In this document: positions 1-64,000 of the stretch, one piece after another
Numbering within the stretch: the first letter of the stretch is position 1
Layout: each line of letters opens with the position of its first letter
Source: Neorhizobium sp. SOG26
Lineage (GTDB): Bacteria > Pseudomonadota > Alphaproteobacteria > Rhizobiales > Rhizobiaceae
Direction of reading: 5' to 3'
Length of the DNA stretch: 64,000 nucleotides
Assembly: GCF_003491345.1 (NCBI RefSeq)
Contig: NZ_CP025512.1
Location: forward strand, 1,674,001 to 1,738,000
Program-made: the position numbers and the translations under genes
Notes under the pieces: generated by a model
What the model was told of the DNA's origin: nothing
The model's database searches: none
Seen by the model: the letters and a program-made list of their open reading frames with translations, nothing else

Positions 1-1363
1 GCGTCGGTGCCGAGCCGCGGTCGGCAAGCGCCACCTTCAACGCCAGGAGGAAACGGGAGAGCTCGCCGCCCGAAGCGACCTTCATGATCGGCCCCGGCCG
101 CGTGCCGGGGTTTGTCTGGACGTGGAACTCGACCGTGTCGATCCCTTCGGCCGACGCCGCATCCGGATCGCTCGTCACCTCCACCATGAACCGGGCGCGT
201 TCCAGCTTGAGCGCGGGAAGTTCAGCCATTACCGCGGATGCGAGCCCTTCCGCGGCATGACGGCGCTTCTGCGACAGTGCAACGGCCGCCTCGTCGAATT
301 CGGTCTTCGCTGCCGCAGCCACCCTCTCCAGCTCGGCAAGCTTTTCCTCGCCGGCATCGAGATCGGCGAGATCGGCAACCATCTTTTCGGCAAGCGCCGG
401 CAGGTCGACAACCGCGACAGAATATTTCCGGCCGGCAGCACGCAGCGCGAACAAGCGCTCCTCGACGCGTTCGAGTTCCCGCGGGTCGAACTCGGTCCGC
501 CGCAGCGCCGCCTCGACCTCCATCTGCGCATTCGACAGATGGTTGAGGGCCTGGTCGAGCAATTCGACCGTTTCCTCCAGCAGGCCCGGCGCCTCGTGGC
601 TCTTGCGCTCGAGACGACGCACAAGGGAGGCGATCAGCGGGACTGGCGAACCGTTGCCGTTCAGGAATTCGGACGCCTCGGAAATGTCGCCAGCGATGCG
701 TTCGACCTTCTGCATCCGCGAGCGCTGCTCGGCGAGCTCTTCTTCTTCGCCGTCACGCGGAGAAAGCGCTTCCAGCTCCTCGACAGAGGCGCGGATGTAA
801 TCGGCCTCGCGCGCGGCGGCCTCTACCTTGGCACGGTGGGTCTTCAGAGCGCGGTCGGCATCGCGCCATGCGCGGTAGAGGCTCGAGACCTGCTGCACGT
901 CGTCGCCAAGACCGGCGAATGCATCAAGAAGATTGCGATGCGCATCTGTATCGATCAGCGCTCGGTCGTCGTGCTGGCCGTGGATCTCAACCAGCATCTG
1001 GCCCGCCTGGCGCATCAATTGCACGCTGACCGGCTGATCGTTGATCGAGGCGCGGGTACGCCCATCGGCAGACTGGATGCGCCGGAAGATCAGGTCCCCG
1101 TCATCATCGATGCCGTTGTCGCGAAGAAGCGTACGGAGCGCATGATTGGCGGGAACGTCGAAAACGGCCGTGACCTGGCCCTTGTCTTCGCCATGCCGAA
1201 CGAGGCCACCGTCACCACGGCCACCAAGAGCAAGCGAAAGGCTGTCGAGAAGGATGGACTTGCCGGCGCCGGTCTCGCCGGTCAGCACGGACAGTCCGGC
1301 TTCGAAGGCGAGATCCAGCCGCTCGATCAGAACGATATCCCGGATCGACAACTGGATCAGCAT
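1..1363 (-). CDS. recN: DNA repair protein RecN (C-terminus cut by window edge)
   Basis: RecN is an SMC-like ATPase of recombinational double-strand break repair. I translated the minus strand from ATG at 1363, which has GAGGAA just upstream. The N-terminus carries an ABC/SMC Walker A motif GETGAGKS at residues 29-36. A middle portion rich in Glu, Arg and Leu fits the coiled-coil arms. Close to the window edge the ABC signature SGGELSRF appears, as expected for the C-terminal head half. About 454 codons are in the window with no stop; the family is usually about 555 residues, so roughly 100 residues (with Walker B) lie beyond position 1. It follows bamD by 27 nt and is probably co-transcribed with it. 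Confidence 0.95.
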   Translation of the reverse strand, partial: MLIQLSIRDIVLIERLDLAFEAGLSVLTGETGAGKSILLDSLSLALGGRGDGGLVRHGEDKGQVTAVFDVPANHALRTLLRDNGIDDDGDLIFRRIQSADGRTRASINDQPVSVQLMRQAGQMLVEIHGQHDDRALIDTDAHRNLLDAFAGLGDDVQQVSSLYRAWRDADRALKTHRAKVEAAAREADYIRASVEELEALSPRDGEEEELAEQRSRMQKVERIAGDISEASEFLNGNGSPVPLIASLVRRLERKSHEAPGLLEETVELLDQALNHLSNAQMEVEAALRRTEFDPRELERVEERLFALRAAGRKYSVAVVDLPALAEKMVADLADLDAGEEKLAELERVAAAAKTEFDEAAVALSQKRRHAAEGLASAVMAELPALKLERARFMVEVTSDPDAASAEGIDTVEFHVQTNPGTRPGPIMKVASGGELSRFLLALKVALADRGSAPT

Positions 1364-1390
1364 GTTTCCTCAATCACGCGGTGCTTTGCC

Positions 1391-2257
1391 TCAAGCTCCG
1401 ATGAGCTTTGCCCCGGCCCTGGAAATCCAGGAGCCGCGATTTTCGCGAGGCTGGACGCCTCCCGTCTGCAGCAGCTTGTAAGAGTCCGCGTACCACTGGC
1501 TGTCGGGGTAGTTGCGGCCAAGCACGGCGGCTGCGGTCTGCGCCTCTTCCACGATGCCCATCGCAAAATAGGTTTCGACCAGACGCGCCAGCGCTTCTTC
1601 CACCTGGTTGGTGTTGGAATACTGCTCAACCACGACACGGAAGCGCTGGATCGCGGCAAGGTATTCCTTGCGCTCCAGGTAGTAGCGGCCGATCTGCATT
1701 TCCTTGCCGGCAAGCTGGTCACGCGCAAAGCGAATCTTCGCCTGCGCGTCTTCAACATATTCGGAATCCGGATAGTTGTTCACGACCTTGGTCATCGCCT
1801 CGATCGTGCTTCTGGCGGCGCGCTGATCCTGCGTCACGTCAGCGATCTGCTTGGAGTAAGCCAGGCCGACGAGATATTGAACATAGCCCGAATCCTGCGA
1901 CTGCGGATACTGGTTCATGTAGCGGTTGCCGGTGGTGATCGCGTCGTCATTGCGGCCGAGGCGATACTTCGTGAAGGTGCTCATCACGAGCGCCTTGCGG
2001 CCCCACTCGGTGAACGGGTTCTGCCGCTCGATGGCGTCGAACTTGCGGCTCGCTTCCGAAAGGTTGCCCGCCTTCATGTTGGCGAGGCCTTGATTGTACA
2101 GCACTTCCGGCGGTTCGGTCTGCAGGCCGAGCTTGGTGATGTCGATGTCCGGGTCCGATTGGCAGGCGGTCACGCCAAAGCCGGCGCCAGCGAGCACCAT
2201 CGACACGAACGCGATTCTCGCGGCCTTATGCATTCCAACAGACCTTACATGGTTCAT
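1391..2257 (-). CDS. bamD: Outer membrane assembly lipoprotein BamD (ComL)
   Basis: BamD is the TPR-containing lipoprotein of the BAM complex that inserts beta-barrel proteins into the outer membrane. The N-terminus is a lipoprotein signal with lipobox GVTAC followed by QSD. The rest is a set of helical TPR-like repeats with the family pattern of Asn-Pro-Phe turns and conserved YPDS segments. Two ATG starts are possible, 2257 and 2233; both keep the signal peptide and neither has a strong ribosome site, so the first residues are uncertain. The open frame continues upstream to 2353 but that part does not look like signal peptide. It lies between lpxC, whose terminator precedes it, and recN. 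Confidence 0.93.
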   Translation of the reverse strand: MNHVRSVGMHKAARIAFVSMVLAGAGFGVTACQSDPDIDITKLGLQTEPPEVLYNQGLANMKAGNLSEASRKFDAIERQNPFTEWGRKALVMSTFTKYRLGRNDDAITTGNRYMNQYPQSQDSGYVQYLVGLAYSKQIADVTQDQRAARSTIEAMTKVVNNYPDSEYVEDAQAKIRFARDQLAGKEMQIGRYYLERKEYLAAIQRFRVVVEQYSNTNQVEEALARLVETYFAMGIVEEAQTAAAVLGRNYPDSQWYADSYKLLQTGGVQPRENRGSWISRAGAKLIGA

Positions 2258-2397
2258 TCGACAGTTCCCGATCGTCCCGCGCGTCAAAACCCGCTGCCTA
2301 GGCAGGCGTTCTAGCCATAAAAGCAAAGGGAGAGCAACGCAATGCTGCTGCATTCATACATTTTTGTGGCACGCGGCGAGGTTATCGCCATGGGCGC

Positions 2398-2430
2398 AAA
2401 GAAAAGGCCGCTTCGGGTAGGAAGCGGCCA
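2398..2430 (-). terminator. Rho-independent terminator after lpxC
   Basis: Read on the minus strand, a perfect 9-bp stem (GGCCGCTTC, loop 2415-2420, GAAGCGGCC) is followed by TTTTCTTT. It lies 35 nt past the lpxC stop and ahead of bamD, so bamD-recN need their own promoter in 2258-2397. Confidence 0.85.
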
Positions 2431-2464
2431 AGCAATTCGGCGAAGCCGACTGGAGATGGATTGG

Positions 2465-3421
2465 TTAGGCAAACGATGGCGTCTGTTCCGGCATCTTCAC
2501 CGGAACAAATTCGCTGGCGCGAACACGTGCCGAACGCGAAGACGGAGCCTCGACAATTTCGTAAGCCGTCGGATCGCTCATCAGCGCCTGCAGCGCCTGA
2601 GCGTTCATCTTGTGACCGCCACGATAGGAGCGGTAGCAACCGATGAACTGCGCACCAGCCAGTGCCAGGTCGCCCACGGCGTCCAGCGTCTTGTGACGGA
2701 CGAACTCGTCCTTGTAGCGCAGGCCTTCGACGTTCACGACCGTATCGTCGTCAGAGATGACAACCGAGTTTTCAAGCGACGAACCCAGCGCGTAGCCGGC
2801 GGCCCACAGGCGCTCGACATCGCGCATGAAGCCGAAGGTGCGTGCCCGCGACAGTTCCTGCTTGAAGGCGGCAGCCGTCAGTTCGCCCTTCCAGCTCTGG
2901 CGGCCGATCAGCGGCGAGGTAAAGTCGATCTCGACCTCGAAGCGGGTGCCTTCATGCGGACGGAATTCCGACCAGGACGAGCCTGAGTCAATGCGAACCG
3001 GCTTCAGCACGCGGATGTAGCGGCGCTTTGCGCTGAGGTTGACGATGCCGACCTGTTCGATCGCATCGATGAACGGAGCCGAGCTGCCGTCCATGATCGG
3101 CATTTCGGCGCCTTCGACCTCAACCACCACGTTGTCGATGCCAAGCGCATAAAGGGCAGCCATGACGTGCTCGATCGTCGCTACCCATTTTGCGGGCGAA
3201 GTGCCGAGAACCGTGCAAAGGTCGGTCGGACCGACATGCGCCGAAAGGGCCCGATATTCAACGGAGCTGCCGTCTTCGAGCGTGCGGCTGAACACGACGC
3301 CAGTTCCGGCCTCGGCAGGCTGAAAGGTGATTCCGACAGTGGCTCCAGAATGCACGCCGGTGCCCTTGAGGCTAACCGGTGCGGCGATGGTGGTCTGGAA
3401 ACCGAGCAATCCAATAGTCAT
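2465..3421 (-). CDS. lpxC: UDP-3-O-acyl-N-acetylglucosamine deacetylase LpxC
   Basis: LpxC is the zinc enzyme of the first committed step of lipid A synthesis in the cytoplasm. The 318-residue protein shows the family landmarks: the first zinc histidine in TIEHVMAAL (His85), the MDGSSAPF segment, the second histidine and the aspartate in RHKTLDAVGDLALAG, and the catalytic-loop histidine in YRGGHKMN. The length is close to the usual 300-320 residues. ATG at 3421 has AAGG upstream. It follows ftsZ after a 253-nt gap that holds a hairpin, so it probably has its own promoter. Separate bases link it functionally to bamD (outer membrane assembly) just downstream. Confidence 0.97.
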   Translation of the reverse strand: MTIGLLGFQTTIAAPVSLKGTGVHSGATVGITFQPAEAGTGVVFSRTLEDGSSVEYRALSAHVGPTDLCTVLGTSPAKWVATIEHVMAALYALGIDNVVVEVEGAEMPIMDGSSAPFIDAIEQVGIVNLSAKRRYIRVLKPVRIDSGSSWSEFRPHEGTRFEVEIDFTSPLIGRQSWKGELTAAAFKQELSRARTFGFMRDVERLWAAGYALGSSLENSVVISDDDTVVNVEGLRYKDEFVRHKTLDAVGDLALAGAQFIGCYRSYRGGHKMNAQALQALMSDPTAYEIVEAPSSRSARVRASEFVPVKMPEQTPSFA

Positions 3422-3617
3422 TCTACTTGCCTTCTGTCGCGGACGCCCGCTCAGCGGAAGCCCGTTATTTCTGCGCCTCGCAGGCGGCCAAGCTTGATTC
3501 GACCGTTTGATTCAGGCGTCTTTTCATCCTCTATCTACGCACCCGCCCCGCCCATTCCAAATCACTGTTCGTTTCGGAATGTTACGATCCTAAGTGCATG
3601 TGGCTGTTGATGAAATG

Positions 3618-3650
3618 CACAAGGGCCCGATGCGTTCACACGGGCCCTCG
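3618..3650 (-). terminator. Hairpin downstream of ftsZ, possible terminator
   Basis: AGGGCCCG (3622-3629) pairs perfectly with CGGGCCCT (3641-3648). It starts 26 nt past the ftsZ stop. The T-run on the minus strand is short (TTGTGCATTT), so termination may be partial. Confidence 0.55.
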
Positions 3651-3674
3651 TCACGTTTGATAACGGTCGTTAAC

Positions 3675-5468
3675 TCAGTTCGACTGGCGGCGCAGGAAAG
3701 CCGGAATTTCGAGCTGGTCGTCTTCCTGGTGGCTCTGCGGAACCGCGCGGCCATGGTCGTCGAGATTGCCGCGGCGCGGCGCATACATGCTGGCTTCGGC
3801 CGAGAGCGGACGACGCTGCGCCACAGGTGCAGCCGGTGCCGCAGGCTCGACATGAGCCGGCTCTTCTTCCTCGCGGCGACCGAGCGAGCTCGTGATCCGC
3901 TTCAGAAGACCCATCGGGCCACGCTCTTCCTGGACATGCTGTACCGGCTGCGAACGCTGGTCCATCTCGGCCTTCACGATCGGCGGAAAGTCCTCAACCT
4001 TCGGCATGCGGACCGGCTCGACAGTGGCCGAAACGGTCGGAGCGGCCGGCTCGCGGAAAACCGGAGCGGCAGGACGCGGTGCGGCGGGCTGCTGCATGAC
4101 CGGGGCCGGCTGCGGCTGGACAGGAGCCTGAACCGGAGCAGGACGCGTCATGACCGGAGCCTGCGGTTCTGCCGGAGCGGCAAACAGGCGGCTTGCCGGG
4201 CGGAACTCTTCCTGCTGCTGCGCGACAGGCTGCGGGGCCGGTGCGACGCGCTGAGGCTCGTTGATGGCCAGTTCGCGTTCCATTTCGGCTTCTGCGAGAC
4301 GGATCTGCTCGGCGATCGGATCGACGGCCGGCTGCTGCTGGGCAACGGGCTGTGCGACCGGTGCCGGAGCGGCCTGCATGACAGGCGCAGGCTGCGGAGC
4401 CGGCTGAGTCGGTGCAGATGCAGCCGGGATGGCAGCCGACGGGCGGATGATCGGCTTCGACGCAGCGCGCATCTCTGCGGCACGCAGGTCAACCGATTGC
4501 ACGCCACGGTCGATACCGGTTGCAACGACCGACACGCGGATGAGGCCTTCGAGCGCTTCGTCGAAGGTTGCGCCGAGGATGATGTTGGCATCCGGATCGA
4601 CTTCTTCGCGAATACGCGTCGCTGCTTCATCGACTTCGAACAGGGTGAGGTCGCGACCGCCGGTGATGGAGATCAAGAGACCCTGGGCGCCCTTCATCGA
4701 GGTTTCGTCGAGGAGCGGGTTGGCGATCGCAGCTTCCGCGGCCTGCATTGCGCGGCCCGGGCCGGATGCTTCGCCGGTACCCATCATTGCACGGCCCATT
4801 TCACGCATGACAGAGCGAACGTCGGCGAAGTCGAGGTTGATCAGGCCTTCCTTGACCATCAGGTCGGTGATGCAGGCGACGCCGGAGTAGAGAACCTGGT
4901 CGGCCATTGCGAAGGCATCGGCGAAGGTCGTCTTGTCGTTGGCGATGCGGAACAGGTTCTGGTTCGGGATGACGATGAGCGTGTCGACCGACTTCTGCAG
5001 TTCCTGGATACCCGATTCGGCAAGGCGCATGCGGCGCTGGCCTTCGAAGTGGAACGGCTTGGTGACGACGCCGACGGTCAGGATGCCCTTGGAGCGGGCG
5101 GCTTCGGCAACAACCGGCGCTGCGCCCGTGCCCGTACCACCGCCCATGCCGGCGGTGACAAAGCACATGTGCGTGCCATGCAGGTGATCAACGATTTCCC
5201 CAATGCATTCTTCAGCGGCGGCGCGACCGACTTCAGGCTGTGAACCTGCACCCAGGCCCTCGGTAACCTGCACGCCCATCTGAATGACCTTGTCGGCCTT
5301 CGTCATGGTGAGTGCCTGAGCGTCCGTGTTGGCGACAACGAAGTCGACGCCTTCCAGGCCAGCGGTGATCATGTTGTTAACGGCGTTGCCACCGCCACCA
5401 CCGACGCCGAATACGGTAATCCGAGGCTTCAGCTCAGTGATGTCTGGCTTCTGCAGCTTGATGGTCAT
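3675..5468 (-). CDS. ftsZ: Cell division protein FtsZ, long rhizobial form
   Basis: FtsZ is the tubulin-like GTPase that forms the cytokinetic ring. The start at 5468 ([10 protein letters not shown]) has AGAAGGA upstream; the open frame extends 16 codons further but without support. The GTPase core includes the glycine loop near residues 21-27, the tubulin signature GGGTGTG at 109-115, and the NLDFADV T7 loop. After about residue 320 a very long linker rich in Pro, Ala, Gln and Val follows, ending in the conserved C-terminal peptide [12 protein letters not shown] that contacts FtsA and other ring partners. At 597 residues it is far longer than E. coli FtsZ (383), matching the FtsZ1 type of rhizobia. 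It lies 83 nt after ftsA. Confidence 0.98.
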
Positions 5469-5551
5469 TGCACCAGTTCCTTCTCTCTCAGGCCGCATCG
5501 CCGCCGGCCAATTCATGTCATGTCTTGCTGATGGTCGGGATTACCCGGCCG

Positions 5552-6883
5552 TCAAAAACTTTCCTTCAGCCACTGCCCCATGCGAGCGAGCCGGCCGTTG
5601 CCATTGCCGAGAGAGGCCATGAGACCGCTCTGCGACGCATGCGTTTCCAGGTCAGCGACCTGCGGGTAGATCATCAGACCAACGGCCGTCGAAAAGGCTG
5701 GCCCCTTGGCCGCCTGCGGCAGGCCGGAGACGCCCATCGGGCGACCGATCCGAACATTGCGCGCCAGGATACGGCGTGCCGTTTCCGAAAGGCCTGTCAA
5801 CTGGCTTGCGCCGCCGGTCAGAACGACGCGCTTGCCGACGATCGGGCTGAAGCCCGACTTCTGGATGCGGTCGCGAATGAGTTCGAGCGTTTCCTCGATG
5901 CGGGCGCTCACGATGCGCGTCACGAGCGAACGTGGCACCTGGGTTGGCTGGTCGCGGTCGTCCTCGCCGATCGGCGGGACAGAGATGACGTCGCGTTCAT
6001 CGGCGCCATTGGCCAGTGCCGAACCGTGGACCACCTTCATGCGCTCGGCGTCTTCGATGCGGGTCGACAGGCCGCGTGCGAGGTCGGTCGTCACATGGTG
6101 ACCACCAAGGCTGATCGCATCCGTATGAACGAGCTTGCCTTCCGCAAAGACGGAAATCGTCGTCGTGCCACCGCCCATGTCGATGGCGGCGCAGCCGAGT
6201 TCGACTTCGTCGTCAACGAGAGCCGCAAGGCCGCTGGCGTAAGGCGTCGCAACGATGCCTTCGACCGACAGATGCGCTCGGTTGATGCACAGTTCGAGGT
6301 TCTTCAGCGTCGCGCGTTCGGCGGTCACGACATGCATGTCGACGCCGAGGTTGTCACCGTACATCGCCAGCGGGTCGCGGATGCCACGTTCGCCGTCGAG
6401 CGAAAAGCCGGTCGGCAGCGAGTGAAGGATGGCGCGATCCTGGCGCAGCGAACGCTGGCTGGCAGCAACCAGAACCTTCTTGAGGTCAGCGGCTTCGACT
6501 TCCTGGCCACCGAGGTCAATGCTCGCGGTGTAGACATCGCTTGCAAGGCGGCCGGCAGATACGTTGACAATCAGGCTGTCGACGGTGAGGCCTGCCATGC
6601 GCTCCGCCGCATCAACGGCGAGGCGTACGACACTTTCTGCTGCGTCGAGATCAGCAACCACGCCGGACTTCACGCCCCGCGAACGCTGATGGCCGATGCC
6701 GATGATTTCGATGTTATGGGTGCGGCCCGGCAGGACCTGGCTTTCCGCCCGCGGCGTCAGCCGGGCGATCATGCACACGACCTTTGTCGAGCCGATATCC
6801 AGTACAGACACGACATGGCTGCGCTTGGAAGAGAGCGGCTTCATGCGGGGCAGACCGAAATGAGACGATCCGAAAACACTCAC
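5552..6883 (-). CDS. ftsA: Cell division protein FtsA
   Basis: FtsA is an actin-fold ATPase that tethers FtsZ filaments to the membrane. The phosphate-1 segment SVLDIGSTKVVCMIARL and the IDMGGGTTTISVF phosphate-2 segment are clear, and the C-terminus ends in an amphipathic stretch (GQWLKESF) expected to insert in the membrane. The start is a GTG at 6883 that overlaps the ftsQ stop as GTGA and has GGGAGA six bases upstream. An internal ATG at 6844 (MKPLSSKRSH) is a less likely alternative. The 443-residue length is slightly above E. coli FtsA (420). It belongs to the ddl-ftsQ-ftsA-ftsZ unit. Confidence 0.97.
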   Translation of the reverse strand: MSVFGSSHFGLPRMKPLSSKRSHVVSVLDIGSTKVVCMIARLTPRAESQVLPGRTHNIEIIGIGHQRSRGVKSGVVADLDAAESVVRLAVDAAERMAGLTVDSLIVNVSAGRLASDVYTASIDLGGQEVEAADLKKVLVAASQRSLRQDRAILHSLPTGFSLDGERGIRDPLAMYGDNLGVDMHVVTAERATLKNLELCINRAHLSVEGIVATPYASGLAALVDDEVELGCAAIDMGGGTTTISVFAEGKLVHTDAISLGGHHVTTDLARGLSTRIEDAERMKVVHGSALANGADERDVISVPPIGEDDRDQPTQVPRSLVTRIVSARIEETLELIRDRIQKSGFSPIVGKRVVLTGGASQLTGLSETARRILARNVRIGRPMGVSGLPQAAKGPAFSTAVGLMIYPQVADLETHASQSGLMASLGNGNGRLARMGQWLKESF

Positions 6884-7812
6884 GACTGCTCTCCCGCCTT
6901 CTTCAGCGCCTTGGCGCGCGCATCCACTGCTTCCTTGCGACGCTCAGCGGCAGCAGCCGTCAGCTGAACCGTCGCACGATCCTCCAGCCGCAAGTCGACC
7001 GAAGCGATGTCCCGCTGAAGGATCCCCTCTTCCTGCTCCAGCCGACCGAGAACGGCGAGAGCCCGCTCAACATTGTTTTCCGGCAGCTTCAGCACGACGC
7101 CGTTGTCGAGATGCAGGTCCCAGCGACGACCGGCGACCCGGACGTAAGCCTTCACCCGCGACTTCAGCTCCGGCCAGGCAGCCATCGCTTCCTCGAAGGA
7201 GGCTGCAGCGCGCTCGGCGTCACGGCCAACGAAAAGCGGCAGGGAGGCGAACTTGTTGTCGCGAAGCGGCGCGATCACGCTGCCGTCCTTCTCGATCAGC
7301 GAAAGTTCCGAACCATGCTGCCAGATCCCGAAAGCCTGGCGCTCCTTCAGCATGACTTCGATCGTGCGCGGATAGACCTTGCGCACCTCGGCATACTGGA
7401 CCCAGGGAAGCTCGGAAAGCTTGCGGCGCGCAGCATCGACATCGAGCGCGACCAGCGAGGTCGTGCCATCGAGGCCGAGAAGCTGGAGGATGTCGATCTC
7501 GGACGTCTGCTCGTTGCCGGATACGCGAACGTCTTCAATGGCAAAGCCGAGGGCAGCCGTGGTCGCCTGCGCGACTTCATGGCCATGGCCGCCAATCGAC
7601 ATGCCGTAGAGGCCGACAGCTGCCATGAAACCGAATGCGGAGAACGTGCCGACATGCTCTGGAATGTAGATGCGGCCTGTGGCGAGGCTGACGCAGAAGC
7701 GCACGACGCGACGCAGAGGGCGCGGCAGCACGCGGCGCTCATCGGCGCCGAGGTAAAGAGCCTGGGAACGGCCACGCGGAGAAGCCGCCTTCTTGCCGAT
7801 CAACGCAAACAC
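6880..7812 (-). CDS. ftsQ: Cell division protein FtsQ
   Basis: FtsQ is a bitopic membrane protein of the divisome. A basic cytoplasmic N-terminus is followed by a membrane segment around residues 50-75, then the POTRA domain ([23 protein letters not shown]) and the periplasmic FtsQ beta domain. I chose the GTG at 7812 because GGAGGA lies six bases upstream; a TTG seven codons earlier has no such site. This gives 310 residues and a 13-nt overlap with the end of ddl. The 3' end overlaps ftsA by four bases, so translation of the three genes is probably coupled. Confidence 0.94.
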
Positions 7813-8726
7813 GTAGCGTCCTCCACCATCCAACGGACGAGCTCACCAAAGGAATGACCTGCGTGTGCGGCCATTTCGGGCACAAGCGACGTTGGCGTCA
7901 TGCCTGGCTGAGTGTTGATTTCGAGCCAGATCAGCTCGCCATTCTCGGAGAAGCGGTCGTCATAGCGGAAGTCCGAACGACTGACGCCACGGCAGCCCAT
8001 CGCCTGATGCGCCTTGAGGGCCAGTGTTTGTATCTTTTGGTAAATATTCGGTGAAATCTGCGCCGGAATGACGTGCTTGGAGCCACCGGCTGCATATTTA
8101 GCATCGTAGTCGTAGAAGGCGTTGCCGGTCGGCACGACCTCGGTCACACCGAGCGCCACGTCGCCCATGACACCACAAGTCAGCTCGCGGCCATAGATGT
8201 AACGCTCAACGAGAACGCGATCACCATAACGCCAATCTGACGAACCGATGACCTGCGGCGGATGAGATTGATTCTCCTGGACGATGACGACGCCGAAGGA
8301 CGAACCTTCGCGCACCGGCTTCACCACGTAAGGCGGCTTCAGCGGATGCACGTTGCCAATATCGAAGCGGTTCATCGCCTTGGCTTCAGCAACCGGAATA
8401 CCGGCAGCCTTGGCCACATGCCGAGCCTGATGCTTATCCATGGCAAGCGCCGAGGCGAGCACACCGGAATGCGTGTAAGGGATCTCGAGATATTCCAGAA
8501 TGCCCTGGATGGTGCCGTCTTCGCCATAGGGACCATGGAGCGCATTGAAAGCCACGTCGGGCTTCAACTCAGAAAGAACAGCCGCGACATTGCGATCAAC
8601 GTCGACACGTGTGACCCGGTAACCCTCACCTTCGAGAGCGTCCGCGCAAGCATTGCCCGACGACAGACTGACAGGCCGCTCGGAGGAAAATCCCCCCATC
8701 AAAACAGCGACGTGCTTGTCGGTCAT
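7800..8726 (-). CDS. ddl: D-alanine--D-alanine ligase
   Basis: Ddl is an ATP-grasp ligase that makes D-Ala-D-Ala for peptidoglycan precursors. The 308-residue protein has the N-terminal segment [17 protein letters not shown], the HGPYGEDG motif, the lysine of [15 protein letters not shown], and the metal-binding [11 protein letters not shown] segment near the C-terminus. TAGGAG precedes ATG 8726. It is the first gene of a unit separated from murB by a terminator and a 361-nt intergenic region, so its promoter should also drive ftsQ-ftsA-ftsZ. The 3' end overlaps ftsQ. Confidence 0.97.
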
Positions 8727-9029
8727 CGGTCACTCCTACAAAGGACTTCAGGCTAAAGCTCTGCGCTTGCGCCAAACTTGTTTCGGCTGACGATTCTGGC
8801 GGCTCATCAACGTGCCCCTATTGGTGCAGCAAAATGGTTAACAAATCGTTTACCTTGATTAATCAGGGACACTAAGGTGCTGACTTCCTTGGTATTATCA
8901 GGGAATGGAAAAGTTAACGCGAGATGGCGTGAGAGGCCTCCGAAGCCGCCGCCGCGAGAATCATGAGCTCGCTCGCTGACCCCGTTTCCAGGGTTCAGCA
9001 GACACCGGAAAGCGGAATCAAAATAATAA
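8727..9029 (-). promoter_or_regulatory. Promoter region of the ddl-ftsQ-ftsA-ftsZ unit
   Basis: This gene-free stretch between the murB terminator and ddl contains no convincing coding frame. It is locally AT-rich (8830-8920) and holds two GTTAAC elements, one of them in a CtrA-like arrangement. A promoter must lie here if the terminator works, but I cannot assign -35 and -10 boxes with confidence. Confidence 0.5.
8838..8854 (+). promoter_or_regulatory. CtrA-like site TTAA-N7-TTTACC
   Basis: The sequence TTAA (8838-8841), seven bases, then TTTACC (8849-8854) matches the alphaproteobacterial CtrA consensus TTAA-N7-TTAACC with one mismatch. It lies 112-128 bp upstream of ddl in the only plausible promoter region for ftsQ-ftsA-ftsZ. 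A second TTAAC half-site is at 8914. Cell-cycle control by CtrA is an inference. Confidence 0.35.
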
Positions 9030-9068
9030 AAAAGCCCGCTAAGGTTCTGACTTGGCGGGCCTTTCAAC
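9028..9068 (-). terminator. Rho-independent terminator after murB
   Basis: On the minus strand GCCCGC (with flanking paired bases) and GCGGGC form a stem around a loop of about 15 nt, followed by TTTTTTATTATTTTG. It starts about 20 nt past the murB stop. This is a textbook intrinsic terminator in the middle of the dcw cluster. Confidence 0.9.
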
Positions 9069-9087
9069 AAATGATGGTCTGGGCGTT

Positions 9088-10062
9088 TTACTCGGTGGTA
9101 ACGCCCTGGAACGGACGAACTTCCCGTCCCGGCATAAACACACCGAGGCGCTTGATCTCCCATTCAAGCTTGACGCCGGAGTGTTCGAAGACACGCTGGC
9201 GCACCATCTCGCCGAGATATTCGAGATCGTAGCCCGTCGCGTGGCCGATATTGATCATGAAGTTGCAGTGGAGAGACGACATCTGCGCCCCGCCGTTCAT
9301 CAGGCCACGACCACCCGCATCGTCGATCAGCTTCCACGCCGAATGACCTTCCGGGTTCTTGAAGGTCGAGCCCCCGGTCTTCTCCTTCACCGGCTGCACC
9401 GTCTCGCGGTGCTGGCGCACGGCATCCATCTCCGCGCGGATCTTGCCGCGTTCTTCCGGGTACCCTTCGAACACCGCGTGCGTGAAGATCAGATCCGCCG
9501 GGGCCGCAGAATGACGATAGGTGTAGCCCATGTCGGCGTTCGACAACACGTGCTTGTTTCCCTGCCGGTCGAGCGCGTGGACTTCCACCACCCTCTCCCG
9601 CGTCTCGGTACCGTTGGCACCCGCGTTCATGCGCAAGGCTCCGCCGATCGAGCCTGGAATGCCGTAGTAGAAGGCAAAGCCGCCGATGCCGTTGTCCATG
9701 GCCATCGCGGCGATATGCTTGTCCGGGCAGATGGCACCGGCCTTGATGCGGTTCTCCCCGACAAGCTCGACCTGGCCGAATCCCTTGGCAGACAAACGCA
9801 GGACGACACCCGGAATGCCGCCGTCGCGGACGAGCAGGTTCGAACCGACGCCGACCACCGTCAGCGGTACATCGGCCGGCAGTATCTGCAGGAAGGTCGC
9901 GAGGTCCTCCACGTCGTGCGGCTGGAACATCAGCTCCGCCAGACCGCCCGCCTGGAACCACGTTACCCGGTCCATGGGGGCATCCGGCGTCAACCGGCCA
10001 CGCAATTTTTCTACGCCGCTTCCCAGCGACGCCAGCAGCTTTTCCCCATTTACCTGTTTCAT
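9088..10062 (-). CDS. murB: UDP-N-acetylenolpyruvoylglucosamine reductase MurB
   Basis: MurB reduces UDP-GlcNAc-enolpyruvate to UDP-MurNAc with FAD and NADPH. The start at 10062 ([10 protein letters not shown]) lies just past the murC stop; an upstream extension inside murC is not supported. FAD-binding segments SNLLVRDGG and [13 protein letters not shown] are present, and the late segment [16 protein letters not shown] carries the active-site region of the compact type II MurB. The protein is 324 residues. It is the last gene before the terminator at about 9.05 kb. Confidence 0.96.
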
Positions 10063-10064
10063 TC

Positions 10065-11474
10065 TCACTGTCCCGAAACGCTTTCCAGTTCCTTGGGCAG
10101 CGCTGCCGCCCATTGGGTGATGTTACCTGCTCCCAGAAGAACCACGAAATCACCCGGTTTCGCAATGCTGGATACGATGGACGCAAGTTCCGTTGAAAGT
10201 TCCATATAGCGCGCGTCGCGGTGGCCTCCAGAGCGGATGCGCGATACCAGCGCTTCCGAATTGGCGCCTTCGATCGGCTCCTCGCCGGCGGCATAGACTG
10301 GTGCCAGGATGATGCTGTCGGCATCGTTGAAGCAGGTGGCGAAGTCCTCGAACAGGCTCGACAGGCGCGTGTAGCGATGCGGCTGGTGCACCGCGATGAT
10401 CCGGCCCTTGCAGGCTTCACGCGCGGCCTTCAGTACAGCCTTGATTTCAACCGGATGGTGTCCGTAGTCATCAAAGATCGAGACACCGTTCCAGGTGCCC
10501 GTCAGCGTGAACCGACGCTTCACCCCACTGAAGTTCGCAAGCCCCTTGCGAATATTGTCTTCCGAGATCCCGAGCCGGTTCGCGACGGCTATCGCCGCCG
10601 TGGCGTTCGAGATATTGTGGCGGCCCGGCATCGGCAGGGCGAGGTCCTTGAAATTGAAGACCTTGCCGGTACGACGGCGCCGAATCTCCACGTCGAAGAT
10701 GGCGCGGGTGCCTTCCATGCGAACGTTGGAGAATCGCGCATCAGCCTGCGGGTTCTCGCCATAGGTGACGATCTTGCGATCCTCGATGCGCGCCACCAGA
10801 GCCTGCACTTCCGGATGGTCGATGCACAACACGCCAAAGCCATAGAATGGCACGTTCTCGACGAACTGCCGGAAAGCATTCCGCACGGCGTCGAAGCTAC
10901 CGTAGTGGTCCAGATGTTCCGGATCGATATTGGTGACGATCGCGACATCGGCCGGAAGTTTCAGGAAGGTGCCGTCCGATTCGTCGGCCTCGACCACCAT
11001 CCACTCGCCCTCGCCCATGCGGGCATTGGTGCCATAGGCATTGATGATCCCGCCATTGATGACAGTCGGGTCGAGCCCACCCGCTTCGAGCAGCGTCGCG
11101 ACCATCGAGGTCGTCGTCGTCTTGCCGTGCGTGCCACCGATGGCGATCGCATTGCGGAAGCGCATCAGTTCGGCCAGCATTTCCGCGCGACGCACGATCG
11201 GCAGCGACTTTTCACGCGCGGCGACAAGCTCCGGATTGTCCTTCTTGATCGCGGTGGAAACAACGATCACTTCGGCATCGCCCAGGTTGTTCGCCTGATG
11301 GCCAACGAAGACCGGTATGCCCTTGTCACGCAGGCGCTGGACGTTGGCGCCATCCGACTGGTCCGATCCCTGCACCTTGTGGCCGAGGTTATGCAGCACT
11401 TCGGCGATGCCGCTCATGCCGATCCCGCCGATGCCGATGAAATGGACGAGCCCGATGGCCTTCGGCATCTTCAT
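10065..11474 (-). CDS. murC: UDP-N-acetylmuramate--L-alanine ligase MurC
   Basis: MurC adds L-Ala to UDP-MurNAc. The N-terminal Rossmann-like motif GIGGIGMSG is followed by the Mur ligase ATP site [10 protein letters not shown], the DESDGTF and [11 protein letters not shown] segments, and the C-terminal Mur ligase domain with [10 protein letters not shown]. The length of 469 residues is normal. ATG at 11474 overlaps the murG stop in an ATGA arrangement, and murB starts two bases after its stop, so murG-murC-murB are tightly linked. Confidence 0.98.
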
Positions 11475-12625
11475 GCGTGTACTCCCGCGTTTTGCGTCGC
11501 TTTGCCCAGCGACGCCTTAAATTCCGTAACTGACTTACGCTCTGCGATAACCGCGACCATGTCCGCAAGCAAGTCCGTCGCACTCGGATGCCCGGCAGAC
11601 TTGGCCGCCGCCGCCATTCTTTCCAACTTGTCCGGATCCTTCATGGCACCGGAGATGATGGAGGCAAGTTTCTCCGGTGAAAGATCAGATTGCTTCACCA
11701 CCTTGGCGCCACCGGTTGCGACCAGCGCTTCGGCATTGGCCGCTTGGTCGTGATCGAGGGCGTGCGGATAGGGCACGAGAACGGACGGCCGCCCGATCAC
11801 CGCGATCTCGGAAACGGTTGAAGCCCCAGAGCGGCAGATGACGAGATGCGCCATCGCAAGCCGCTCCGCCATGTCGGAAAAGAACGACGAGATATCAGCC
11901 GGCGACTTGAGCTTGGCGAAGCAGGAGGTCACCCGGTCCTTGTCCTCCGGGCGCGCCTGCTGCGTCACCACGAGGCGGTCGCGCTCGGCGTCACTGAGCA
12001 GACTCAGCGCCGTCGGGATGGCTGAAGAGAAGAACTGTGCGCCTTGGCTGCCGCCGAAGACAACCAGCCGGAATGGATCGGTACCGCGGGAGGCGACATA
12101 AGGCGTCTTGGCCGCTTCCAGCACCGCCGGACGCACCGGGTTGCCCGTTGTCACGGTCTTCCCGGCATAAGCACCCTTGTCCTCGGGCAGGAACCCGCCG
12201 GCGATCGCCTGAACCTTCGACGCCAACATCTTGTTGGCGCGCCCCATGACCGCATTCTGCTCGTGGATCATCGAGGGAACGCCAAGCGAGGTCGCAGCCA
12301 GCAGCGGCGGCACGGTCGGGTAGCCACCGAAGCCGACGACGGCGAGCGGCTTCAGCCGATTGATCAGGCGGCGGGCGGCGCGAAGTCCCGTCCACAGCTT
12401 CCAGCCAGTGCGCAACATTGCGACCGGATTCTTCGACGCAAAAGTGGCCGAGGGAACGACATGGATCTCGTCTGCGGGAAACTTGCCCGCAAAACGCTCT
12501 GCGCGGCTGTCGGTCACAAGGTGAACCGCGTAGCTACGCGCCTTCAACTCGTGCGCCAGGGCCTCCGCAGGAAACAAATGGCCGCCGGTTCCCCCGGCGG
12601 CTAGCAGGATGATACCCTTGCTCAT
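11471..12625 (-). CDS. murG: Lipid II glycosyltransferase MurG
   Basis: MurG transfers GlcNAc from UDP-GlcNAc to lipid I at the inner membrane face, giving lipid II. The GT-B family landmarks are the N-terminal [15 protein letters not shown] loop, [37 protein letters not shown], and the C-terminal acceptor/nucleotide segments [10 protein letters not shown] and [14 protein letters not shown]. The 384 residues are slightly above E. coli MurG (355). It follows ftsW by seven bases and overlaps murC by four. Confidence 0.97.
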
Positions 12626-12632
12626 CTAAAAC

Positions 12633-13787
12633 TCACTCCGCCGGCACACTATGGCTGACCCGGAACAGGCTGCGTTCTTGCGCCCGCTTCTCCGGTCGAT
12701 GGCGCGTCAATGCCAGGATGAAGCCCGCGGTCACACCGATCGCAATCATCGATGAGCCACCGTAGGAAATCAGCGGCAGGGTCATGCCCTTGGCCGGCAT
12801 GAGTTCAAGGTTGACCCCGATATTGATCATCGACTGCATGCCGATCTGGAGAACGAGGCCGGCGACGGCAAAGCGGTTGAAGTCATTGCCCTCCTTGAAG
12901 GCATGGTTCAGTCCGCGAAGCACGACGAAGGCGAAGATCGCGACAAGCGCCATGCAAAAGATAATACCGAATTCTTCCGCGGCAACCGAGAAGATGAAGT
13001 CCGTGTGGCTGTCGGGCAGGATGCGCTTCACGACGCCTTCGCCGGGACCCTGGCCGAACCAGCCGCCCTGCAGGATCGCCTCATGCGCCGTCTCGATCTG
13101 GAAGCGGTCGCCCTCGCCGGTCAGGAACTTGTCGAAACGCGCCGTGACGTGCGGCAGGAGATAATAGGCGGCAACCATACCGCCGACACCACACCCGCCC
13201 AGCAGGAAGATCCAGAGCCACGGCATGCCGGCCATGAAGAACATGCCGCCCCAGACGACGCTGGTCAGAATCGTCTGGCCAAGGTCGGGCTGCGCCACGA
13301 GCAAGGCTGCGACGATGCCGAACAGGATAATTGCAAAAAGATTGCCCGGAATTTCCGGCTGGCGGGCGTGCTCGGCGAACAGCCATGCGCAGACAACGAC
13401 GAAGGCCGGCTTCATGAATTCAGAAGGCTGGATGGAGAAGGCGCCGATGCCGATCCAACGGCGCGAACCCTTAACCTCGACCCCGACGAAGAGCGCCAGC
13501 ACCATCATCGCAAGCGAGATAAGCAGCAGGATGATGGCCGTGCGCCGCACCTGGCGCGGAGTGAGGAACGAGAGGCCGATCATCACCGCCAGAGACGGGA
13601 TGATGAAGAATGCGTGGCGCTCCACGAAGTGGAAGCTGTCCAAGCCGATACGCTCGGCAACTGCGGGTGACGCGGCAAACGACAGCATAAAGCCGATGCC
13701 CATCAAAAGGATGAACGCGACGAGGAAGAAACGGTCGATCGTCCAGAACCAGTCTGCGAGCGGCCCACGATCTGCGCGGCTTACCAT
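12633..13787 (-). CDS. ftsW: Lipid II polymerase/division protein FtsW (SEDS family)
   Basis: FtsW is the SEDS-family peptidoglycan polymerase that works with the class B PBP FtsI at the septum. The 384-residue protein is strongly hydrophobic with about ten membrane segments. The SEDS signature near the C-terminus, MPAKGMTLPLISYGGSSM, is present, as is the large periplasmic loop region with VKRILPDSHTDFIFSVAAEEFG. GGAAAGG precedes ATG 13787. It sits between murD and murG in the usual alphaproteobacterial order. Confidence 0.97.
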   Translation of the reverse strand: MVSRADRGPLADWFWTIDRFFLVAFILLMGIGFMLSFAASPAVAERIGLDSFHFVERHAFFIIPSLAVMIGLSFLTPRQVRRTAIILLLISLAMMVLALFVGVEVKGSRRWIGIGAFSIQPSEFMKPAFVVVCAWLFAEHARQPEIPGNLFAIILFGIVAALLVAQPDLGQTILTSVVWGGMFFMAGMPWLWIFLLGGCGVGGMVAAYYLLPHVTARFDKFLTGEGDRFQIETAHEAILQGGWFGQGPGEGVVKRILPDSHTDFIFSVAAEEFGIIFCMALVAIFAFVVLRGLNHAFKEGNDFNRFAVAGLVLQIGMQSMINIGVNLELMPAKGMTLPLISYGGSSMIAIGVTAGFILALTRHRPEKRAQERSLFRVSHSVPAE

Positions 13788-13822
13788 CGGTTTTCCTTTC
13801 CGTCCCTGATCGACCCGAGTGG

Positions 13823-15220
13823 TCAGGTCGGTTCAATGAGCATGGTGACATCCTTTAGCCCGGCAACGAGACCAACGAAGGCATCGCCGCGAACCTCGAA
13901 ATTCTTGAACTGGTCGAAGCTTGCACAGGCTGGCGACAGCATCACGGCGGATGCAAGGCCATCCTCACCGGCATCTGTCGCAGCGTGGGCCACCGCTTTC
14001 TCCAGCGTGCCCGAAATCTCGTAAGGCACCGCCTCGCCAAGCGTCGCAGCAAATGCCGGAGCTGCTTCTCCAATCAAGTATGCTTTGACGATACGCGGGA
14101 AGAGTGGAGCGAGGCTGACTATGCCGCCCTCCTTCGGAAGACCGCCCGCGATCCAGTAGATCCGTTCATAGCTCGACAAGGCCGGCGCCGCGGCGTCAGC
14201 ATTGGTGGCCTTGGAATCGTTGACGAAGACCACCTGCCCGCGCTTGGCCACCGGCTGCATGCGGTGCTTCAGACCCGGAAAGGATTTGAGCCCAGAGCGG
14301 ATTTCGTCCGCGGAGACGCCCACGGCAAGGCAGGCGGCGATCGCGGCGGCTGCATTCTGGCCGTTGTGGCTTCCGCGCAGGGTCTGGATGCCGTCGAGAT
14401 CCACGAGAGCGGAGGATGCACCGGCATGCGCCTCGATGATACGGCTCCCTTCGGCATAGAGACCTTCGGCGACCACGTTGCGCTTCGAGATCCGTTTCAC
14501 GGCAACGCCAGCGCGCTCCACCCGGTCGGCGATGAGCGCACAGAAGGTGTCGTCGACGCCGATCACCGCCGTCTTGCTGCCGGCGACCAGGCGCTCCTTC
14601 ACCGCGGCGTAATGCTGCATCGTCCCGTGCCGATCGAGGTGATCCGGCGTCAGGTTGAGCAGGATGCCGGCGGTCGGGTTCAGCGTCGGCGCCAGGTCGA
14701 TCTGATATGACGAGCATTCCACGACATAGAAGCGTCGGTCCTTCGGCGGATCAAGCGTCAGGATCGCCGTTCCGATATTGCCGCCAAGCTGCGTGTCGCG
14801 GCCGCTGGACTTCAGGATGTGGGCGATGAGCGCCGTCGTCGTGGACTTGCCGTTGGTGCCTGTAATGGCAATCAGCGGGCAGTCCGGCGCATGCGCCCGG
14901 CGTTCCCGGACGAAAAGCTCCACGTCGCCGATGATCTCGACGCCTGCGGCGCGCGCCAGGTCGACGCTCCAATGCGGCTTCGGATGCGTCAGCGGCACGC
15001 CGGGAGACAGGACAAAGGCAGCCTGCGCCCCCCAGTAAATGCCCCGCAGGTCGGCAGTCGTGAGCCCTTCCGCCACCGCCTTTGCAACGCTGTCGGGATT
15101 GTCGTCCCAGGCCGTGACGTCCGCACCGCCGGCAACAAGCGCCTTCGCCGTCGCAAGGCCAGAGCCTCCGAGACCAAAAAGCGCGACCTTCTTGCCCTTG
15201 AATGTCGTGACCGGAATCAT
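13823..15220 (-). CDS. murD: UDP-N-acetylmuramoyl-L-alanine--D-glutamate ligase MurD
   Basis: MurD adds D-Glu to UDP-MurNAc-L-Ala. Visible motifs are the N-terminal [15 protein letters not shown] fold, the ATP loop [11 protein letters not shown], the [11 protein letters not shown] segment, and the C-terminal [12 protein letters not shown] and [18 protein letters not shown] segments characteristic of MurD. The length of 465 residues is typical. It lies six bases after mraY and 35 before ftsW. Confidence 0.98.
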
Positions 15221-15226
15221 GGGCCT

Positions 15227-16330
15227 TTACCGCAGCTTCAGCGTGGAGAGGCCAAGGAGCGCGAGGCCAACGGCAATGATCCAGAAGCGGATCACGACCT
15301 GGCTTTCCGTCCAGCCCAGTTTCTCGAAGTGGTGGTGGATCGGCGCCATCAGGAAAACGCGCTTGCCGGTCATCTTGAAGAAGCCGACCTGGATGATGAC
15401 CGACAGCGTTTCCATGACGAAGAGGCCGCCGATGATCGCCATGACGATCTCGTGCTTGGTGGCAACGGCTACCGAACCAATCAGGCCGCCGAGCGCCAGC
15501 GACCCCGTATCACCCATGAAGATGGCAGCCGGCGGCGCATTGAACCACAGGAAGCCAAGTCCGGCGCCAATCACGGCGCCAAGGATCACCGCCAGTTCGC
15601 CCGTGCCGGGCACGAAGTTGATCTGCAGGTAACCGGCGAAAACGGCATTACCGACGAGGTAGGCAATGACGCCGAAGGAGGCAGCGGCAATCATCACCGG
15701 AACAATCGCAAGGCCGTCGAGGCCGTCGGTCAGGTTCACGGCGTTGCCGGCTGCGACGATCACGAAGCCGCCGAAGATGACGAAGAAGATGCCAAGGTTG
15801 AGGAACAAGTCCTTGAAGAAGGGAAAGGCGACCGAGGTCCCGAGGTTGGGATTGGCCGTCTGGCCGGTGGTCATCGCCATGCGCATCATGAAGAAGGTCG
15901 CGATTCCTGCGATGACGAACTCGATCCCGAGGCGGGCCTTGCCGGAAAAGCCCTTGTCGGTCTGCTTCGTCACCTTCAAGTAATCGTCATAGAAGCCGAT
16001 CGCACCGAAGCCGAGCGTCACGAGAAGCGTGGCGACAACATAGATGTTGGAAAGATCTGCCCAGAGCAACGATCCGCCAAGGATGCCGGCGAGGATCATC
16101 AGGCCGCCCATGGTCGGGGTGCCAGCCTTCTTGAAATGCGTCTGCGGTCCATCAGCGCGAATCGGCTGGCCCTTGCCCTGCCGCACGCGCAAGGAGGCGA
16201 TCATCTGCGGACCGAACATGAAGACGATGAAGGCGGAGGTGAAGAGCGCGGCGCCTGTACGAAAGGTGATGTACCGGAACAGGTTGAAGAATTGAATCTT
16301 GTCCGCCAGTTCCACAAGCCAGATCAGCAT
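15227..16330 (-). CDS. mraY: Phospho-N-acetylmuramoyl-pentapeptide transferase MraY
   Basis: MraY makes lipid I by moving phospho-MurNAc-pentapeptide onto undecaprenyl phosphate. The protein has about ten membrane segments and the conserved cytoplasmic loops [41 protein letters not shown] and the histidine motif [12 protein letters not shown]. The 367 residues match the family. A Pro-Thr-Met-Gly-Gly segment (TPTMGG) near residue 73 is also typical. It follows murF by 29 nt. Confidence 0.98.
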
Positions 16331-16359
16331 TCAGCGCCCTTTCTTAAGCCGCTTCGAAT

Positions 16360-17793
16360 TCACGAGAGGCGCTCCGTGTCGGAGAATGCCGGATAGTTGT
16401 CAAGCAGCGCCGCCACAATCTTGCCGAAGCCAATCCCAAGCGAAGACTTCACCATCACCACGTCGCCGGGCCGCATCGATCGAACGACAAAATCGGCAAG
16501 CGCTTCCGTCTGGAGCTCATGATGCACATCGACGCTCGGCGGCAGTGCCTCCTTGAGCGCCGCCATCTCCTTGCCTGCCAGCCACACATGTTCGATGCCG
16601 GCCGCGAGAATCGGACCGGCGAGCTCTTCATGCACTTGAGCCGAGAATTCGCCCATCTCGAGCATGTCGCCTAGGACGGCGATCCGGCGTCCGCCAGCAT
16701 CGGGCTCTGCCGAGGCCAAAAGTGCGACGGCGGCGCGAACCGAGGCCGGGTTGGCGTTGTAACTTTCGTCGATCAGGGTCAGGCGCCCGTCGCCGATCCG
16801 CAACTGGTGGCGTTCGCCCCTGCCCTTGACCGGCTTTAACCCGGCAAGCGCATTCCTTGCACCGGCCATGTCGGCCCCGAGCAGGAAGCAGGCGCCCAGA
16901 ACCGCCATGCCGTTTTCAGCGATATGGCGGCCGGGCGCGCCGATATGCACTTCCGTCGTCTCGCCGTTCACCACAGCCCAGATCGTCGACGTTTCTGCGT
17001 TGCCCTCGAAGTCGACGAGGCGGAAATCAGCCTTGGCGTGCTGGCCGAAGCTGTAGATATGCGAAACGCCGACCGCCTGCGCCTGCTCGTCGAGGAAACC
17101 GAACTGCTGGTTGTCGCGGTTGAGGATCACGGCGCCGCCAGGCTCCACGCCTTCGAAGATCTCGGCCTTCGCCGCCGCAATCTCTTCGAGGTTCTTGAAG
17201 TGGCCAAGATGCGCAGCGGCAATGGTCGTGATGATGGCGACATGCGGGCGCACCATCTTCACGAGAGGCCGGATCTCGTCGGGGTGGTTCATGCCGATCT
17301 CGAACACGCCGAAGGCGGTATCCGACGGCATGCGGGCGAGCGTCAGCGGCACGCCCCAATGGTTGTTGAAGGAGGCAACGGCGGCATGAACCTTGCCGGA
17401 CGCCGCCAAGGCGTGGCGCAGCATTTCCTTTGTCGTCGTCTTGCCGACGGATCCCGTGACGGCAACGATACGTGCGGCGCTACGGGCGCGCGATGCAACC
17501 GCCAGCCGCCCAAGCGCCGCCAGCACGTCGTCCACGACGATCATCGGGATGGTCAGCTTGCCCAGCGCCGGAAGTTTGCCTTCCGACACGACGATCAGCG
17601 CCGCCCCATTAGCCACCGCCATGCTGGCATAGTCATGCCCATCAACGCGATCACCCTTGATGGCGAAGAAGGCCTCGCCCTCGCCGATCGACCGGCTGTC
17701 AATGGAAATGCCGGTAATCCCGGCCGGCAGGCTGCCGATCGGGCGGCCTTCCATCGCGGAAACGAGGTCTGCGGAGGTCCAGAGAAAATTCAA
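16360..17793 (-). CDS. murF: UDP-MurNAc-tripeptide--D-Ala-D-Ala ligase MurF
   Basis: MurF adds D-Ala-D-Ala (made by ddl) to the tripeptide precursor. The ATP loop is [12 protein letters not shown], followed by [23 protein letters not shown] and the C-terminal [10 protein letters not shown] and VLGDMLEMG motifs. The start appears to be TTG at 17793, which overlaps the murE stop as TTGA; GGAGGAGG lies seven bases upstream, and the first in-frame ATG comes 13 codons later inside the conserved N-terminus. It is 477 residues long. Confidence 0.95.
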
Positions 17794-19265
17794 GATGCAA
17801 CCTCCTCCAAGGCTTTGCGGACTTCAACGTGATCGGAGAACGGCAGCACCGTCGTCCCGACCGTCTGGCCTTCCTCGTGCCCCTTGCCGGCAACAATTAG
17901 CGTATCACCGGACCGGAGCATGCCGACGGCTTCGCGGATCGCCCCGGCGCGGTCGCCGATCTCGATGGCGCCCGGCGCAGCGGCCATGATTTCCGAACGA
18001 ATGACTTCAGGCACTTCGGAACGCGGGTTGTCGTCAGTGACGATCACCACGTCGGCCAGTCGTGTGGCGACCTCGCCCATGATCGGGCGCTTTCCCTTGT
18101 CGCGATCGCCGCCGCAACCGAACACGACGATGACTCGGCCAGTGGTGAACGGACGAACCGAGGTCAGCACGTTTTCCAGCGCGTCAGGCTTATGGGCATA
18201 GTCGACATAGGCGAGCGCCCCGTCCTTCGTCTGGCCGACGAGTTCGAGCCGTCCGGATGCGCCGACCAATTTCTCAAGCGCCGCCATGGCGGTAGCAGCA
18301 GGAACACCGGTGGACATGGCAAGCCCGGCCGAAACGAGAGCATTGGCGACCTGAAAATCGCCGGCAAGCGGAATGTCGACTTCGAAAATTTCCGTGCCGA
18401 CATGGATCTCGGCCATCTGCTTGTGGCGGAAGTGCTCAACGCGCTTGAGGCAGAGATAGTCGCCGGCCCGTCCGACGGTGCGGACATCGAGGCCGGCTGC
18501 GGTCGCGGCACGGATTGCTTCCTTTGACCAGGCATCGTCCGAGAAGATCACGGCCGGTCCACCCTTCGGCATCAGCGTGTCGAACAGCCGCATCTTGGCG
18601 GCCATGTAGTCCTCGATCGTCGGATGGTAGTCCATGTGGTCACGGCCGAGATTGGTAAAGCCCGCCGCGGCCAGCTTCACGCCATCGAGTCGGCTCTGGT
18701 CGAGACCATGGCTGGAGGCTTCCATCGCAGCATGCGTAACGCCTTCGGCAGCAAGTTCCCCCAGCAGCTTCTGCAATTCCACCGGATCGGGCGTCGTCAG
18801 CGAACCGTAGTCGTTGCGGGTCGGAGACACGACACCGGTTGTGCCTATCTGTGCCGCAGCGTGACCAGCGAAAGCCCAGACCTGGCGTGTAAAGGACGCG
18901 ACCGAGGTCTTGCCCGCCGTGCCCGTCACGGCAACCATGGTTTGCGGCTGCGCGCCGTAGAAACGAGCGGCCGCCAGCGCCAGCAAGCGACGCGGATTGG
19001 AAACGGCAAGCACAGGGATACCGGCATCTGCCGGCTTCGATGCAATGGCGGCGACTGCGCCGCGCGCAGCCGCATCGCCGATAAAGGCCGAGCCGTCAGC
19101 CTTCGCCCCGGCAAGGGCGGCAAACAAAGTGCCTGGCACGGCCTTGCGGCTGTCGGAGGTCAGGCCGGTGATCTCCAGGTCGCCCGCGGGCCCAGCAAGG
19201 AGCTCCGCGAGTTCCGGCAAATCCTGACCTGCGAGGTCTCTGAGCTTCTTCGGCTGTGTAGTCAT
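17790..19265 (-). CDS. murE: UDP-MurNAc-L-Ala-D-Glu--meso-diaminopimelate ligase MurE
   Basis: MurE adds meso-diaminopimelate to the precursor. The ATP loop is [11 protein letters not shown], with the [13 protein letters not shown] and [10 protein letters not shown] segments behind it. The C-terminal domain contains DDNPRSE, the diaminopimelate-specificity motif DNPR, so the third residue of the stem peptide should be meso-DAP rather than lysine. I start at ATG 19265 ([10 protein letters not shown]); the open frame's earlier TTG lies across the ftsI stop. The protein is 491 residues. Its stop overlaps murF. Confidence 0.97.
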
Positions 19266-19306
19266 CTGAAAACGGTCCCCACGAATCGTGTGCCGATTTG
19301 TAGTAC

Positions 19307-21052
19307 TCAATAAGACACAAGCAGGGCAGAACCGTCTTTGCCGAATTTTGGTTTAACCCCGAGAATGGCTGCAGAGCGGCTGATGATGTCCTTCACCATC
19401 GGCGCCGCACTGGTGCCGGCAAGCGCTGCACCATTGCCCTTGTCGGTTTTCGGCTCATCGATGAAGGTCAACACCACGTAACGCGGGTTGTCCATCGGGA
19501 AGCCCGCCAGGAAGGCGTTGAAGTTCTTGTCATGCGCATAGCGGCCGTTGACGACCTTGTCGGCCGTGCCGGTCTTGCCCCCGACGTTGAAGCCGGGCAC
19601 GCGGGCATTGCGGCCCGAACCATTGACGCCGTTCCACTCAAACAGGAAGCGCATGTCCCGGCTGGTCGTCGGCTTCAGCACCTGCGTCGCGATCTGGTCG
19701 GCTTCTTCGCGGCTGCGCGGCAGGAATGTCGGCGGAATGTACTTGCCGCCATTGAGAAGTGCAGCACCCGCAACTGCCGTCTGCAACGGCGTCGTCGAGA
19801 CACCGTGGCCGAAGGAAATGGTGATCGAATTGATCTTCTTCCACGTCCGCGGCTGGCTCGGCTGTGCCACTTCCGGCAGTTCGGTTTTCATCTTGGTGAG
19901 CAGACCAAGCTTTTCGAGGAACGCCTTGTGGCCCTCGATCCCGACGGCGTCGGCAATCTTCGCCGTGCCGATGTTGGAAGAATACTGGAAGATCTCGGGC
20001 ACGCTCAGCACGCGGCCCTTGCCGTGGAAGTCCTTGATCGTGAAGCCGCCGATTCGGATCGGGAAGCGCGCGTCAAAGGTGCTCTGGAGGTTCATCTTCC
20101 CGTCGTCGAGGCCCATTGCCACGGTGAAAGACTTGAAGGTCGAGCCCATTTCGAACGTGCCGTTCGACATGCGGTTGAGCCAGCCTTCCTCGCCGCCTTC
20201 GGCAGGATTGTTCGGGTCGAAATCCGGAACCGAGACCATGGCAAGGATTTCGCCGGTATGAGCATCCATGACCACGCCACCGGCGCCAAGCGCCTGGAAC
20301 TTCTGGATCGCGGTGGTGACGACCTCGCGAACAATCGCCTGCACACGCACATCGATAGACAGCTTCACCGGCTCAAGCGGCTGGCTGGAGGTCATGCCGA
20401 CGGCAGCGAGATCCGCCAGGCCCTGGTTGTCGACGTAACGCTCCATGCCGGCAACGCCACGGTTGTCGATATTGACGTAACCGACAACGTGGGCGGCGGT
20501 CGGCCCACCGGGATAGAACCGGCGCTTCTCTGGACGAAAGCCGATGCCCGGGATGCCGAGTGCCAGAATCTGGCTCTGCTGCTTCGGCGTCAGCTGACGG
20601 CGCAGCCACTGGAAGCGGGAGTTTGACTTGAGCTTGGAATAGGTGCCCTTCACGTCGAGGTCGTGCAGCACTGTCGAAAGCTTCTCGATCACTTCGTCCG
20701 CATCGACAATCTTGTGCGGTTCGGCAAACAGCGAGACCGTGCGGATGTCGGTCGCAAGAACCTCTCCATTGCGGTCCACCAGATCGGGACGCGACGCGAG
20801 CAGCCGGTCGGGCGGCAGGATGCTCGATGTCGTGAGAGGCTCGGCCATGCCGTATTGCACGAGGCGCCCGCCGATCACGCAGTAGAACACCGTGAAGCCT
20901 GCAATCAGCAGCCCGACGCGGTTCTTGGCCTGGGCCGACTTCTTCTTGCGCGTGCCCTGGAAAGAGGCGCCAGCCGAGGGAGCACTGCCGCGACCGCCAG
21001 TGTTGAAATGGGCGCGGCTCTTCAGGACCATGATGCGGGAAAGGAAAGACAT
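19307..21052 (-). CDS. ftsI: Septal peptidoglycan transpeptidase FtsI (PBP3, class B)
   Basis: FtsI is the class B penicillin-binding protein of the septum. A basic cytoplasmic N-terminus, one membrane segment (around residues 47-65), the pedestal domain and the transpeptidase domain follow in order. The three catalytic motifs are present: SxxK as STFK, SxN as SSN, and KTG in GGKTGTADK. The 581-residue length fits. ATG 21052 shares one base with the ftsL stop (TAATG). Its partner in the reaction is FtsW. Confidence 0.97.
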
Positions 21053-21516
21053 TAGCGTTTCACCGATCCAGTAGAAATTGCTTCAACGTTCGGACGGCGC
21101 GCAATCGGCACCGGAATCTTCGACGCGGGATTGGCCTTGGCGGCAGCTACGCCCTTGAGGGCCTTGGCAACTTCGCTGTTCTTGCCGGCAATGATGTCTT
21201 CGATCGTCGTTTCCGGCTGCGGCAGGGCCGCGCGCATCATCGGAAGCTCCTGCGGCATCGCCAGCTGCGTCGGCTCGGTCGGAACCAGCTCGAGTTCGGC
21301 ACTGTAGGTATTGATCAGCCGATGCAGCCGGTTCGGCTGGGTCAGCAGCGCCCAGTCTGCCTTCAAAAGGTCGATCGTGTCCTTCTCGAGCCTGATTTCC
21401 TGCTCCAGCCGGCGCACCTCGGCAAGCTTCTCATCAGCACGATGCTTGATGGTGTAGGTCACCACCGCGGTTGCGGTCATGATGCCGATCAGCACGAGAT
21501 CAAAGCTACGCAGCAT
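21052..21516 (-). CDS. ftsL: Cell division protein FtsL
   Basis: FtsL is a small bitopic protein that joins FtsB and FtsQ in activating septal synthesis. One membrane segment lies near residues 5-24 (FDLVLIGIMTATAVVTYTIK), followed by a leucine/charged heptad coiled coil to about residue 65 containing LKADWALLTQPNRLHRL. The C-terminal 80 residues are Pro/Ala-rich and not conserved in appearance. At 154 residues it is longer than E. coli FtsL (121). Identification rests on this architecture and on its place between rsmH and ftsI. Confidence 0.9.
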   Translation of the reverse strand: MLRSFDLVLIGIMTATAVVTYTIKHRADEKLAEVRRLEQEIRLEKDTIDLLKADWALLTQPNRLHRLINTYSAELELVPTEPTQLAMPQELPMMRAALPQPETTIEDIIAGKNSEVAKALKGVAAAKANPASKIPVPIARRPNVEAISTGSVKR

Positions 21517-21519
21517 GTC

Positions 21520-22545
21520 TCAGGCTCCCATCTTGGCTAGGCTTGCGAGATCAGGAAGATCGAAAATCGACAGGTCGGCGGTACGCGCTGCTACCTCGGT
21601 ACGGACGCCGGCGCGAAGCTTGGCGGAGCGGGCCCGCGGGTTGGCTTCCGCCTCCTCGTCGCTTGCCGCAATCATCGACTTGCCAAGTGTTTCGAAAATG
21701 GCGGGCTTGGCTTCGACCATCGGCAGGTGCCGCGAACCGGATGCCTTGCCGGAACGGTCGGAGAAGAACTGCTTGACGATGCGATCTTCCAGCGAATGGA
21801 ATGTCACCACCACGAGACGACCGCCGGGCTTCAGGGCACGCTCGGCGGCAAACAGCGCCTGCGCAAGTTCGCCCAGCTCGTCGTTGACGAAGATCCGCAG
21901 CGCCTGGAAGACGCGGGTCGCCGGGTGGATCTTGTCCTTCGCCTTGCGTGGATTGACGCTCTCGATGAAGTTGGCGAGATCACGGGTCGTCGTGAACAAT
22001 TCGGAAGCGCGGCGCTTTTCGATGGCGCGGGCGATACGGCCTGCCTGCTTTTCCTCGCCCAGGAAACCGAAGATCCGGATCAGGTCGCCGACCTTGGCGC
22101 GGTTGACGACATCAGCGGCAGAAACGCCCTGCCCCGACATGCGCATGTCGAGCGGGCCGTTCTTCTGGAACGAGAAGCCGCGCTCGGCCTCGTCGATCTG
22201 CATGGAAGACACGCCGATATCGAGCACGACACCATCGAGCCCCGCAGCCGGCGCATGATCGGCCAACCGTGAAAACTCCGACTGGATGAGCTGAAGATGA
22301 CCACCACTCTGGGCCACCAGCGCCTGCCCGGCAGCAATCGCCGTCGGATCGCGATCAAGCGCGATCACATCGGCACCGGCGGCAAGCAGGGCGGACGTGT
22401 AACCGCCCGCCCCGAATGTGCCGTCGAGGATGATCTTGCCGGGTTGAGGCTCGAGCGCCTCGATGACTTCCCTCAGGAGAACCGGAATGTGACGAACCGG
22501 TCCGCCACCGGCCTCGGTTATTCCGCCGCCAGAATTCGCCGCCAT
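21520..22545 (-). CDS. rsmH: 16S rRNA (cytosine(1402)-N4)-methyltransferase RsmH (MraW)
   Basis: RsmH methylates N4 of C1402 in the ribosomal P site region. ATG 22545 (MAANSGGG) has GGGAG upstream; the longer open frame runs back through mraZ and is not supported. The start of the domain is [15 protein letters not shown], then the SAM loop [14 protein letters not shown], the [16 protein letters not shown] segment and [16 protein letters not shown] near the C-terminus. It is 341 residues long. It begins 14 nt after mraZ. Confidence 0.97.
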
Positions 22546-22559
22546 TCCGCACTCCCGTC

Positions 22560-22994
22560 CTAGCCTGGACGCGAACTCGAGCGCCCCTCTCTTGCCGCCG
22601 CCTGCGCCTCGTGGAACGCCTGCGGCTGCCAAAGCTGAAAATGATCCGAGCGCCCGACAAAGGTGACTTCCGTGCTGATTCCCGTGAAGTCGCGGATGAA
22701 ATCCGTGACCATCAGCCGGCCCTCCGCATCGAGCCTCATGAAGACGCCGCCACCGTGAATAAGCAGCGACATCCGGTTCGCTTCCACCGAAAACGGATCG
22801 ACCGAGGCGATCTGCCGCTCGTAGCGATCGAGCAGATCTGGACCTCCGACGCTCACGGCCGGAAAGATGAAATCCTGGAGACAATACAACTCCTGAATCC
22901 CACGCTGCGAAAGAACCGCACGGAAACCCGCCGGGACGGAGACCCGTCCCTTCGCATCGATTCTGTTCGTCGCGTTCGACAGGAAGCGGCTCAT
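22560..22994 (-). CDS. mraZ: Transcriptional regulator MraZ
   Basis: MraZ is a ring-forming DNA-binding protein with two AbrB-like halves that controls the dcw cluster in several bacteria. Both halves show the DxxxR hallmark: DAKGR in the first and DAEGR in the second. I start at 22994 ([13 protein letters not shown]), giving 144 residues; an in-frame ATG four codons earlier (23006) has GGGGCGG upstream and is possible. It is the first gene of the mraZ-to-murB unit. Four TGGGN boxes about 165 bp upstream are its likely own target. Confidence 0.95.
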
Positions 22995-23158
22995 CACGCC
23001 AAACATCCGCCCCGTTGCATCGATGGGCGAAAATCCGCCCCTCCAGCACTTCCAACCAAGACAAAGCTTCGCCACGCGCAGGGCCGATAACTCGCCCGGC
23101 GATGAAGCCGAAACTCTGGGATTGGCGGGCGCTTATTCGCCCCTTTGAAGTGCGATTT

Positions 23159-23193
23159 TGGGATACCATGGGACCATATGGGCGTCAATGGGA
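23159..23193 (+). promoter_or_regulatory. MraZ-box array: four TGGGN repeats at a 10-bp period
   Basis: TGGGA starts at 23159, TGGGA at 23169, TGGGC at 23179 and TGGGA at 23189, each separated by exactly five bases. Tandem TGGGN repeats with 5-nt spacers are the described MraZ binding pattern. The repeats read TGGGN on the plus strand, opposite to the direction of mraZ. Confidence 0.8.
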
Positions 23194-23424
23194 ATGGCCC
23201 CGCTAGCCGCTCCCAAGCCTGATTTATTTATAAGCTGTTAAGTTTAACAAAGGGTTATCAGGCATGATGCACAAACTGCCTCTGCAGTCCCCGCCAAACC
23301 TACTTCAGGCATGTGATAAGCCAATGATCCGGCACGCTTATTAGCGATGGTGTGAATAATTTCAACCGACCGCCGGACAGCCTCTGCGGTACACCGTTGT
23401 GCGGTCTTTGGAGGAGGAGAGGTA
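23194..23424. other. Gene-free region between mraZ boxes and rnpB
   Basis: No credible coding frame. The AT-rich patch 23221-23260 is the best place for the mraZ promoter and holds TTAA-N7-TTAT at 23244-23258, a weak CtrA-like match. I could not assign a clear sigma-70 promoter. Confidence 0.4.
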
Positions 23425-23870
23425 AACGCCAGTTGGCCTGTAAGCCGGGTTCTGTATGGCCTCGGCGCGAACACCGAAACGTGGCAGCCATTCATCTGGG
23501 ACGACATTTGCATGCCGCCTCACGCAACCCACCCGGATGACTGGCCCGGAAACCGGCTGTAGCCCAGGCCGAGGCCTGGACCCACGTCATCCCTATTCGG
23601 TCTTGCTCCCGGTGGGGTTTACCTTGCCGCCGCTGTTACCAGAAGCGCGGTGGGCTCTTACCCCACCCTTTCACCCTTACCCCGCTAGCTCTGCCGCTTC
23701 TCAACAAGAGCGGTACAGCAAGCGGGGCGGTTTCCTTTCTGTGGCACTTTCCCTGGGGTCGCCCCCGCCGGACGTTATCCGGCACCGTGATTCCGTGGAG
23801 CCCGGACTTTCCTCACCCTACCGCCTTTCGGCATTGGTAAAGCGCGGCTGCCCGGCCAACTGGCAGCCGG
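23425..23870 (-). ncRNA. rnpB: RNase P RNA, bacterial type A
   Basis: This is the catalytic RNA of RNase P, which trims the 5' ends of pre-tRNAs. On the minus strand the universal conserved block GAGGAAAGTCCGGGCTCC appears near the 5' end. The complementary 3' block ACAGAACCCGGCTTACAGGC appears near the 3' end. Helix P1 is seen directly: GCCAGTTGGCC near 23864 pairs with GGCCAACTGGC near 23428. The length of about 440 nt fits alphaproteobacterial RNase P RNA. The ends are set from P1 and may be off by a few bases. Open frames across it are not genes. Confidence 0.95.
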
Positions 23871-23903
23871 TCAATAACGGAGGCAGCTCGAGATTACCAG
23901 AGG

Positions 23904-25100
23904 CTAGAGGTAATCGGCGCGGAAATCCGTTTCGGCCGCATAGGCGTCGTCGATGATACGTCCATGGTGAACCAGTTCGGCGCCCAGCCGTCCAATCTCG
24001 TCGGAACTCTTGGCCGCCGCGCCGCAGCCGCCGCTGAGAACGCCGATGCGGTCCGCCTCGGTCATGGCAATGGCCGGGTAGCCCGTCGGCGTGAAGGAGG
24101 TGACGCAGGCCGCCATGGAAGACCGCGACAGGTCGAGCTCCGGCATCAGCGTCCGCATGACTTCGGTTAGATGCCGTTTGGTGCTTTCGCGCCCGCCGCT
24201 CTTGAACCAAGCACGGATCTCCGGCTCCGTGGGCAGGAGCACATCATCCGGATCGCCGCCAATCTTGATGTAGAGCTTGCCGTCCGGGTAACGGACCGGC
24301 GGAAGGAGATAAATCCCCTCGTCGGCTTCGCTCCATTTCCAGATAAGCGACGGGACCGAGCCCCAGGCGTCTAAAGTCTGCTGGTCGATCTCGAAGAAGG
24401 CCACCGTGCGGGCATAAACCTTCAGATCAAGACGTCGCGGCAAGAGATTCTCGTTAATAGAAAAACCACCGGCGGCCACCAGCACCTTGTCGGCCTGATA
24501 CGTCTTGCCCTCGACCGTCGAGACCGTAGCGAAATCCCCCTCCTGGCGGACGCTCGAAACAGTCTCCGGAATGATGGCTGCGCCCTGCCGCTCGGCAAGC
24601 AGGACCTGCGCGTTCACAAGCCTTCGCGGATTGATGTTGCCTGCCCGCTTTGCTTCCCACACCCCCTGGCTGCCAGCCGGAAAAGAGAAGTATGGAAATT
24701 TCGCTGCAAGCGCATCGTCCAAAACCGTTCCCGTCACCACGTCGAGCCGCCGCGCGGCGTCGAGGATCCTGGTGACATAGGCCGCATCATTTTCCGGCTG
24801 CGGGCCAACGAGAAGGCATCCGGTTTCGGAATAGAAGTCGATGCCGCTTGTCGCGGCAATCTCTGCGTAGCGATCGATGGAGCGATTGGCGAGGCGCGCC
24901 CAGACCGGATCGGGGTCGATCGTCCTGGTAATGCGCGCCTCGTCGTAGTGGCTGGCGAAGACGCCGTCATGACGTCGGTAGTCCGCCGGCTCACCGGGAC
25001 CGATCAACGCAACGCCATCGGTCCACTTCGACAGGTAACGGGCGGCGGCGGTGCCCATCATTCCCCTGCCGATTACGATATACCGGTATCGCGTCGCCAT
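23904..25100 (-). CDS. FAD-dependent amino acid/amine oxidoreductase (DAO family)
   Basis: A 398-residue flavoprotein of the DAO/monomeric sarcosine oxidase fold. The N-terminal dinucleotide-binding motif is VIGRGMMGTAAARYL (GxGxxG). Toward the C-terminus SMAACVTSFTPTGYPAI resembles the segment that in monomeric sarcosine oxidase holds the cysteine bound covalently to FAD; the equivalent here would be Cys332. A late GGCGAAAKSS segment matches the second flavin contact. The substrate cannot be read from sequence; N-methyl or secondary amino acids are likely by family. It lies 34 nt downstream of the rnpB 5' end on the same strand and is probably a separate unit. Confidence 0.8.
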   Translation of the reverse strand: MATRYRYIVIGRGMMGTAAARYLSKWTDGVALIGPGEPADYRRHDGVFASHYDEARITRTIDPDPVWARLANRSIDRYAEIAATSGIDFYSETGCLLVGPQPENDAAYVTRILDAARRLDVVTGTVLDDALAAKFPYFSFPAGSQGVWEAKRAGNINPRRLVNAQVLLAERQGAAIIPETVSSVRQEGDFATVSTVEGKTYQADKVLVAAGGFSINENLLPRRLDLKVYARTVAFFEIDQQTLDAWGSVPSLIWKWSEADEGIYLLPPVRYPDGKLYIKIGGDPDDVLLPTEPEIRAWFKSGGRESTKRHLTEVMRTLMPELDLSRSSMAACVTSFTPTGYPAIAMTEADRIGVLSGGCGAAAKSSDEIGRLGAELVHHGRIIDDAYAAETDFRADYL

Positions 25101-25164
25101 CTTTCAACCCTCTGCAGCATGACATTCATGCTGTCTTTCTAGAGGGTTCCGGCGACAACCGGAA

Positions 25165-25803
25165 TCAAAATATCATCGGCGTCGAGGTCGGATATTTCAG
25201 CGGCCGCACATCAAACGCGAGTGACGAACCGGAGGCCGGCGCCGTTTGCTTTTCCTTTTCCAGGATCGCCTGCACCTTGGCGCAGTAGCGCTTGGAAACC
25301 GGGTTCATCTTCTTGGCGGCGTGACCTGCATTGTACTTGAGGATCGTGCCACAGACCTTGCCGTCGCCGCGATCATGCGCGCCGGCGAGATACTTCATGC
25401 CGTAGCGAATGTTGGTTTCCGGGTCGAAGAGCCCGTGGTCAGGACCTTCGTAACCCATCTGGCGCGCCGTGGCCGGCTTGATCTGCATCAGGCCGATCTC
25501 GCCGGCGCTGCCCTTCACCGTCGGTCGGAAATTGCTCTCCACCTGAACGACGGCATGCGCGATGCCAACCGGAACGCCATAAAGCTCAGCATACTGGGTG
25601 ATCAGTTTGGTATAGTGGACGCGGCGCACCAGACGGCGGTCAACAGCCGTGGGAGCAGCAAACCCGGTTTCGCGTGTTTCCCACGGAATGATCAGAGGCT
25701 TGGTATAAACACGGGCTTCGCCGCTGTCTTCAGCGCGCACAACTTCCCCTCCCGCGATCAGCATGGCAAGGCCAGCCGCGGCAGCAACAAACATGGTCTT
25801 CAT
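25165..25803 (-). CDS. Lytic transglycosylase, SLT domain
   Basis: A secreted peptidoglycan lyase that cleaves between MurNAc and GlcNAc to leave 1,6-anhydro ends. ATG 25803 begins a signal peptide (MKTMFVAAAAGLAMLIAGGE). An earlier in-frame TTG lacks support. The SLT domain covers about residues 65-175, with the catalytic glutamate in VVQVESNF and the GEIGLMQIKP and ILKYNAGH motifs. The protein is 212 residues. A small hairpin (TTCCGG/CCGGAA, 25146-25163) directly follows the stop. Confidence 0.9.
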   Translation of the reverse strand: MKTMFVAAAAGLAMLIAGGEVVRAEDSGEARVYTKPLIIPWETRETGFAAPTAVDRRLVRRVHYTKLITQYAELYGVPVGIAHAVVQVESNFRPTVKGSAGEIGLMQIKPATARQMGYEGPDHGLFDPETNIRYGMKYLAGAHDRGDGKVCGTILKYNAGHAAKKMNPVSKRYCAKVQAILEKEKQTAPASGSSLAFDVRPLKYPTSTPMIF

Positions 25804-26044
25804 TGAGTACAACTGTCTCCGGTACAACAGGCTCGCGGATGTCGATACGCAGACATCCTCTCACCGCGTCACCGGTAGACGGCGCGGGGCTTCACGAAAC
25901 CTGAACGTTTATCTTTGCAACCCCGTCCTACTGTGGTGGCCGCACGAACGGTCTCTTTTAGAACCAGCTAATGCGGTCAGGATGTGGCAACGGGGATTTT
26001 TCGGCTTTAGGCCACGGAACCAAACCGCGCGCTGCTCGTTCACA

Positions 26045-26806
26045 CTAGTTGAATTTCGGCAGCGCCTTTAGCAGCCGATGCAGCGTGTCGATCGTCGAGA
26101 AATCGGCGATCCCATCCACCAGTTGCGGACGGAAATGGCGCTGGAAGGCTTCCACGACGCCCTTGGTCCGTTCACAAAAAGTACCAGAAACTTCAATGGC
26201 GTAGCCGTACACCGACAGCATCGATTGCAGCGCCTCGATCGGCTGCCCGCTCTCGCCATACTGGAAAAACCGCCCGCCGGTGATTTGGGTCGGAGCGATC
26301 CAGTGGCCAATCCCGTCAAGGTGCAATTTCTCCCAGGGGAAATTTTCGCCGGGGTCAACCTTGCGGATGGGTGCCACATCCGAGTGCCCGAGCACCCGTT
26401 CAGGGGCGATCTTCCACCGCGCGCCGCAATCACGACACAATTCAATCACCGCCTGGATCTGCGCATCCGGAAACGGCGGCAGGCCTCCGGGATGGCCCGG
26501 ATTGGCAATCTCGATCCCGATCGAGCACGAGTTGATATCCGTCTCACCGGCCCATTCGCTCTTGCCCGCGTGCCAGGCGCGGCGCGCCTCGGGCACGAGT
26601 TGGTCGACGCGTCCGTCTTCATGGATGAAGTAGTGACTGGAGACCTGGCTCTCGCCGTTGCAGAGCCAGGCGAGCGCCTGCCCCGCCGTTGGCATGCCCG
26701 TGTAGTGCAGGATGATCATATCCGGCTGCCGGCCGCCGGCACGTTCGCCGTGGTTGGGAGAAGGACAGACCGTCGCGCCGGAAAAATCGGCGGAAAATGC
26801 CGTCAT
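26045..26806 (-). CDS. N-acetylmuramoyl-L-alanine amidase (Amidase_2, AmpD/AmiD-like)
   Basis: A zinc amidase that cuts the MurNAc-L-Ala bond. The Amidase_2 domain (about residues 15-170) shows the zinc histidines in IILHYTGM, WHAGKSEW and VLGHSDVAPIRKVDPGENF. The C-terminal 80 residues look like a peptidoglycan-binding domain (QSMLSVYGYAIEVSG and VVEAFQRHFRP). No signal peptide is visible, so it is probably cytoplasmic and acts on recycled anhydro-muropeptides like AmpD, although its two-domain layout resembles AmiD. ATG 26806 overlaps the stop of the upstream TerB/J-domain gene by four bases. Confidence 0.88.
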   Translation of the reverse strand: MTAFSADFSGATVCPSPNHGERAGGRQPDMIILHYTGMPTAGQALAWLCNGESQVSSHYFIHEDGRVDQLVPEARRAWHAGKSEWAGETDINSCSIGIEIANPGHPGGLPPFPDAQIQAVIELCRDCGARWKIAPERVLGHSDVAPIRKVDPGENFPWEKLHLDGIGHWIAPTQITGGRFFQYGESGQPIEALQSMLSVYGYAIEVSGTFCERTKGVVEAFQRHFRPQLVDGIADFSTIDTLHRLLKALPKFN

Positions 26807-27552
26807 GCTGCGCGGCGCTCTTTCTCGATAGCCTCATAGGCAGCATTGAGTGCAGCCATCCGCTCATTGGCGGCAGCATGCAGGGAAACCGGCACGCCAC
26901 GCGCAATCAACCGGTCCGGATGATGCTCGGAGACCAGCAGCCGGTACTGCTTGCGGATCTTCGGGAAGTCATCTTCCGGCGACACACCGAGGATGAGATA
27001 AGGGTCCGCACCGTCAAGATGGACGTGCCGCGCCATGATCCTGCGGAAATGCGCTTCGTCGATCCTGAAGATCTCGGCAATGCGACCAAGGAAGACGAGT
27101 TCCTTCTCGTGCACGAGACCATCGGCCTTGGCGATGTGGAACAGCCCATCGATGACGTTTTCCAGCATCGGGCAGTTATCGACCTTGCCAGCACCCGGGC
27201 TGCAGAGCCCCGCGAGCTTCGTCGCGTAGGCCTCGTAGCCCGCAACGTCCTGGCGCGCGAGATTGTAGAGTCGCGCGACGTTGCGTGCTTCTTCATCCGG
27301 GAAATCGAAGATCTGCTGGAAAGCCTTCACTTCCGCCTCGGTCACGATGCCGTCCGCCTTCGCCATCTTGGCCGAGAGCGCGATGATGGCGACAGAGAAC
27401 GAAACCTGCCGACGCGTTTCCGGGTCGCCCTCAAAGACAGTCCGGATCGCCTCGACCACGCGGCCGAGCACGCCGCCGGCGGCGTCGCCAACGGCGCCGA
27501 GAAGACGTTCCCAGAGGGAGGAAAATTGGAGGCATGCAAAATCGAAAATCAT
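26803..27552 (-). CDS. TerB-like plus J-domain protein (DjlA-like)
   Basis: A 249-residue co-chaperone-like protein. The middle (about residues 45-165) is a TerB-like helical domain with MAKADGIVTEAEV and IAKADGLVHEKEL repeats. The C-terminus is a J-domain (about 180-245) with the HPD motif in SEHHPDRL, needed to stimulate a DnaK-type Hsp70. This is the DjlA arrangement, although the strong N-terminal membrane anchor of E. coli DjlA is not evident here. Its stop overlaps the amidase start (ATGA), so the two are co-translated. Confidence 0.87.
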   Translation of the reverse strand: MIFDFACLQFSSLWERLLGAVGDAAGGVLGRVVEAIRTVFEGDPETRRQVSFSVAIIALSAKMAKADGIVTEAEVKAFQQIFDFPDEEARNVARLYNLARQDVAGYEAYATKLAGLCSPGAGKVDNCPMLENVIDGLFHIAKADGLVHEKELVFLGRIAEIFRIDEAHFRRIMARHVHLDGADPYLILGVSPEDDFPKIRKQYRLLVSEHHPDRLIARGVPVSLHAAANERMAALNAAYEAIEKERRAA

Positions 27553-27951
27553 ATGCGCAGTGGACCAGAGATTCTTTACCGTTGCAAGACGCCCAAAGGC
27601 GCGTTTCAGATTAAACTCTGTTCATGTTTTCCGAATAATCAGCGGCCTTCCCACAGGCGTTTCCGCCGCCTGCAGGACCCGATCATGAACGTGTTCTTGT
27701 CCGGAAGAACCACGGGGATTCGCTCCGGTTCCCGCTGACGATGTCATGGACGTCGCAGCTGGGCGCTTCACTTGGCACCCGCTACCGAAGAGTCCGCATT
27801 CAAACGATTAAGTCGCAGCGTCCAGTCATCAACATCTGCTCGATACCGCGAAATACCGGTTTTCGTTGAGAAATCCGCTTTACAGACGCCGCCTGGTATC
27901 GCATCCATTTGGCTTGGAACGTATCATGCGCGATGGCGTCAAGGAGGAACG
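27553..27951. other. Intergenic region between TerB/J gene and phosphofructokinase
   Basis: A 399-nt divergent intergenic region. I found no credible small coding frame, terminator or clear promoter; it should contain promoters for both flanking genes. The only clear signal is the AAGGAGGAAC ribosome site at its right end. Confidence 0.5.
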
Positions 27952-29163
27952 ATGGCGAAGCAGAAAGTTGCAATGTTGACCGCTGGGGGCCTTGCCCCGT
28001 GCCTGTCTTCAGCCGTCGGCGGCTTGATCGAACGGTATTCGGACGTCGCGCCTGAGATCGAGCTGATCGCCTATAGATCCGGTTACCAGGGGGTGCTCCT
28101 CGGCGACAAGATCGAGATCTCGCAGGACATGCGCGAGAAAGCCTACCTCCTGCACCGCTATGGCGGCTCGCCGATCGGCAACAGCCGCGTCAAGCTCACC
28201 AACACGGCCGACTGCGTCAAGCGCGGCCTCGTGAAGGAAGGCGACAACCCGCTTCAGGTGGCAGCCGATCGCCTGGCCGCCGATGGCGTCACCATTCTCC
28301 ACACGATCGGCGGTGACGATACCAACACCACGGCGGCCGATCTCGCCGCCTATCTCGGCGCCAATGGTTACGACCTGACGGTCGTCGGGCTCCCGAAGAC
28401 GGTCGATAACGACGTCGTGCCGATCCGCCAGTCTCTCGGCGCCTGGACGGCTGCCGAGGTCGGCGCACACTTCTTCGACCACGTTTCCAACGAGCAGAGT
28501 GCCGCACCTCGCACATTCGTGATCCACGAAGTGATGGGTCGTCACTGCGGCTGGCTGACAGCGGCGACTGCGCGTGCCTATATCCAGAAGACCAAGGACA
28601 ATGAATATGTCGAGGGCTTCATGATGAACACGTCGATGAAGAACATCGACGGGATCTATTTGCCGGAAATGGCGTTCGACCTGGAACAGGAGGCGGCACG
28701 CCTCAAGGACGTCATGGACAAGCGCGGCTTCGTGACCCTGTTCGTCTCGGAAGGCGCAGGGCTGGAAACCATCGTCGCCGAGCGCGAGGCTGCCGGTGAA
28801 GCGGTGCCGCGCGACGCGTTTGGCCATGTGAAGCTCGACACGATCAATGTCGGCGGCTGGTTCCAGAAGCAATTTGCGGCCCTCATCGGCGCGGATCGCT
28901 CCATGGTTCAGAAATCAGGTTACTTCGCTCGCTCGGCGCCCGCCAATGCAGACGACCTGCGTCTCATCCAGGGCATGGTCGACCTCGCGGTCGAAAGCGC
29001 ACTGAACAAGGTGTCGGGCGTCACGGGCCACGACGAAGACCAGAACGGCAAGCTTCGGACGATCGAATTCCCACGAATTAAAGGTGGCAAACACTTCGAT
29101 CTAAATGCAAAATGGTTTGCGGAAGTGATGGACCATATCGGCCAACCCTTCCAGGCAGCGTAA
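27952..29163 (+). CDS. pfp: Pyrophosphate--fructose-6-phosphate 1-phosphotransferase
   Basis: This enzyme reversibly phosphorylates fructose 6-phosphate with PPi. ATG 27952 has an excellent AAGGAGG; the open frame's upstream 60 codons are not coding in appearance. The phosphate-donor motif is TIGGDDTNTTAADL: the Asp after GGD replaces the glycine of ATP enzymes. The catalytic segment is PKTVDNDV with lysine, both marks of PPi dependence. The 403 residues fit the group II PPi-PFK. It is monocistronic or co-transcribed with the LysE-like gene 45 nt downstream. Confidence 0.92.
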   Translation: MAKQKVAMLTAGGLAPCLSSAVGGLIERYSDVAPEIELIAYRSGYQGVLLGDKIEISQDMREKAYLLHRYGGSPIGNSRVKLTNTADCVKRGLVKEGDNPLQVAADRLAADGVTILHTIGGDDTNTTAADLAAYLGANGYDLTVVGLPKTVDNDVVPIRQSLGAWTAAEVGAHFFDHVSNEQSAAPRTFVIHEVMGRHCGWLTAATARAYIQKTKDNEYVEGFMMNTSMKNIDGIYLPEMAFDLEQEAARLKDVMDKRGFVTLFVSEGAGLETIVAEREAAGEAVPRDAFGHVKLDTINVGGWFQKQFAALIGADRSMVQKSGYFARSAPANADDLRLIQGMVDLAVESALNKVSGVTGHDEDQNGKLRTIEFPRIKGGKHFDLNAKWFAEVMDHIGQPFQAA

Positions 29164-29208
29164 TCAATGGCATAGCGGACGGCATGGCGGCAGTCCGGGA
29201 GGTATGAG

Positions 29209-29844
29209 ATGACGATAGAAACCTTGCTCGCTTTCGCCGCGACGACCATCGCGCTCGTCCTCCTGCCGAACCCGACCGCCTGTGAAGCCGCCCTTTTTGC
29301 CACCCAGAAAGGTCGCAAGACCGCGATCCTGACTGTGCCAGCCTGCGCCGTCGGCCTTTCGACAGCACTTGTTCTGGCTATGGTTCCGATGGCGCTCGTC
29401 GCGCTTTTTGCCCCGGGCCTTCTTGCCGCCCTCGCCTGGGGCGGCGTCGGCTATCTCATGCTTTACGTGCTCTGGTCGCTTCAGGACCCGCGCGTCTGCG
29501 GCCTCGCCGCCGACAACGACAACCTGCCGCAATATGGCAGCACCCGAATCTTTAGCAATCTTGTCCAGCGCACGGCGATCGCTCCACGCTACATCGTCGT
29601 CCTTGCTGCCGTGCTGGCGACGGTCATCGAGCCTCGCCTCCCGCTCCTTCCCCAGCTGCTCGAACTGCAGTCCGTCTTCCTCGTCTGCGCCGTCATCGCG
29701 ATGAGCGTGCACATCGCCTTCCCCCGTCGCCTTCTCGGCCGCAAGCGTCGCCTCGGGTCGCTCAGTCCCGCCCTTGGCAAGCCGCGCGCCCAGTTCATTT
29801 CGCGACGTGCTGTCTCCGCGGGCTACCGCCGGATCGCCGCCTGA
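29209..29844 (+). CDS. LysE/RhtB-family membrane transporter-like protein
   Basis: A 211-residue membrane protein with about five to six hydrophobic segments. The N-terminal segment resembles LysE/RhtB exporters, where a Pro-Asn pair (LPNPTACEAALFATQKGRKTAI) sits in a similar place. The ends differ: the C-terminal 40 residues are basic and hydrophilic. A role in amino acid export is a family-level guess; the divergence from typical members lowers confidence. GGGAGG precedes ATG 29209. Confidence 0.65.
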   Translation: MTIETLLAFAATTIALVLLPNPTACEAALFATQKGRKTAILTVPACAVGLSTALVLAMVPMALVALFAPGLLAALAWGGVGYLMLYVLWSLQDPRVCGLAADNDNLPQYGSTRIFSNLVQRTAIAPRYIVVLAAVLATVIEPRLPLLPQLLELQSVFLVCAVIAMSVHIAFPRRLLGRKRRLGSLSPALGKPRAQFISRRAVSAGYRRIAA

Positions 29845-29968
29845 CCCCCCCCTCTGCCGATCAGCAGGGCGATCGGTCTTGCCGGACGCCGCCCAATAGG
29901 TTAATGAAACTTCGCTTTTTGTTAAGGCGTGGGCGGACGGTGGTAACCAATTCCATGAAAGTGACCTG

Positions 29969-31093
29969 ATGGCGAAGATCCGGATCCTCGGTCAAGGAAC
30001 TGTGCTCGCATGCGCGGTAACCTCCCTCCTGGCTGGTTGCTCGAGCGTCGAACGGGAAACCAAGCTGGCGACAAATGCGCCGGCAGCAGGAGCCCAGAAT
30101 ACGGCGTCGGGCCAGCAGCTTGCACAGATGCAGACGACCGGAACGGGCGCCCAGACGACAGTCGCTCTTTCCAAGACAGTCCGCCTCCCGATCGCCGTTC
30201 CGACCGAGGCCGAAGTCGCCACCGCCCAGGATCAGGCAATCGCCACCCCCGAAATGGCTGCCCAGGTTGCTCTTGCCGACCCGGCAGCGGATGCAAACAC
30301 CCAGCAGTTGGCCCAGGCTCCAGCCGCCGCACCGGCGACCCCGACACTTGTTGCCTCTGCCCAGGCTGCACCGGTCGCAGACTGGCATGCACCGGCAACC
30401 TCCACCATTCTCGCAGCCTCGCGCCAGCAGCCGTCGTCCACCGCAAAGGTTGGCCGTCTCGTCTCGACAGAGGTCGCCCCGGGCGTTGCCGAGGGCAAGA
30501 TCCAGCCGGCAGCCGCCGCGGCCATTGCGCTCGATGAACCAGAACTGACCCCGGACATGGTGGCGCTGCAGCGCGTGGTGCCGACGCCGCGCCCGGATCG
30601 CCCGACCATCACGGCAGCTTCCGCGCGCCCACCTTCTTCGGCGACGCTTGCTTATGCGTCTGCTCCGCATGCGGTCGCATCGCTGAAGGCCATGGAATTT
30701 CCGCCCGCACCCGACCCGCTGCCGGCAAGCGCGGCCAATGCCACGCCGGAGCTGATGAAGCTCATCAAGCGTTATTCCGGCCTTTACGGCGTGCCGGAAT
30801 CGCTGGTGCACCGCGTCGTGCATCGCGAAAGCAAATATGATCCGTCGGCCTACAACAAGAACGGCTATTGGGGCCTGATGCAGATCAGCTACCCTACAGC
30901 CAAGTCGATGGGGTACGAAGGCCCGGCATCCGGTCTTCTTGATGCTGAAACCAACCTCAAATACGCGATCAAGTATCTGCGTGGCGCTTGGCTCGTCGCA
31001 GACAACAAGAACGACCACGCCATCAAGCTTTATGCGCGCGGCTATTACCATGACGCCAAGCGCAAGGACATGCTGCACGTCCTCGAGAAATAG
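29969..31093 (+). CDS. Lytic transglycosylase lipoprotein, SLT domain
   Basis: The N-terminus is a lipoprotein signal with lipobox LAGC (Cys24). Residues 30-250 are low-complexity, rich in Ala, Pro, Gln and Thr, likely a flexible tether. The C-terminal SLT domain (about 262-370) has the catalytic glutamate in VVHRESKYDP, the GLMQISYPTAKSMGYEG motif and YAIKYLRGA. The last motif reads LYARGYYHDAK, where the usual Tyr-Asn-Gly is replaced by Tyr-Ala-Arg-Gly; this variation occurs in some rhizobial homologues. The protein is 374 residues. Together with the amidase and GH25 enzymes nearby it acts on the wall. Confidence 0.9.
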   Translation: MAKIRILGQGTVLACAVTSLLAGCSSVERETKLATNAPAAGAQNTASGQQLAQMQTTGTGAQTTVALSKTVRLPIAVPTEAEVATAQDQAIATPEMAAQVALADPAADANTQQLAQAPAAAPATPTLVASAQAAPVADWHAPATSTILAASRQQPSSTAKVGRLVSTEVAPGVAEGKIQPAAAAAIALDEPELTPDMVALQRVVPTPRPDRPTITAASARPPSSATLAYASAPHAVASLKAMEFPPAPDPLPASAANATPELMKLIKRYSGLYGVPESLVHRVVHRESKYDPSAYNKNGYWGLMQISYPTAKSMGYEGPASGLLDAETNLKYAIKYLRGAWLVADNKNDHAIKLYARGYYHDAKRKDMLHVLEK

Positions 31094-31116
31094 CAGCAAC
31101 CTCTCTCAGCAGTTAG

Positions 31117-31138
31117 AACGGCGCCTCAGGGCGCCGTT
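31117..31138. terminator. Hairpin shared by convergent genes
   Basis: AACGGCGCC, loop TCAG, GGCGCCGTT form a perfect 9-bp stem between the transglycosylase (plus) and the serine hydrolase (minus), overlapping the latter's stop. There is no clear T-run on either side, so termination may be factor-assisted. Confidence 0.5.
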
Positions 31139-32475
31139 CCCGCTTTCGCGGCAGCCTCTATGAGCCCTGCCAGCTTGTAGCCGAGCGTCCTTGGCGTCAG
31201 GCCAAGCCGCACCACGACCACATCCAGCGACGGAATCACGACGACGCTTTGCCCGTCATGTCCGTCGAGCACGAAGGTGTCCGGCGGAATGCCATCGCCG
31301 CCTCCGGGAAGCCATGTCTGCATTTTCGAATAGCGGCCGTTGGAAGACCCATTCGGCTCATGCATCAGCCGGACGAAATTCTCCGGCAGGATCCTGTTGC
31401 CGTTCCAGACGCCATCGCGGGCCAGGAACAGGCCGAACTTCGCCCAGTCGCGCGCGGTGGCATACATGTAGGAGCTTCCGGTAAAGGTCCCGGCCGCATC
31501 CGTTTCCATCACCGCACTCGTCATGCCGAGGGGCCCGAACAGGGCAAGGTGCGGATAAGCGAGCGCTGAGACGCGATTTCCGATCCGGTCCATCCAGATC
31601 TTCGAGAGCAGCACGGCGGTGCCCGAGGAGTAGTTGAAGCGCGTGCCCGGGTCGGCCTCCAGCGGCTGGTCGGCGGCATAGGCCGCCATGTCCGGCTCGA
31701 GGAAGAGCATCCGCGTCACATCGGCAACCGAGCCGTAACCTTCGTTGAAGACAAGTCCGCTTTCCATCGCCAGGAGATTGGCGACCGTGATCTCGGCGCG
31801 CTGGTCATTGCGCCACTGCGGAAACAGGCTCGTATCCTCAAGCGACATCCGGCCATCACGCACCAGCGTGCCGATGATCGACGCCGTTACCGTCTTCGTC
31901 ATCGACCAGCCGAGCAGCGGCGTGTCCTTGCTGAAGCCCGGCGCATAGGCTTCCGCAATGATCCTGCCGCCCTTGACGACAACCACCGCCCGCATGCCGG
32001 GCCCGACAAGTGCCGGATCTGCCAGTTGCTCAGTCAACCGAGCGTCAGGCTCGATGGCGGCCCCCTCCGGCCACAACGTATTGCCGTCCACCGCCACTTC
32101 GTCATTCACCGCCAGATGCGGTAGCGCCGTCGTCCTCTCGTCGGGGGTGACCGAGCAGCCCAGCCCCTCCCGGTAAACCGCGTCATTGCCGCCGATAACG
32201 CCGAGGATCGCGGCATGCACCGTCTTCTCGTCCTCGTCGACCGATACGCGCATCAGCCGCAGGAGCGGATGACCCGGCGCCTGGACATCCACTTCCAGCA
32301 CCTCCTGGCTGTCGCGATTGGCAAGGAACACATTGGAGCAGACGATCTTGGCGGCATAACCGCTGCCGACACGCAGGAGTTCGGGCGGCGCCACATAAAG
32401 CCATGTCACGCCCGCAACCAGCGCCACGGCGGCAACACCGGCAGCGAGCTTCAAGATGCGCTTCATCGACCTCAT
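31126..32475 (-). CDS. Serine hydrolase, beta-lactamase/class C PBP fold
   Basis: A 449-residue protein with an N-terminal membrane segment (ILKLAAGVAAVALVAGVTWLY) and a class C beta-lactamase-like domain. The nucleophile motif is SxxK (SMTK in LGWSMTKTV), and the second motif is YSS in FNYSSGTA, as in the EstB/6-aminohexanoate-hydrolase group. A C-terminal HDGQS segment replaces the KTG. The substrate is unknown; a carboxylesterase or peptidase role is as likely as beta-lactamase. I prefer ATG 32475 because GGGGGG lies six bases upstream; 32481 is an alternative. Confidence 0.82.
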   Translation of the reverse strand: MRSMKRILKLAAGVAAVALVAGVTWLYVAPPELLRVGSGYAAKIVCSNVFLANRDSQEVLEVDVQAPGHPLLRLMRVSVDEDEKTVHAAILGVIGGNDAVYREGLGCSVTPDERTTALPHLAVNDEVAVDGNTLWPEGAAIEPDARLTEQLADPALVGPGMRAVVVVKGGRIIAEAYAPGFSKDTPLLGWSMTKTVTASIIGTLVRDGRMSLEDTSLFPQWRNDQRAEITVANLLAMESGLVFNEGYGSVADVTRMLFLEPDMAAYAADQPLEADPGTRFNYSSGTAVLLSKIWMDRIGNRVSALAYPHLALFGPLGMTSAVMETDAAGTFTGSSYMYATARDWAKFGLFLARDGVWNGNRILPENFVRLMHEPNGSSNGRYSKMQTWLPGGGDGIPPDTFVLDGHDGQSVVVIPSLDVVVVRLGLTPRTLGYKLAGLIEAAAKAGTAP

Positions 32476-32682
32476 CAACATCCCCCCGTTAAGCTCGCAT
32501 GCAATCAGGATTCTCCCTCATGCGGAAGTGCCTAACGCTCAAGGACATCCGTTGCTCCCCAAACCTTGTTCGGCCATGGCCTTGCCCTCGACTGCATTTT
32601 CAGACGTTATGGCGCTCGCGAGCCACACGCATGCTTCGTCTGGCAATGTCGTGTTCCCTGCGGCCACCAATTCAGGATCTTC

Positions 32683-33471
32683 ATGCCTCGATTTCTTATC
32701 GCCCTTCTTGCGACGACAATGATCGGGCTGACCGGCTGCACGTCCACCAGCTATGACTTCGGGCAGACCACATCGCTCAAGAAGATGCGCTACGGCGACC
32801 GCGATCCGCAGGATTTTGGCAGCAACCATCCGGGCAAGCACGAGGTCCATGGCATCGACCTTTCCAAATGGAACGGCACCGACATCGATTGGGCAGCTCT
32901 GAAGAAGGCCGGTGTCTCCTTCGTCTTCATCAAGGGCACCGAAGGCAAGGACCGCATCGATTCCGCCTTCCGCACCCATTGGCGCAATGCGGCTGCCGCA
33001 GGCATCCCGCACGCGGCCTACCACTTCTATTATTTCTGCTCGACGCCGGAGGAACAGGCCGACTGGTTCATTGCCAATGTGCCCAGGGAAGCAAACATGC
33101 TGCCGCCGGTGCTCGACATGGAATGGAACCACGCTTCCCCCACCTGCAAGCTGAGACCCGATCCTGAAACCGTGCGCGACGTCATGCGCCGTTTCATGAA
33201 CCGGGTGGAAGCCCATGATGGGCGAAAGCCGATCATCTACACGTCGGTTGATTTCCACCGCGACAACCTCGTCGGCGCTTTCAACGACTATCACTTCTGG
33301 CTGCGTTCGGTGGCAGCCCATCCGAGCGCCATCTATCCAGGTCGCCGCTGGACCTTCTGGCAATATACATCGACGGGCTTGATCCCGGGCGTGAAGGGCG
33401 AGCTCGACATCAACGTCTTCTCCGGTTCTGCAAAACACTGGAATTCCTGGGTCGCCGCCGCCAACAGATAA
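32683..33471 (+). CDS. GH25 lysozyme-like lipoprotein
   Basis: A muramidase-like glycoside hydrolase of family 25. ATG 32683 has AGGA six bases upstream; the earlier part of the frame is not supported. The signal ends in lipobox LTGC (Cys19). The GH25 fold starts at HGIDLSKWNGTDIDW, continues with FVFIKGTEG and AAYHFYYF, and has the catalytic acid pair in PVLDMEW. The protein is 262 residues. It probably cleaves the MurNAc-GlcNAc bond of the cell's own wall from the outer membrane. Confidence 0.9.
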   Translation: MPRFLIALLATTMIGLTGCTSTSYDFGQTTSLKKMRYGDRDPQDFGSNHPGKHEVHGIDLSKWNGTDIDWAALKKAGVSFVFIKGTEGKDRIDSAFRTHWRNAAAAGIPHAAYHFYYFCSTPEEQADWFIANVPREANMLPPVLDMEWNHASPTCKLRPDPETVRDVMRRFMNRVEAHDGRKPIIYTSVDFHRDNLVGAFNDYHFWLRSVAAHPSAIYPGRRWTFWQYTSTGLIPGVKGELDINVFSGSAKHWNSWVAAANR

Positions 33472-33496
33472 GCCAGATGCCCCAACTGCATCTGGC
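33472..33496 (+). terminator. Hairpin immediately after GH25 gene
   Basis: GCCAGATGC and GCATCTGGC (7-nt loop) form a perfect 9-bp stem that begins at the base after the stop codon. No T-run follows, so it may protect the mRNA end or support Rho-dependent termination. Confidence 0.4.
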
Positions 33497-33602
33497 GCTT
33501 GGTCCGTGCTTGCGATAAAACGCCGCGATTGCCGGCCGCCCATGTTTTTGTCACGAATGTTTTGGAGATGAGGCGGTGCCAAACCTAGTTCAGGAACGCC
33601 TC

Positions 33603-34805
33603 ATGTACGCTGCTTTTGCTCGTCGTCTCGCCATAACTTCCCTTGTTTCCGCTTGCCTTGCCTCGACGGCGCTCGCCCAGGCACCCGCCCCTGCCTGTGG
33701 CGGTGATCTTTCGAACTTCCTGGAGGGTGTGAAGGCCGAAGCCATCAGCATGGGCATTCCCGCCAGCGCAGCCGATGAAGCTCTGGCCGGTGCGCAGATC
33801 GACCAGAAGGTCCTTTCCCGCGACCGCGCCCAGGGCGTCTTCCGCCAGACCTTCCTTGAATTCTCCCAGCGCACGGTGAGCCAGGCCCGGCTCGATATCG
33901 GCCGCCAGAAGATGAAGCAGTTCGCCGATGTTTTCGCACGCGCAGAGAAGGAATTCGGCGTACCTGCGGGCGTGATCGCCGCATTCTGGGCCATGGAAAC
34001 TGATTTTGGCGCGGTGCAGGGCGACTTCAACACGCGCAACGCACTTGTCACGCTGGCGCATGACTGCCGCCGGCCGGAGCTCTTCCGCCCGCAACTGCTG
34101 GCGCTGATCGAGATGGTCCAGCACGGTGACCTCAACCCGGCTACCAACACCGGCGCATGGGCTGGCGAGATCGGCCAGGTCCAGATGCTGCCGAAGGACA
34201 TCATCGCCTTTGGCGTCGATGGTGACGGCGATGGCCATATCAACGTGAAGGCGAGCGCACCCGATGCCATCCTGACGGCTGCCAGGTTCATCCAGAGCCT
34301 CGGCTTCAAGGCTGGCCAGCCATGGATCCAGGAAGTGACGCTGCCCGAGACCCTGCCATGGGACAAGAGCGGCCTTGGCAATGAGATGCCGGCGGCGGAG
34401 TGGTTCAAGCTTGGCGTGACACCGCGCGACGCCAACACCAGCTTCGGTGACCTTCCCGCTGCGCTCATCCTGCCGCAGGGCCGTAAGGGACCGGCCTTCC
34501 TCACCTACCCGAACTTCGCGATCTACCTCGAGTGGAACAAGTCGTTCATCTACACGACCTCGGCCGCCTATTTCGCAACCCGCCTCTCAGGTGCCCCGCC
34601 CTACCAAAAAGGCACCCCGGATGCGGGCCTCGATGACGCGGGCATGAAGGCGCTGCAAACCAAGCTCCAGACGCTCGGCCATGATGTCGGCAAGATCGAC
34701 GGTATTCTTGGATCCGGCACCCGCGTTGCCGTGCAGAAGGAACAGGCGCGCCTGGGACTGCCGGCCGACGGATGGCCGACCGCGGATCTGCTTTCCGCCC
34801 TGTAA
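33603..34805 (+). CDS. Lytic murein transglycosylase, MltB type (SLT_2) with peptidoglycan-binding domain
   Basis: ATG 33603 has AGGA seven bases upstream and starts a signal peptide with a likely cleavage after ALA (STALA-QAP); a VSAC segment could alternatively be a lipobox. The MltB-like domain covers about residues 40-325 with the catalytic glutamate in AAFWAMETDFGA and the GEIGQVQMLPKDIIAFGVDGDGDG segment. The C-terminal 60 residues are a PG_binding_1 domain (ALQTKLQTLGHDVGKIDGIL). The whole protein is 400 residues, the usual size for this group in Rhizobiales. Confidence 0.93.
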   Translation: MYAAFARRLAITSLVSACLASTALAQAPAPACGGDLSNFLEGVKAEAISMGIPASAADEALAGAQIDQKVLSRDRAQGVFRQTFLEFSQRTVSQARLDIGRQKMKQFADVFARAEKEFGVPAGVIAAFWAMETDFGAVQGDFNTRNALVTLAHDCRRPELFRPQLLALIEMVQHGDLNPATNTGAWAGEIGQVQMLPKDIIAFGVDGDGDGHINVKASAPDAILTAARFIQSLGFKAGQPWIQEVTLPETLPWDKSGLGNEMPAAEWFKLGVTPRDANTSFGDLPAALILPQGRKGPAFLTYPNFAIYLEWNKSFIYTTSAAYFATRLSGAPPYQKGTPDAGLDDAGMKALQTKLQTLGHDVGKIDGILGSGTRVAVQKEQARLGLPADGWPTADLLSAL

Positions 34806-34896
34806 GGCAAGTACATGGGTAAGCGCCGCCCGGTGCAAATCGGGTGGCGCTCCATAGGTTCTGCGTTATTGCCCACCTCGAACGGAGGGACACCGC

Positions 34897-35814
34897 ATGA
34901 CATCGACCGCCATCACCAAGCCGAGCACCGGCACCTGGGCGCTCATCTTCCTGCTCGGATTGATCTGGGGCGGCTCATTCTTCTTTGCGCGCGTGGCTGT
35001 CATGGAGATCCCGCCCTTCACGCTGGTCTTCCTGCGCTTGGGGCTCGCGGCACTCGCCCTTCACCTCTACCTCCACGGCGGCCATGGCCTTTATGGCGTG
35101 CTACGCACCCATTGGCGATCCTTTGTCGTCATGGGCCTCCTGAACAACGTGCTGCCGCACACGATGATCTTCTTCGGCCAGACCGAGATTGGCGCAGGGC
35201 TCGCCGCCATCCTGAATGCCAGCACGCCGATGTGGACCGTGCTCATCGCCAACCGCCTCACGTCGGATGAAAAGCTGACACCGCTGAAGCTCGCCGGCTG
35301 CGTTGCGGGCATGGCAGGCACGGTCGTGATGCTCGGTCCAAGCGTCACCTCAGCCACCTCCGCGCCGCTCTGGGCTCTGGCGCTGCCCGTCCTTGCCGCG
35401 ATCTCCTATGGCTTTGCCGGGACCTATGGGAAACGCTTCCGCGGCCTTCCACCGCCGGTCACCGCCGCCGGACAGCTCACCGCCTCGACGCTGATGATTC
35501 TGCCCGTATCGCTCATCATCGACCAGCCATGGACGCTGCCCCTGCCCTCGACCAGCGCGATTCTCGCAGTCCTTGGTCTTTCGCTGGTCTCAACAGCCTT
35601 TGCTTATTTCCTGTTCTTCCGGATCCTCGCCACCGCCGGCGCCACGAACACCTCGCTTGTGACGCTGCTCGTGCCGCCAAGTGCAATCATCCTTGGCGTC
35701 GCCTTTCTTGGAGAACACCTGCAACCCACCGACCTTATCGGCATGCTGATGATCGGATTCGGGCTGATCCTGCTTGATGGAAGGCTGCTGTCGCGGCTTC
35801 GAAACACCGCGTGA
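34897..35814 (+). CDS. DMT-superfamily transporter (two EamA domains)
   Basis: A 305-residue protein with ten hydrophobic segments arranged as two EamA repeats (about residues 12-145 and 160-298). The start of the first repeat has the LIWGGSFFFARVAV pattern and the second ends in GVAFLGEHLQPTDLIGMLMI. Members move small metabolites across the inner membrane; substrate unknown. GGAGGG precedes ATG 34897. Confidence 0.88.
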   Translation: MTSTAITKPSTGTWALIFLLGLIWGGSFFFARVAVMEIPPFTLVFLRLGLAALALHLYLHGGHGLYGVLRTHWRSFVVMGLLNNVLPHTMIFFGQTEIGAGLAAILNASTPMWTVLIANRLTSDEKLTPLKLAGCVAGMAGTVVMLGPSVTSATSAPLWALALPVLAAISYGFAGTYGKRFRGLPPPVTAAGQLTASTLMILPVSLIIDQPWTLPLPSTSAILAVLGLSLVSTAFAYFLFFRILATAGATNTSLVTLLVPPSAIILGVAFLGEHLQPTDLIGMLMIGFGLILLDGRLLSRLRNTA

Positions 35815-36047
35815 CCTGTACGAAACGGCACAAAAAGCTCACGCATTGTGTCTGCAGGTTACATTCGAACAGATTTTATTTACCGCCGCACCACGTCCGT
35901 TAAGAAAGAATTACGACCGCAGAACAGCACCTTAGCGGGCAACGTCAGGATTTTCCGCCGCCATCGCGCTGCACTGCAGCACAGTTTCCGCTTCCCCCAT
36001 GACACAAAAGCGACATACACTTTAACAGTCAACGCAAGGAGGCAGAC

Positions 36048-36125
36048 ATGGGACGTACATACTCTCTCAATGTCTTGGTAGTCGGTGCAGCGTTTGTGTT
36101 CGTGGCATCCATGCTCTTCATTTGA
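36048..36125 (+). CDS. 25-residue hydrophobic membrane peptide
   Basis: This small frame has an optimal ribosome site, AAGGAGG, six bases before ATG 36048. The product starts MGRTYSLNVLVV and is hydrophobic to its end, with one predicted membrane segment (about residues 7-25). No function is known to me. A clear Rho-independent terminator follows 74 nt downstream, so a short monocistronic mRNA of about 200 nt is likely. It could also be a small RNA with an incidental frame, but the ribosome site and uniform hydrophobicity argue for translation. Confidence 0.65.
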   Translation: MGRTYSLNVLVVGAAFVFVASMLFI

Positions 36126-36198
36126 GCGCCACGCGAGCAACTACCCGGTCACGACTTGCATCCATGACCGTTTGATAATCAGCACTTCCAGTGAAAGC

Positions 36199-36232
36199 GC
36201 ATGCTCCTTCCATAGGGCATGCGTTTTTTAGT
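36199..36232 (+). terminator. Rho-independent terminator of the small-peptide transcript
   Basis: CGCATGC and GCATGCG form a 7-bp stem with a 12-nt loop, followed by TTTTTTAG. It lies right next to the metF stop on the opposite strand. Confidence 0.85.
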
Positions 36233-36234
36233 TC

Positions 36235-37122
36235 TCAGGCAGCGACTGTGCGCGGCGCCCGTGCCTTGCCGCGTCCGAGGCGATCCATCACGGCAGAGAT
36301 GAGCGGCACCCGGTTCATTGTGTAGATATGGAACTCGTGGATGCCGCGCCGGCGCAGGTCTTCGATCTGTTCGGCGGCAATATCGGCCGCCACCTCCGCC
36401 CGCTCTTCCGGCTTTTCGTCCAGCCCTTCCAGACGTTCATCAAGAAAGGCCGGGACGGAAGAACCGCAACGCCGGGCAAAGCGCTTCAGCTGCGCGAGGT
36501 TCTGGATCGGCATGATGCCGGGCACGATCGGAATGTTGATGCCGGCAGCGCGCACCTTTTCCAGGTAGCGTTCAAAAACGTCGTTGTCGAAGAAGAACTG
36601 CGTCAGCGCACGGTTGGCGCCCGCATCCGCCTTGCTCTTCAAGGTCGCGATGTCTTCGGCCAGATCCCGGCTTTCCGGGTGCTTTTCGGGATAAGCCGAC
36701 ACGGAAATATCGAAGTCGCCGTATTCGACCAGCGCCCGCACGAGGTCAGCCGTCGTGGAATAACCGTCGGGATGCGGCGCATAGGCCGTGCCGATACCCG
36801 TTGCCGGGTCGCCACGAAGCGCCACGATCCGGCGTACACCGGCCGCCCGCAGGTCCTCGATCACGGCACGGGTTTCCTCGCGCGAGGCGTCGACGCAGGT
36901 CAGGTGTGCCGCGGTCGGCAGGTGCATCTCGCCCACCATGCGGGAAACCGCCGCCAGCGTCGGCTCCTTGGTAGAACCGCCAGCACCATAGGTCATGGTC
37001 ACAAAATCCGGCTCCCAGACCGACAGGGCTTCCACTGCCTGCCAGAGCTGCCGCTCCATCTCGTCCGATTTGGGCGGGAAATATTCAAAGGATACGCTGA
37101 AGTCTTCGCGGGATGCGTTCAT
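36235..37122 (-). CDS. metF: Methylenetetrahydrofolate reductase
   Basis: MetF reduces 5,10-methylene-THF to 5-methyl-THF, the methyl donor for MetH (also in this window). The 295-residue TIM barrel starts with VSFEYFPPK, has FVTMTYGAGGST, HLTCVDAS and IVALRGDP, and later LTQFFFDNDVF, all family segments of the FAD enzyme. GAGGAG eight bases before ATG 37122 overlaps the stop of the ArsR-type regulator gene, so the two genes form an operon. Confidence 0.96.
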   Translation of the reverse strand: MNASREDFSVSFEYFPPKSDEMERQLWQAVEALSVWEPDFVTMTYGAGGSTKEPTLAAVSRMVGEMHLPTAAHLTCVDASREETRAVIEDLRAAGVRRIVALRGDPATGIGTAYAPHPDGYSTTADLVRALVEYGDFDISVSAYPEKHPESRDLAEDIATLKSKADAGANRALTQFFFDNDVFERYLEKVRAAGINIPIVPGIMPIQNLAQLKRFARRCGSSVPAFLDERLEGLDEKPEERAEVAADIAAEQIEDLRRRGIHEFHIYTMNRVPLISAVMDRLGRGKARAPRTVAA

Positions 37123-37134
37123 GGGTTCAGCTCC

Positions 37135-38127
37135 TCAAACGGTTTCGGATTCGGCAGGCGGATTGGTGGCGATCAGCAGCCGGCGATCGCGGGCAAGCCA
37201 CACGGTGGCTGTCAGGCCACCCTCGCGTTCGGAAGCGAGATCCACGGCCTTCTCGACCTCAAGACCGTATTTCTCCAGCCACTCGGCCATCGCCTGGTGC
37301 GAAAAGCCAAGCCGCACATGGGCATGCTCGTCGCGCAGGTATTCAAGATCATGCGGCGCCAGATCAACGATCAGCAGCCGCCCGCCCGGGCGCAGCACCC
37401 GCGCAGCTTCGGCAATCGCCAGTTCCGGCTGGTCGAGGTAATGCAGCACCTGGTGAATGGTGATGAGATCAAAATCCTGCCCTTCCAGCGGCAGGTTCAG
37501 GATGTCGCCGTGGCGCACGGATGCCTTGACGACCCCTTCCTTGTCGAGGTTCGAGCGGGCAACCGCCAGCATGTCGCGGCTGGCATCGACGCCGACGGCA
37601 CGGCGATAGAACGGCGCCAGCAGTTGAAGGATGCGGCCCGTGCCGGTGCCAAGGTCAAGCAGGGAATCGACCGGCGTGGTGCCGATCAGCTTCAGGAGTG
37701 CGGCTTCAACCGCCTCGTCGCTCACCTGCAGCTTGCGCAGTTCGTCCCAGGCAGACGCGTTGCGGCTGAAATAGGCCTGCGCCCGCTCTGCCCGCAGCCG
37801 CTTGACGCTGGCAAGCCGCTCACTATCACGGCTCAAGACCGGATCGTCTTCCGAAGCCGCCGCAAGCAGCGTGCGCACCAGCGCAGCCGCCTTGCCTTCC
37901 TGGCGGATGCGGAAATACGCCCACGCCCCTTCCTGATAGCGATCGATCAGCGCCTCTTCGGCCAGAAGCTTCAGGTGACGTGAGATGCGTGGCTGCGACT
38001 GCCCCAGGATTTCGGTGAGGTCGGTGACGGTGAGGTCGCCGGCAGACAGGAGCGCCAGAAGCCGGAAGCGTGTCGGCTCCCCAGACGTCTTCAGCACATC
38101 CACCAAACTATCCAGCGACAGACCCAC
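37135..38127 (-). CDS. ArsR-family regulator fused to SAM methyltransferase domain (SahR-like)
   Basis: Residues 5-85 are a winged helix of the ArsR type (SQPRISRHLKLLAEEALI recognition region). Residues 140-300 are a class I SAM-binding fold (LLDLGTGTGRILQLLA). This fusion is the SahR type, described as an S-adenosylhomocysteine-responsive repressor of methionine-cycle genes in Proteobacteria. It is in an operon with metF, and a 22-bp inverted repeat sits just upstream. The start is GTG; 38127 has GAGG seven bases upstream, while GTG 38133 is too close to it. The methyltransferase domain probably senses SAH rather than methylating. Confidence 0.85.
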   Translation of the reverse strand: MGLSLDSLVDVLKTSGEPTRFRLLALLSAGDLTVTDLTEILGQSQPRISRHLKLLAEEALIDRYQEGAWAYFRIRQEGKAAALVRTLLAAASEDDPVLSRDSERLASVKRLRAERAQAYFSRNASAWDELRKLQVSDEAVEAALLKLIGTTPVDSLLDLGTGTGRILQLLAPFYRRAVGVDASRDMLAVARSNLDKEGVVKASVRHGDILNLPLEGQDFDLITIHQVLHYLDQPELAIAEAARVLRPGGRLLIVDLAPHDLEYLRDEHAHVRLGFSHQAMAEWLEKYGLEVEKAVDLASEREGGLTATVWLARDRRLLIATNPPAESETV

Positions 38128-38148
38128 GGGCACACCTCATGCAATCAA

Positions 38149-38170
38149 CATATAAAGATATGTTTATATG
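38149..38170. promoter_or_regulatory. Perfect inverted repeat upstream of the SahR-like gene, probable operator
   Basis: CATATAAA (38149-38156) and TTTATATG (38163-38170) are perfect complements around GATATG. It lies 22 bp upstream of the regulator's start and inside the probable promoter. The AT-rich palindrome fits autoregulation of the sahR-metF operon. Confidence 0.7.
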
Positions 38171-38210
38171 AATGTCGCGGTCAGCGCAACATGCTTTCTG
38201 TCGGCGGCGC

Positions 38211-38246
38211 TAAAACAGGAAAGGCGGCCCGAAGGTCGCCTTTCTA
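38211..38246 (-). terminator. Terminator after the chemoreceptor gene
   Basis: On the minus strand GAAAGGCG and CGCCTTTC form an 8-bp stem extended by a GC-rich inner part, followed by CTGTTTTAG, 25 nt past the receptor's stop. Confidence 0.65.
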
Positions 38247-38269
38247 AGAAGCAGGGGACTAAGGTTCTC

Positions 38270-40564
38270 TTAGAACTCTTCCCACTCGTCCACCGACTGG
38301 GCGACCGCGACATTGCCGCGAGCGACCGGTGCACGGCTGACAGCCGGGCGCGACGGTGCTGGCGCATAGACCGGTGCGGCCGGTTCTGCCGCGGCACGCA
38401 TGCGGGCTGCCGTCTGGCGCAGTTCGCTGACGGCGCTGCCCAACTGGAACTGCGACAGCAAGCCGCTGAGCCGGCTGCTTTCCTGCGCAAGGCCTGCCCC
38501 GGCAGCGTTCATTTCCTCGACCATTGCGGCGTTCTGCTGCGTCGCCTGGTCCATGTGGTTGACGGCAGTGTTGACCTGGGCAAGACCAGCGGACTGCTCC
38601 TGCGCAGCAGTCGCAATCGCATCCATATGGGCGTTGATCGTCTGAACCAGCTGCTCGATTGCGCTCAGCCCCTCACCCGTGTCGCTCACGAGCTTGACAC
38701 CTTCGCCAACGGCAACCGCGGAGTTCGAGATCAGAGCCTTGATCTCCTTGGCGGCGTTCGCCGAACGCTGTGCCAGTTCACGTACTTCCTGTGCAACGAC
38801 GGCAAAGCCCTTGCCGGCATCACCAGCGCGTGCGGCTTCAACGCCGGCGTTGAGCGCCAGCAGGTTCGTCTGGAAAGCAATCTCGTCGATGACGCCGATG
38901 ATCTGGCCGATCTGCTGCGACGACTTCTCGATCCGCTCCATGGCGGCAACGGCGTTGCGAACAACCTGGCCGGACTGGTCGGCATGAGCGCGAGCATCCC
39001 GCACGACATTGCGTGCTTCGGCGGTACGCTTGGAGGTCGCAACCACGTTCGACGTGATCTGCTCCAGGGCTGCAGCGGTTTCTTCGAGCGAAGCTGCCTG
39101 CTGTTCGGTGCGCTTCGACAGGTTGTCGGAGGCGTCCGAGATTTCCTTCGAGCCGCTGGTGACGGTCGAAACGGAGTTGCCGACGCTGAGGAGTGCTTCA
39201 CGCAACTGACGAACGGAGGTGTTGAAGTCGTGGCGCAGACCTTCGAACTGCGGAGCCAGCGGCTCGGTCACTTCGCAAAGCATGTCCCCACTTGCCAGGC
39301 GGCGAAGGCTTGCAGCCAGCGCACCGGTCGCCTGGTTGAGGCGAGCTTCGGCGTCGGCCTCGGACTGGCGCTGCATTTCGGCACGCTCGGCTTCCGAACG
39401 ACGGCGGGAATCGGCGGCTTCGGCTTCCAGCTGTGCATTGCGGATCGCAGCTTCGCGGAAGACTTCGACCGAGCGGGCCATGTCGCCGATCTCGTCCTTG
39501 CGGGTGACGAAGGGGATCGCGCTGTCGGCATCGCCGGCGGCCAGGGACGTCATGCGCTCACCGATCGTGCGGATCGCACGGGACAGGATGCGGTTGATGC
39601 CGACTGCCAGGCCAACGGCGACGATGACGAACCCACCGAGCGCGCCGAGGAACAGCAGCAGCGACGAGTAAGCGGCATCCAGCTTGTCATTGGCAAGCTT
39701 GGTCACAGCATTGGCGTTTTCGGACAGCAGATCAGCGACGAAGTCACGGCGTTCCGCCATGGCCTTCACCCAGTTACCGAAATCGGCAGGCGCAGGCATG
39801 TAGCCGGCATTCTTCGACATGTCGGCGACCGTCTTCTGGATCAGCGTGCCGGTCGGCGACTGCATGAAAGCGTCGAACTTGGCAACGGTTGCCGGATCAA
39901 CGAATTCGCGAACGCCGCGCTCGTAAACCTTGACCTGCATCAGGCCGGAGGCGAAGCGGAAGAACTCGTCACCGTTGAGGCTGCCGTTCTTCGTGTACTG
40001 CTGGCCGATACGGTTGAAGATGAGGTAGCCTTCGTTGAACTGAAGGAAGGCGTGGTAGCCCTGCAGCGCATGCATGAGCTCGCGGTCTTCCATCAGGTTA
40101 CCGGCGCGCGACGTGACGCCGATTGCAGCGGTCGACAGCGGCTGCATGTAGATCAGCGACATCATCGTGTCGACCGGGCCGGAGTCCACCGCAGTACGGA
40201 ACTCGGCGAGCTTCGAATAACGGTCGTCGACCTGCTTCTTGATGTCGGCCAGGAACGTATCGTTCACGCCGTTTGCAACGAGGGCGGCATAGGCGTCCGA
40301 GATTGCCTTGTAGGCATCATCGGTTCTCTTGCGTGCGGGAAGGCGCGCTTCGGGTGCGGCAGCGCTTTCAACCGGCAGAGCCATCATGAGTTCGCCGCCA
40401 GCGTTACCCAGCCGTTCGAGCAGCGCAGCGCGCGAAAGCTTGTCGTATTCGCGATAGCTATTGACCGTCGCCGTCACACCAAGCACGCCAACCGCGACAA
40501 GCGGCACTGCCGCCAGCATGAACAGCAGCACCCTGAAAGAAAGAGAGCCGAAAAATCTAGACAT
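38270..40564 (-). CDS. Methyl-accepting chemotaxis protein
   Basis: A 764-residue transmembrane receptor. Membrane segments lie at about residues 10-32 and 300-322. The periplasmic part of about 265 residues has an ERL...[10 protein letters not shown] pattern that loosely resembles nitrate-sensor (NIT) domains; this is weak. A HAMP domain follows (about 322-375), then the signalling domain with the hairpin tip [30 protein letters not shown] near residue 560-590. The C-terminus ends in EWEEF, the xWxxF pentapeptide that tethers CheR/CheB. No che genes are nearby. AAGGTGGG precedes ATG 40564. Confidence 0.95.
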
Positions 40565-40585
40565 TATCCCACCTTATCATTTCCA

Positions 40586-40610
40586 CGGCAGCGGAGGGGC
40601 TCCGCCGCCG
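40586..40610. other. Strong hairpin in the chemoreceptor 5' leader
   Basis: CGGCAGCGGAG, loop GGG, CTCCGCCGCCG form an 11-bp stem with one mismatch, ending 22 nt before the start codon. No T-run follows, so it is not an obvious terminator. Confidence 0.45.
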
Positions 40611-40723
40611 TACCCGGGCAGGAACCTAGACCTAAGATGATAATGAAATGCTTTAAGCTTCTAGGAGTTTTGCAGGGTAAGATCTTGTAGTGCCACGGCG
40701 ACACCGTCCGGCCAGCGAGGCAA

Positions 40724-40753
40724 GAAAAAAGGCCCCGCCGTGCAGCGGAGCCT
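40724..40753 (-). terminator. Rho-independent terminator after ettA
   Basis: On the minus strand GGCTCCGC and GCGGGGCC (one G-U pair) form an 8-bp stem followed by TTTTTTC, 26 nt past the ettA stop. Confidence 0.88.
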
Positions 40754-40778
40754 TCGATTATTTTAGCCGTTCCGAGCC

Positions 40779-42428
40779 TTAGCGGGTCAGGCGCTTGTAG
40801 GCCTGGCTGCCCGGGTTCAGCGCATCGGGACCGAGGCGACGGATCTTGTCCTGCTCGTAATCCTCGAAGTTGCCTTCGAACCATTCCACGTGACCGTCAC
40901 CTTCGAATGCCAGGATGTGCGTGGCGAGACGGTCAAGGAACATGCGATCGTGGCTGATGATGATGGCGCAGCCGGCGAAGGCTTCGAGCGCACTTTCCAG
41001 CGCACCCAGCGTTTCCGTATCAAGGTCGTTGGTCGGTTCGTCGAGCAGCAGCACGTTGCCGCCGGCTTTCAGCATCTTGGCAAGGTGCACGCGGTTGCGC
41101 TGGCCACCCGAAAGGTTGCCGACCTTCTGCTGCTGGTCGCCGCCCTTGAAGTTGAAGGCGCCGCAATAAGCGCGCGAGTTCATGTCGAACTTGCCGAGCT
41201 TGATGACTTCGGCACCGCCGGAGATTTCTTCCCAGACAGTCTTGTCCGGATCGAGCGAGTCACGGCTCTGGTCGACATAACCGAGATGCACGGTGTCACC
41301 GATGCGGATCGTACCGGCATCCGGCTTTTCCTGGCCCGTGATCATCTTGAACAGCGTCGACTTGCCGGCGCCGTTCGGGCCGATGATGCCGACGATCCCA
41401 CCCGGCGGCAGCTTGATCGACAGGTCGTTGATCAAAGTGCGGCCTTCGAAGCCCTTGGTGATGTTTTCAAGCTCGATGACGACGTTGCCGAGGCGCTCGG
41501 AGACCGGAATGATGATCTGCGCGTCGCCCGGCCGGATGTTTTCAGCCGCATCGACCAGCTGTTCGTAGGCCTTGATACGAGCCTTGGACTTTGCCTGGCG
41601 CGCCTTCGGGCTGGATGCGATCCACTCCTGTTCGCGAGACAGGGTCTTCTGGCGACCGGCTTCTTCGCGCGCTTCCTGCAGCATGCGCTTTGCCTTGGCC
41701 TGCAGGTAGGCGGAGTAGTTGCCTTCGTACGGAATGCCACGGCCACGGTCGAGCTCAAGGATCCAGCCGGTGACGTTGTCGAGGAAGTAGCGGTCGTGGG
41801 TAATCATCATCACGGCGCCCGGGTAATCGCGCAGGTGCTTTTCGAGCCAGGCGATCGTCTCGGCATCGAGATGGTTGGTCGGTTCGTCGAGCAGCAGCAG
41901 GTCCGGCTGCGACAGAAGCAGGCGGCAGAGCGCGATACGGCGACGTTCACCACCGGAAAGGTTGGTGACGTCCGCATCCTTCGGCGGGCAGCGCAGCGCT
42001 TCCATCGCCATCTCGACCTGCTGTTCGAGGTCCCAGAGGTTCTGGCTGTCGATGATGTCCTGGAGCTTGGCACCCTCTTCCGCCGTCTCGTCGGAATAGT
42101 TCATCATCAGTTCGTTATAGCGGTCGAGCACGGCCTGCTTTTCGGCGACGCCTTCCATGACGTTCTCGAAGGCGGTCTTGTTCGGGTCGAGCTGCGGCTC
42201 CTGCTCAAGGTAGCCAACGGTCGCGCCTTCGGCGAGCCAGGCTTCGCCCGTGAACTCCTTGTCCTTGCCGGCGATGATGCGCAGCACGGTCGACTTACCG
42301 GCACCGTTCGGGCCGAGGATACCGATCTTGGCATCAGGGTAGAAAGACAGGTTGACGTTTTCGAGGATTTTCTTGGCGCCGTAAGACTTGTTCAGTCCCG
42401 ACATATGATAAATGAACTGGCGTGCCAT
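40779..42428 (-). CDS. ettA: Energy-dependent translational throttle protein EttA (ABC-F)
   Basis: EttA is an ABC-F ATPase that binds the ribosomal E site and gates early elongation according to ATP/ADP level. ATG 42428 (MARQFIYHMSGLNKSYG) matches the family start; the open frame upstream is not supported. Two ABC domains carry Walker A GPNGAGKST twice, signatures LSGGERRR and LSGGQRNR, and Walker B LLLDEPTNHLD and LLLDEPTNDLD. An arm insertion lies in the first domain and the linker KTLSREQEWIASSPKARQAKSKARI between the domains. The 549 residues match EttA (555). It has a promoter region shared with the divergent hydrolase. Confidence 0.97.
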   Translation of the reverse strand: MARQFIYHMSGLNKSYGAKKILENVNLSFYPDAKIGILGPNGAGKSTVLRIIAGKDKEFTGEAWLAEGATVGYLEQEPQLDPNKTAFENVMEGVAEKQAVLDRYNELMMNYSDETAEEGAKLQDIIDSQNLWDLEQQVEMAMEALRCPPKDADVTNLSGGERRRIALCRLLLSQPDLLLLDEPTNHLDAETIAWLEKHLRDYPGAVMMITHDRYFLDNVTGWILELDRGRGIPYEGNYSAYLQAKAKRMLQEAREEAGRQKTLSREQEWIASSPKARQAKSKARIKAYEQLVDAAENIRPGDAQIIIPVSERLGNVVIELENITKGFEGRTLINDLSIKLPPGGIVGIIGPNGAGKSTLFKMITGQEKPDAGTIRIGDTVHLGYVDQSRDSLDPDKTVWEEISGGAEVIKLGKFDMNSRAYCGAFNFKGGDQQQKVGNLSGGQRNRVHLAKMLKAGGNVLLLDEPTNDLDTETLGALESALEAFAGCAIIISHDRMFLDRLATHILAFEGDGHVEWFEGNFEDYEQDKIRRLGPDALNPGSQAYKRLTR

Positions 42429-42518
42429 CGATAAAAACTGCTCCGGGGGATTTGGGTTTGCCGCTATGTAGGCGATCTGACGCCCGGGAGCAATGCGCCA
42501 GCCGGGGAAGGATGACGG

Positions 42519-43475
42519 ATGTTCAATGAAACGCGGTGGTTTGATAGCCCGACCGGCGCGAAACTCGCTTATCACCACCAGCCTGCCACCATTGAGCCCC
42601 GAGGCATCCTGATCATCTGCCACGGACTGGCCGAACATTCGAAGCGATACGTCAACTTCGCGACCGCCATGGCAGCGGCAGGCTTCCATGCCTATGCCTT
42701 CGATCATCGTGGCCACGGCGAAACCACCGCACCCGACGCCCCGACCGGCCGCTTTGCCAGGCGCAATGGCACCGACCTTGTCCTGCAGGACGCCAAGGCC
42801 GTGCGTGAACTCGCAGCCGGCGACCACCCCGGCCTCCCTGTCCTCCTCTTCGGCCACTCCATGGGCGGCCTCATCGCACTCAACGCCGCCGCCACCTATC
42901 CGGAAAGCTTCGACGCGCTCGCAGTCTGGAACTCCAACTTCAATCCTGGCCTTCCCGGTCGGGCCGCGCAAGCGATCCTGCGGATCGAGCAGGCGCTGAA
43001 AGGTTCAGACGTACCGAGCGGTTTGCTCCCCAAGCTCACGTTCGGCGCCTGGGCCAAGGCGATCCCGAACCGCCGCACGGACTTCGACTGGCTCAGCCAT
43101 GATCCGCAGATCGTTGACGCCTATATCGCCGACCCACTCTGCGGCTTCGATGGCAGCGTGTCCCTGTGGCGGGACCTGTTCGAACTCACCTTCCGCGGCC
43201 CAACGATGATCGACCGGCTGCCGAAGCACCTGCCCGTGCACCTCATCGGCGGCGCCCAGGACCCCGCCACCAATGGCGGGCGCGAAATCCTCTGGCTCGC
43301 CGGGAAAATGAAGGCCGCCGGTCTCAGTAACGTCACCGCCAAGGTCTGGCCGGCAACGCGGCACGAAACGCTGAACGACACGGTGCGCGGGCGCGCAACC
43401 GCGGAGTTTGCAGCCTGGGCGCAATCGGCCCTTTCGCCTGCAAGATCCCGGGTGCCGCAAACCCAACCGGAATAA
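42519..43475 (+). CDS. Alpha/beta hydrolase (monoacylglycerol lipase-like)
   Basis: A 318-residue serine hydrolase with the nucleophile elbow GHSMG (Ser114) and the oxyanion segment ICHGLAEHSKRY near residue 34, as in lysophospholipase/monoglyceride lipases. The DHRGHGET segment (62-69) is also typical. The probable catalytic Asp is in GGAQDPAT and the His in PATRHET. No signal peptide. Substrate likely an acyl ester. GGAAGGA precedes ATG 42519. Confidence 0.88.
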   Translation: MFNETRWFDSPTGAKLAYHHQPATIEPRGILIICHGLAEHSKRYVNFATAMAAAGFHAYAFDHRGHGETTAPDAPTGRFARRNGTDLVLQDAKAVRELAAGDHPGLPVLLFGHSMGGLIALNAAATYPESFDALAVWNSNFNPGLPGRAAQAILRIEQALKGSDVPSGLLPKLTFGAWAKAIPNRRTDFDWLSHDPQIVDAYIADPLCGFDGSVSLWRDLFELTFRGPTMIDRLPKHLPVHLIGGAQDPATNGGREILWLAGKMKAAGLSNVTAKVWPATRHETLNDTVRGRATAEFAAWAQSALSPARSRVPQTQPE

Positions 43476-43572
43476 GATCATGACATTTATTCAAGTGCCT
43501 CTGGCACGGGCTGCGGTTATACAAAAGCACGCCAGATCCCAATCAAGCGAATAGCGCCGAAGCATAGAGCGA

Positions 43573-44778
43573 ATGACACCGACATCAGCAAAGAAGCCGC
43601 CGCTTGCCGGCATCCGCGTCATTGAGCTTGCCCGCGTACTCGCCGGTCCATGGGCAGGCCAGATGCTGGCCGACATGGGCGCCGACGTGATCAAGGTCGA
43701 GAACCCGGTTGGCGGCGATGACACGCGCGCCTGGGGCCCACCCTTCGTGGAAGGCGTCGACGGAACCAACCTTTCCGCCGCCTACTACCACGCCACCAAC
43801 CGTGGCAAGCGCTCGATCGCGGTCGACCTGAAGACCGCTGAAGGCCAGGAGATCGTCCGGCAGCTCGTCAAGACGGCCGACGTGCTGATCGAGAACTTCA
43901 AGCTCGGCGGCCTGGTCAAGTACGGCCTCGATTACGAGAGCCTGCGCAAGATCAACCCGAAGCTCGTTTATTGCTCCATCACCGGTTTCGGCCAGGATGG
44001 TCCCTACGCTGAGCTCGCCGGCTACGACTATATCGTCCAGGGCATGTCGGGTTTCATGTCGATTACCGGCGAGCCGGACGGCGAGCCGATGAAGGCAGGC
44101 GTCGCAATCGCCGACATCTTCACCGGCGTCTACGCCGTCACCGCCATACAGGGTGCCCTCATCCACGCGATGAAGAGCGGCGAAGGCCAGCATGTCGACA
44201 TGGCGCTCCTGGATGTCATGTCGGCGGTGCTTGCCAACCAGAACATGAACTACCTGGTGTCCGGCAAGGCGCCCACCAAGCTCGGCAACGCGCACCCGAA
44301 CATCTCCCCTTACGAGGTGATCCCCACCGAGGACGGCTACCTCATCCTGGCGGTCGGCAATGACGGCCAGTTCCGCCGCTTCTGCAAGATCCTCGGTGTC
44401 GAGGAACTGGCAGATGACGAACGGTTCGCCACCAACAAGGCGCGCGTTGCCAACCGCGGCGAAGTGCGCCGCCTGGTGGTGGCACAGACCGCCAAGTGGA
44501 AGAAGACCGATCTTCTCGCGGCTTGTGGCCAGAACGCGGTCCCTGCCGGTCCGATCAACTCGATTGCCGAGATGTTCGATGACCCGCAGGTGAAGGCGCG
44601 CGACCTGAAGATCGACCTTACGGCAGACGACGGCACCGTGATCCCGAGCGTGCGCACACCGATCGTACTGTCTGAGACACCGCTTGCCTACAACAAGCCG
44701 AGCCCGGCTTTGGGCGAACACACGGCCGAGATCCTGGCCGAGCTTAAATTTGGCGAAAAGAAAGAGGACCAGGAATGA
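43573..44778 (+). CDS. CaiB/BaiF (class III) CoA-transferase
   Basis: A 401-residue family III CoA-transferase. The N-terminus reads GIRVIELARVLAGPWAGQMLADMGADVIKVE, the CoA-binding hallmark, and the catalytic aspartate is Asp181 in AIADIFTGVYA. The family moves CoA between carboxylic acids through an aspartyl-CoA anhydride. Acceptor and donor are unknown. Its stop overlaps the next start (ATGA), so it is coupled to a ThDP enzyme, which suggests a CoA-activated 2-oxo or hydroxy acid is processed in sequence. Confidence 0.92.
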   Translation: MTPTSAKKPPLAGIRVIELARVLAGPWAGQMLADMGADVIKVENPVGGDDTRAWGPPFVEGVDGTNLSAAYYHATNRGKRSIAVDLKTAEGQEIVRQLVKTADVLIENFKLGGLVKYGLDYESLRKINPKLVYCSITGFGQDGPYAELAGYDYIVQGMSGFMSITGEPDGEPMKAGVAIADIFTGVYAVTAIQGALIHAMKSGEGQHVDMALLDVMSAVLANQNMNYLVSGKAPTKLGNAHPNISPYEVIPTEDGYLILAVGNDGQFRRFCKILGVEELADDERFATNKARVANRGEVRRLVVAQTAKWKKTDLLAACGQNAVPAGPINSIAEMFDDPQVKARDLKIDLTADDGTVIPSVRTPIVLSETPLAYNKPSPALGEHTAEILAELKFGEKKEDQE

Positions 44779-46424
44779 AGACCGGTGGCCAGTTGATCGT
44801 CGAGGCGCTCAAGGCAAACAACGTCAAGCGAGTGTCCTGCGTGCCGGGCGAGAGCTATCTCGCAGTTCTCGATGCCCTTTATGAAAGCGGCATCGATGTG
44901 CTGGTGTGCCGCCAGGAAGGTGGCGCAGCGATGATGGCCGACAGCTGGGGTCGCCTCACCGGCGAGCCCGGCATCTGCATGGTCACCCGCGGACCGGGCG
45001 CCACCAATGCCTCGGCCGGCTTGCATATCGCCAAGCAGGACTCCATCCCGATGATCCTGTTCGTCGGGCAGATCGGTCGCGAGATGAAGGAGCGCGAAGC
45101 CTTCCAGGAAGTGGAATACCGCCGCGCCTTCACCGAGTTTGCCAAATGGGTGGGCGAGATCGATGACGCCCGCCGCATCCCCGAGTTCGTCACCCGTGCA
45201 TTTGCGGTCGCAACCTCTGGCCGCCCCGGCCCGGTCGTGCTGACGCTGCCGGAAGACATGCTGGTGGAAGAGGTCGAAGCGCCGGCCGCCCAGGCCTATA
45301 CGCGGGTCGAGAGCCACCCCGGCCAGAACCAGATTGCCGCCTTCGAAGCCATGCTCAAGGAAGCGACGAAGCCGATGTTCATCCTCGGCGGCACCCGCTG
45401 GAGCGAACAGGCGGTTGCCGACTTCCAGGCATTTGCCAGCCGCTTCAAGGTGCCGGTCGGCTGTTCCTTCCGCCGCCAGATGTTGTTTGATCACCTGCAC
45501 CCGTCCTATGCGGGCGATGTCGGCATCGGCATCAATCCGGCGCTTGCCAAGGAGATCAAGGAGTCGGACCTGCTGGTCCTCATCGGCAGCCGCATGTCCG
45601 AAATCCCCTCGTCCGGTTATAGCCTGCTCGACATCCCCTACCCCAAGCAGAAGCTGATCCACGTTTATCCGGATCCGGAGGAACTCGGCCGCATCTACCG
45701 CCCTGATCTCGCCATCTGTGCAGCACCGGCAGAGTTCGTGGCAGCCATCGGCAAGCTCGAGCCGCCTGCCCTGCCGCTTTGGGCCGAACGCAAGTCGGCC
45801 ATGCATGATGCTTATCTCAAGTGGTCGACGCCGCCAGAAACCGGACCCGGCGAAGTCCACATGGGCCCGATCATGAACTGGATCGAAGCCAACGTGCCGG
45901 AAGACGCGATCTTCACCAATGGCGCCGGCAACTACGCGACCTGGGTGCACCGCTTCCACCGCTTCCGGAAATACAACACCCAGTCGGCACCGACCTCTGG
46001 CTCCATGGGCTATGGCCTTCCGGCCGCCGTTGCAGCCAAGAAGCTCTTCCCCGAACGCGAAGTCGTCTGCTTTGCCGGCGATGGCTGCTTCATGATGCAC
46101 GGCCAGGAGTTCATCACCGCCGTGCGCTACGGCCTGCCGATCATCACCGTGCTCGTCAACAACGGCACCTACGGCACGATCCGCATGCACCAGGAGCGGG
46201 AATATCCCGGCCGCGTCAGCGCCACCGATCTCGTCAACCCGGACTTCGTGGCTTACGCGAAGGCCTTCGGCGGCCATGGCGCACTGGTGGAGAAGACCGA
46301 GGACTTCGGTGAAGCCTACCTTCGCGCCCGCGCCAGCGGCAAGCCGTCGATCATCGAGGTGAAGCTCGACCCCGAGGCGATCACGCCAACCCGGACGCTG
46401 ACGCAGATCCGGAACAAGGCATAA
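44775..46424 (+). CDS. Thiamine diphosphate-dependent enzyme (acetolactate synthase-like)
   Basis: A 549-residue ThDP enzyme with the three-domain decarboxylase layout. The catalytic glutamate is Glu48 in CRQEGGAAMMAD, and the cofactor motif is GDGCFMMHGQEFITAVRYGL ending in NN (VLVNNGTYG), about residues 437-465. It is too divergent to call acetolactate synthase: no regulatory subunit gene is near, and a housekeeping ilv context is absent. With the overlapping CoA-transferase an oxalyl-CoA- or hydroxyacyl-CoA-type lyase is possible, but I cannot assign the substrate. Confidence 0.88.
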   Translation: MKTGGQLIVEALKANNVKRVSCVPGESYLAVLDALYESGIDVLVCRQEGGAAMMADSWGRLTGEPGICMVTRGPGATNASAGLHIAKQDSIPMILFVGQIGREMKEREAFQEVEYRRAFTEFAKWVGEIDDARRIPEFVTRAFAVATSGRPGPVVLTLPEDMLVEEVEAPAAQAYTRVESHPGQNQIAAFEAMLKEATKPMFILGGTRWSEQAVADFQAFASRFKVPVGCSFRRQMLFDHLHPSYAGDVGIGINPALAKEIKESDLLVLIGSRMSEIPSSGYSLLDIPYPKQKLIHVYPDPEELGRIYRPDLAICAAPAEFVAAIGKLEPPALPLWAERKSAMHDAYLKWSTPPETGPGEVHMGPIMNWIEANVPEDAIFTNGAGNYATWVHRFHRFRKYNTQSAPTSGSMGYGLPAAVAAKKLFPEREVVCFAGDGCFMMHGQEFITAVRYGLPIITVLVNNGTYGTIRMHQEREYPGRVSATDLVNPDFVAYAKAFGGHGALVEKTEDFGEAYLRARASGKPSIIEVKLDPEAITPTRTLTQIRNKA

Positions 46425-46452
46425 AAAAAGCCGGCGCAAGCCGGCTTTTTTA
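46423..46452. terminator. Bidirectional Rho-independent terminator
   Basis: GCCGGC, loop GCAA, GCCGGC with seven A on the left and six T on the right. It serves the ThDP enzyme gene (plus) and ridA (minus), and overlaps the former's stop region. Confidence 0.93.
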
Positions 46453-46470
46453 TGCTCTCTGGCCGAAGGA

Positions 46471-46812
46471 TCAGATAGCGGCGGTTACGGTGAACTCGAC
46501 CTTGTACTTCGGTGCAGCAAGCTTTGCTTCGCTCGTGGCGCGAGCCGGCGTGTTGGCCGGATCGACCCATGCTTCCCAGACAGCGTTCATCTCTGCGAAG
46601 TAGGACATGTCGGAAAGGTAGATCAGCGTCTGCAGGATCTTGGACTTGTCGGAGCCGACGGCTGCGAGCAGGCGGTCAACTTCGCGCAGAGCATATTCGC
46701 ACTGTTCCTTGACGGTCTCGCCTTCGCCGACCTGGCCGGAGAGATAGACGGTGTTGCCGTGGACGACGGCACCGCTCATGCGGGCGCCGGTTTCGATGCG
46801 CTTGATGCTCAT
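46471..46812 (-). CDS. ridA: RidA-family protein (reactive imine/enamine deaminase)
   Basis: RidA hydrolyses reactive enamine/imine intermediates such as 2-aminoacrylate. ATG 46812 has AGGAG seven bases upstream; the open frame upstream is not coding. The 113-residue protein shows VVHGNTVYLSGQVGEG and the C-terminal ARATSEAKLAAPKYKVEFTVTAAI, with the usual Arg-Ala-Thr-(x)-Glu near the active site (here RATSEAKLA). The conserved Arg binding the substrate carboxylate corresponds to Arg in PARATSE. It lies 70 nt after the DUF442 gene. Confidence 0.87.
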   Translation of the reverse strand: MSIKRIETGARMSGAVVHGNTVYLSGQVGEGETVKEQCEYALREVDRLLAAVGSDKSKILQTLIYLSDMSYFAEMNAVWEAWVDPANTPARATSEAKLAAPKYKVEFTVTAAI

Positions 46813-46882
46813 GGATATGCTCCTGAAATGTTGAGCTGCGGATGGACACGCTAAGGGCGAAGCCCAAGCGTGCAGGGAAAGG

Positions 46883-47221
46883 TCAGCCGCGGATATGCTG
46901 GCTCTTTTCGTAGATGGCGGTGGAGCGGGCACCCGAGCGGCAGAAGCCCAGCATCGGCCGCGGGAATTCATCGAGCGCGTCCACCATGGCCTGCACGCCC
47001 TGGGCATCAACACCCATGCGGCCGACCGGAATGTGGCGGATGTCGAGCCCGAGTTCCTTGGCGCGCGCTTCGATCTCGGCGAAGTGCGGCTGGCCGGGCT
47101 CCTCGTCGTCGGGACGATGGCAGACTACCGATTTGAATCCCATGGCCTTGATCTGATCGAGGTCTTCGACCGAGATCTGGCCAGTGACCGAATACTCGTC
47201 GTTGATCTGGCGGATATCCAT
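46883..47221 (-). CDS. DUF442/TIGR01244-type phosphatase-like protein
   Basis: A 112-residue protein with the CX5R phosphatase/rhodanese-like active loop in FCRSGARST and the SVVCHRPDDEEPGQP segment. It matches the N-terminal part of BLH (beta-lactamase hydrolase-like) proteins, a family known to couple to persulfide dioxygenase in other rhizobia. Here it stands alone. AAGGAGC precedes ATG 47221. Function unknown; a sulfur-transferase or phosphatase activity is a guess. Confidence 0.85.
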   Translation of the reverse strand: MDIRQINDEYSVTGQISVEDLDQIKAMGFKSVVCHRPDDEEPGQPHFAEIEARAKELGLDIRHIPVGRMGVDAQGVQAMVDALDEFPRPMLGFCRSGARSTAIYEKSQHIRG

Positions 47222-47298
47222 GGCTGATGCTCCTTTATGGAAGAGGCGCAAGCTTTACGACGGTGGGACTGGAGCGTCAATTGCTCTTGGACGCGGAC

Positions 47299-48138
47299 CT
47301 AGACGAAGGAAAAACGCAGGCCGTACTCTGCACTTTCGCCTGGCTTCAGCCATTGGATCTCGCGGCCCTTGACAAGCTCGGCGCGGCTTGCCAGGCGATG
47401 TGAAACAGGCTCGATCCCAAGCACGTGGGCAGGCGCCTTCTGGTTTCGCCACATCTGCAGATAAGGCAGGGTATCGGTACGGAACTTCACCTTGAGCGTC
47501 AGCCCACCGATGGACGCGATGGGACCGAGCGAGACCTCCGCCCATTCGCTCCCCTCCTGCCGTGCCGGCACGCAGAAGACGCTGCCGGGATCCTCGCCGA
47601 AATTCCAGGGCAACCCGCCACCTTCGAACATCGCGCCCGACAGTCGCACCTTGTCGTCAAACAACCAGGCGCCGAGGTTCATGTGGAACATGTGAACTTT
47701 CGCGAGGGGCTTGCTGCCGGTGTTCGTCAGCTTATCGGAAAGGCATACCTCGCCGCTTTCGCCATCGATGCGCCAGTGACGTTCCAGAAGCGCCGTCTCC
47801 CCCGTTGCCAGCGTCAGCGGCACCCGCGCCTGGCACTCCGCGTCCCCGCCTTGTGCATCCCAGAATAGGATTTCGGCCGGATGTGACGAATACGAGCCGT
47901 GCAGCGGATAGGTCTTGCCGTCGTCTCGACCTTCGATCGGCTCGGGATGCCGGATATGATCCGGCCCGCATGTAAAAAGGAAGCCTTCCAGTGAATGGTC
48001 GATGCGCGGATCCCCATCATCTGGAATCGCGCGTCCCGGAGCCACATCTATGTCACCGATGAAGCACCCGCCAATGTCGAGAACCGACGTCTCGTCGAGG
48101 AAAAGCTTCGGGCCTCGGGCAGCGGAAAACGCCTTCAT
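47299..48138 (-). CDS. Aldose 1-epimerase-like protein (DUF4432)
   Basis: A 279-residue beta-sandwich protein of the galactose mutarotase superfamily. Visible elements are PLHGSYSSHPAE, with a histidine in the substrate-site position, the LTNTGSKPLAKVHMFHMNLG segment, and the IEPVSHRL segment. It may interconvert sugar anomers. I start at ATG 48138, with GAGG six bases upstream; ATG 48144 is possible and a TTG at 48153 unlikely. Confidence 0.8.
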   Translation of the reverse strand: MKAFSAARGPKLFLDETSVLDIGGCFIGDIDVAPGRAIPDDGDPRIDHSLEGFLFTCGPDHIRHPEPIEGRDDGKTYPLHGSYSSHPAEILFWDAQGGDAECQARVPLTLATGETALLERHWRIDGESGEVCLSDKLTNTGSKPLAKVHMFHMNLGAWLFDDKVRLSGAMFEGGGLPWNFGEDPGSVFCVPARQEGSEWAEVSLGPIASIGGLTLKVKFRTDTLPYLQMWRNQKAPAHVLGIEPVSHRLASRAELVKGREIQWLKPGESAEYGLRFSFV

Positions 48139-48330
48139 GATCATCCTCTTCAAGCCAATTTGAAAACTTCTAAACGATTGTGATCCCGAATTAAGATCAT
48201 GTTCATGACGAATTCACTTTTTCCACACTACCGTCAAATTTCCCTTGTCAGTGCCGACACGCGCACGCGGGGGAACCAATGTTGTATTTCCCGGATTACG
48301 TGGATGGATAACAAGGAAATCGGTGACACC

Positions 48331-49773
48331 GTGAAGCGACTTTTGATGACAAGCGTTTGCCTCGCTGTGGGGGTTGCCATCGGTGGCGTGGCGCCGGCGG
48401 AGGCCCAGACGCGCTACCAGCGCTATCCCGCGGAAACGATTCTTGTCGCCCCTGACGGCGCCATACTCGACTATATCCCCAACAATGGTGACGTCGTGAT
48501 CAGCCGCGACGGCATGGGCCGACGTGTGTTCTTTGACCGCTACGGAAATGTCGTTGCGACCGAGGTCCGCCAGGATGCCCGCCGCCAGCCGCGCCGTGAT
48601 GAATTCCCTCCGGCACCCGGCGGCTACCGCGCCTTGCGTGACCGCGAAAGTTACCAGCAGGGCGCCGGTATTCGGGACTACCGCCAGTACAAGCCGGGCG
48701 ACCCGTACCAGTTGGGCGAAGCTGCGCCGCAAGACGATTTCTACGATTCGGAGCCGGGCGCCATCACTGGCACGATCCCGGGCGCTGTCAGCCGCCTGCC
48801 ACTCGATGACCAGGCGCTTCCAGGCGTGGATGATGGCTTCTCGCAGGAAGCCTCTATCGATCCGGACCTGCAGCAGCAACAGCCCGACGTGGTGCATCCG
48901 ACGAAGCCGATCATCACGGTGACGAAGAAGCCGCAGGCGCAGATCGCTGCCCTTCAGGTCTTCCTTGATCGCGAAGGCATCTCGCCGGGCGTGATCGATG
49001 GCCACCTCGGGGACAACGTCAACAAGGCGATCGCCGCATGGCAGGAAATGACGGGCGAGACGCTTGACCCCAACAATTCCGAGGAGATCATGCAGCGCCT
49101 GAGCTATTCAGGCGGCCTGCCGATCGTCGACTACACGATCACCGCGGCGGATGCCGCAGGTCCGTATGTCGCCTCCATCCCGGACGACTACGCCCACAAG
49201 GCGCAGTTGCCGGCAATGTCGTACACCTCCGTATCGGAAAAGCTCGCCGAGCAGTTCCACATGGACGAAGGGTACCTCAAGGCGCTGAACCCGGGCGTCG
49301 ACTTCACGATCCCCGGCACGACCATCAAGGTGATCAACCCCGGCACGCCGAAGACTGGCGAAGTCACCCGCATCCTCGCTGACAAGGCCCGCAAGCAGGT
49401 CTTCGCCTATGGCGCCGACGGCAAGCTCATCGCTGCCTATCCGGCGACCATTGGCTCCAGCGACACGCCGTCGCCGACCGGCACGCACACGGTGCAGCGT
49501 ATCGCCCTTGATCCGGGATACACCTACAACCCGAAGATCAACTTCAAGCAGGGCAACAACGACCAGATCCTGCAGATCCCGCCGGGACCGAACGGCCCTG
49601 TCGGAACCGTATGGATTGCGCTCTCCAAGCCCACATACGGCATCCACGGAACGCCGGAGCCCTCCAAGATCGGCAAGACGAACAGCCACGGCTGTATCCG
49701 TCTCACCAACTGGGATGCGACCGAACTCGCCAAGATGGTGAAGCCCGGCACGACGGTCGAATTCGTCGACTGA
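48331..49773 (+). CDS. L,D-transpeptidase (YkuD) with peptidoglycan-binding domain
   Basis: L,D-transpeptidases make 3-3 cross-links, which dominate in Rhizobiales. The protein has a signal peptide (LLMTSVCLAVGVAIGGVAPAEA), an N-terminal region with poorly conserved Arg/Pro-rich sequence, a PG_binding_1 domain (about residues 207-250, IAALQVFLDREGISPGVIDG), and a C-terminal YkuD domain with the catalytic cysteine in SHGCIRLTN. The start is uncertain: GTG 48331 gives 480 residues and a clean signal peptide, with AAGGAA 12 nt upstream; ATG 48304 is also possible. Confidence 0.9.
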   Translation: MKRLLMTSVCLAVGVAIGGVAPAEAQTRYQRYPAETILVAPDGAILDYIPNNGDVVISRDGMGRRVFFDRYGNVVATEVRQDARRQPRRDEFPPAPGGYRALRDRESYQQGAGIRDYRQYKPGDPYQLGEAAPQDDFYDSEPGAITGTIPGAVSRLPLDDQALPGVDDGFSQEASIDPDLQQQQPDVVHPTKPIITVTKKPQAQIAALQVFLDREGISPGVIDGHLGDNVNKAIAAWQEMTGETLDPNNSEEIMQRLSYSGGLPIVDYTITAADAAGPYVASIPDDYAHKAQLPAMSYTSVSEKLAEQFHMDEGYLKALNPGVDFTIPGTTIKVINPGTPKTGEVTRILADKARKQVFAYGADGKLIAAYPATIGSSDTPSPTGTHTVQRIALDPGYTYNPKINFKQGNNDQILQIPPGPNGPVGTVWIALSKPTYGIHGTPEPSKIGKTNSHGCIRLTNWDATELAKMVKPGTTVEFVD

Positions 49774-49793
49774 CGTATCCGAACACCGAACAT

Positions 49794-49833
49794 GAAAAAG
49801 CCCCTCCTGCAGATGCCGTGAGGGGCTTTTTGT
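49794..49833. terminator. Bidirectional Rho-independent terminator
   Basis: A-run then GCCCCTC, a 13-nt loop, GAGGGGC and TTTTTG. It lies between the L,D-transpeptidase (plus) and the ParA-like gene (minus). Confidence 0.92.
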
Positions 49834-49855
49834 TTCTTGGCCGTATGCCTTGATG

Positions 49856-50572
49856 TCAGGCAGCGTGCCGGCCCATGCCGAAGATGCGCGAGATCGGCGA
49901 ACGGGTGATCTTGGTCGGCATCAGCCGCAGCACTTCCTTGGCGAAAGCGCCGGCATTGTCCTTGGCCTTGTCGACGTTGCTGACCTTCTGCGGATCAAGC
50001 GTATGCAGCGTGCCGCCGGTCTCGAACAGTTCCTTGAAGGCAATCCGCTCGCCGATCGGCGTATCGAGCACGTTGACGCCGCGGGCTGCCAGCAGGCCCT
50101 TGATGGTCAGCAGCGCCTTCGTCGTCACCATCGAGGTCACCCGCGTCAGGACCACGGAATGGGCGATGTGGAGGTTTGCCTTTTCCTTCATCGTGGCCAG
50201 CAGGTCGAGGATCTGTGCCGCACCCTTGGCATCCATGGCCGAACCCTGCACCGGGATCATCACGTGGTCGGAAAGCCCGATCGCGGTCGTCACCAGCGCA
50301 TCACGCGCGCCGGCAAGATCGATGATGAAGTAGTCCGTCACACCCGCCATTTCCCGCAAGTGGCATGCGAGCGATGCGACCGTGACTTCGGAAATGACCT
50401 CGATGTTGCGAACCTTGCCGGAAACCTCCGCCCACTGGCTGATCCACCGCTGCGGATCACCATCGATGACGGTGACGCGGAAGCCCTGGTGGGCAAGCTC
50501 GGTTGCGAGCAGAAGGGCTGCGGTGGTTTTTCCGGCTCCACCCTTGGCGTTGGCAAAAGAAATTACGGGCAT
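49856..50572 (-). CDS. Orphan ParA/MinD-type ATPase
   Basis: A 238-residue deviant Walker P-loop ATPase. The N-terminus reads PVISFANAKGGAGKTT (KGGxGKTT, residues 10-17) and the Walker A' aspartate lies in VIDGDPQ. No ParB gene, par site or replication gene is nearby, so it is not a usual partition pair; similar orphan ParA-like proteins position cellular cargo, and VirC1 of Agrobacterium is of this general type. ATG 50572 has GAGGA five bases upstream; an earlier in-frame start is not supported. Confidence 0.87.
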   Translation of the reverse strand: MPVISFANAKGGAGKTTAALLLATELAHQGFRVTVIDGDPQRWISQWAEVSGKVRNIEVISEVTVASLACHLREMAGVTDYFIIDLAGARDALVTTAIGLSDHVMIPVQGSAMDAKGAAQILDLLATMKEKANLHIAHSVVLTRVTSMVTTKALLTIKGLLAARGVNVLDTPIGERIAFKELFETGGTLHTLDPQKVSNVDKAKDNAGAFAKEVLRLMPTKITRSPISRIFGMGRHAA

Positions 50573-50722
50573 GCTAGTCCTCGAAAAACACGTGAGCCGC
50601 ATCGCTCAGGGCGACACCGGATGCATGGTGTCTTGAAGGTCATCCTTCCCAAAACGTGGTTAACGAGGGGTTAATTTAGCAACAGTTGAATTTACTTGGT
50701 AGTTCTCGTTCAAGCCCCTAAA

Positions 50723-50760
50723 CGGCCAAAACCCAGGCATTTGCGCCTGGGTTTTGGTTA
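50723..50760. terminator. Hairpin terminator between ParA-like gene and alcohol dehydrogenase
   Basis: CCAAAACCCAGG and CCTGGGTTTTGG form a 12-bp perfect stem around an 8-nt loop. It lies 23 nt past the alcohol dehydrogenase stop on the minus strand; the stem's own T-run could support termination. Confidence 0.75.
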
Positions 50761-50782
50761 ACGTGGATCGCGATCGACGCGA

Positions 50783-51928
50783 TCAGAAGCAGTCGAGGAA
50801 GAGTGCCTTGGTGTTCTCCAGCGTCATCGGCACAGGATTGCCGCCGCAGCTCGGGTCCTCCATCGCCATCGCCGTCAGTTCATCGATTCGGTCCTGCGCG
50901 ATTCCCATCGCGGTGAGGTTCTCGGGCACGCCGAGTTCAGCGCGCAGCGACAGGACATACTGGTAGAAGCCGTCGAAGCCGCCCTCGATGCCGAGATAGG
51001 CCGCCGCACGGGCGATCTTGTCTTCGATCGCCGGACGGTTGAAACGCAGCACCATCGGCATCACGACGCCGTTCGTCATGCCGTGATGGGTGTTGTAGAC
51101 GGCCCCGATCGGATGCGACAGCGAGTGGATCGCGCCAAGCCCCTTCTGGAAGGCAACGGCGCCCATGGCAGCCGCGGCCATCATGTTGGTGCGTGCCTCG
51201 ATATCCTGGCCGTGCTTGAAGGCGCGCGGCAGGAATTCCTTCACCAGGCGCATGCCTTCCAGCGCAATGCCGCCCGACATCGGATGGTAGAAGGGCGAGC
51301 AATAGGCTTCCAGGCAGTGGGCGAACGCGTCCATGCCGGTGCCGGCGGTAATCGCCTTCGGCATGCCCACGGTCAGTTCCGGATCGCAGATTACGACGCC
51401 CGGCAGGAGCTTCGGATGAAAGATGATCTTCTTTACATGCGTTTCGGAGTTGGTGAGAACCCCTGCCCGGCCGACTTCCGACCCCGTGCCAGCCGTGGTC
51501 GGCACCGCAACGATCGGCGCGATCTTGGCGGCATCAGCGCGGGTCCACCAGTCGCCGATGTCTTCAAAATCCCAGACCGGACGGGTCTGGCCCGCCATGA
51601 AGGCGATCAGCTTGCCGAGGTCGAGGCCGGAACCGCCGCCGAAGGCAACGACGCCGTCGTGGCCGCCATCCTTGAAAGCCTTGATACCCGCTTCGAGGTT
51701 CTTCTCGTTCGGGTTCGGATCAACCTCGGAGAAAATCGCCCGGCCAAGCCCTGCCTCTTCCAGCACGTCCAGCGCATGTCCGGTGATGGCCATGGACGCC
51801 AGTCCCCGGTCGGTGACCAGCAGCGGCTTCGTCAGCCCGAGCGTCTTGCAGGCATCCGCCAGTTCCTTGATGCGGCCTCGGCCGAGCTTGACGGCGGTCG
51901 GATAGCTCCAGTTCGCGACGATATTCAT
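50783..51928 (-). CDS. Iron-type (group III) alcohol dehydrogenase
   Basis: A 381-residue group III dehydrogenase. The NAD-binding GGGSGLDLGK segment follows the N-terminal fold, and metal ligands are in GMDAFAHCLEAY (Asp and His) and AIHSLSHPIGAVYNTHHGMTNG (two His). The TTAGTGSE motif is typical. It oxidises a primary alcohol or reduces an aldehyde. ATG 51928 overlaps the aldehyde dehydrogenase stop (ATGA), so the two are co-translated. In this cluster it would act on an alcohol whose aldehyde is passed to the ALDH. Confidence 0.92.
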   Translation of the reverse strand: MNIVANWSYPTAVKLGRGRIKELADACKTLGLTKPLLVTDRGLASMAITGHALDVLEEAGLGRAIFSEVDPNPNEKNLEAGIKAFKDGGHDGVVAFGGGSGLDLGKLIAFMAGQTRPVWDFEDIGDWWTRADAAKIAPIVAVPTTAGTGSEVGRAGVLTNSETHVKKIIFHPKLLPGVVICDPELTVGMPKAITAGTGMDAFAHCLEAYCSPFYHPMSGGIALEGMRLVKEFLPRAFKHGQDIEARTNMMAAAAMGAVAFQKGLGAIHSLSHPIGAVYNTHHGMTNGVVMPMVLRFNRPAIEDKIARAAAYLGIEGGFDGFYQYVLSLRAELGVPENLTAMGIAQDRIDELTAMAMEDPSCGGNPVPMTLENTKALFLDCF

Positions 51929-53310
51929 TTCGTGACTTTCTTGAGATGGTAGGATTTTGGCCGGGTCAGGTTGTGGAAGCCGAGGACAGACAGCGAGCCG
52001 CCGCGGCCCGTTTCCTTCACGCCGGTCCAGACAAGCGCCGGATCGAGGTAATCGGCACGGTTCATGAAGACGGTGCCGGTTTCGAGCTGCTCGCCGATGC
52101 GGTTGGCGCGCTCGACGTCCGGCGTCCAGAGCGAAACCGTCAGGCCATAACGGCTGTCGTTCATCAGCGAGATCGCTTCGTCGTCGCTCTTGACCTTCAT
52201 GATGCCGACGGCCGGGCCGAAGGTTTCTTCGCGCATGAACGCCATGGAGTGGTCGACATCGACCAGGATCTGCGGCGCAAGATAAGCGCCACCGTCATCG
52301 GCCGGGAAGAGCTTCGGGTCCACCAGCGCCTTGGCACCCTTGGAAACCGCGTCGCCGATCTGCTCGCGCACGACCTTGGCAAAACGCTTGTGCGCCATCG
52401 GGCCCAACGTGGTTTCCTTGTCGAGCGGGTTGCCGAGCTTGTAGTTCGAAACCCATGCGACCGACTTCTCGACGAACTGGTCGTAGAGCGACTCGTGCAC
52501 ATAGATGCGCTCGATACCGCAGCAGCACTGCCCGGAGTTGAAGGTCGCACCGTCCATCAGCGTGTCGACGGCGGCGTCAAGATCGGCGTCCTCCATCACA
52601 TAGCCAGGGTCCTTGCCGCCGAGCTCCAGCCCGAGGCCGGTGAAGGTGCCGGCTGCTGCACGCTCGATCGAGCGGCCGCCTTCCACCGATCCGGTGAAGT
52701 TGATGAAGTTGAACGAGCCTTCCGCGATGAGCTTCGCCGTCGTGTCATGGTCCAGGAAGATATTCTGGAATACGTCTTCGGGAACGCCAGCCTCGATAAA
52801 GGCGCGCACCAGCCGCTCGCCGACCAGCAGCGTCTGCGAGGCATGCTTGATCATCACGGCATTGCCGGCCATCAGCGCCGGGGCAACCGTGTTGATCGCC
52901 GTCATGTACGGATAGTTCCAGGGCGCGATCACGAAGACGACGCCATGCGGCTCGCGCTCAATGCGGCGCTCGAAGCTTGCGCTGTCTTCGATGCGAAGCG
53001 GCGCAAGAGCATCAGCGGCAATCGAAGCGACGTAGTTGGAGCGTTCGTTGAAGCCCTTGAACTCGCCGCCGTAACGCACCGGGCGGCCCATCATCCAGGC
53101 GAGTTCCGGCACCACTTCGTCGGCCATTTCGTTGAGGTGGGCGACACCCTTCAGCACGAGCTGGACACGCTCCTCGAGCGGCCGTTTCGCCCAGGCCTTC
53201 TGCGCCTTGCGTGCCCGTCCCACGGCCTCGGCCGCCGCCTCGAACGAGGCTGCCGGGCGCTCGGCGTAAACCGAGCCGTCGACCGGCGATATGCATTGGA
53301 TCATTGTCAT
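51925..53310 (-). CDS. NAD(P)-dependent aldehyde dehydrogenase
   Basis: A 461-residue ALDH. The catalytic glutamate is Glu229 in LELGGKDPG and the nucleophile is Cys263 within SGQCCCGIERI. The APWNYPYMTAIN segment is typical. The start at 53310 (MTMIQCISPVDG) has AGGA nine bases upstream; the longer frame is not supported. It starts 38 nt after the glutamine-synthetase-like gene stop and overlaps the alcohol dehydrogenase. ALDHs in gamma-glutamylation pathways oxidise a gamma-glutamyl aminoaldehyde. Confidence 0.92.
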   Translation of the reverse strand: MTMIQCISPVDGSVYAERPAASFEAAAEAVGRARKAQKAWAKRPLEERVQLVLKGVAHLNEMADEVVPELAWMMGRPVRYGGEFKGFNERSNYVASIAADALAPLRIEDSASFERRIEREPHGVVFVIAPWNYPYMTAINTVAPALMAGNAVMIKHASQTLLVGERLVRAFIEAGVPEDVFQNIFLDHDTTAKLIAEGSFNFINFTGSVEGGRSIERAAAGTFTGLGLELGGKDPGYVMEDADLDAAVDTLMDGATFNSGQCCCGIERIYVHESLYDQFVEKSVAWVSNYKLGNPLDKETTLGPMAHKRFAKVVREQIGDAVSKGAKALVDPKLFPADDGGAYLAPQILVDVDHSMAFMREETFGPAVGIMKVKSDDEAISLMNDSRYGLTVSLWTPDVERANRIGEQLETGTVFMNRADYLDPALVWTGVKETGRGGSLSVLGFHNLTRPKSYHLKKVTK

Positions 53311-53348
53311 GATCTCTATTCCTGTTGCTTGCTGGAAATGCGTGGTCT

Positions 53349-54719
53349 CTACACTCTCTCGAAGCCGCGTGCCACTTCCCAATCCGTCACACGGCGATCG
53401 TATTCTTCCTGTTCCCACTGGCCGGCGCGCACGTAGTGGTCAACCACGTCGTCGCCGAAGGCTGAGCGCAGCAGCGACGAGTTGTTGAGCAGCTCAACCG
53501 CGTCGCGCAGCGTCTTGGGGATCTCGCGGATGCCCTTCACGCCATAGGCGTCGCCGACGAACTCGTCCTCGAGCTCCATCTTCTTCTCGATGCCGTCGAT
53601 GCCGGCTGCCAGCAGTGCCGCCATGGCAAGATAGGGATTGAGGTCCGAGCCGCCGACGCGGCATTCGACGCGAATGCCCTTGGTGCCTTCGCCGCAAAGC
53701 CGATAACCGGCGGTGCGGTTGTCCTTCGACCAGATCGCCTTCGTCGGCGCAAACGTGCCGGCCATGTAGCGCTTGTAGGAGTTGATGTAGGGCGCCAGGA
53801 AATAGGTGATCTCGTCGGCATGGCTCAACAGCCCGGCCATGTAGTTCCGCATCAGGTCCGACATGCCGTGCTTGCCGGCCTTGTCGAAGAACAGCGGCGT
53901 CTTGCCGTCGGCGCTCCAGAGCGACTGGTGGATATGCGACGAGCTGCCGGCAGCGCTGGCATTCCACTTGGCGAGGAAGGTGATGGCCTTGCCCTTCGAC
54001 CAGGCGATTTCCTTGGCCGCCGTCTTGATGACGGCATGCCGGTCGGCCATCGTCAGCGCATCGGCATAACGAACATTGATCTCCTCCTGGCCGGCAGACG
54101 CCTCGCCCTTGGAGCATTCCACCGGGATGCCGGCACCCTGCAACCCGTTGCGGATGGCGCGCATCACATCCTCTTCCTTGGTGGTCTGGAAGATGTGGTA
54201 GTCCTCGTTGTAGCCGCTTGCGAGCTTCAGGTTGCGATAGCCTGCCTCGCGCGCCTGGTCATAGGTCTGGTCGAACAGGAAGAACTCGAGTTCGCTTGCC
54301 ATGAACGCCTTCATGTTCATGGCCTCAAGCCGGGCGATCTGCTTCTTCAGCACGGCGCGCGGTGAATGCGGCACTTCCTCATGCGTATGATGGTCGAGCA
54401 CATCGCAAAGCACGAGCGCCGTTCCCTCCACCCACGGCAGCTTGCGAAGGGTCGAAAGGTCCGGCTTCATGATATAGTCGCCGTAACCGAGCTCCCAGCT
54501 CGTCGCCTTGTATCCGGAGACGGTTTCCATCTCCATGTCGGTCGCCAGCAGATAATTGCAGCTATGCGTTTCTGCGAAGGCGCTTTCGACGAAATATTCG
54601 GCATGGAACCGCTTGCCCATCAGCCGGCCCTGCATATCCACCAGGGCTGCAACCACGGTGTCGATGCGTCCCTCGGCAACATCCTTTTTCAGTTCGTCGA
54701 AAGTGTAGTGGGCGCTCAT
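53349..54719 (-). CDS. Glutamine synthetase-like gamma-glutamyl-amine ligase (GlnA/PuuA superfamily)
   Basis: A 456-residue GS-fold enzyme. Conserved segments include MASELEFFLFD (metal ligands), ECSKGEASAGQEEINVRYADAL, AGSSSHIHQSLW and the C-terminal RVECRVGGSDLNPYLAMAALLAAG. It lacks the length and context of the housekeeping GlnA and resembles the ligases that join glutamate to amines, such as PuuA (gamma-glutamylputrescine) or IpuC. Co-located dehydrogenases and the amidohydrolase support that reading. The amine is not known. Confidence 0.88.
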   Translation of the reverse strand: MSAHYTFDELKKDVAEGRIDTVVAALVDMQGRLMGKRFHAEYFVESAFAETHSCNYLLATDMEMETVSGYKATSWELGYGDYIMKPDLSTLRKLPWVEGTALVLCDVLDHHTHEEVPHSPRAVLKKQIARLEAMNMKAFMASELEFFLFDQTYDQAREAGYRNLKLASGYNEDYHIFQTTKEEDVMRAIRNGLQGAGIPVECSKGEASAGQEEINVRYADALTMADRHAVIKTAAKEIAWSKGKAITFLAKWNASAAGSSSHIHQSLWSADGKTPLFFDKAGKHGMSDLMRNYMAGLLSHADEITYFLAPYINSYKRYMAGTFAPTKAIWSKDNRTAGYRLCGEGTKGIRVECRVGGSDLNPYLAMAALLAAGIDGIEKKMELEDEFVGDAYGVKGIREIPKTLRDAVELLNNSSLLRSAFGDDVVDHYVRAGQWEQEEYDRRVTDWEVARGFERV

Positions 54720-54847
54720 GCGTCGCTTCCGTCCCTTGCTGATACATGGAAACGCGGCCCGCCGAATGCGGTCCGCGCCATTGGTTCTATCGATGCGGCC
54801 TGTTTGTTTTTCGTCGTTGACCGCAGCTTGCTGTTCCCCGCGAGGTC

Positions 54848-55624
54848 TTATCCGTGGATCTTCGTTAGGCTCTCCCGCAATAGCCCGCTGAGGAAATCTG
54901 CCGCAACGTCCTGGCCGTTGTCATCAGCGATAAGGTCATTCCTGATCTCGATCATGACGTTCAGCAACCCAGCCGGCAGGGCATGGAGTTCAAGCGTATG
55001 CGTAACCCCATCTGCTGGTCCATAGGGTTCATTGCGCATGACGCGATATAAGCTCGTATCGGCGGCCGCTTCCAGCATCCCGTCGGCGAGACGCGCATCC
55101 GTATCGTGCAGGATGCCGATCTCGACCTCTCGCTGCTTGCCGAAGTAGACCGGCGTGAAGCTGTGGACCGTCACCAGCACCGTCTGCCGCCCGGCGTCGC
55201 GGCGTGCAGCAATCTCGTCGCGGATGCGCCCCTGGAAAGGCAGGTAAAGCCCCGTCGTGCGCCGAGAGCGCTCGGCTTCGGTTAGGTTCTCGTTGCCGGG
55301 AATGCGGAAGACTTCCGAAACATCGCGAATGGCTGCGGGCGATTCCGGCGGCCTGTTGCAGTCATAGAGCAGCCGCGAAAAGCGCTGATGGATCAGCGTC
55401 GCATCAAGGCTTTTCGACATGCGGCGCGCTACATCCAGTGCGCCTGGGTCCCAGGCGATGTGCGAGGTGAGCGCGTCTTGTGAGAGCCCCAGATCGCCAT
55501 ATCGCTCGGGCAGCCGCAGCGACGCATGTTCACAGACGAGCAGCACGTCGCTTTTGCCGGATGGATTATCCACCGCGACGGGTTCGCCGTCCGCTTCCGT
55601 GAACATGTCCGATTCGATCGACAT
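54848..55624 (-). CDS. N-formylglutamate amidohydrolase family protein
   Basis: A 258-residue zinc hydrolase of the HutG-type FGase family. The N-terminal VLLVCEHASLRLP segment has the first metal ligands, and LLYDCNRPPESP and VLVTVHSFTPV carry other family motifs. In HutG the substrate is N-formylglutamate, but no hut genes are here. In a gamma-glutamylation pathway it could release glutamate from the final gamma-glutamyl product; the bond differs from that in formylglutamate, so this is only a hypothesis. ATG 55624 is chosen over a TTG at 55636. It is 128 nt ahead of the GS-like gene. Confidence 0.85.
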   Translation of the reverse strand: MSIESDMFTEADGEPVAVDNPSGKSDVLLVCEHASLRLPERYGDLGLSQDALTSHIAWDPGALDVARRMSKSLDATLIHQRFSRLLYDCNRPPESPAAIRDVSEVFRIPGNENLTEAERSRRTTGLYLPFQGRIRDEIAARRDAGRQTVLVTVHSFTPVYFGKQREVEIGILHDTDARLADGMLEAAADTSLYRVMRNEPYGPADGVTHTLELHALPAGLLNVMIEIRNDLIADDNGQDVAADFLSGLLRESLTKIHG

Positions 55625-55655
55625 CCGCGCATCCAATGAAGGTGAAGGAAATTGA

Positions 55656-55676
55656 GTGAAGAAGAGAATTCTTCAC
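55656..55676. promoter_or_regulatory. 21-bp inverted repeat, probable operator in divergent promoter region
   Basis: GTGAAGAA (55656-55663) and TTCTTCAC (55669-55676) are perfect complements around GAGAA. It sits 32 nt upstream of the amidohydrolase start, with TTGACG on the minus strand at 55688-55693 as a candidate -35 box. Confidence 0.6.
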
Positions 55677-55701
55677 TTTCCGGCCCTCGTCAATGTCGGT
55701 C

Positions 55702-55756
55702 TGAAAATTTCTCTTCATCAACACCGTTGACACCTGTTGTAAAACTTCTTTTAACT
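55702..55756 (+). promoter_or_regulatory. Candidate promoter and TGAA-N8-TTCA site upstream of rpiR-type gene
   Basis: TTGACA (55727-55732) is a consensus -35 box; 18 nt downstream TTAACT (55751-55756) is a weak -10 box. TGAA (55702-55705) and TTCA (55714-55717) upstream of it form a second dyad resembling RpiR-type operators. Confidence 0.4.
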
Positions 55757-55795
55757 CTCGTCACAAACCGGCGAAGACCGGAGGGAACAGCTTTC

Positions 55796-56686
55796 GTGCC
55801 AGCCACTGCGCGCACCGTGTCGGATGTTATTCGTGTTCGTTACGACAGCTTGACGCGCGCAGAAAAACAACTGGCCGACAGCCTATTGGAGAACTATCCA
55901 GTGTCGGGCCTCGGCAGCATCACAGTGATCGCGGAGAACGCGGGTGTCTCGACACCCACCGTCGCGCGCATGGTGCAGAAGCTCGGCTACCGTGGCTACC
56001 CGGAATTCCAGTCGCACCTGCACCAGGAACTGGAAGCCACCATTTCCGGCCCGATCGCCAAGCATGACCGCTGGGCGACCAACGCGCCGGGCACGCATAT
56101 CCTCAACCGTTTTGCCGACGCGATCACCGCCAACCTGCGCGGAACCCTCTCGGACCTTGATACGAGCACGTTCGAGCAGGCGGCAGCGCTTCTGCAGGAC
56201 CGGGAGCGGAGCATCTATTTCGTCGGCGGGCGCATTACCGGCGCGCTTGCCGAATACTTCTTCACCCACATGCAGGTGATTCGGCCCAAGACGACGCTGA
56301 TCTCCAACAATTCCAGTTCCTGGCCGCAGCATGTGCTCAACATGAAGCGCGGCGATGTCTTGGTGATCTTCGACATCCGCCGCTACGAGCAGGAGATGGC
56401 AACCCTTGCCGAGGTCGCCAAGGCGGCCGGGGTCGTGATCATCCTCTTCACGGATGTCTGGGCGTCGCCGGTTGCCAAGAATGCCCAGCATACGTTCAAG
56501 GTCCGCATCGAGGCGCCATCCGCCTGGGATAGTTCCGTCATCACGCTGTTTGTCGTGGAGGCGCTGATCGAAGCGGTGCAGAGCGCCTCCTGGGAGGAGA
56601 CCCGCGAACGCATGAATTCTCTCGAAGGCTTGTTTGAACAGAGCCGGCTCTTCCGTCGCCCAAATCGTCAAACACGTCTCGACTAA
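55796..56686 (+). CDS. RpiR-family (HTH-SIS) transcriptional regulator
   Basis: A 296-residue regulator with an N-terminal HTH_6 domain (about residues 1-80, ENAGVSTPTVARMVQKLGYRGYPEF) and a C-terminal SIS domain (about 120-255, RERSIYFVGGRITGALAEYF). The SIS domain senses a small molecule, often a phosphosugar, but RpiR homologues next to non-sugar pathways are known. GTG 55796 has GGAGGG ten bases upstream; the earlier part of the open frame covers the operators and is not supported. It lies at the divide between the catabolic genes and the ABC operon and probably controls both. Confidence 0.9.
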   Translation: MPATARTVSDVIRVRYDSLTRAEKQLADSLLENYPVSGLGSITVIAENAGVSTPTVARMVQKLGYRGYPEFQSHLHQELEATISGPIAKHDRWATNAPGTHILNRFADAITANLRGTLSDLDTSTFEQAAALLQDRERSIYFVGGRITGALAEYFFTHMQVIRPKTTLISNNSSSWPQHVLNMKRGDVLVIFDIRRYEQEMATLAEVAKAAGVVIILFTDVWASPVAKNAQHTFKVRIEAPSAWDSSVITLFVVEALIEAVQSASWEETRERMNSLEGLFEQSRLFRRPNRQTRLD

Positions 56687-56697
56687 GATATGGAGCT

Positions 56698-56716
56698 GTG
56701 TGAAAAGTCGTTACAC
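56698..56716. promoter_or_regulatory. Inverted repeat GTGT-N11-ACAC before the ABC operon
   Basis: GTGT (56698-56701) and ACAC (56713-56716) flank an 11-nt spacer within the 148-nt gap between the regulator and the binding-protein gene. Short arms, so weak on its own. Confidence 0.3.
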
Positions 56717-56834
56717 TGGAGTGGTTTATCAGCGATAGCTCACGTTCCGCACTGTCACATAGCTTACATGAACTGGCTCTACGAGTCGCGCCGAACCAAC
56801 ACCCAAGGCTTTGCCTGAAACCTAGGAGGATACC

Positions 56835-57938
56835 GTGCCCAACAAGATCCAACGCCTTCTCTCTCTGACGACGGCCATGGTCGTCGCCTCGTCGGCGATC
56901 GCTGCCGCCGAGCCGAGCGCCGAGCTTATCGAAGCCGCCAAGAAGGAAGGATCGCTGACGACGATCGCGCTTCCGCACAGCTGGTGCGGCTATGGCGATA
57001 TCATCGCAGGCTTCAAGGCCAAGTACGGCATCGAGATCAACGAACTCAACCCGGATGCAAGCTCCGGCGATGAAATCGAAGCCATCAAGGCGAACAAGGG
57101 CAACAAGGGCCCGCAGGCTCCGGACGTGATCGACGTCGGTCTTTCCTTTGGCCCCTCCTCCAAGGCTGAAGGCCTGATCCAGCCCTACAAGGTCTCGACC
57201 TGGGATACGATCCCGGACGACGCCAAGGATGCTGAAGGCTACTGGTACGGCGACTACTACGGCGTTCTGGCCTTCATCGCCAACACCGACATCGTCAAGG
57301 ATCTTCCGAAGGACTGGAAGGACCTCACCAAGCCTGAATACGCCAACGCCGTTGCACTCGCCGGTGACCCGCGTGGCTCGAACCAGGCCGTGCAGGCTGT
57401 TTACGCCGCCGGCCTCGCTGCTGGCGAAACCGACCCGGCCAAGGCTGGCGAAGCAGGCCTGAACCTGTTTGCGGAGATCAACAAGGCCGGCAACTTCGTG
57501 CCCGTCATCGGCAAGTCCGCATCGCTCGCACAGGGCTCGACCCCGATCGTCATCGCCTGGGACTACAACGGTCTATCCTGGCGCGACACGCTGAACGGCA
57601 ACCCGCCGCTTGAAGTCGTGGTTCCGGAAAACGGCGTTGTCGCCGGCGTTTACGTCCAGGCGATCTCCGCTTACGCGCCGCACCCGAACGCTGCCAAGCT
57701 CTGGATGGAATACATCTACTCGGACGAAGGCCAGCTCGGCTTCCTGAAGGGCTATTGCCACCCGATCCGCTTCAACGATCTTGCCAAGAACAACAAGATC
57801 CCGAAGGAAATGCTGGACGCCCTGCCGCCGGCAGCGTCTTATGAAAAGGCAAAGTTCCCGACCCTCGAAGAGCAGGACAAGGGCAAGACCGCCATCACCA
57901 CCAAGTGGGATAGCGTCGTCGGCGCCAACGTGCAGTAA
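56835..57938 (+). CDS. ABC transporter periplasmic binding protein (SBP_bac_6-like)
   Basis: A 367-residue secreted binding protein with signal peptide cleaved around AIAAA-EP. The type II fold of iron/polyamine/aminoethylphosphonate-type binding proteins is evident from the layout: EAAKKEGSLTTIA near the start, WYGDYYGVLAFIANTDIV in the middle and AKLWMEYIYSDEGQLGFL late. No iron-ligand tyrosine pair typical of FbpA is clear, so an organic ligand is more likely. GTG 56835 has AGGAGG five bases upstream. First gene of the importer operon. Confidence 0.9.
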   Translation: MPNKIQRLLSLTTAMVVASSAIAAAEPSAELIEAAKKEGSLTTIALPHSWCGYGDIIAGFKAKYGIEINELNPDASSGDEIEAIKANKGNKGPQAPDVIDVGLSFGPSSKAEGLIQPYKVSTWDTIPDDAKDAEGYWYGDYYGVLAFIANTDIVKDLPKDWKDLTKPEYANAVALAGDPRGSNQAVQAVYAAGLAAGETDPAKAGEAGLNLFAEINKAGNFVPVIGKSASLAQGSTPIVIAWDYNGLSWRDTLNGNPPLEVVVPENGVVAGVYVQAISAYAPHPNAAKLWMEYIYSDEGQLGFLKGYCHPIRFNDLAKNNKIPKEMLDALPPAASYEKAKFPTLEEQDKGKTAITTKWDSVVGANVQ

Positions 57939-57947
57939 TAAGAATCG

Positions 57948-57971
57948 GCCTCTCCGCTTTGGCGGAGAGGC
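57948..57971 (+). terminator. Intra-operon hairpin after the binding-protein gene
   Basis: GCCTCTCCGC, loop TTTG, GCGGAGAGGC form a perfect 10-bp stem starting nine bases after the stop. It is followed by TTCCTTTCC, not a full T-run. Such hairpins raise binding-protein mRNA over permease mRNA. Confidence 0.7.
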
Positions 57972-58001
57972 TTCCTTTCCTCCGACCGTGACGCCGGATA
58001 C

Positions 58002-58877
58002 ATGAACGCAGCTTCCTCGCCCATCATCGACCGCCGAACAGTGATCGACTGGCTCGGCATCGTGCCGTTCATGATCTTTGCGCTGATGTTCCTGATCGTC
58101 CCGACGCTCTACCTCGTCGTGGGCGCGTTCTTCACGCCCGACGGGCACCTGACGTTGGAGAATATCGCCGGCCTCTTCACGCCGACCATCCTCAGCGCCT
58201 ACTGGATCAGTATCAAGGTTTCGCTTGCCTCCTCGCTGGGTGGCGCGCTGATCGGCTTCTTCCTGGCCTGGGCGGTGGTGCTGGGCGGCCTGCCCTCCTG
58301 GATCCGCTCGAGCCTCCTGACCTTCTCGGGCGTCGCTTCGAACTTCGCCGGCGTGCCGCTTGCCTTCGCCTTCATCGCGACGCTTGGTCGAACGGGCCTC
58401 GTCACCGTCTTCCTGCGCGAATCGTTCGGCTTCAACCTCTATTCGACCGGCTTCAACCTGCTGTCATTCTTCGGGTTGACCATCACCTACATGTTCTTCC
58501 AGATCCCGCTGATGGTGCTGATCCTGACACCGGCGCTCGACGGGCTGAAGAAGGAATGGCGCGAAGCCTCCGAAATCCTTGGCGCCTCGACCTGGCAATA
58601 CTGGCGCATGGTGGCGCTGCCGATCCTGTGGCCGAGCCTGCTTGGCACCAGCCTTCTGCTGTTTGCCAATGCCTTCGGCGCCATCGCCACGGCCTATGCC
58701 CTGACCGGCTCGTCGCTCAACATCGTGCCGATCCTGCTTTACGCGCAGATCCGCGGCGACGTGCTGCACAACCCGAACCTCGGTTACGCGCTGGCGCTTG
58801 GCATGATCGTCATTACCGGCCTCTCCAACATCCTATACATCTGGCTGCGGATGCGCGCAGAACGGTGGCCGAAATGA
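58002..58877 (+). CDS. ABC transporter permease (PotB-like)
   Basis: A 291-residue inner membrane permease with about six membrane segments. The EAA loop that contacts the ATPase is EWREASEILGASTWQYWRMV. Its ribosome site is weak, so translation may depend on the upstream gene. Its stop overlaps the second permease (ATGA). Confidence 0.92.
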   Translation: MNAASSPIIDRRTVIDWLGIVPFMIFALMFLIVPTLYLVVGAFFTPDGHLTLENIAGLFTPTILSAYWISIKVSLASSLGGALIGFFLAWAVVLGGLPSWIRSSLLTFSGVASNFAGVPLAFAFIATLGRTGLVTVFLRESFGFNLYSTGFNLLSFFGLTITYMFFQIPLMVLILTPALDGLKKEWREASEILGASTWQYWRMVALPILWPSLLGTSLLLFANAFGAIATAYALTGSSLNIVPILLYAQIRGDVLHNPNLGYALALGMIVITGLSNILYIWLRMRAERWPK

Positions 58878-59662
58878 AGCCCGCAAAGATCCTCGCCTGG
58901 GTCGCGATCGCCGTCGGCATCATCTACTTCTTCGTGCCGCTGCTCGGCACGTTCGAGTTCTCGCTGCGCATGCGGCGCGGCGAATATTCCTTCGATGCCT
59001 ATGGATCGGTTTTCTCCGATGCCGCCTTCCGGGCGACCTTCGGTTACTCGATGCTGATGGCGCTGTTCACCATCATCTTCGGCATGCTGCTCGTGGTCCC
59101 GACAGCCTACTGGGTGCGGTTGCGCCTGCCGCAGATGCGGCCCGTGGTTGAGTTCCTGACGCTGATGCCGCTCGTCATCCCGGCAATCGTCGTCGTCTTC
59201 GGTTACCTGCGCCTCTACAATTCCTCGTCCTACATCCCCTTCACCGGCTCGATCATGGGGACGAATATCCTGCTCGTGATGTCGTATATCACGCTTGCGC
59301 TGCCCTACATGTACCGCTCGGTTGATACCGCGATGCGCACGATTGACGTGCGCACCCTGACGGAAGCGGCCGAAATTCTGGGCGCGAAGTGGCCGACGAT
59401 CATGTTCCGCTGCATCTTTCCCAATGTCATGTCCGGCGTCCTGTCAGGCGCCTTCATCACCTTCGCCATCGTCATGGGCGAGTTCACCATGGCCGCGCTG
59501 CTCAACCGGCCGGCCTTTGGTCCGTATCTGCAGTTGGTGGGCGCCAACAAGGCCTATGAGCCTTCCGCGCTTGCCGTCATCGCGTTTGCAATCACCTGGC
59601 TTTCGATGGGGCTGATCCAGCTCGTGACCCGTTTCAGCAAATTGGCGCCGTCGCGCGCCTAA
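58874..59662 (+). CDS. ABC transporter permease (PotC-like)
   Basis: A 262-residue permease with six membrane segments and the EAA loop TEAAEILGAKWPTIMFRCIFP. ATG 58874 overlaps the first permease by four bases; the open frame's earlier starts lie inside that gene. It forms the heterodimeric channel with the upstream permease. Confidence 0.92.
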   Translation: MKPAKILAWVAIAVGIIYFFVPLLGTFEFSLRMRRGEYSFDAYGSVFSDAAFRATFGYSMLMALFTIIFGMLLVVPTAYWVRLRLPQMRPVVEFLTLMPLVIPAIVVVFGYLRLYNSSSYIPFTGSIMGTNILLVMSYITLALPYMYRSVDTAMRTIDVRTLTEAAEILGAKWPTIMFRCIFPNVMSGVLSGAFITFAIVMGEFTMAALLNRPAFGPYLQLVGANKAYEPSALAVIAFAITWLSMGLIQLVTRFSKLAPSRA

Positions 59663-59671
59663 GGAATATTG

Positions 59672-60733
59672 ATGTCGTTCCTCGTACTCGAAAACTTAAG
59701 GAAGAGCTTCGGCCAGATCCAGGTCGTCAAAGACTTCAACATGTCCATCAACAAGGGCGAGTTCGTGTCTTTCCTTGGACCATCAGGCTGCGGCAAGACC
59801 ACCGTCCTGCGCATGATCGCCGGCTTCGAGACGCCGAGCGATGGCACGATCACGATCAACGGCACGAACCAGACCAGGCTCAAGACCAACCAGCGCAATA
59901 TCGGCATGGTCTTCCAGGCCTATGCGCTGTTCCCGAACATGAACGTGTTCGACAACGTCGCCTTCGGGCTGAAGGTCGCCGGCAAGCCGAAGGCCGAGAT
60001 CGAAAGCCGCGTGCGCGAGATGCTGAAGCTGATCTCGCTTGACCACCTTGCCGACCGCTACCCCTACCAGATGTCCGGCGGCCAGCAGCAGCGCGTGGCG
60101 CTTGCCCGTGCGCTGGCACCGAAGCCGCAGGTGCTGCTGCTCGACGAGCCGCTTTCGGCACTCGATGCCAAGATCCGCGTGTCGCTGCGCGAAGAAATTC
60201 GGCAGATCCAGAAACAGCTCGGCATCACCACCGTCTTCGTGACCCACGACCAGGAGGAGGCGCTGTCGATCTCCGACCGGATCGTGGTGATGAACGCCGG
60301 ACGCGCCGACCAGATCGGCACGCCGTCGGAAATCTACAACCGCCCGGCGACGCGCTTCGTCGCCTCCTTCGTCGGCACGCTCAACATCATCGAGGCGACG
60401 GTGATCGATCCCGCCGCCAACACGGTGAAGGTTGGCGACAACACGATCATCCTGCGCGAGTCGATCGGTGCGCTGAAGGGCGGCGACAAGCTGTCGATCG
60501 CGCTGCGCCCGGAGGCCGGCTCCCTGTCGGAAAGCGCCCGGGGCGACACGGCGCTCAGCGGCAAGGTGATTTCCTCGCATTTCCTCGGTTCGGTCATCCG
60601 CACCAAGGTGGATGTCGGCGGCAACCAGATCTCCTTCGACATGTTCAACTCGCCGGATGCGGTGATGCCGCGCGAAGGCGAGATGCTGACGTTGCGCTTC
60701 AATGCCAGCGATTTCCTGATCGTGCGGGAGTAA
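59672..60733 (+). CDS. ABC transporter ATP-binding protein (PotA/UgpC type)
   Basis: A 353-residue ATPase. Walker A is GPSGCGKTT (residues 36-44), the signature MSGGQQQRVALARAL, Walker B LLLDEPLSALD and the switch histidine in VFVTHDQEEA. A C-terminal TOBE-like domain (about 270-353) suggests polyamine/iron/sugar-type importers. ATG 59672 has AAGGAA five bases upstream. Last gene of the operon. Confidence 0.94.
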   Translation: MSFLVLENLRKSFGQIQVVKDFNMSINKGEFVSFLGPSGCGKTTVLRMIAGFETPSDGTITINGTNQTRLKTNQRNIGMVFQAYALFPNMNVFDNVAFGLKVAGKPKAEIESRVREMLKLISLDHLADRYPYQMSGGQQQRVALARALAPKPQVLLLDEPLSALDAKIRVSLREEIRQIQKQLGITTVFVTHDQEEALSISDRIVVMNAGRADQIGTPSEIYNRPATRFVASFVGTLNIIEATVIDPAANTVKVGDNTIILRESIGALKGGDKLSIALRPEAGSLSESARGDTALSGKVISSHFLGSVIRTKVDVGGNQISFDMFNSPDAVMPREGEMLTLRFNASDFLIVRE

Positions 60734-60813
60734 GTCACCTACCTGCCCGCCAGCAGTTCGCGTCCCCGCGCAGTCTCCTGCCGTGGCTTTGTCGTTTCTG
60801 TTGCTGCAGCGTC

Positions 60814-60837
60814 CCGAAAACCGGTTCCCGCTTTTCG
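60814..60837. repeat. Short intergenic repeat, copy 1 (CCGAAAACCG ... CTTTTCG)
   Basis: CCGAAAACCG (60814-60823) and CTTTTCG (60831-60837) are shared in order and spacing with copy 2 at 60999. The half-elements CCGAAAA and TTTTCGG-type are complementary, as in short palindromic intergenic repeats common in rhizobia. Confidence 0.5.
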
Positions 60838-60860
60838 CGGGCGCTGCACGATCGGAGAGC

Positions 60861-60931
60861 CCACGCGAATGCGAAACCTCTCTATTGTTTAGTTTTGTGG
60901 CTCCGCATTCGCGTGGCCCTCGGCGTTTTTT
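60861..60931. repeat. Long inverted repeat (13-bp arms) followed by a T-run
   Basis: CCACGCGAATGCG (60861-60873) and CGCATTCGCGTGG (60904-60916) are perfect complements around a 30-nt loop. Seven T at 60925-60931 follow, so it could terminate the ABC operon; the loop is long for that. Confidence 0.6.
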
Positions 60932-60990
60932 TCGGGACTTCCGGTCCCTACAGGTGATTGCCTCGCCTCGCTGCATGGTTTCTTTCGTAT

Positions 60991-61031
60991 GATCTTGTCC
61001 GAAAACCGCTTCACACTTTTCGGGATCATGC
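60991..61031. repeat. Short intergenic repeat, copy 2
   Basis: CCGAAAACCG (60999-61008) and CTTTTCG (61016-61022) recur here, flanked by GATC on both sides (60991 and 61024), giving a partly palindromic unit. Confidence 0.55.
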
Positions 61032-61319
61032 GCTGCCCATCCACTTGCACGGCTCAACCGAACCTGGCCTGGCGACCAGGGGGAGGCTTGATAGGGCGCG
61101 GCAATGAAAAACACATCCGCTCCCATGGCTTTCACCTCTCATCCCCTCCCCGCACGTTACGGTTTGAAGGATGAGCGCCGGCTCCCGCCTGCCCGCGAAC
61201 GTCTCGCGAAACACTCCGGCGACGGAAGCAGGCACAGAATAGCGGGTGCCGGAAAGGCGGGGATGAAAATTATGCTAAGTGCTTGAACAGGCTCAAGCGA
61301 CCTGCGTAATTGTCCACGT

Positions 61320-64000
<2,681 letters not shown>

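Follow-up and report, generated by a model that had tools for sequence, protein, structure and literature searches.

A putative ethanolamine gamma-glutamylation operon with a divergent ABC importer in Neorhizobium sp. SOG26

The gamma-glutamylation of ethanolamine has been described in several bacteria. In Phaeobacter sp. MED193, growth on the PE head group is reported to raise the levels of the enzymes of the operon MED193_10021-10056, whose TRAP protein is reported to bind ethanolamine (PMC10132767). Citing papers attribute the pathway to both Agrobacterium tumefaciens C58 and Chromohalobacter salexigens (Vetting 2015), and the four enzyme families listed for C. salexigens are identical to those found here (PMC9397018). 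The same steps have been predicted for the GlnA4 cluster SCO1610-1615 of Streptomyces coelicolor (PMC6529630).

A comparable locus lies in the window, a stretch of 64,000 nucleotides from Neorhizobium sp. SOG26, where nine genes with reading frames intact from end to end occupy positions 50783-60733 (Table 1). All nine products reached or exceeded the curated Pfam cut-off in a profile search, although the PF00528 score of permease 1 merely equals it (26.4 bits). Open frames and Pfam matches confirm the gene content and both transcription directions of the original prediction. The complete set was found together in 26/26 same-genus loci fetched around the ligase, and the arrangement is therefore not due to chance.

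Table 1. Features of the locus, with positions in the window
Feature	Position	Strand	Family, match or note	Proposed role
Fe-ADH (iron-type)	50783-51928	-	PF00465, PF25137	gamma-glutamyl-ethanolamide dehydrogenase
ALDH	51925-53310	-	PF00171 (read from 53307), ATG at 53310	gamma-glutamyl-acetaldehyde dehydrogenase
GS-like ligase	53349-54719	-	PF00120	ethanolamine gamma-glutamylase
Empty transporter slot, 128 bp	54720-54847		filled in 27/27 same-genus loci	
FGase-family amidohydrolase	54848-55636	-	PF05013, PDB 2odf	gamma-glutamylglycine amidohydrolase
Inverted repeat, 9-bp arms	55655-55677			candidate RpiR operator
RpiR-family regulator	55796-56686	+	PF01418 + PF01380; open frame from 55652, start probably near 55796	
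Pho-box-like element, before importer	56752-56769	+	11/14 to CTGTCAT-N4-CTGTCAT	
ABC importer SBP	56835-57938	+	PF13343	
ABC importer permease 1	58002-58877	+	PF00528	
ABC importer permease 2	58874-59662	+	PF00528	
ABC importer ATPase	59669-60733	+	PF00005 + PF08402	

As in the window, an RpiR regulator, amidohydrolase, ligase, ALDH and gamma-glutamylethanolamide dehydrogenase are reported to be clustered in the Phaeobacter operon (PMC10132767). The latter carries the TRAP system EtoVWX inside the cluster, whereas the window has none there and encodes a divergent ABC importer. The Streptomyces cluster, compared by description only, likewise combines a ligase, a dehydrogenase, an ALDH and an FGase-family protein, but its transport differs, with a permease reported in some Streptomyces (PMC6529630). 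The Agrobacterium loci share the enzyme genes, the RpiR regulator and the ABC importer with the window; Agrobacterium arsenijevicii has the whole cluster, and its FGase matches Atu2144 with an E value of 2.1e-156. Seven Agrobacterium loci with the importer also contain an EAT-type permease in the slot that is empty in the window. The earlier remark that no described rhizobial system with this set was known does not hold, as the genes are reported to have been demonstrated in A. tumefaciens C58 (PMC10132767); the whole set is also present in sequence records that bear the names Sinorhizobium meliloti and Rhizobium leguminosarum. The enzyme half corresponds to a route already described.

We consider it highly probable, from gene content, homology and conserved synteny, that the minus-strand operon specifies this known route for ethanolamine. 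The GS-like ligase would use ATP to attach ethanolamine at the gamma-carboxyl group of glutamate, the Fe-ADH would convert the gamma-glutamyl-ethanolamide to its aldehyde, the ALDH would oxidise the aldehyde to gamma-glutamylglycine, and the Atu2144-type amidohydrolase would split the latter into glutamate and glycine, so that glutamate would be recycled and glycine gained. Membership of the pathway is supported by the presence of PF00120, PF00465, PF00171 and PF05013 in one cluster, and by sequence similarity to proteins for which the pathway is reported as demonstrated, namely Atu2144 and 5dm3, which we take to be the C. salexigens ligase. The amidohydrolase matches Atu2144 (PDB 2odf) with an E value of 7.7e-101; as a HutG N-formylglutamate deformylase it was rejected, since it scores 23.6 bits on TIGR02017 against a cut-off of 278.75. 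The Fe-ADH reaches the cut-off of none of the 16 NCBIfam models listed, the top one being 4-hydroxybutyrate dehydrogenase. Genes of the beta-hydroxyaspartate cycle (bhc) adjoin four copies of the cluster; bhc enzymes use glycine, and their position is consistent with glycine as the product of the pathway. Both the chemistry originally proposed, with glutamate ligation, oxidation from alcohol to aldehyde to acid and final hydrolysis, and its candidate substrate ethanolamine are in line with the pathway in the literature and with the similarity of these proteins to those that belong to it.

The substrate and the nature of the ligase could nevertheless be read in other ways. The amine is not fixed by sequence alone and no curated NCBIfam model names the ligase, so that the same chemistry might act on 3-aminopropanol, 2-aminopropanol or a substituted ethanolamine, and yield beta-alanine, alanine or another product; we regard this as improbable, because the homology runs to ethanolamine-linked members, bhc genes, whose products use glycine, stand beside four copies, and EutB is present in relatives that lack the enzymes. 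Far more remote is a cluster that forms no pathway, its ligase being an ordinary glutamine synthetase paralogue, as membership of PF00120 would allow. The ligase scores 266 bits on the GlnA model (cut-off 429), 250 on the type III glutamine synthetase model (cut-off 470) and 200 on the PuuA model (cut-off 650), and all three identities were rejected on these NCBIfam scores. It is far nearer to 11zs (665 bits) and 5dm3 (649 bits) than to the next-best solved synthetase (184 bits), and the FGase, ALDH and ADH genes are linked to it in every one of the 26 genus loci.

Ethanolamine ammonia-lyase (Eut) was rejected as the strain's route for ethanolamine breakdown, as EutB has no match in its own genome while the E. 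coli control was positive. Among genus genomes, EutB occurs in all eight without the enzymes and coexists with the enzyme set in 5/28, which gives a Fisher value of 4e-5 if genomes are treated as independent. The flanking-gene tree, which covers 35/36 genomes (G008, whose flanking genes are missing, was left out), resolves to a single loss of the enzymes and yields a single independent pair. The association of EutB with the absence of the enzyme set therefore counts as one event, and we do not take it as independent evidence.

The inverted repeat between the divergent genes is conserved and is proposed here, in silico, as a new candidate RpiR operator, through which RpiR would most likely control the enzyme operon. 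The repeat was not found at the importer promoter, which has a Pho-box-like element in its place, an arrangement that is likewise new here and observed in silico. With the published pattern CTGTCAT-N4-CTGTCAT (PMC3131613), matches of at least 11/14 occur in 35 of 102 SBP upstream regions, not all in the same place, as against 5 of 510 shuffles; the shuffle controls for both the Pho box and the repeat kept base composition only, with five per region.

Between amidohydrolase and ligase, all 27 same-genus loci carry one of three transporter types (TRAP, EAT or amino-acid permease), whereas the slot is empty in the window, an in silico observation that is new here. An ethanolamine transporter within the operon is usual but not universal, and compact copies with no slot transporter also occur in other genomes. 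The slot TRAP protein of relatives matches 4uab, presumably Csal_0678 with ethanolamine, with an E value of 3.1e-179, and their EAT-type slot permeases score near the ethanolamine permease cut-off; the strain's own genome has no EAT above cut-off.

For the divergent ABC importer we see about an even chance that it is a companion of the enzymes and takes up either ethanolamine itself or a compound that carries it. Among the loci examined, the importer stands beside the enzymes only in Rhizobiaceae, and the literature searched, which included few subscription journals, does not name this ABC importer together with the cluster. The claim that the pathway has its own importer is left unproven, as a different transporter usually lies within the enzyme operon, the ABC importer is also found without the enzymes, and the candidate RpiR operator was not found at its promoter. 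The closest solved structure to the SBP is 5t1p. Its class, PF13343, is shared with AepXVW (PMC8316502), for which phosphate-linked regulation is reported in P. putida (PMC8316502, PMC9311074). Aminoethylphosphonate import was rejected as the simplest reading of the SBP: identity is 26% over 255 residues to a presumed AepX encoded beside phnW, phnA and phnY in S. meliloti ml66, no phn gene adjoins the window importer, and no PhnW above cut-off was found in the strain's own genome or in any of the 24 genus genomes examined.

Two other cargoes have to be weighed. The importer might serve an unrelated nutrient and be merely a neighbour, which is possible but rather doubtful. Its SBP is present in 36/36 genus genomes, including the eight without the enzymes (a distribution that is new here, in silico), and elsewhere the importer stands apart from the enzymes; it also lacks the candidate RpiR repeat, and its position persists through several changes of the slot transporter. 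On the other hand, the enzymes and RpiR lie next to it in 56 of 80 named loci, and an EAT-type permease gene is still its neighbour in the eight genomes without the enzymes. Alternatively, phosphate could regulate an importer whose cargo is an ethanolamine phosphoester (phosphoethanolamine or glycerophosphoethanolamine, for example), and the ethanolamine freed from this cargo would feed the enzymes. This would fit the conserved Pho-box-like element and an SBP class that also includes AepX, PhnS and sugar-phosphate binders. Nine plasmid regions with the importer but not the enzymes were viewed: the neighbouring gene is PhoH in two (both Thioclava), of the inositol-monophosphatase family in two, a Na/Pi cotransporter in one and of the alkaline-phosphatase family in one, but in the other three nothing of this kind adjoins the importer. 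The window's cluster contains no phosphatase, its box agrees at only 11 of 14 positions, and many of the residues invariant in the SBP have aromatic or acidic side chains, which would suit a cation at least as well as a phosphoester. We judge phosphoester import unlikely. We further speculate, with still less confidence, that Rhizobiaceae have coupled ethanolamine catabolism to phosphate scavenging: a PhoB-switched PF13343 importer of new specificity (ethanolamine or its phosphoester) would have become fixed beside the RpiR-controlled operon, while the in-operon transporter was swapped freely between TRAP, EAT and amino-acid permease, and lost here.

Ethanolamine derives from membrane phospholipids, and the locus may thus be relevant to the recovery of nitrogen, and possibly of phosphorus, from dead cells by root bacteria. 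Rhizobium, Sinorhizobium and Agrobacterium records contain genes annotated as 'glutamine synthetase family protein' and 'N-formylglutamate amidohydrolase' that gain a likely function, and what the adjacent ABC importer carries is singled out as one testable question.

It is not safe to regard the ABC importer as the strain's sole uptake route, since contig C3 of the same genome encodes an EtoX-family TRAP system (SBP at 203558-204634). This SBP matches 4uab with an E value of 1e-134, and its reading frame is open, although the match search flagged one stop. Compared with 41 slot-type TRAP proteins it differs at 10 of 122 near-invariant columns; in a leave-one-out control the median slot TRAP protein differs at 0 columns and two distant ones at 18. 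The neighbours of the C3 system, named by eye, are FAD-oxidoreductase- and FGGY-kinase-like genes, not ethanolamine enzymes.

All nine genes claimed at this locus are present as described, and the proposed gamma-glutamylation route was essentially right; the same route is already in print. The four enzymes stay below the cut-off of every NCBIfam model listed (for the ALDH, 25 of 44 models were listed), which accounts for their vague automatic names. The ligase matches the PDB chains 11zs (665 bits) and 5dm3 (649 bits), the next solved synthetase reaching 184 bits; the amidohydrolase matches PDB 2odf, named Atu2144 (E 7.7e-101), and the FGase of an Agrobacterium arsenijevicii locus that holds the complete set is nearer still to Atu2144 (521.9 bits, E 2.1e-156). 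The cluster of Phaeobacter sp. MED193 comprises an RpiR regulator, a gamma-glutamylglycine amidohydrolase, the TRAP transporter EtoVWX, an ethanolamine gamma-glutamylase and two dehydrogenases; the PE head group raises its enzymes and binding protein, the TRAP binding protein binds ethanolamine with a Kd of 7.9 uM, and C. salexigens and A. tumefaciens C58 are also named for ethanolamine gamma-glutamylation (PMC10132767). For Streptomyces, identical steps are predicted (PMC6529630), and PMC9397018 lists all four enzyme families of the cluster. Because of the 11zs, 5dm3 and Atu2144 matches and these reports, the enzyme half is, as judged by sequence, a member of a known pathway, one known in the rhizobial family too, and the original remark that no described rhizobial system with this exact set was known does not hold for it. 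RpiR, amidohydrolase, ligase and two dehydrogenases are common to the Phaeobacter cluster and the window, but the former holds its TRAP genes inside; the assignment of the ABC importer is the useful question that remains.

Features of the cluster, in window positions
Feature	Position	Remark
ALDH start (probable)	ATG 53310	would give a 4-base ALDH/ADH overlap
Slot between FGase and ligase genes	54720-54847	
Inverted repeat	55655-55677	perfect 9-bp arms; FGase-RpiR spacer
RpiR start (probable)	near 55796	would leave a spacer of ~160 bp to the divergent FGase gene
ABC importer	56835-60733	

Within 36 genomes under the genus label (that of the window and 35 others; the label apparently covers records named Rhizobium, Neorhizobium and Pseudorhizobium), the ligase is found at E <= 1e-100 in 27, a contig end cutting it in a 28th (G012), and all nine genes are present in 26/26 same-genus loci fetched. 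A class-wide draw of 289 genomes, that of the window included, has the ligase at E <= 1e-100 in 31, and the importer adjoins the enzymes in none of 41 order and class loci. A scan of named records matched at least 594 stretches; among the 80 loci kept from these, the importer is present in 56, named as Rhizobiaceae or 'Rhizobiales bacterium', and absent from 24, some of which are short contigs. One compared locus lies on CP090106.1, a 3.7-Mb record labelled Sinorhizobium meliloti pSymB; this label may be wrong, since the record far exceeds the usual pSymB size.

The slot, 128 bp without a transporter in the window, is never empty in the 27 same-genus loci compared (26 plus G012), which hold APC2, our label for one amino-acid permease type (15), EAT (8) or TRAP (4). 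The same types occupy it in the 56 importer-bearing loci among the 80 kept from at least 594 matches (APC2 38, EAT 13, TRAP 5). With 374 and 369 bits, two of the EAT proteins fall slightly short of the 381.75-bit cut-off of the ethanolamine permease model, and the match of one slot TRAP binding protein to 4uab has an E value of 3.1e-179. Three named MAG loci have a gap of 77-82 bp, and transporter-free copies also occur on plasmids of Aminobacter, Paracoccus pantotrophus and Ruegeria conchae. Searches of the window's genome returned no EAT near the cut-off (top score 65.7 bits) and no APC2 match, the latter an empty result that by itself shows little. This genome carries an EtoX-family TRAP on another contig (C3); at E <= 1e-100 the family occurs within the genus solely here and in the four TRAP-slot genomes. 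The C3 TRAP, whose binding-protein gene spans 9056-10135 of its locus, has FAD-oxidoreductase and kinase-like genes as neighbours and lies away from the ethanolamine enzymes; its ligand is uncertain.

The importer SBP is found at E <= 1e-60 in 36/36 genus genomes, eight enzyme-less ones included; the entire importer is visible in seven of the latter, the contig of G014 stopping past the SBP gene. Set against the loci L024-L049, these eight (L092-L099) have lost the enzymes and RpiR; between the same flanking genes they retain the SBP gene together with a permease gene of EAT type. A flanking-gene tree indicates a single loss. Full-length EutB occurs in 8/8 enzyme-less versus 5/28 enzyme-bearing genomes, G001 having an 87-position fragment only. 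This fits EutBC having taken the place of the gamma-glutamyl enzymes, a reading that rests on one loss event and would imply a substrate in common; searches of the 13 EutB regions retrieved, each of 16 kb, gave no match to EAT, APC2 or TRAP with the limits applied. Homologues separate from the enzymes are found outside the genus in G039, G045 and G050. On enzyme-less plasmids the importer's neighbours vary: across nine regions viewed, the adjoining gene encodes a Na/Pi cotransporter in one, PhoH in two (both Thioclava), an alkaline-phosphatase-family protein in one and an inositol-monophosphatase-family protein in two, with none of these in the other three. Same-genus importer proteins (L024-L049) form two identity groups relative to the window (permease 1 at ~67-72% or 86-92%); as these do not track the flanking genes, the pattern suggests that the importer was exchanged among lineages.

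The two intergenic regions differ in their conserved elements. The ten bases AGAATTCTTC of the inverted repeat occur in 81/85 ABC-linked FGase-RpiR spacers versus 0/28 without the ABC genes. At >=15/23, the whole repeat is found in 81/85 ABC-linked spacers (6/425 shuffles) and in 8/28 without ABC (1/140 shuffles); its outer arms are imperfect in most relatives, which leaves a conserved core shorter than the window repeat. RpiR-SBP spacers hold it in 3/85, not above shuffles (11/425). In its place the importer promoter carries a conserved Pho-box-like block, which matches the consensus CTGTCAT-N4-CTGTCAT (PMC3131613) at 11 of 14 scored positions in the window. Of 102 SBP upstream regions, 35 score >=11/14, versus 5/510 shuffles; for eight other genes (n 85 to 150 each), the number of regions at this level ranges from 0 to 6. 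The 35 best matches are not all alike in place and strand. The block is conspicuous in the spacer alignment, CTGTCA being present in 61/86 RpiR-SBP spacers. Because related promoters are not independent, these counts show conservation rather than PhoB binding. If the block is real, the importer would respond to phosphate, as AepXVW of P. putida does (PMC8316502, PMC9311074).

A search from locus L024 onward located BhcB and BhcC genes next to four copies of the cluster (L191, L220, L221 and L222), with BhcA at three of those; all four lack a slot transporter and three are plasmid-borne. The bhc genes come after the cluster, and the arrangement is a candidate mobile ethanolamine-to-central-metabolism module. 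The substrates of bhc enzymes are glycine and glyoxylate, which favours glycine as the product and thus ethanolamine as the substrate over longer amino alcohols. On a Ruegeria conchae plasmid (L219, 5546-12045), the operon opens with genes for a DeoR-type regulator and a protein of the inositol-monophosphatase family instead of RpiR, and a sulfatase-like hydrolase lies nearby; this is possibly a phosphoethanolamine-fed version.
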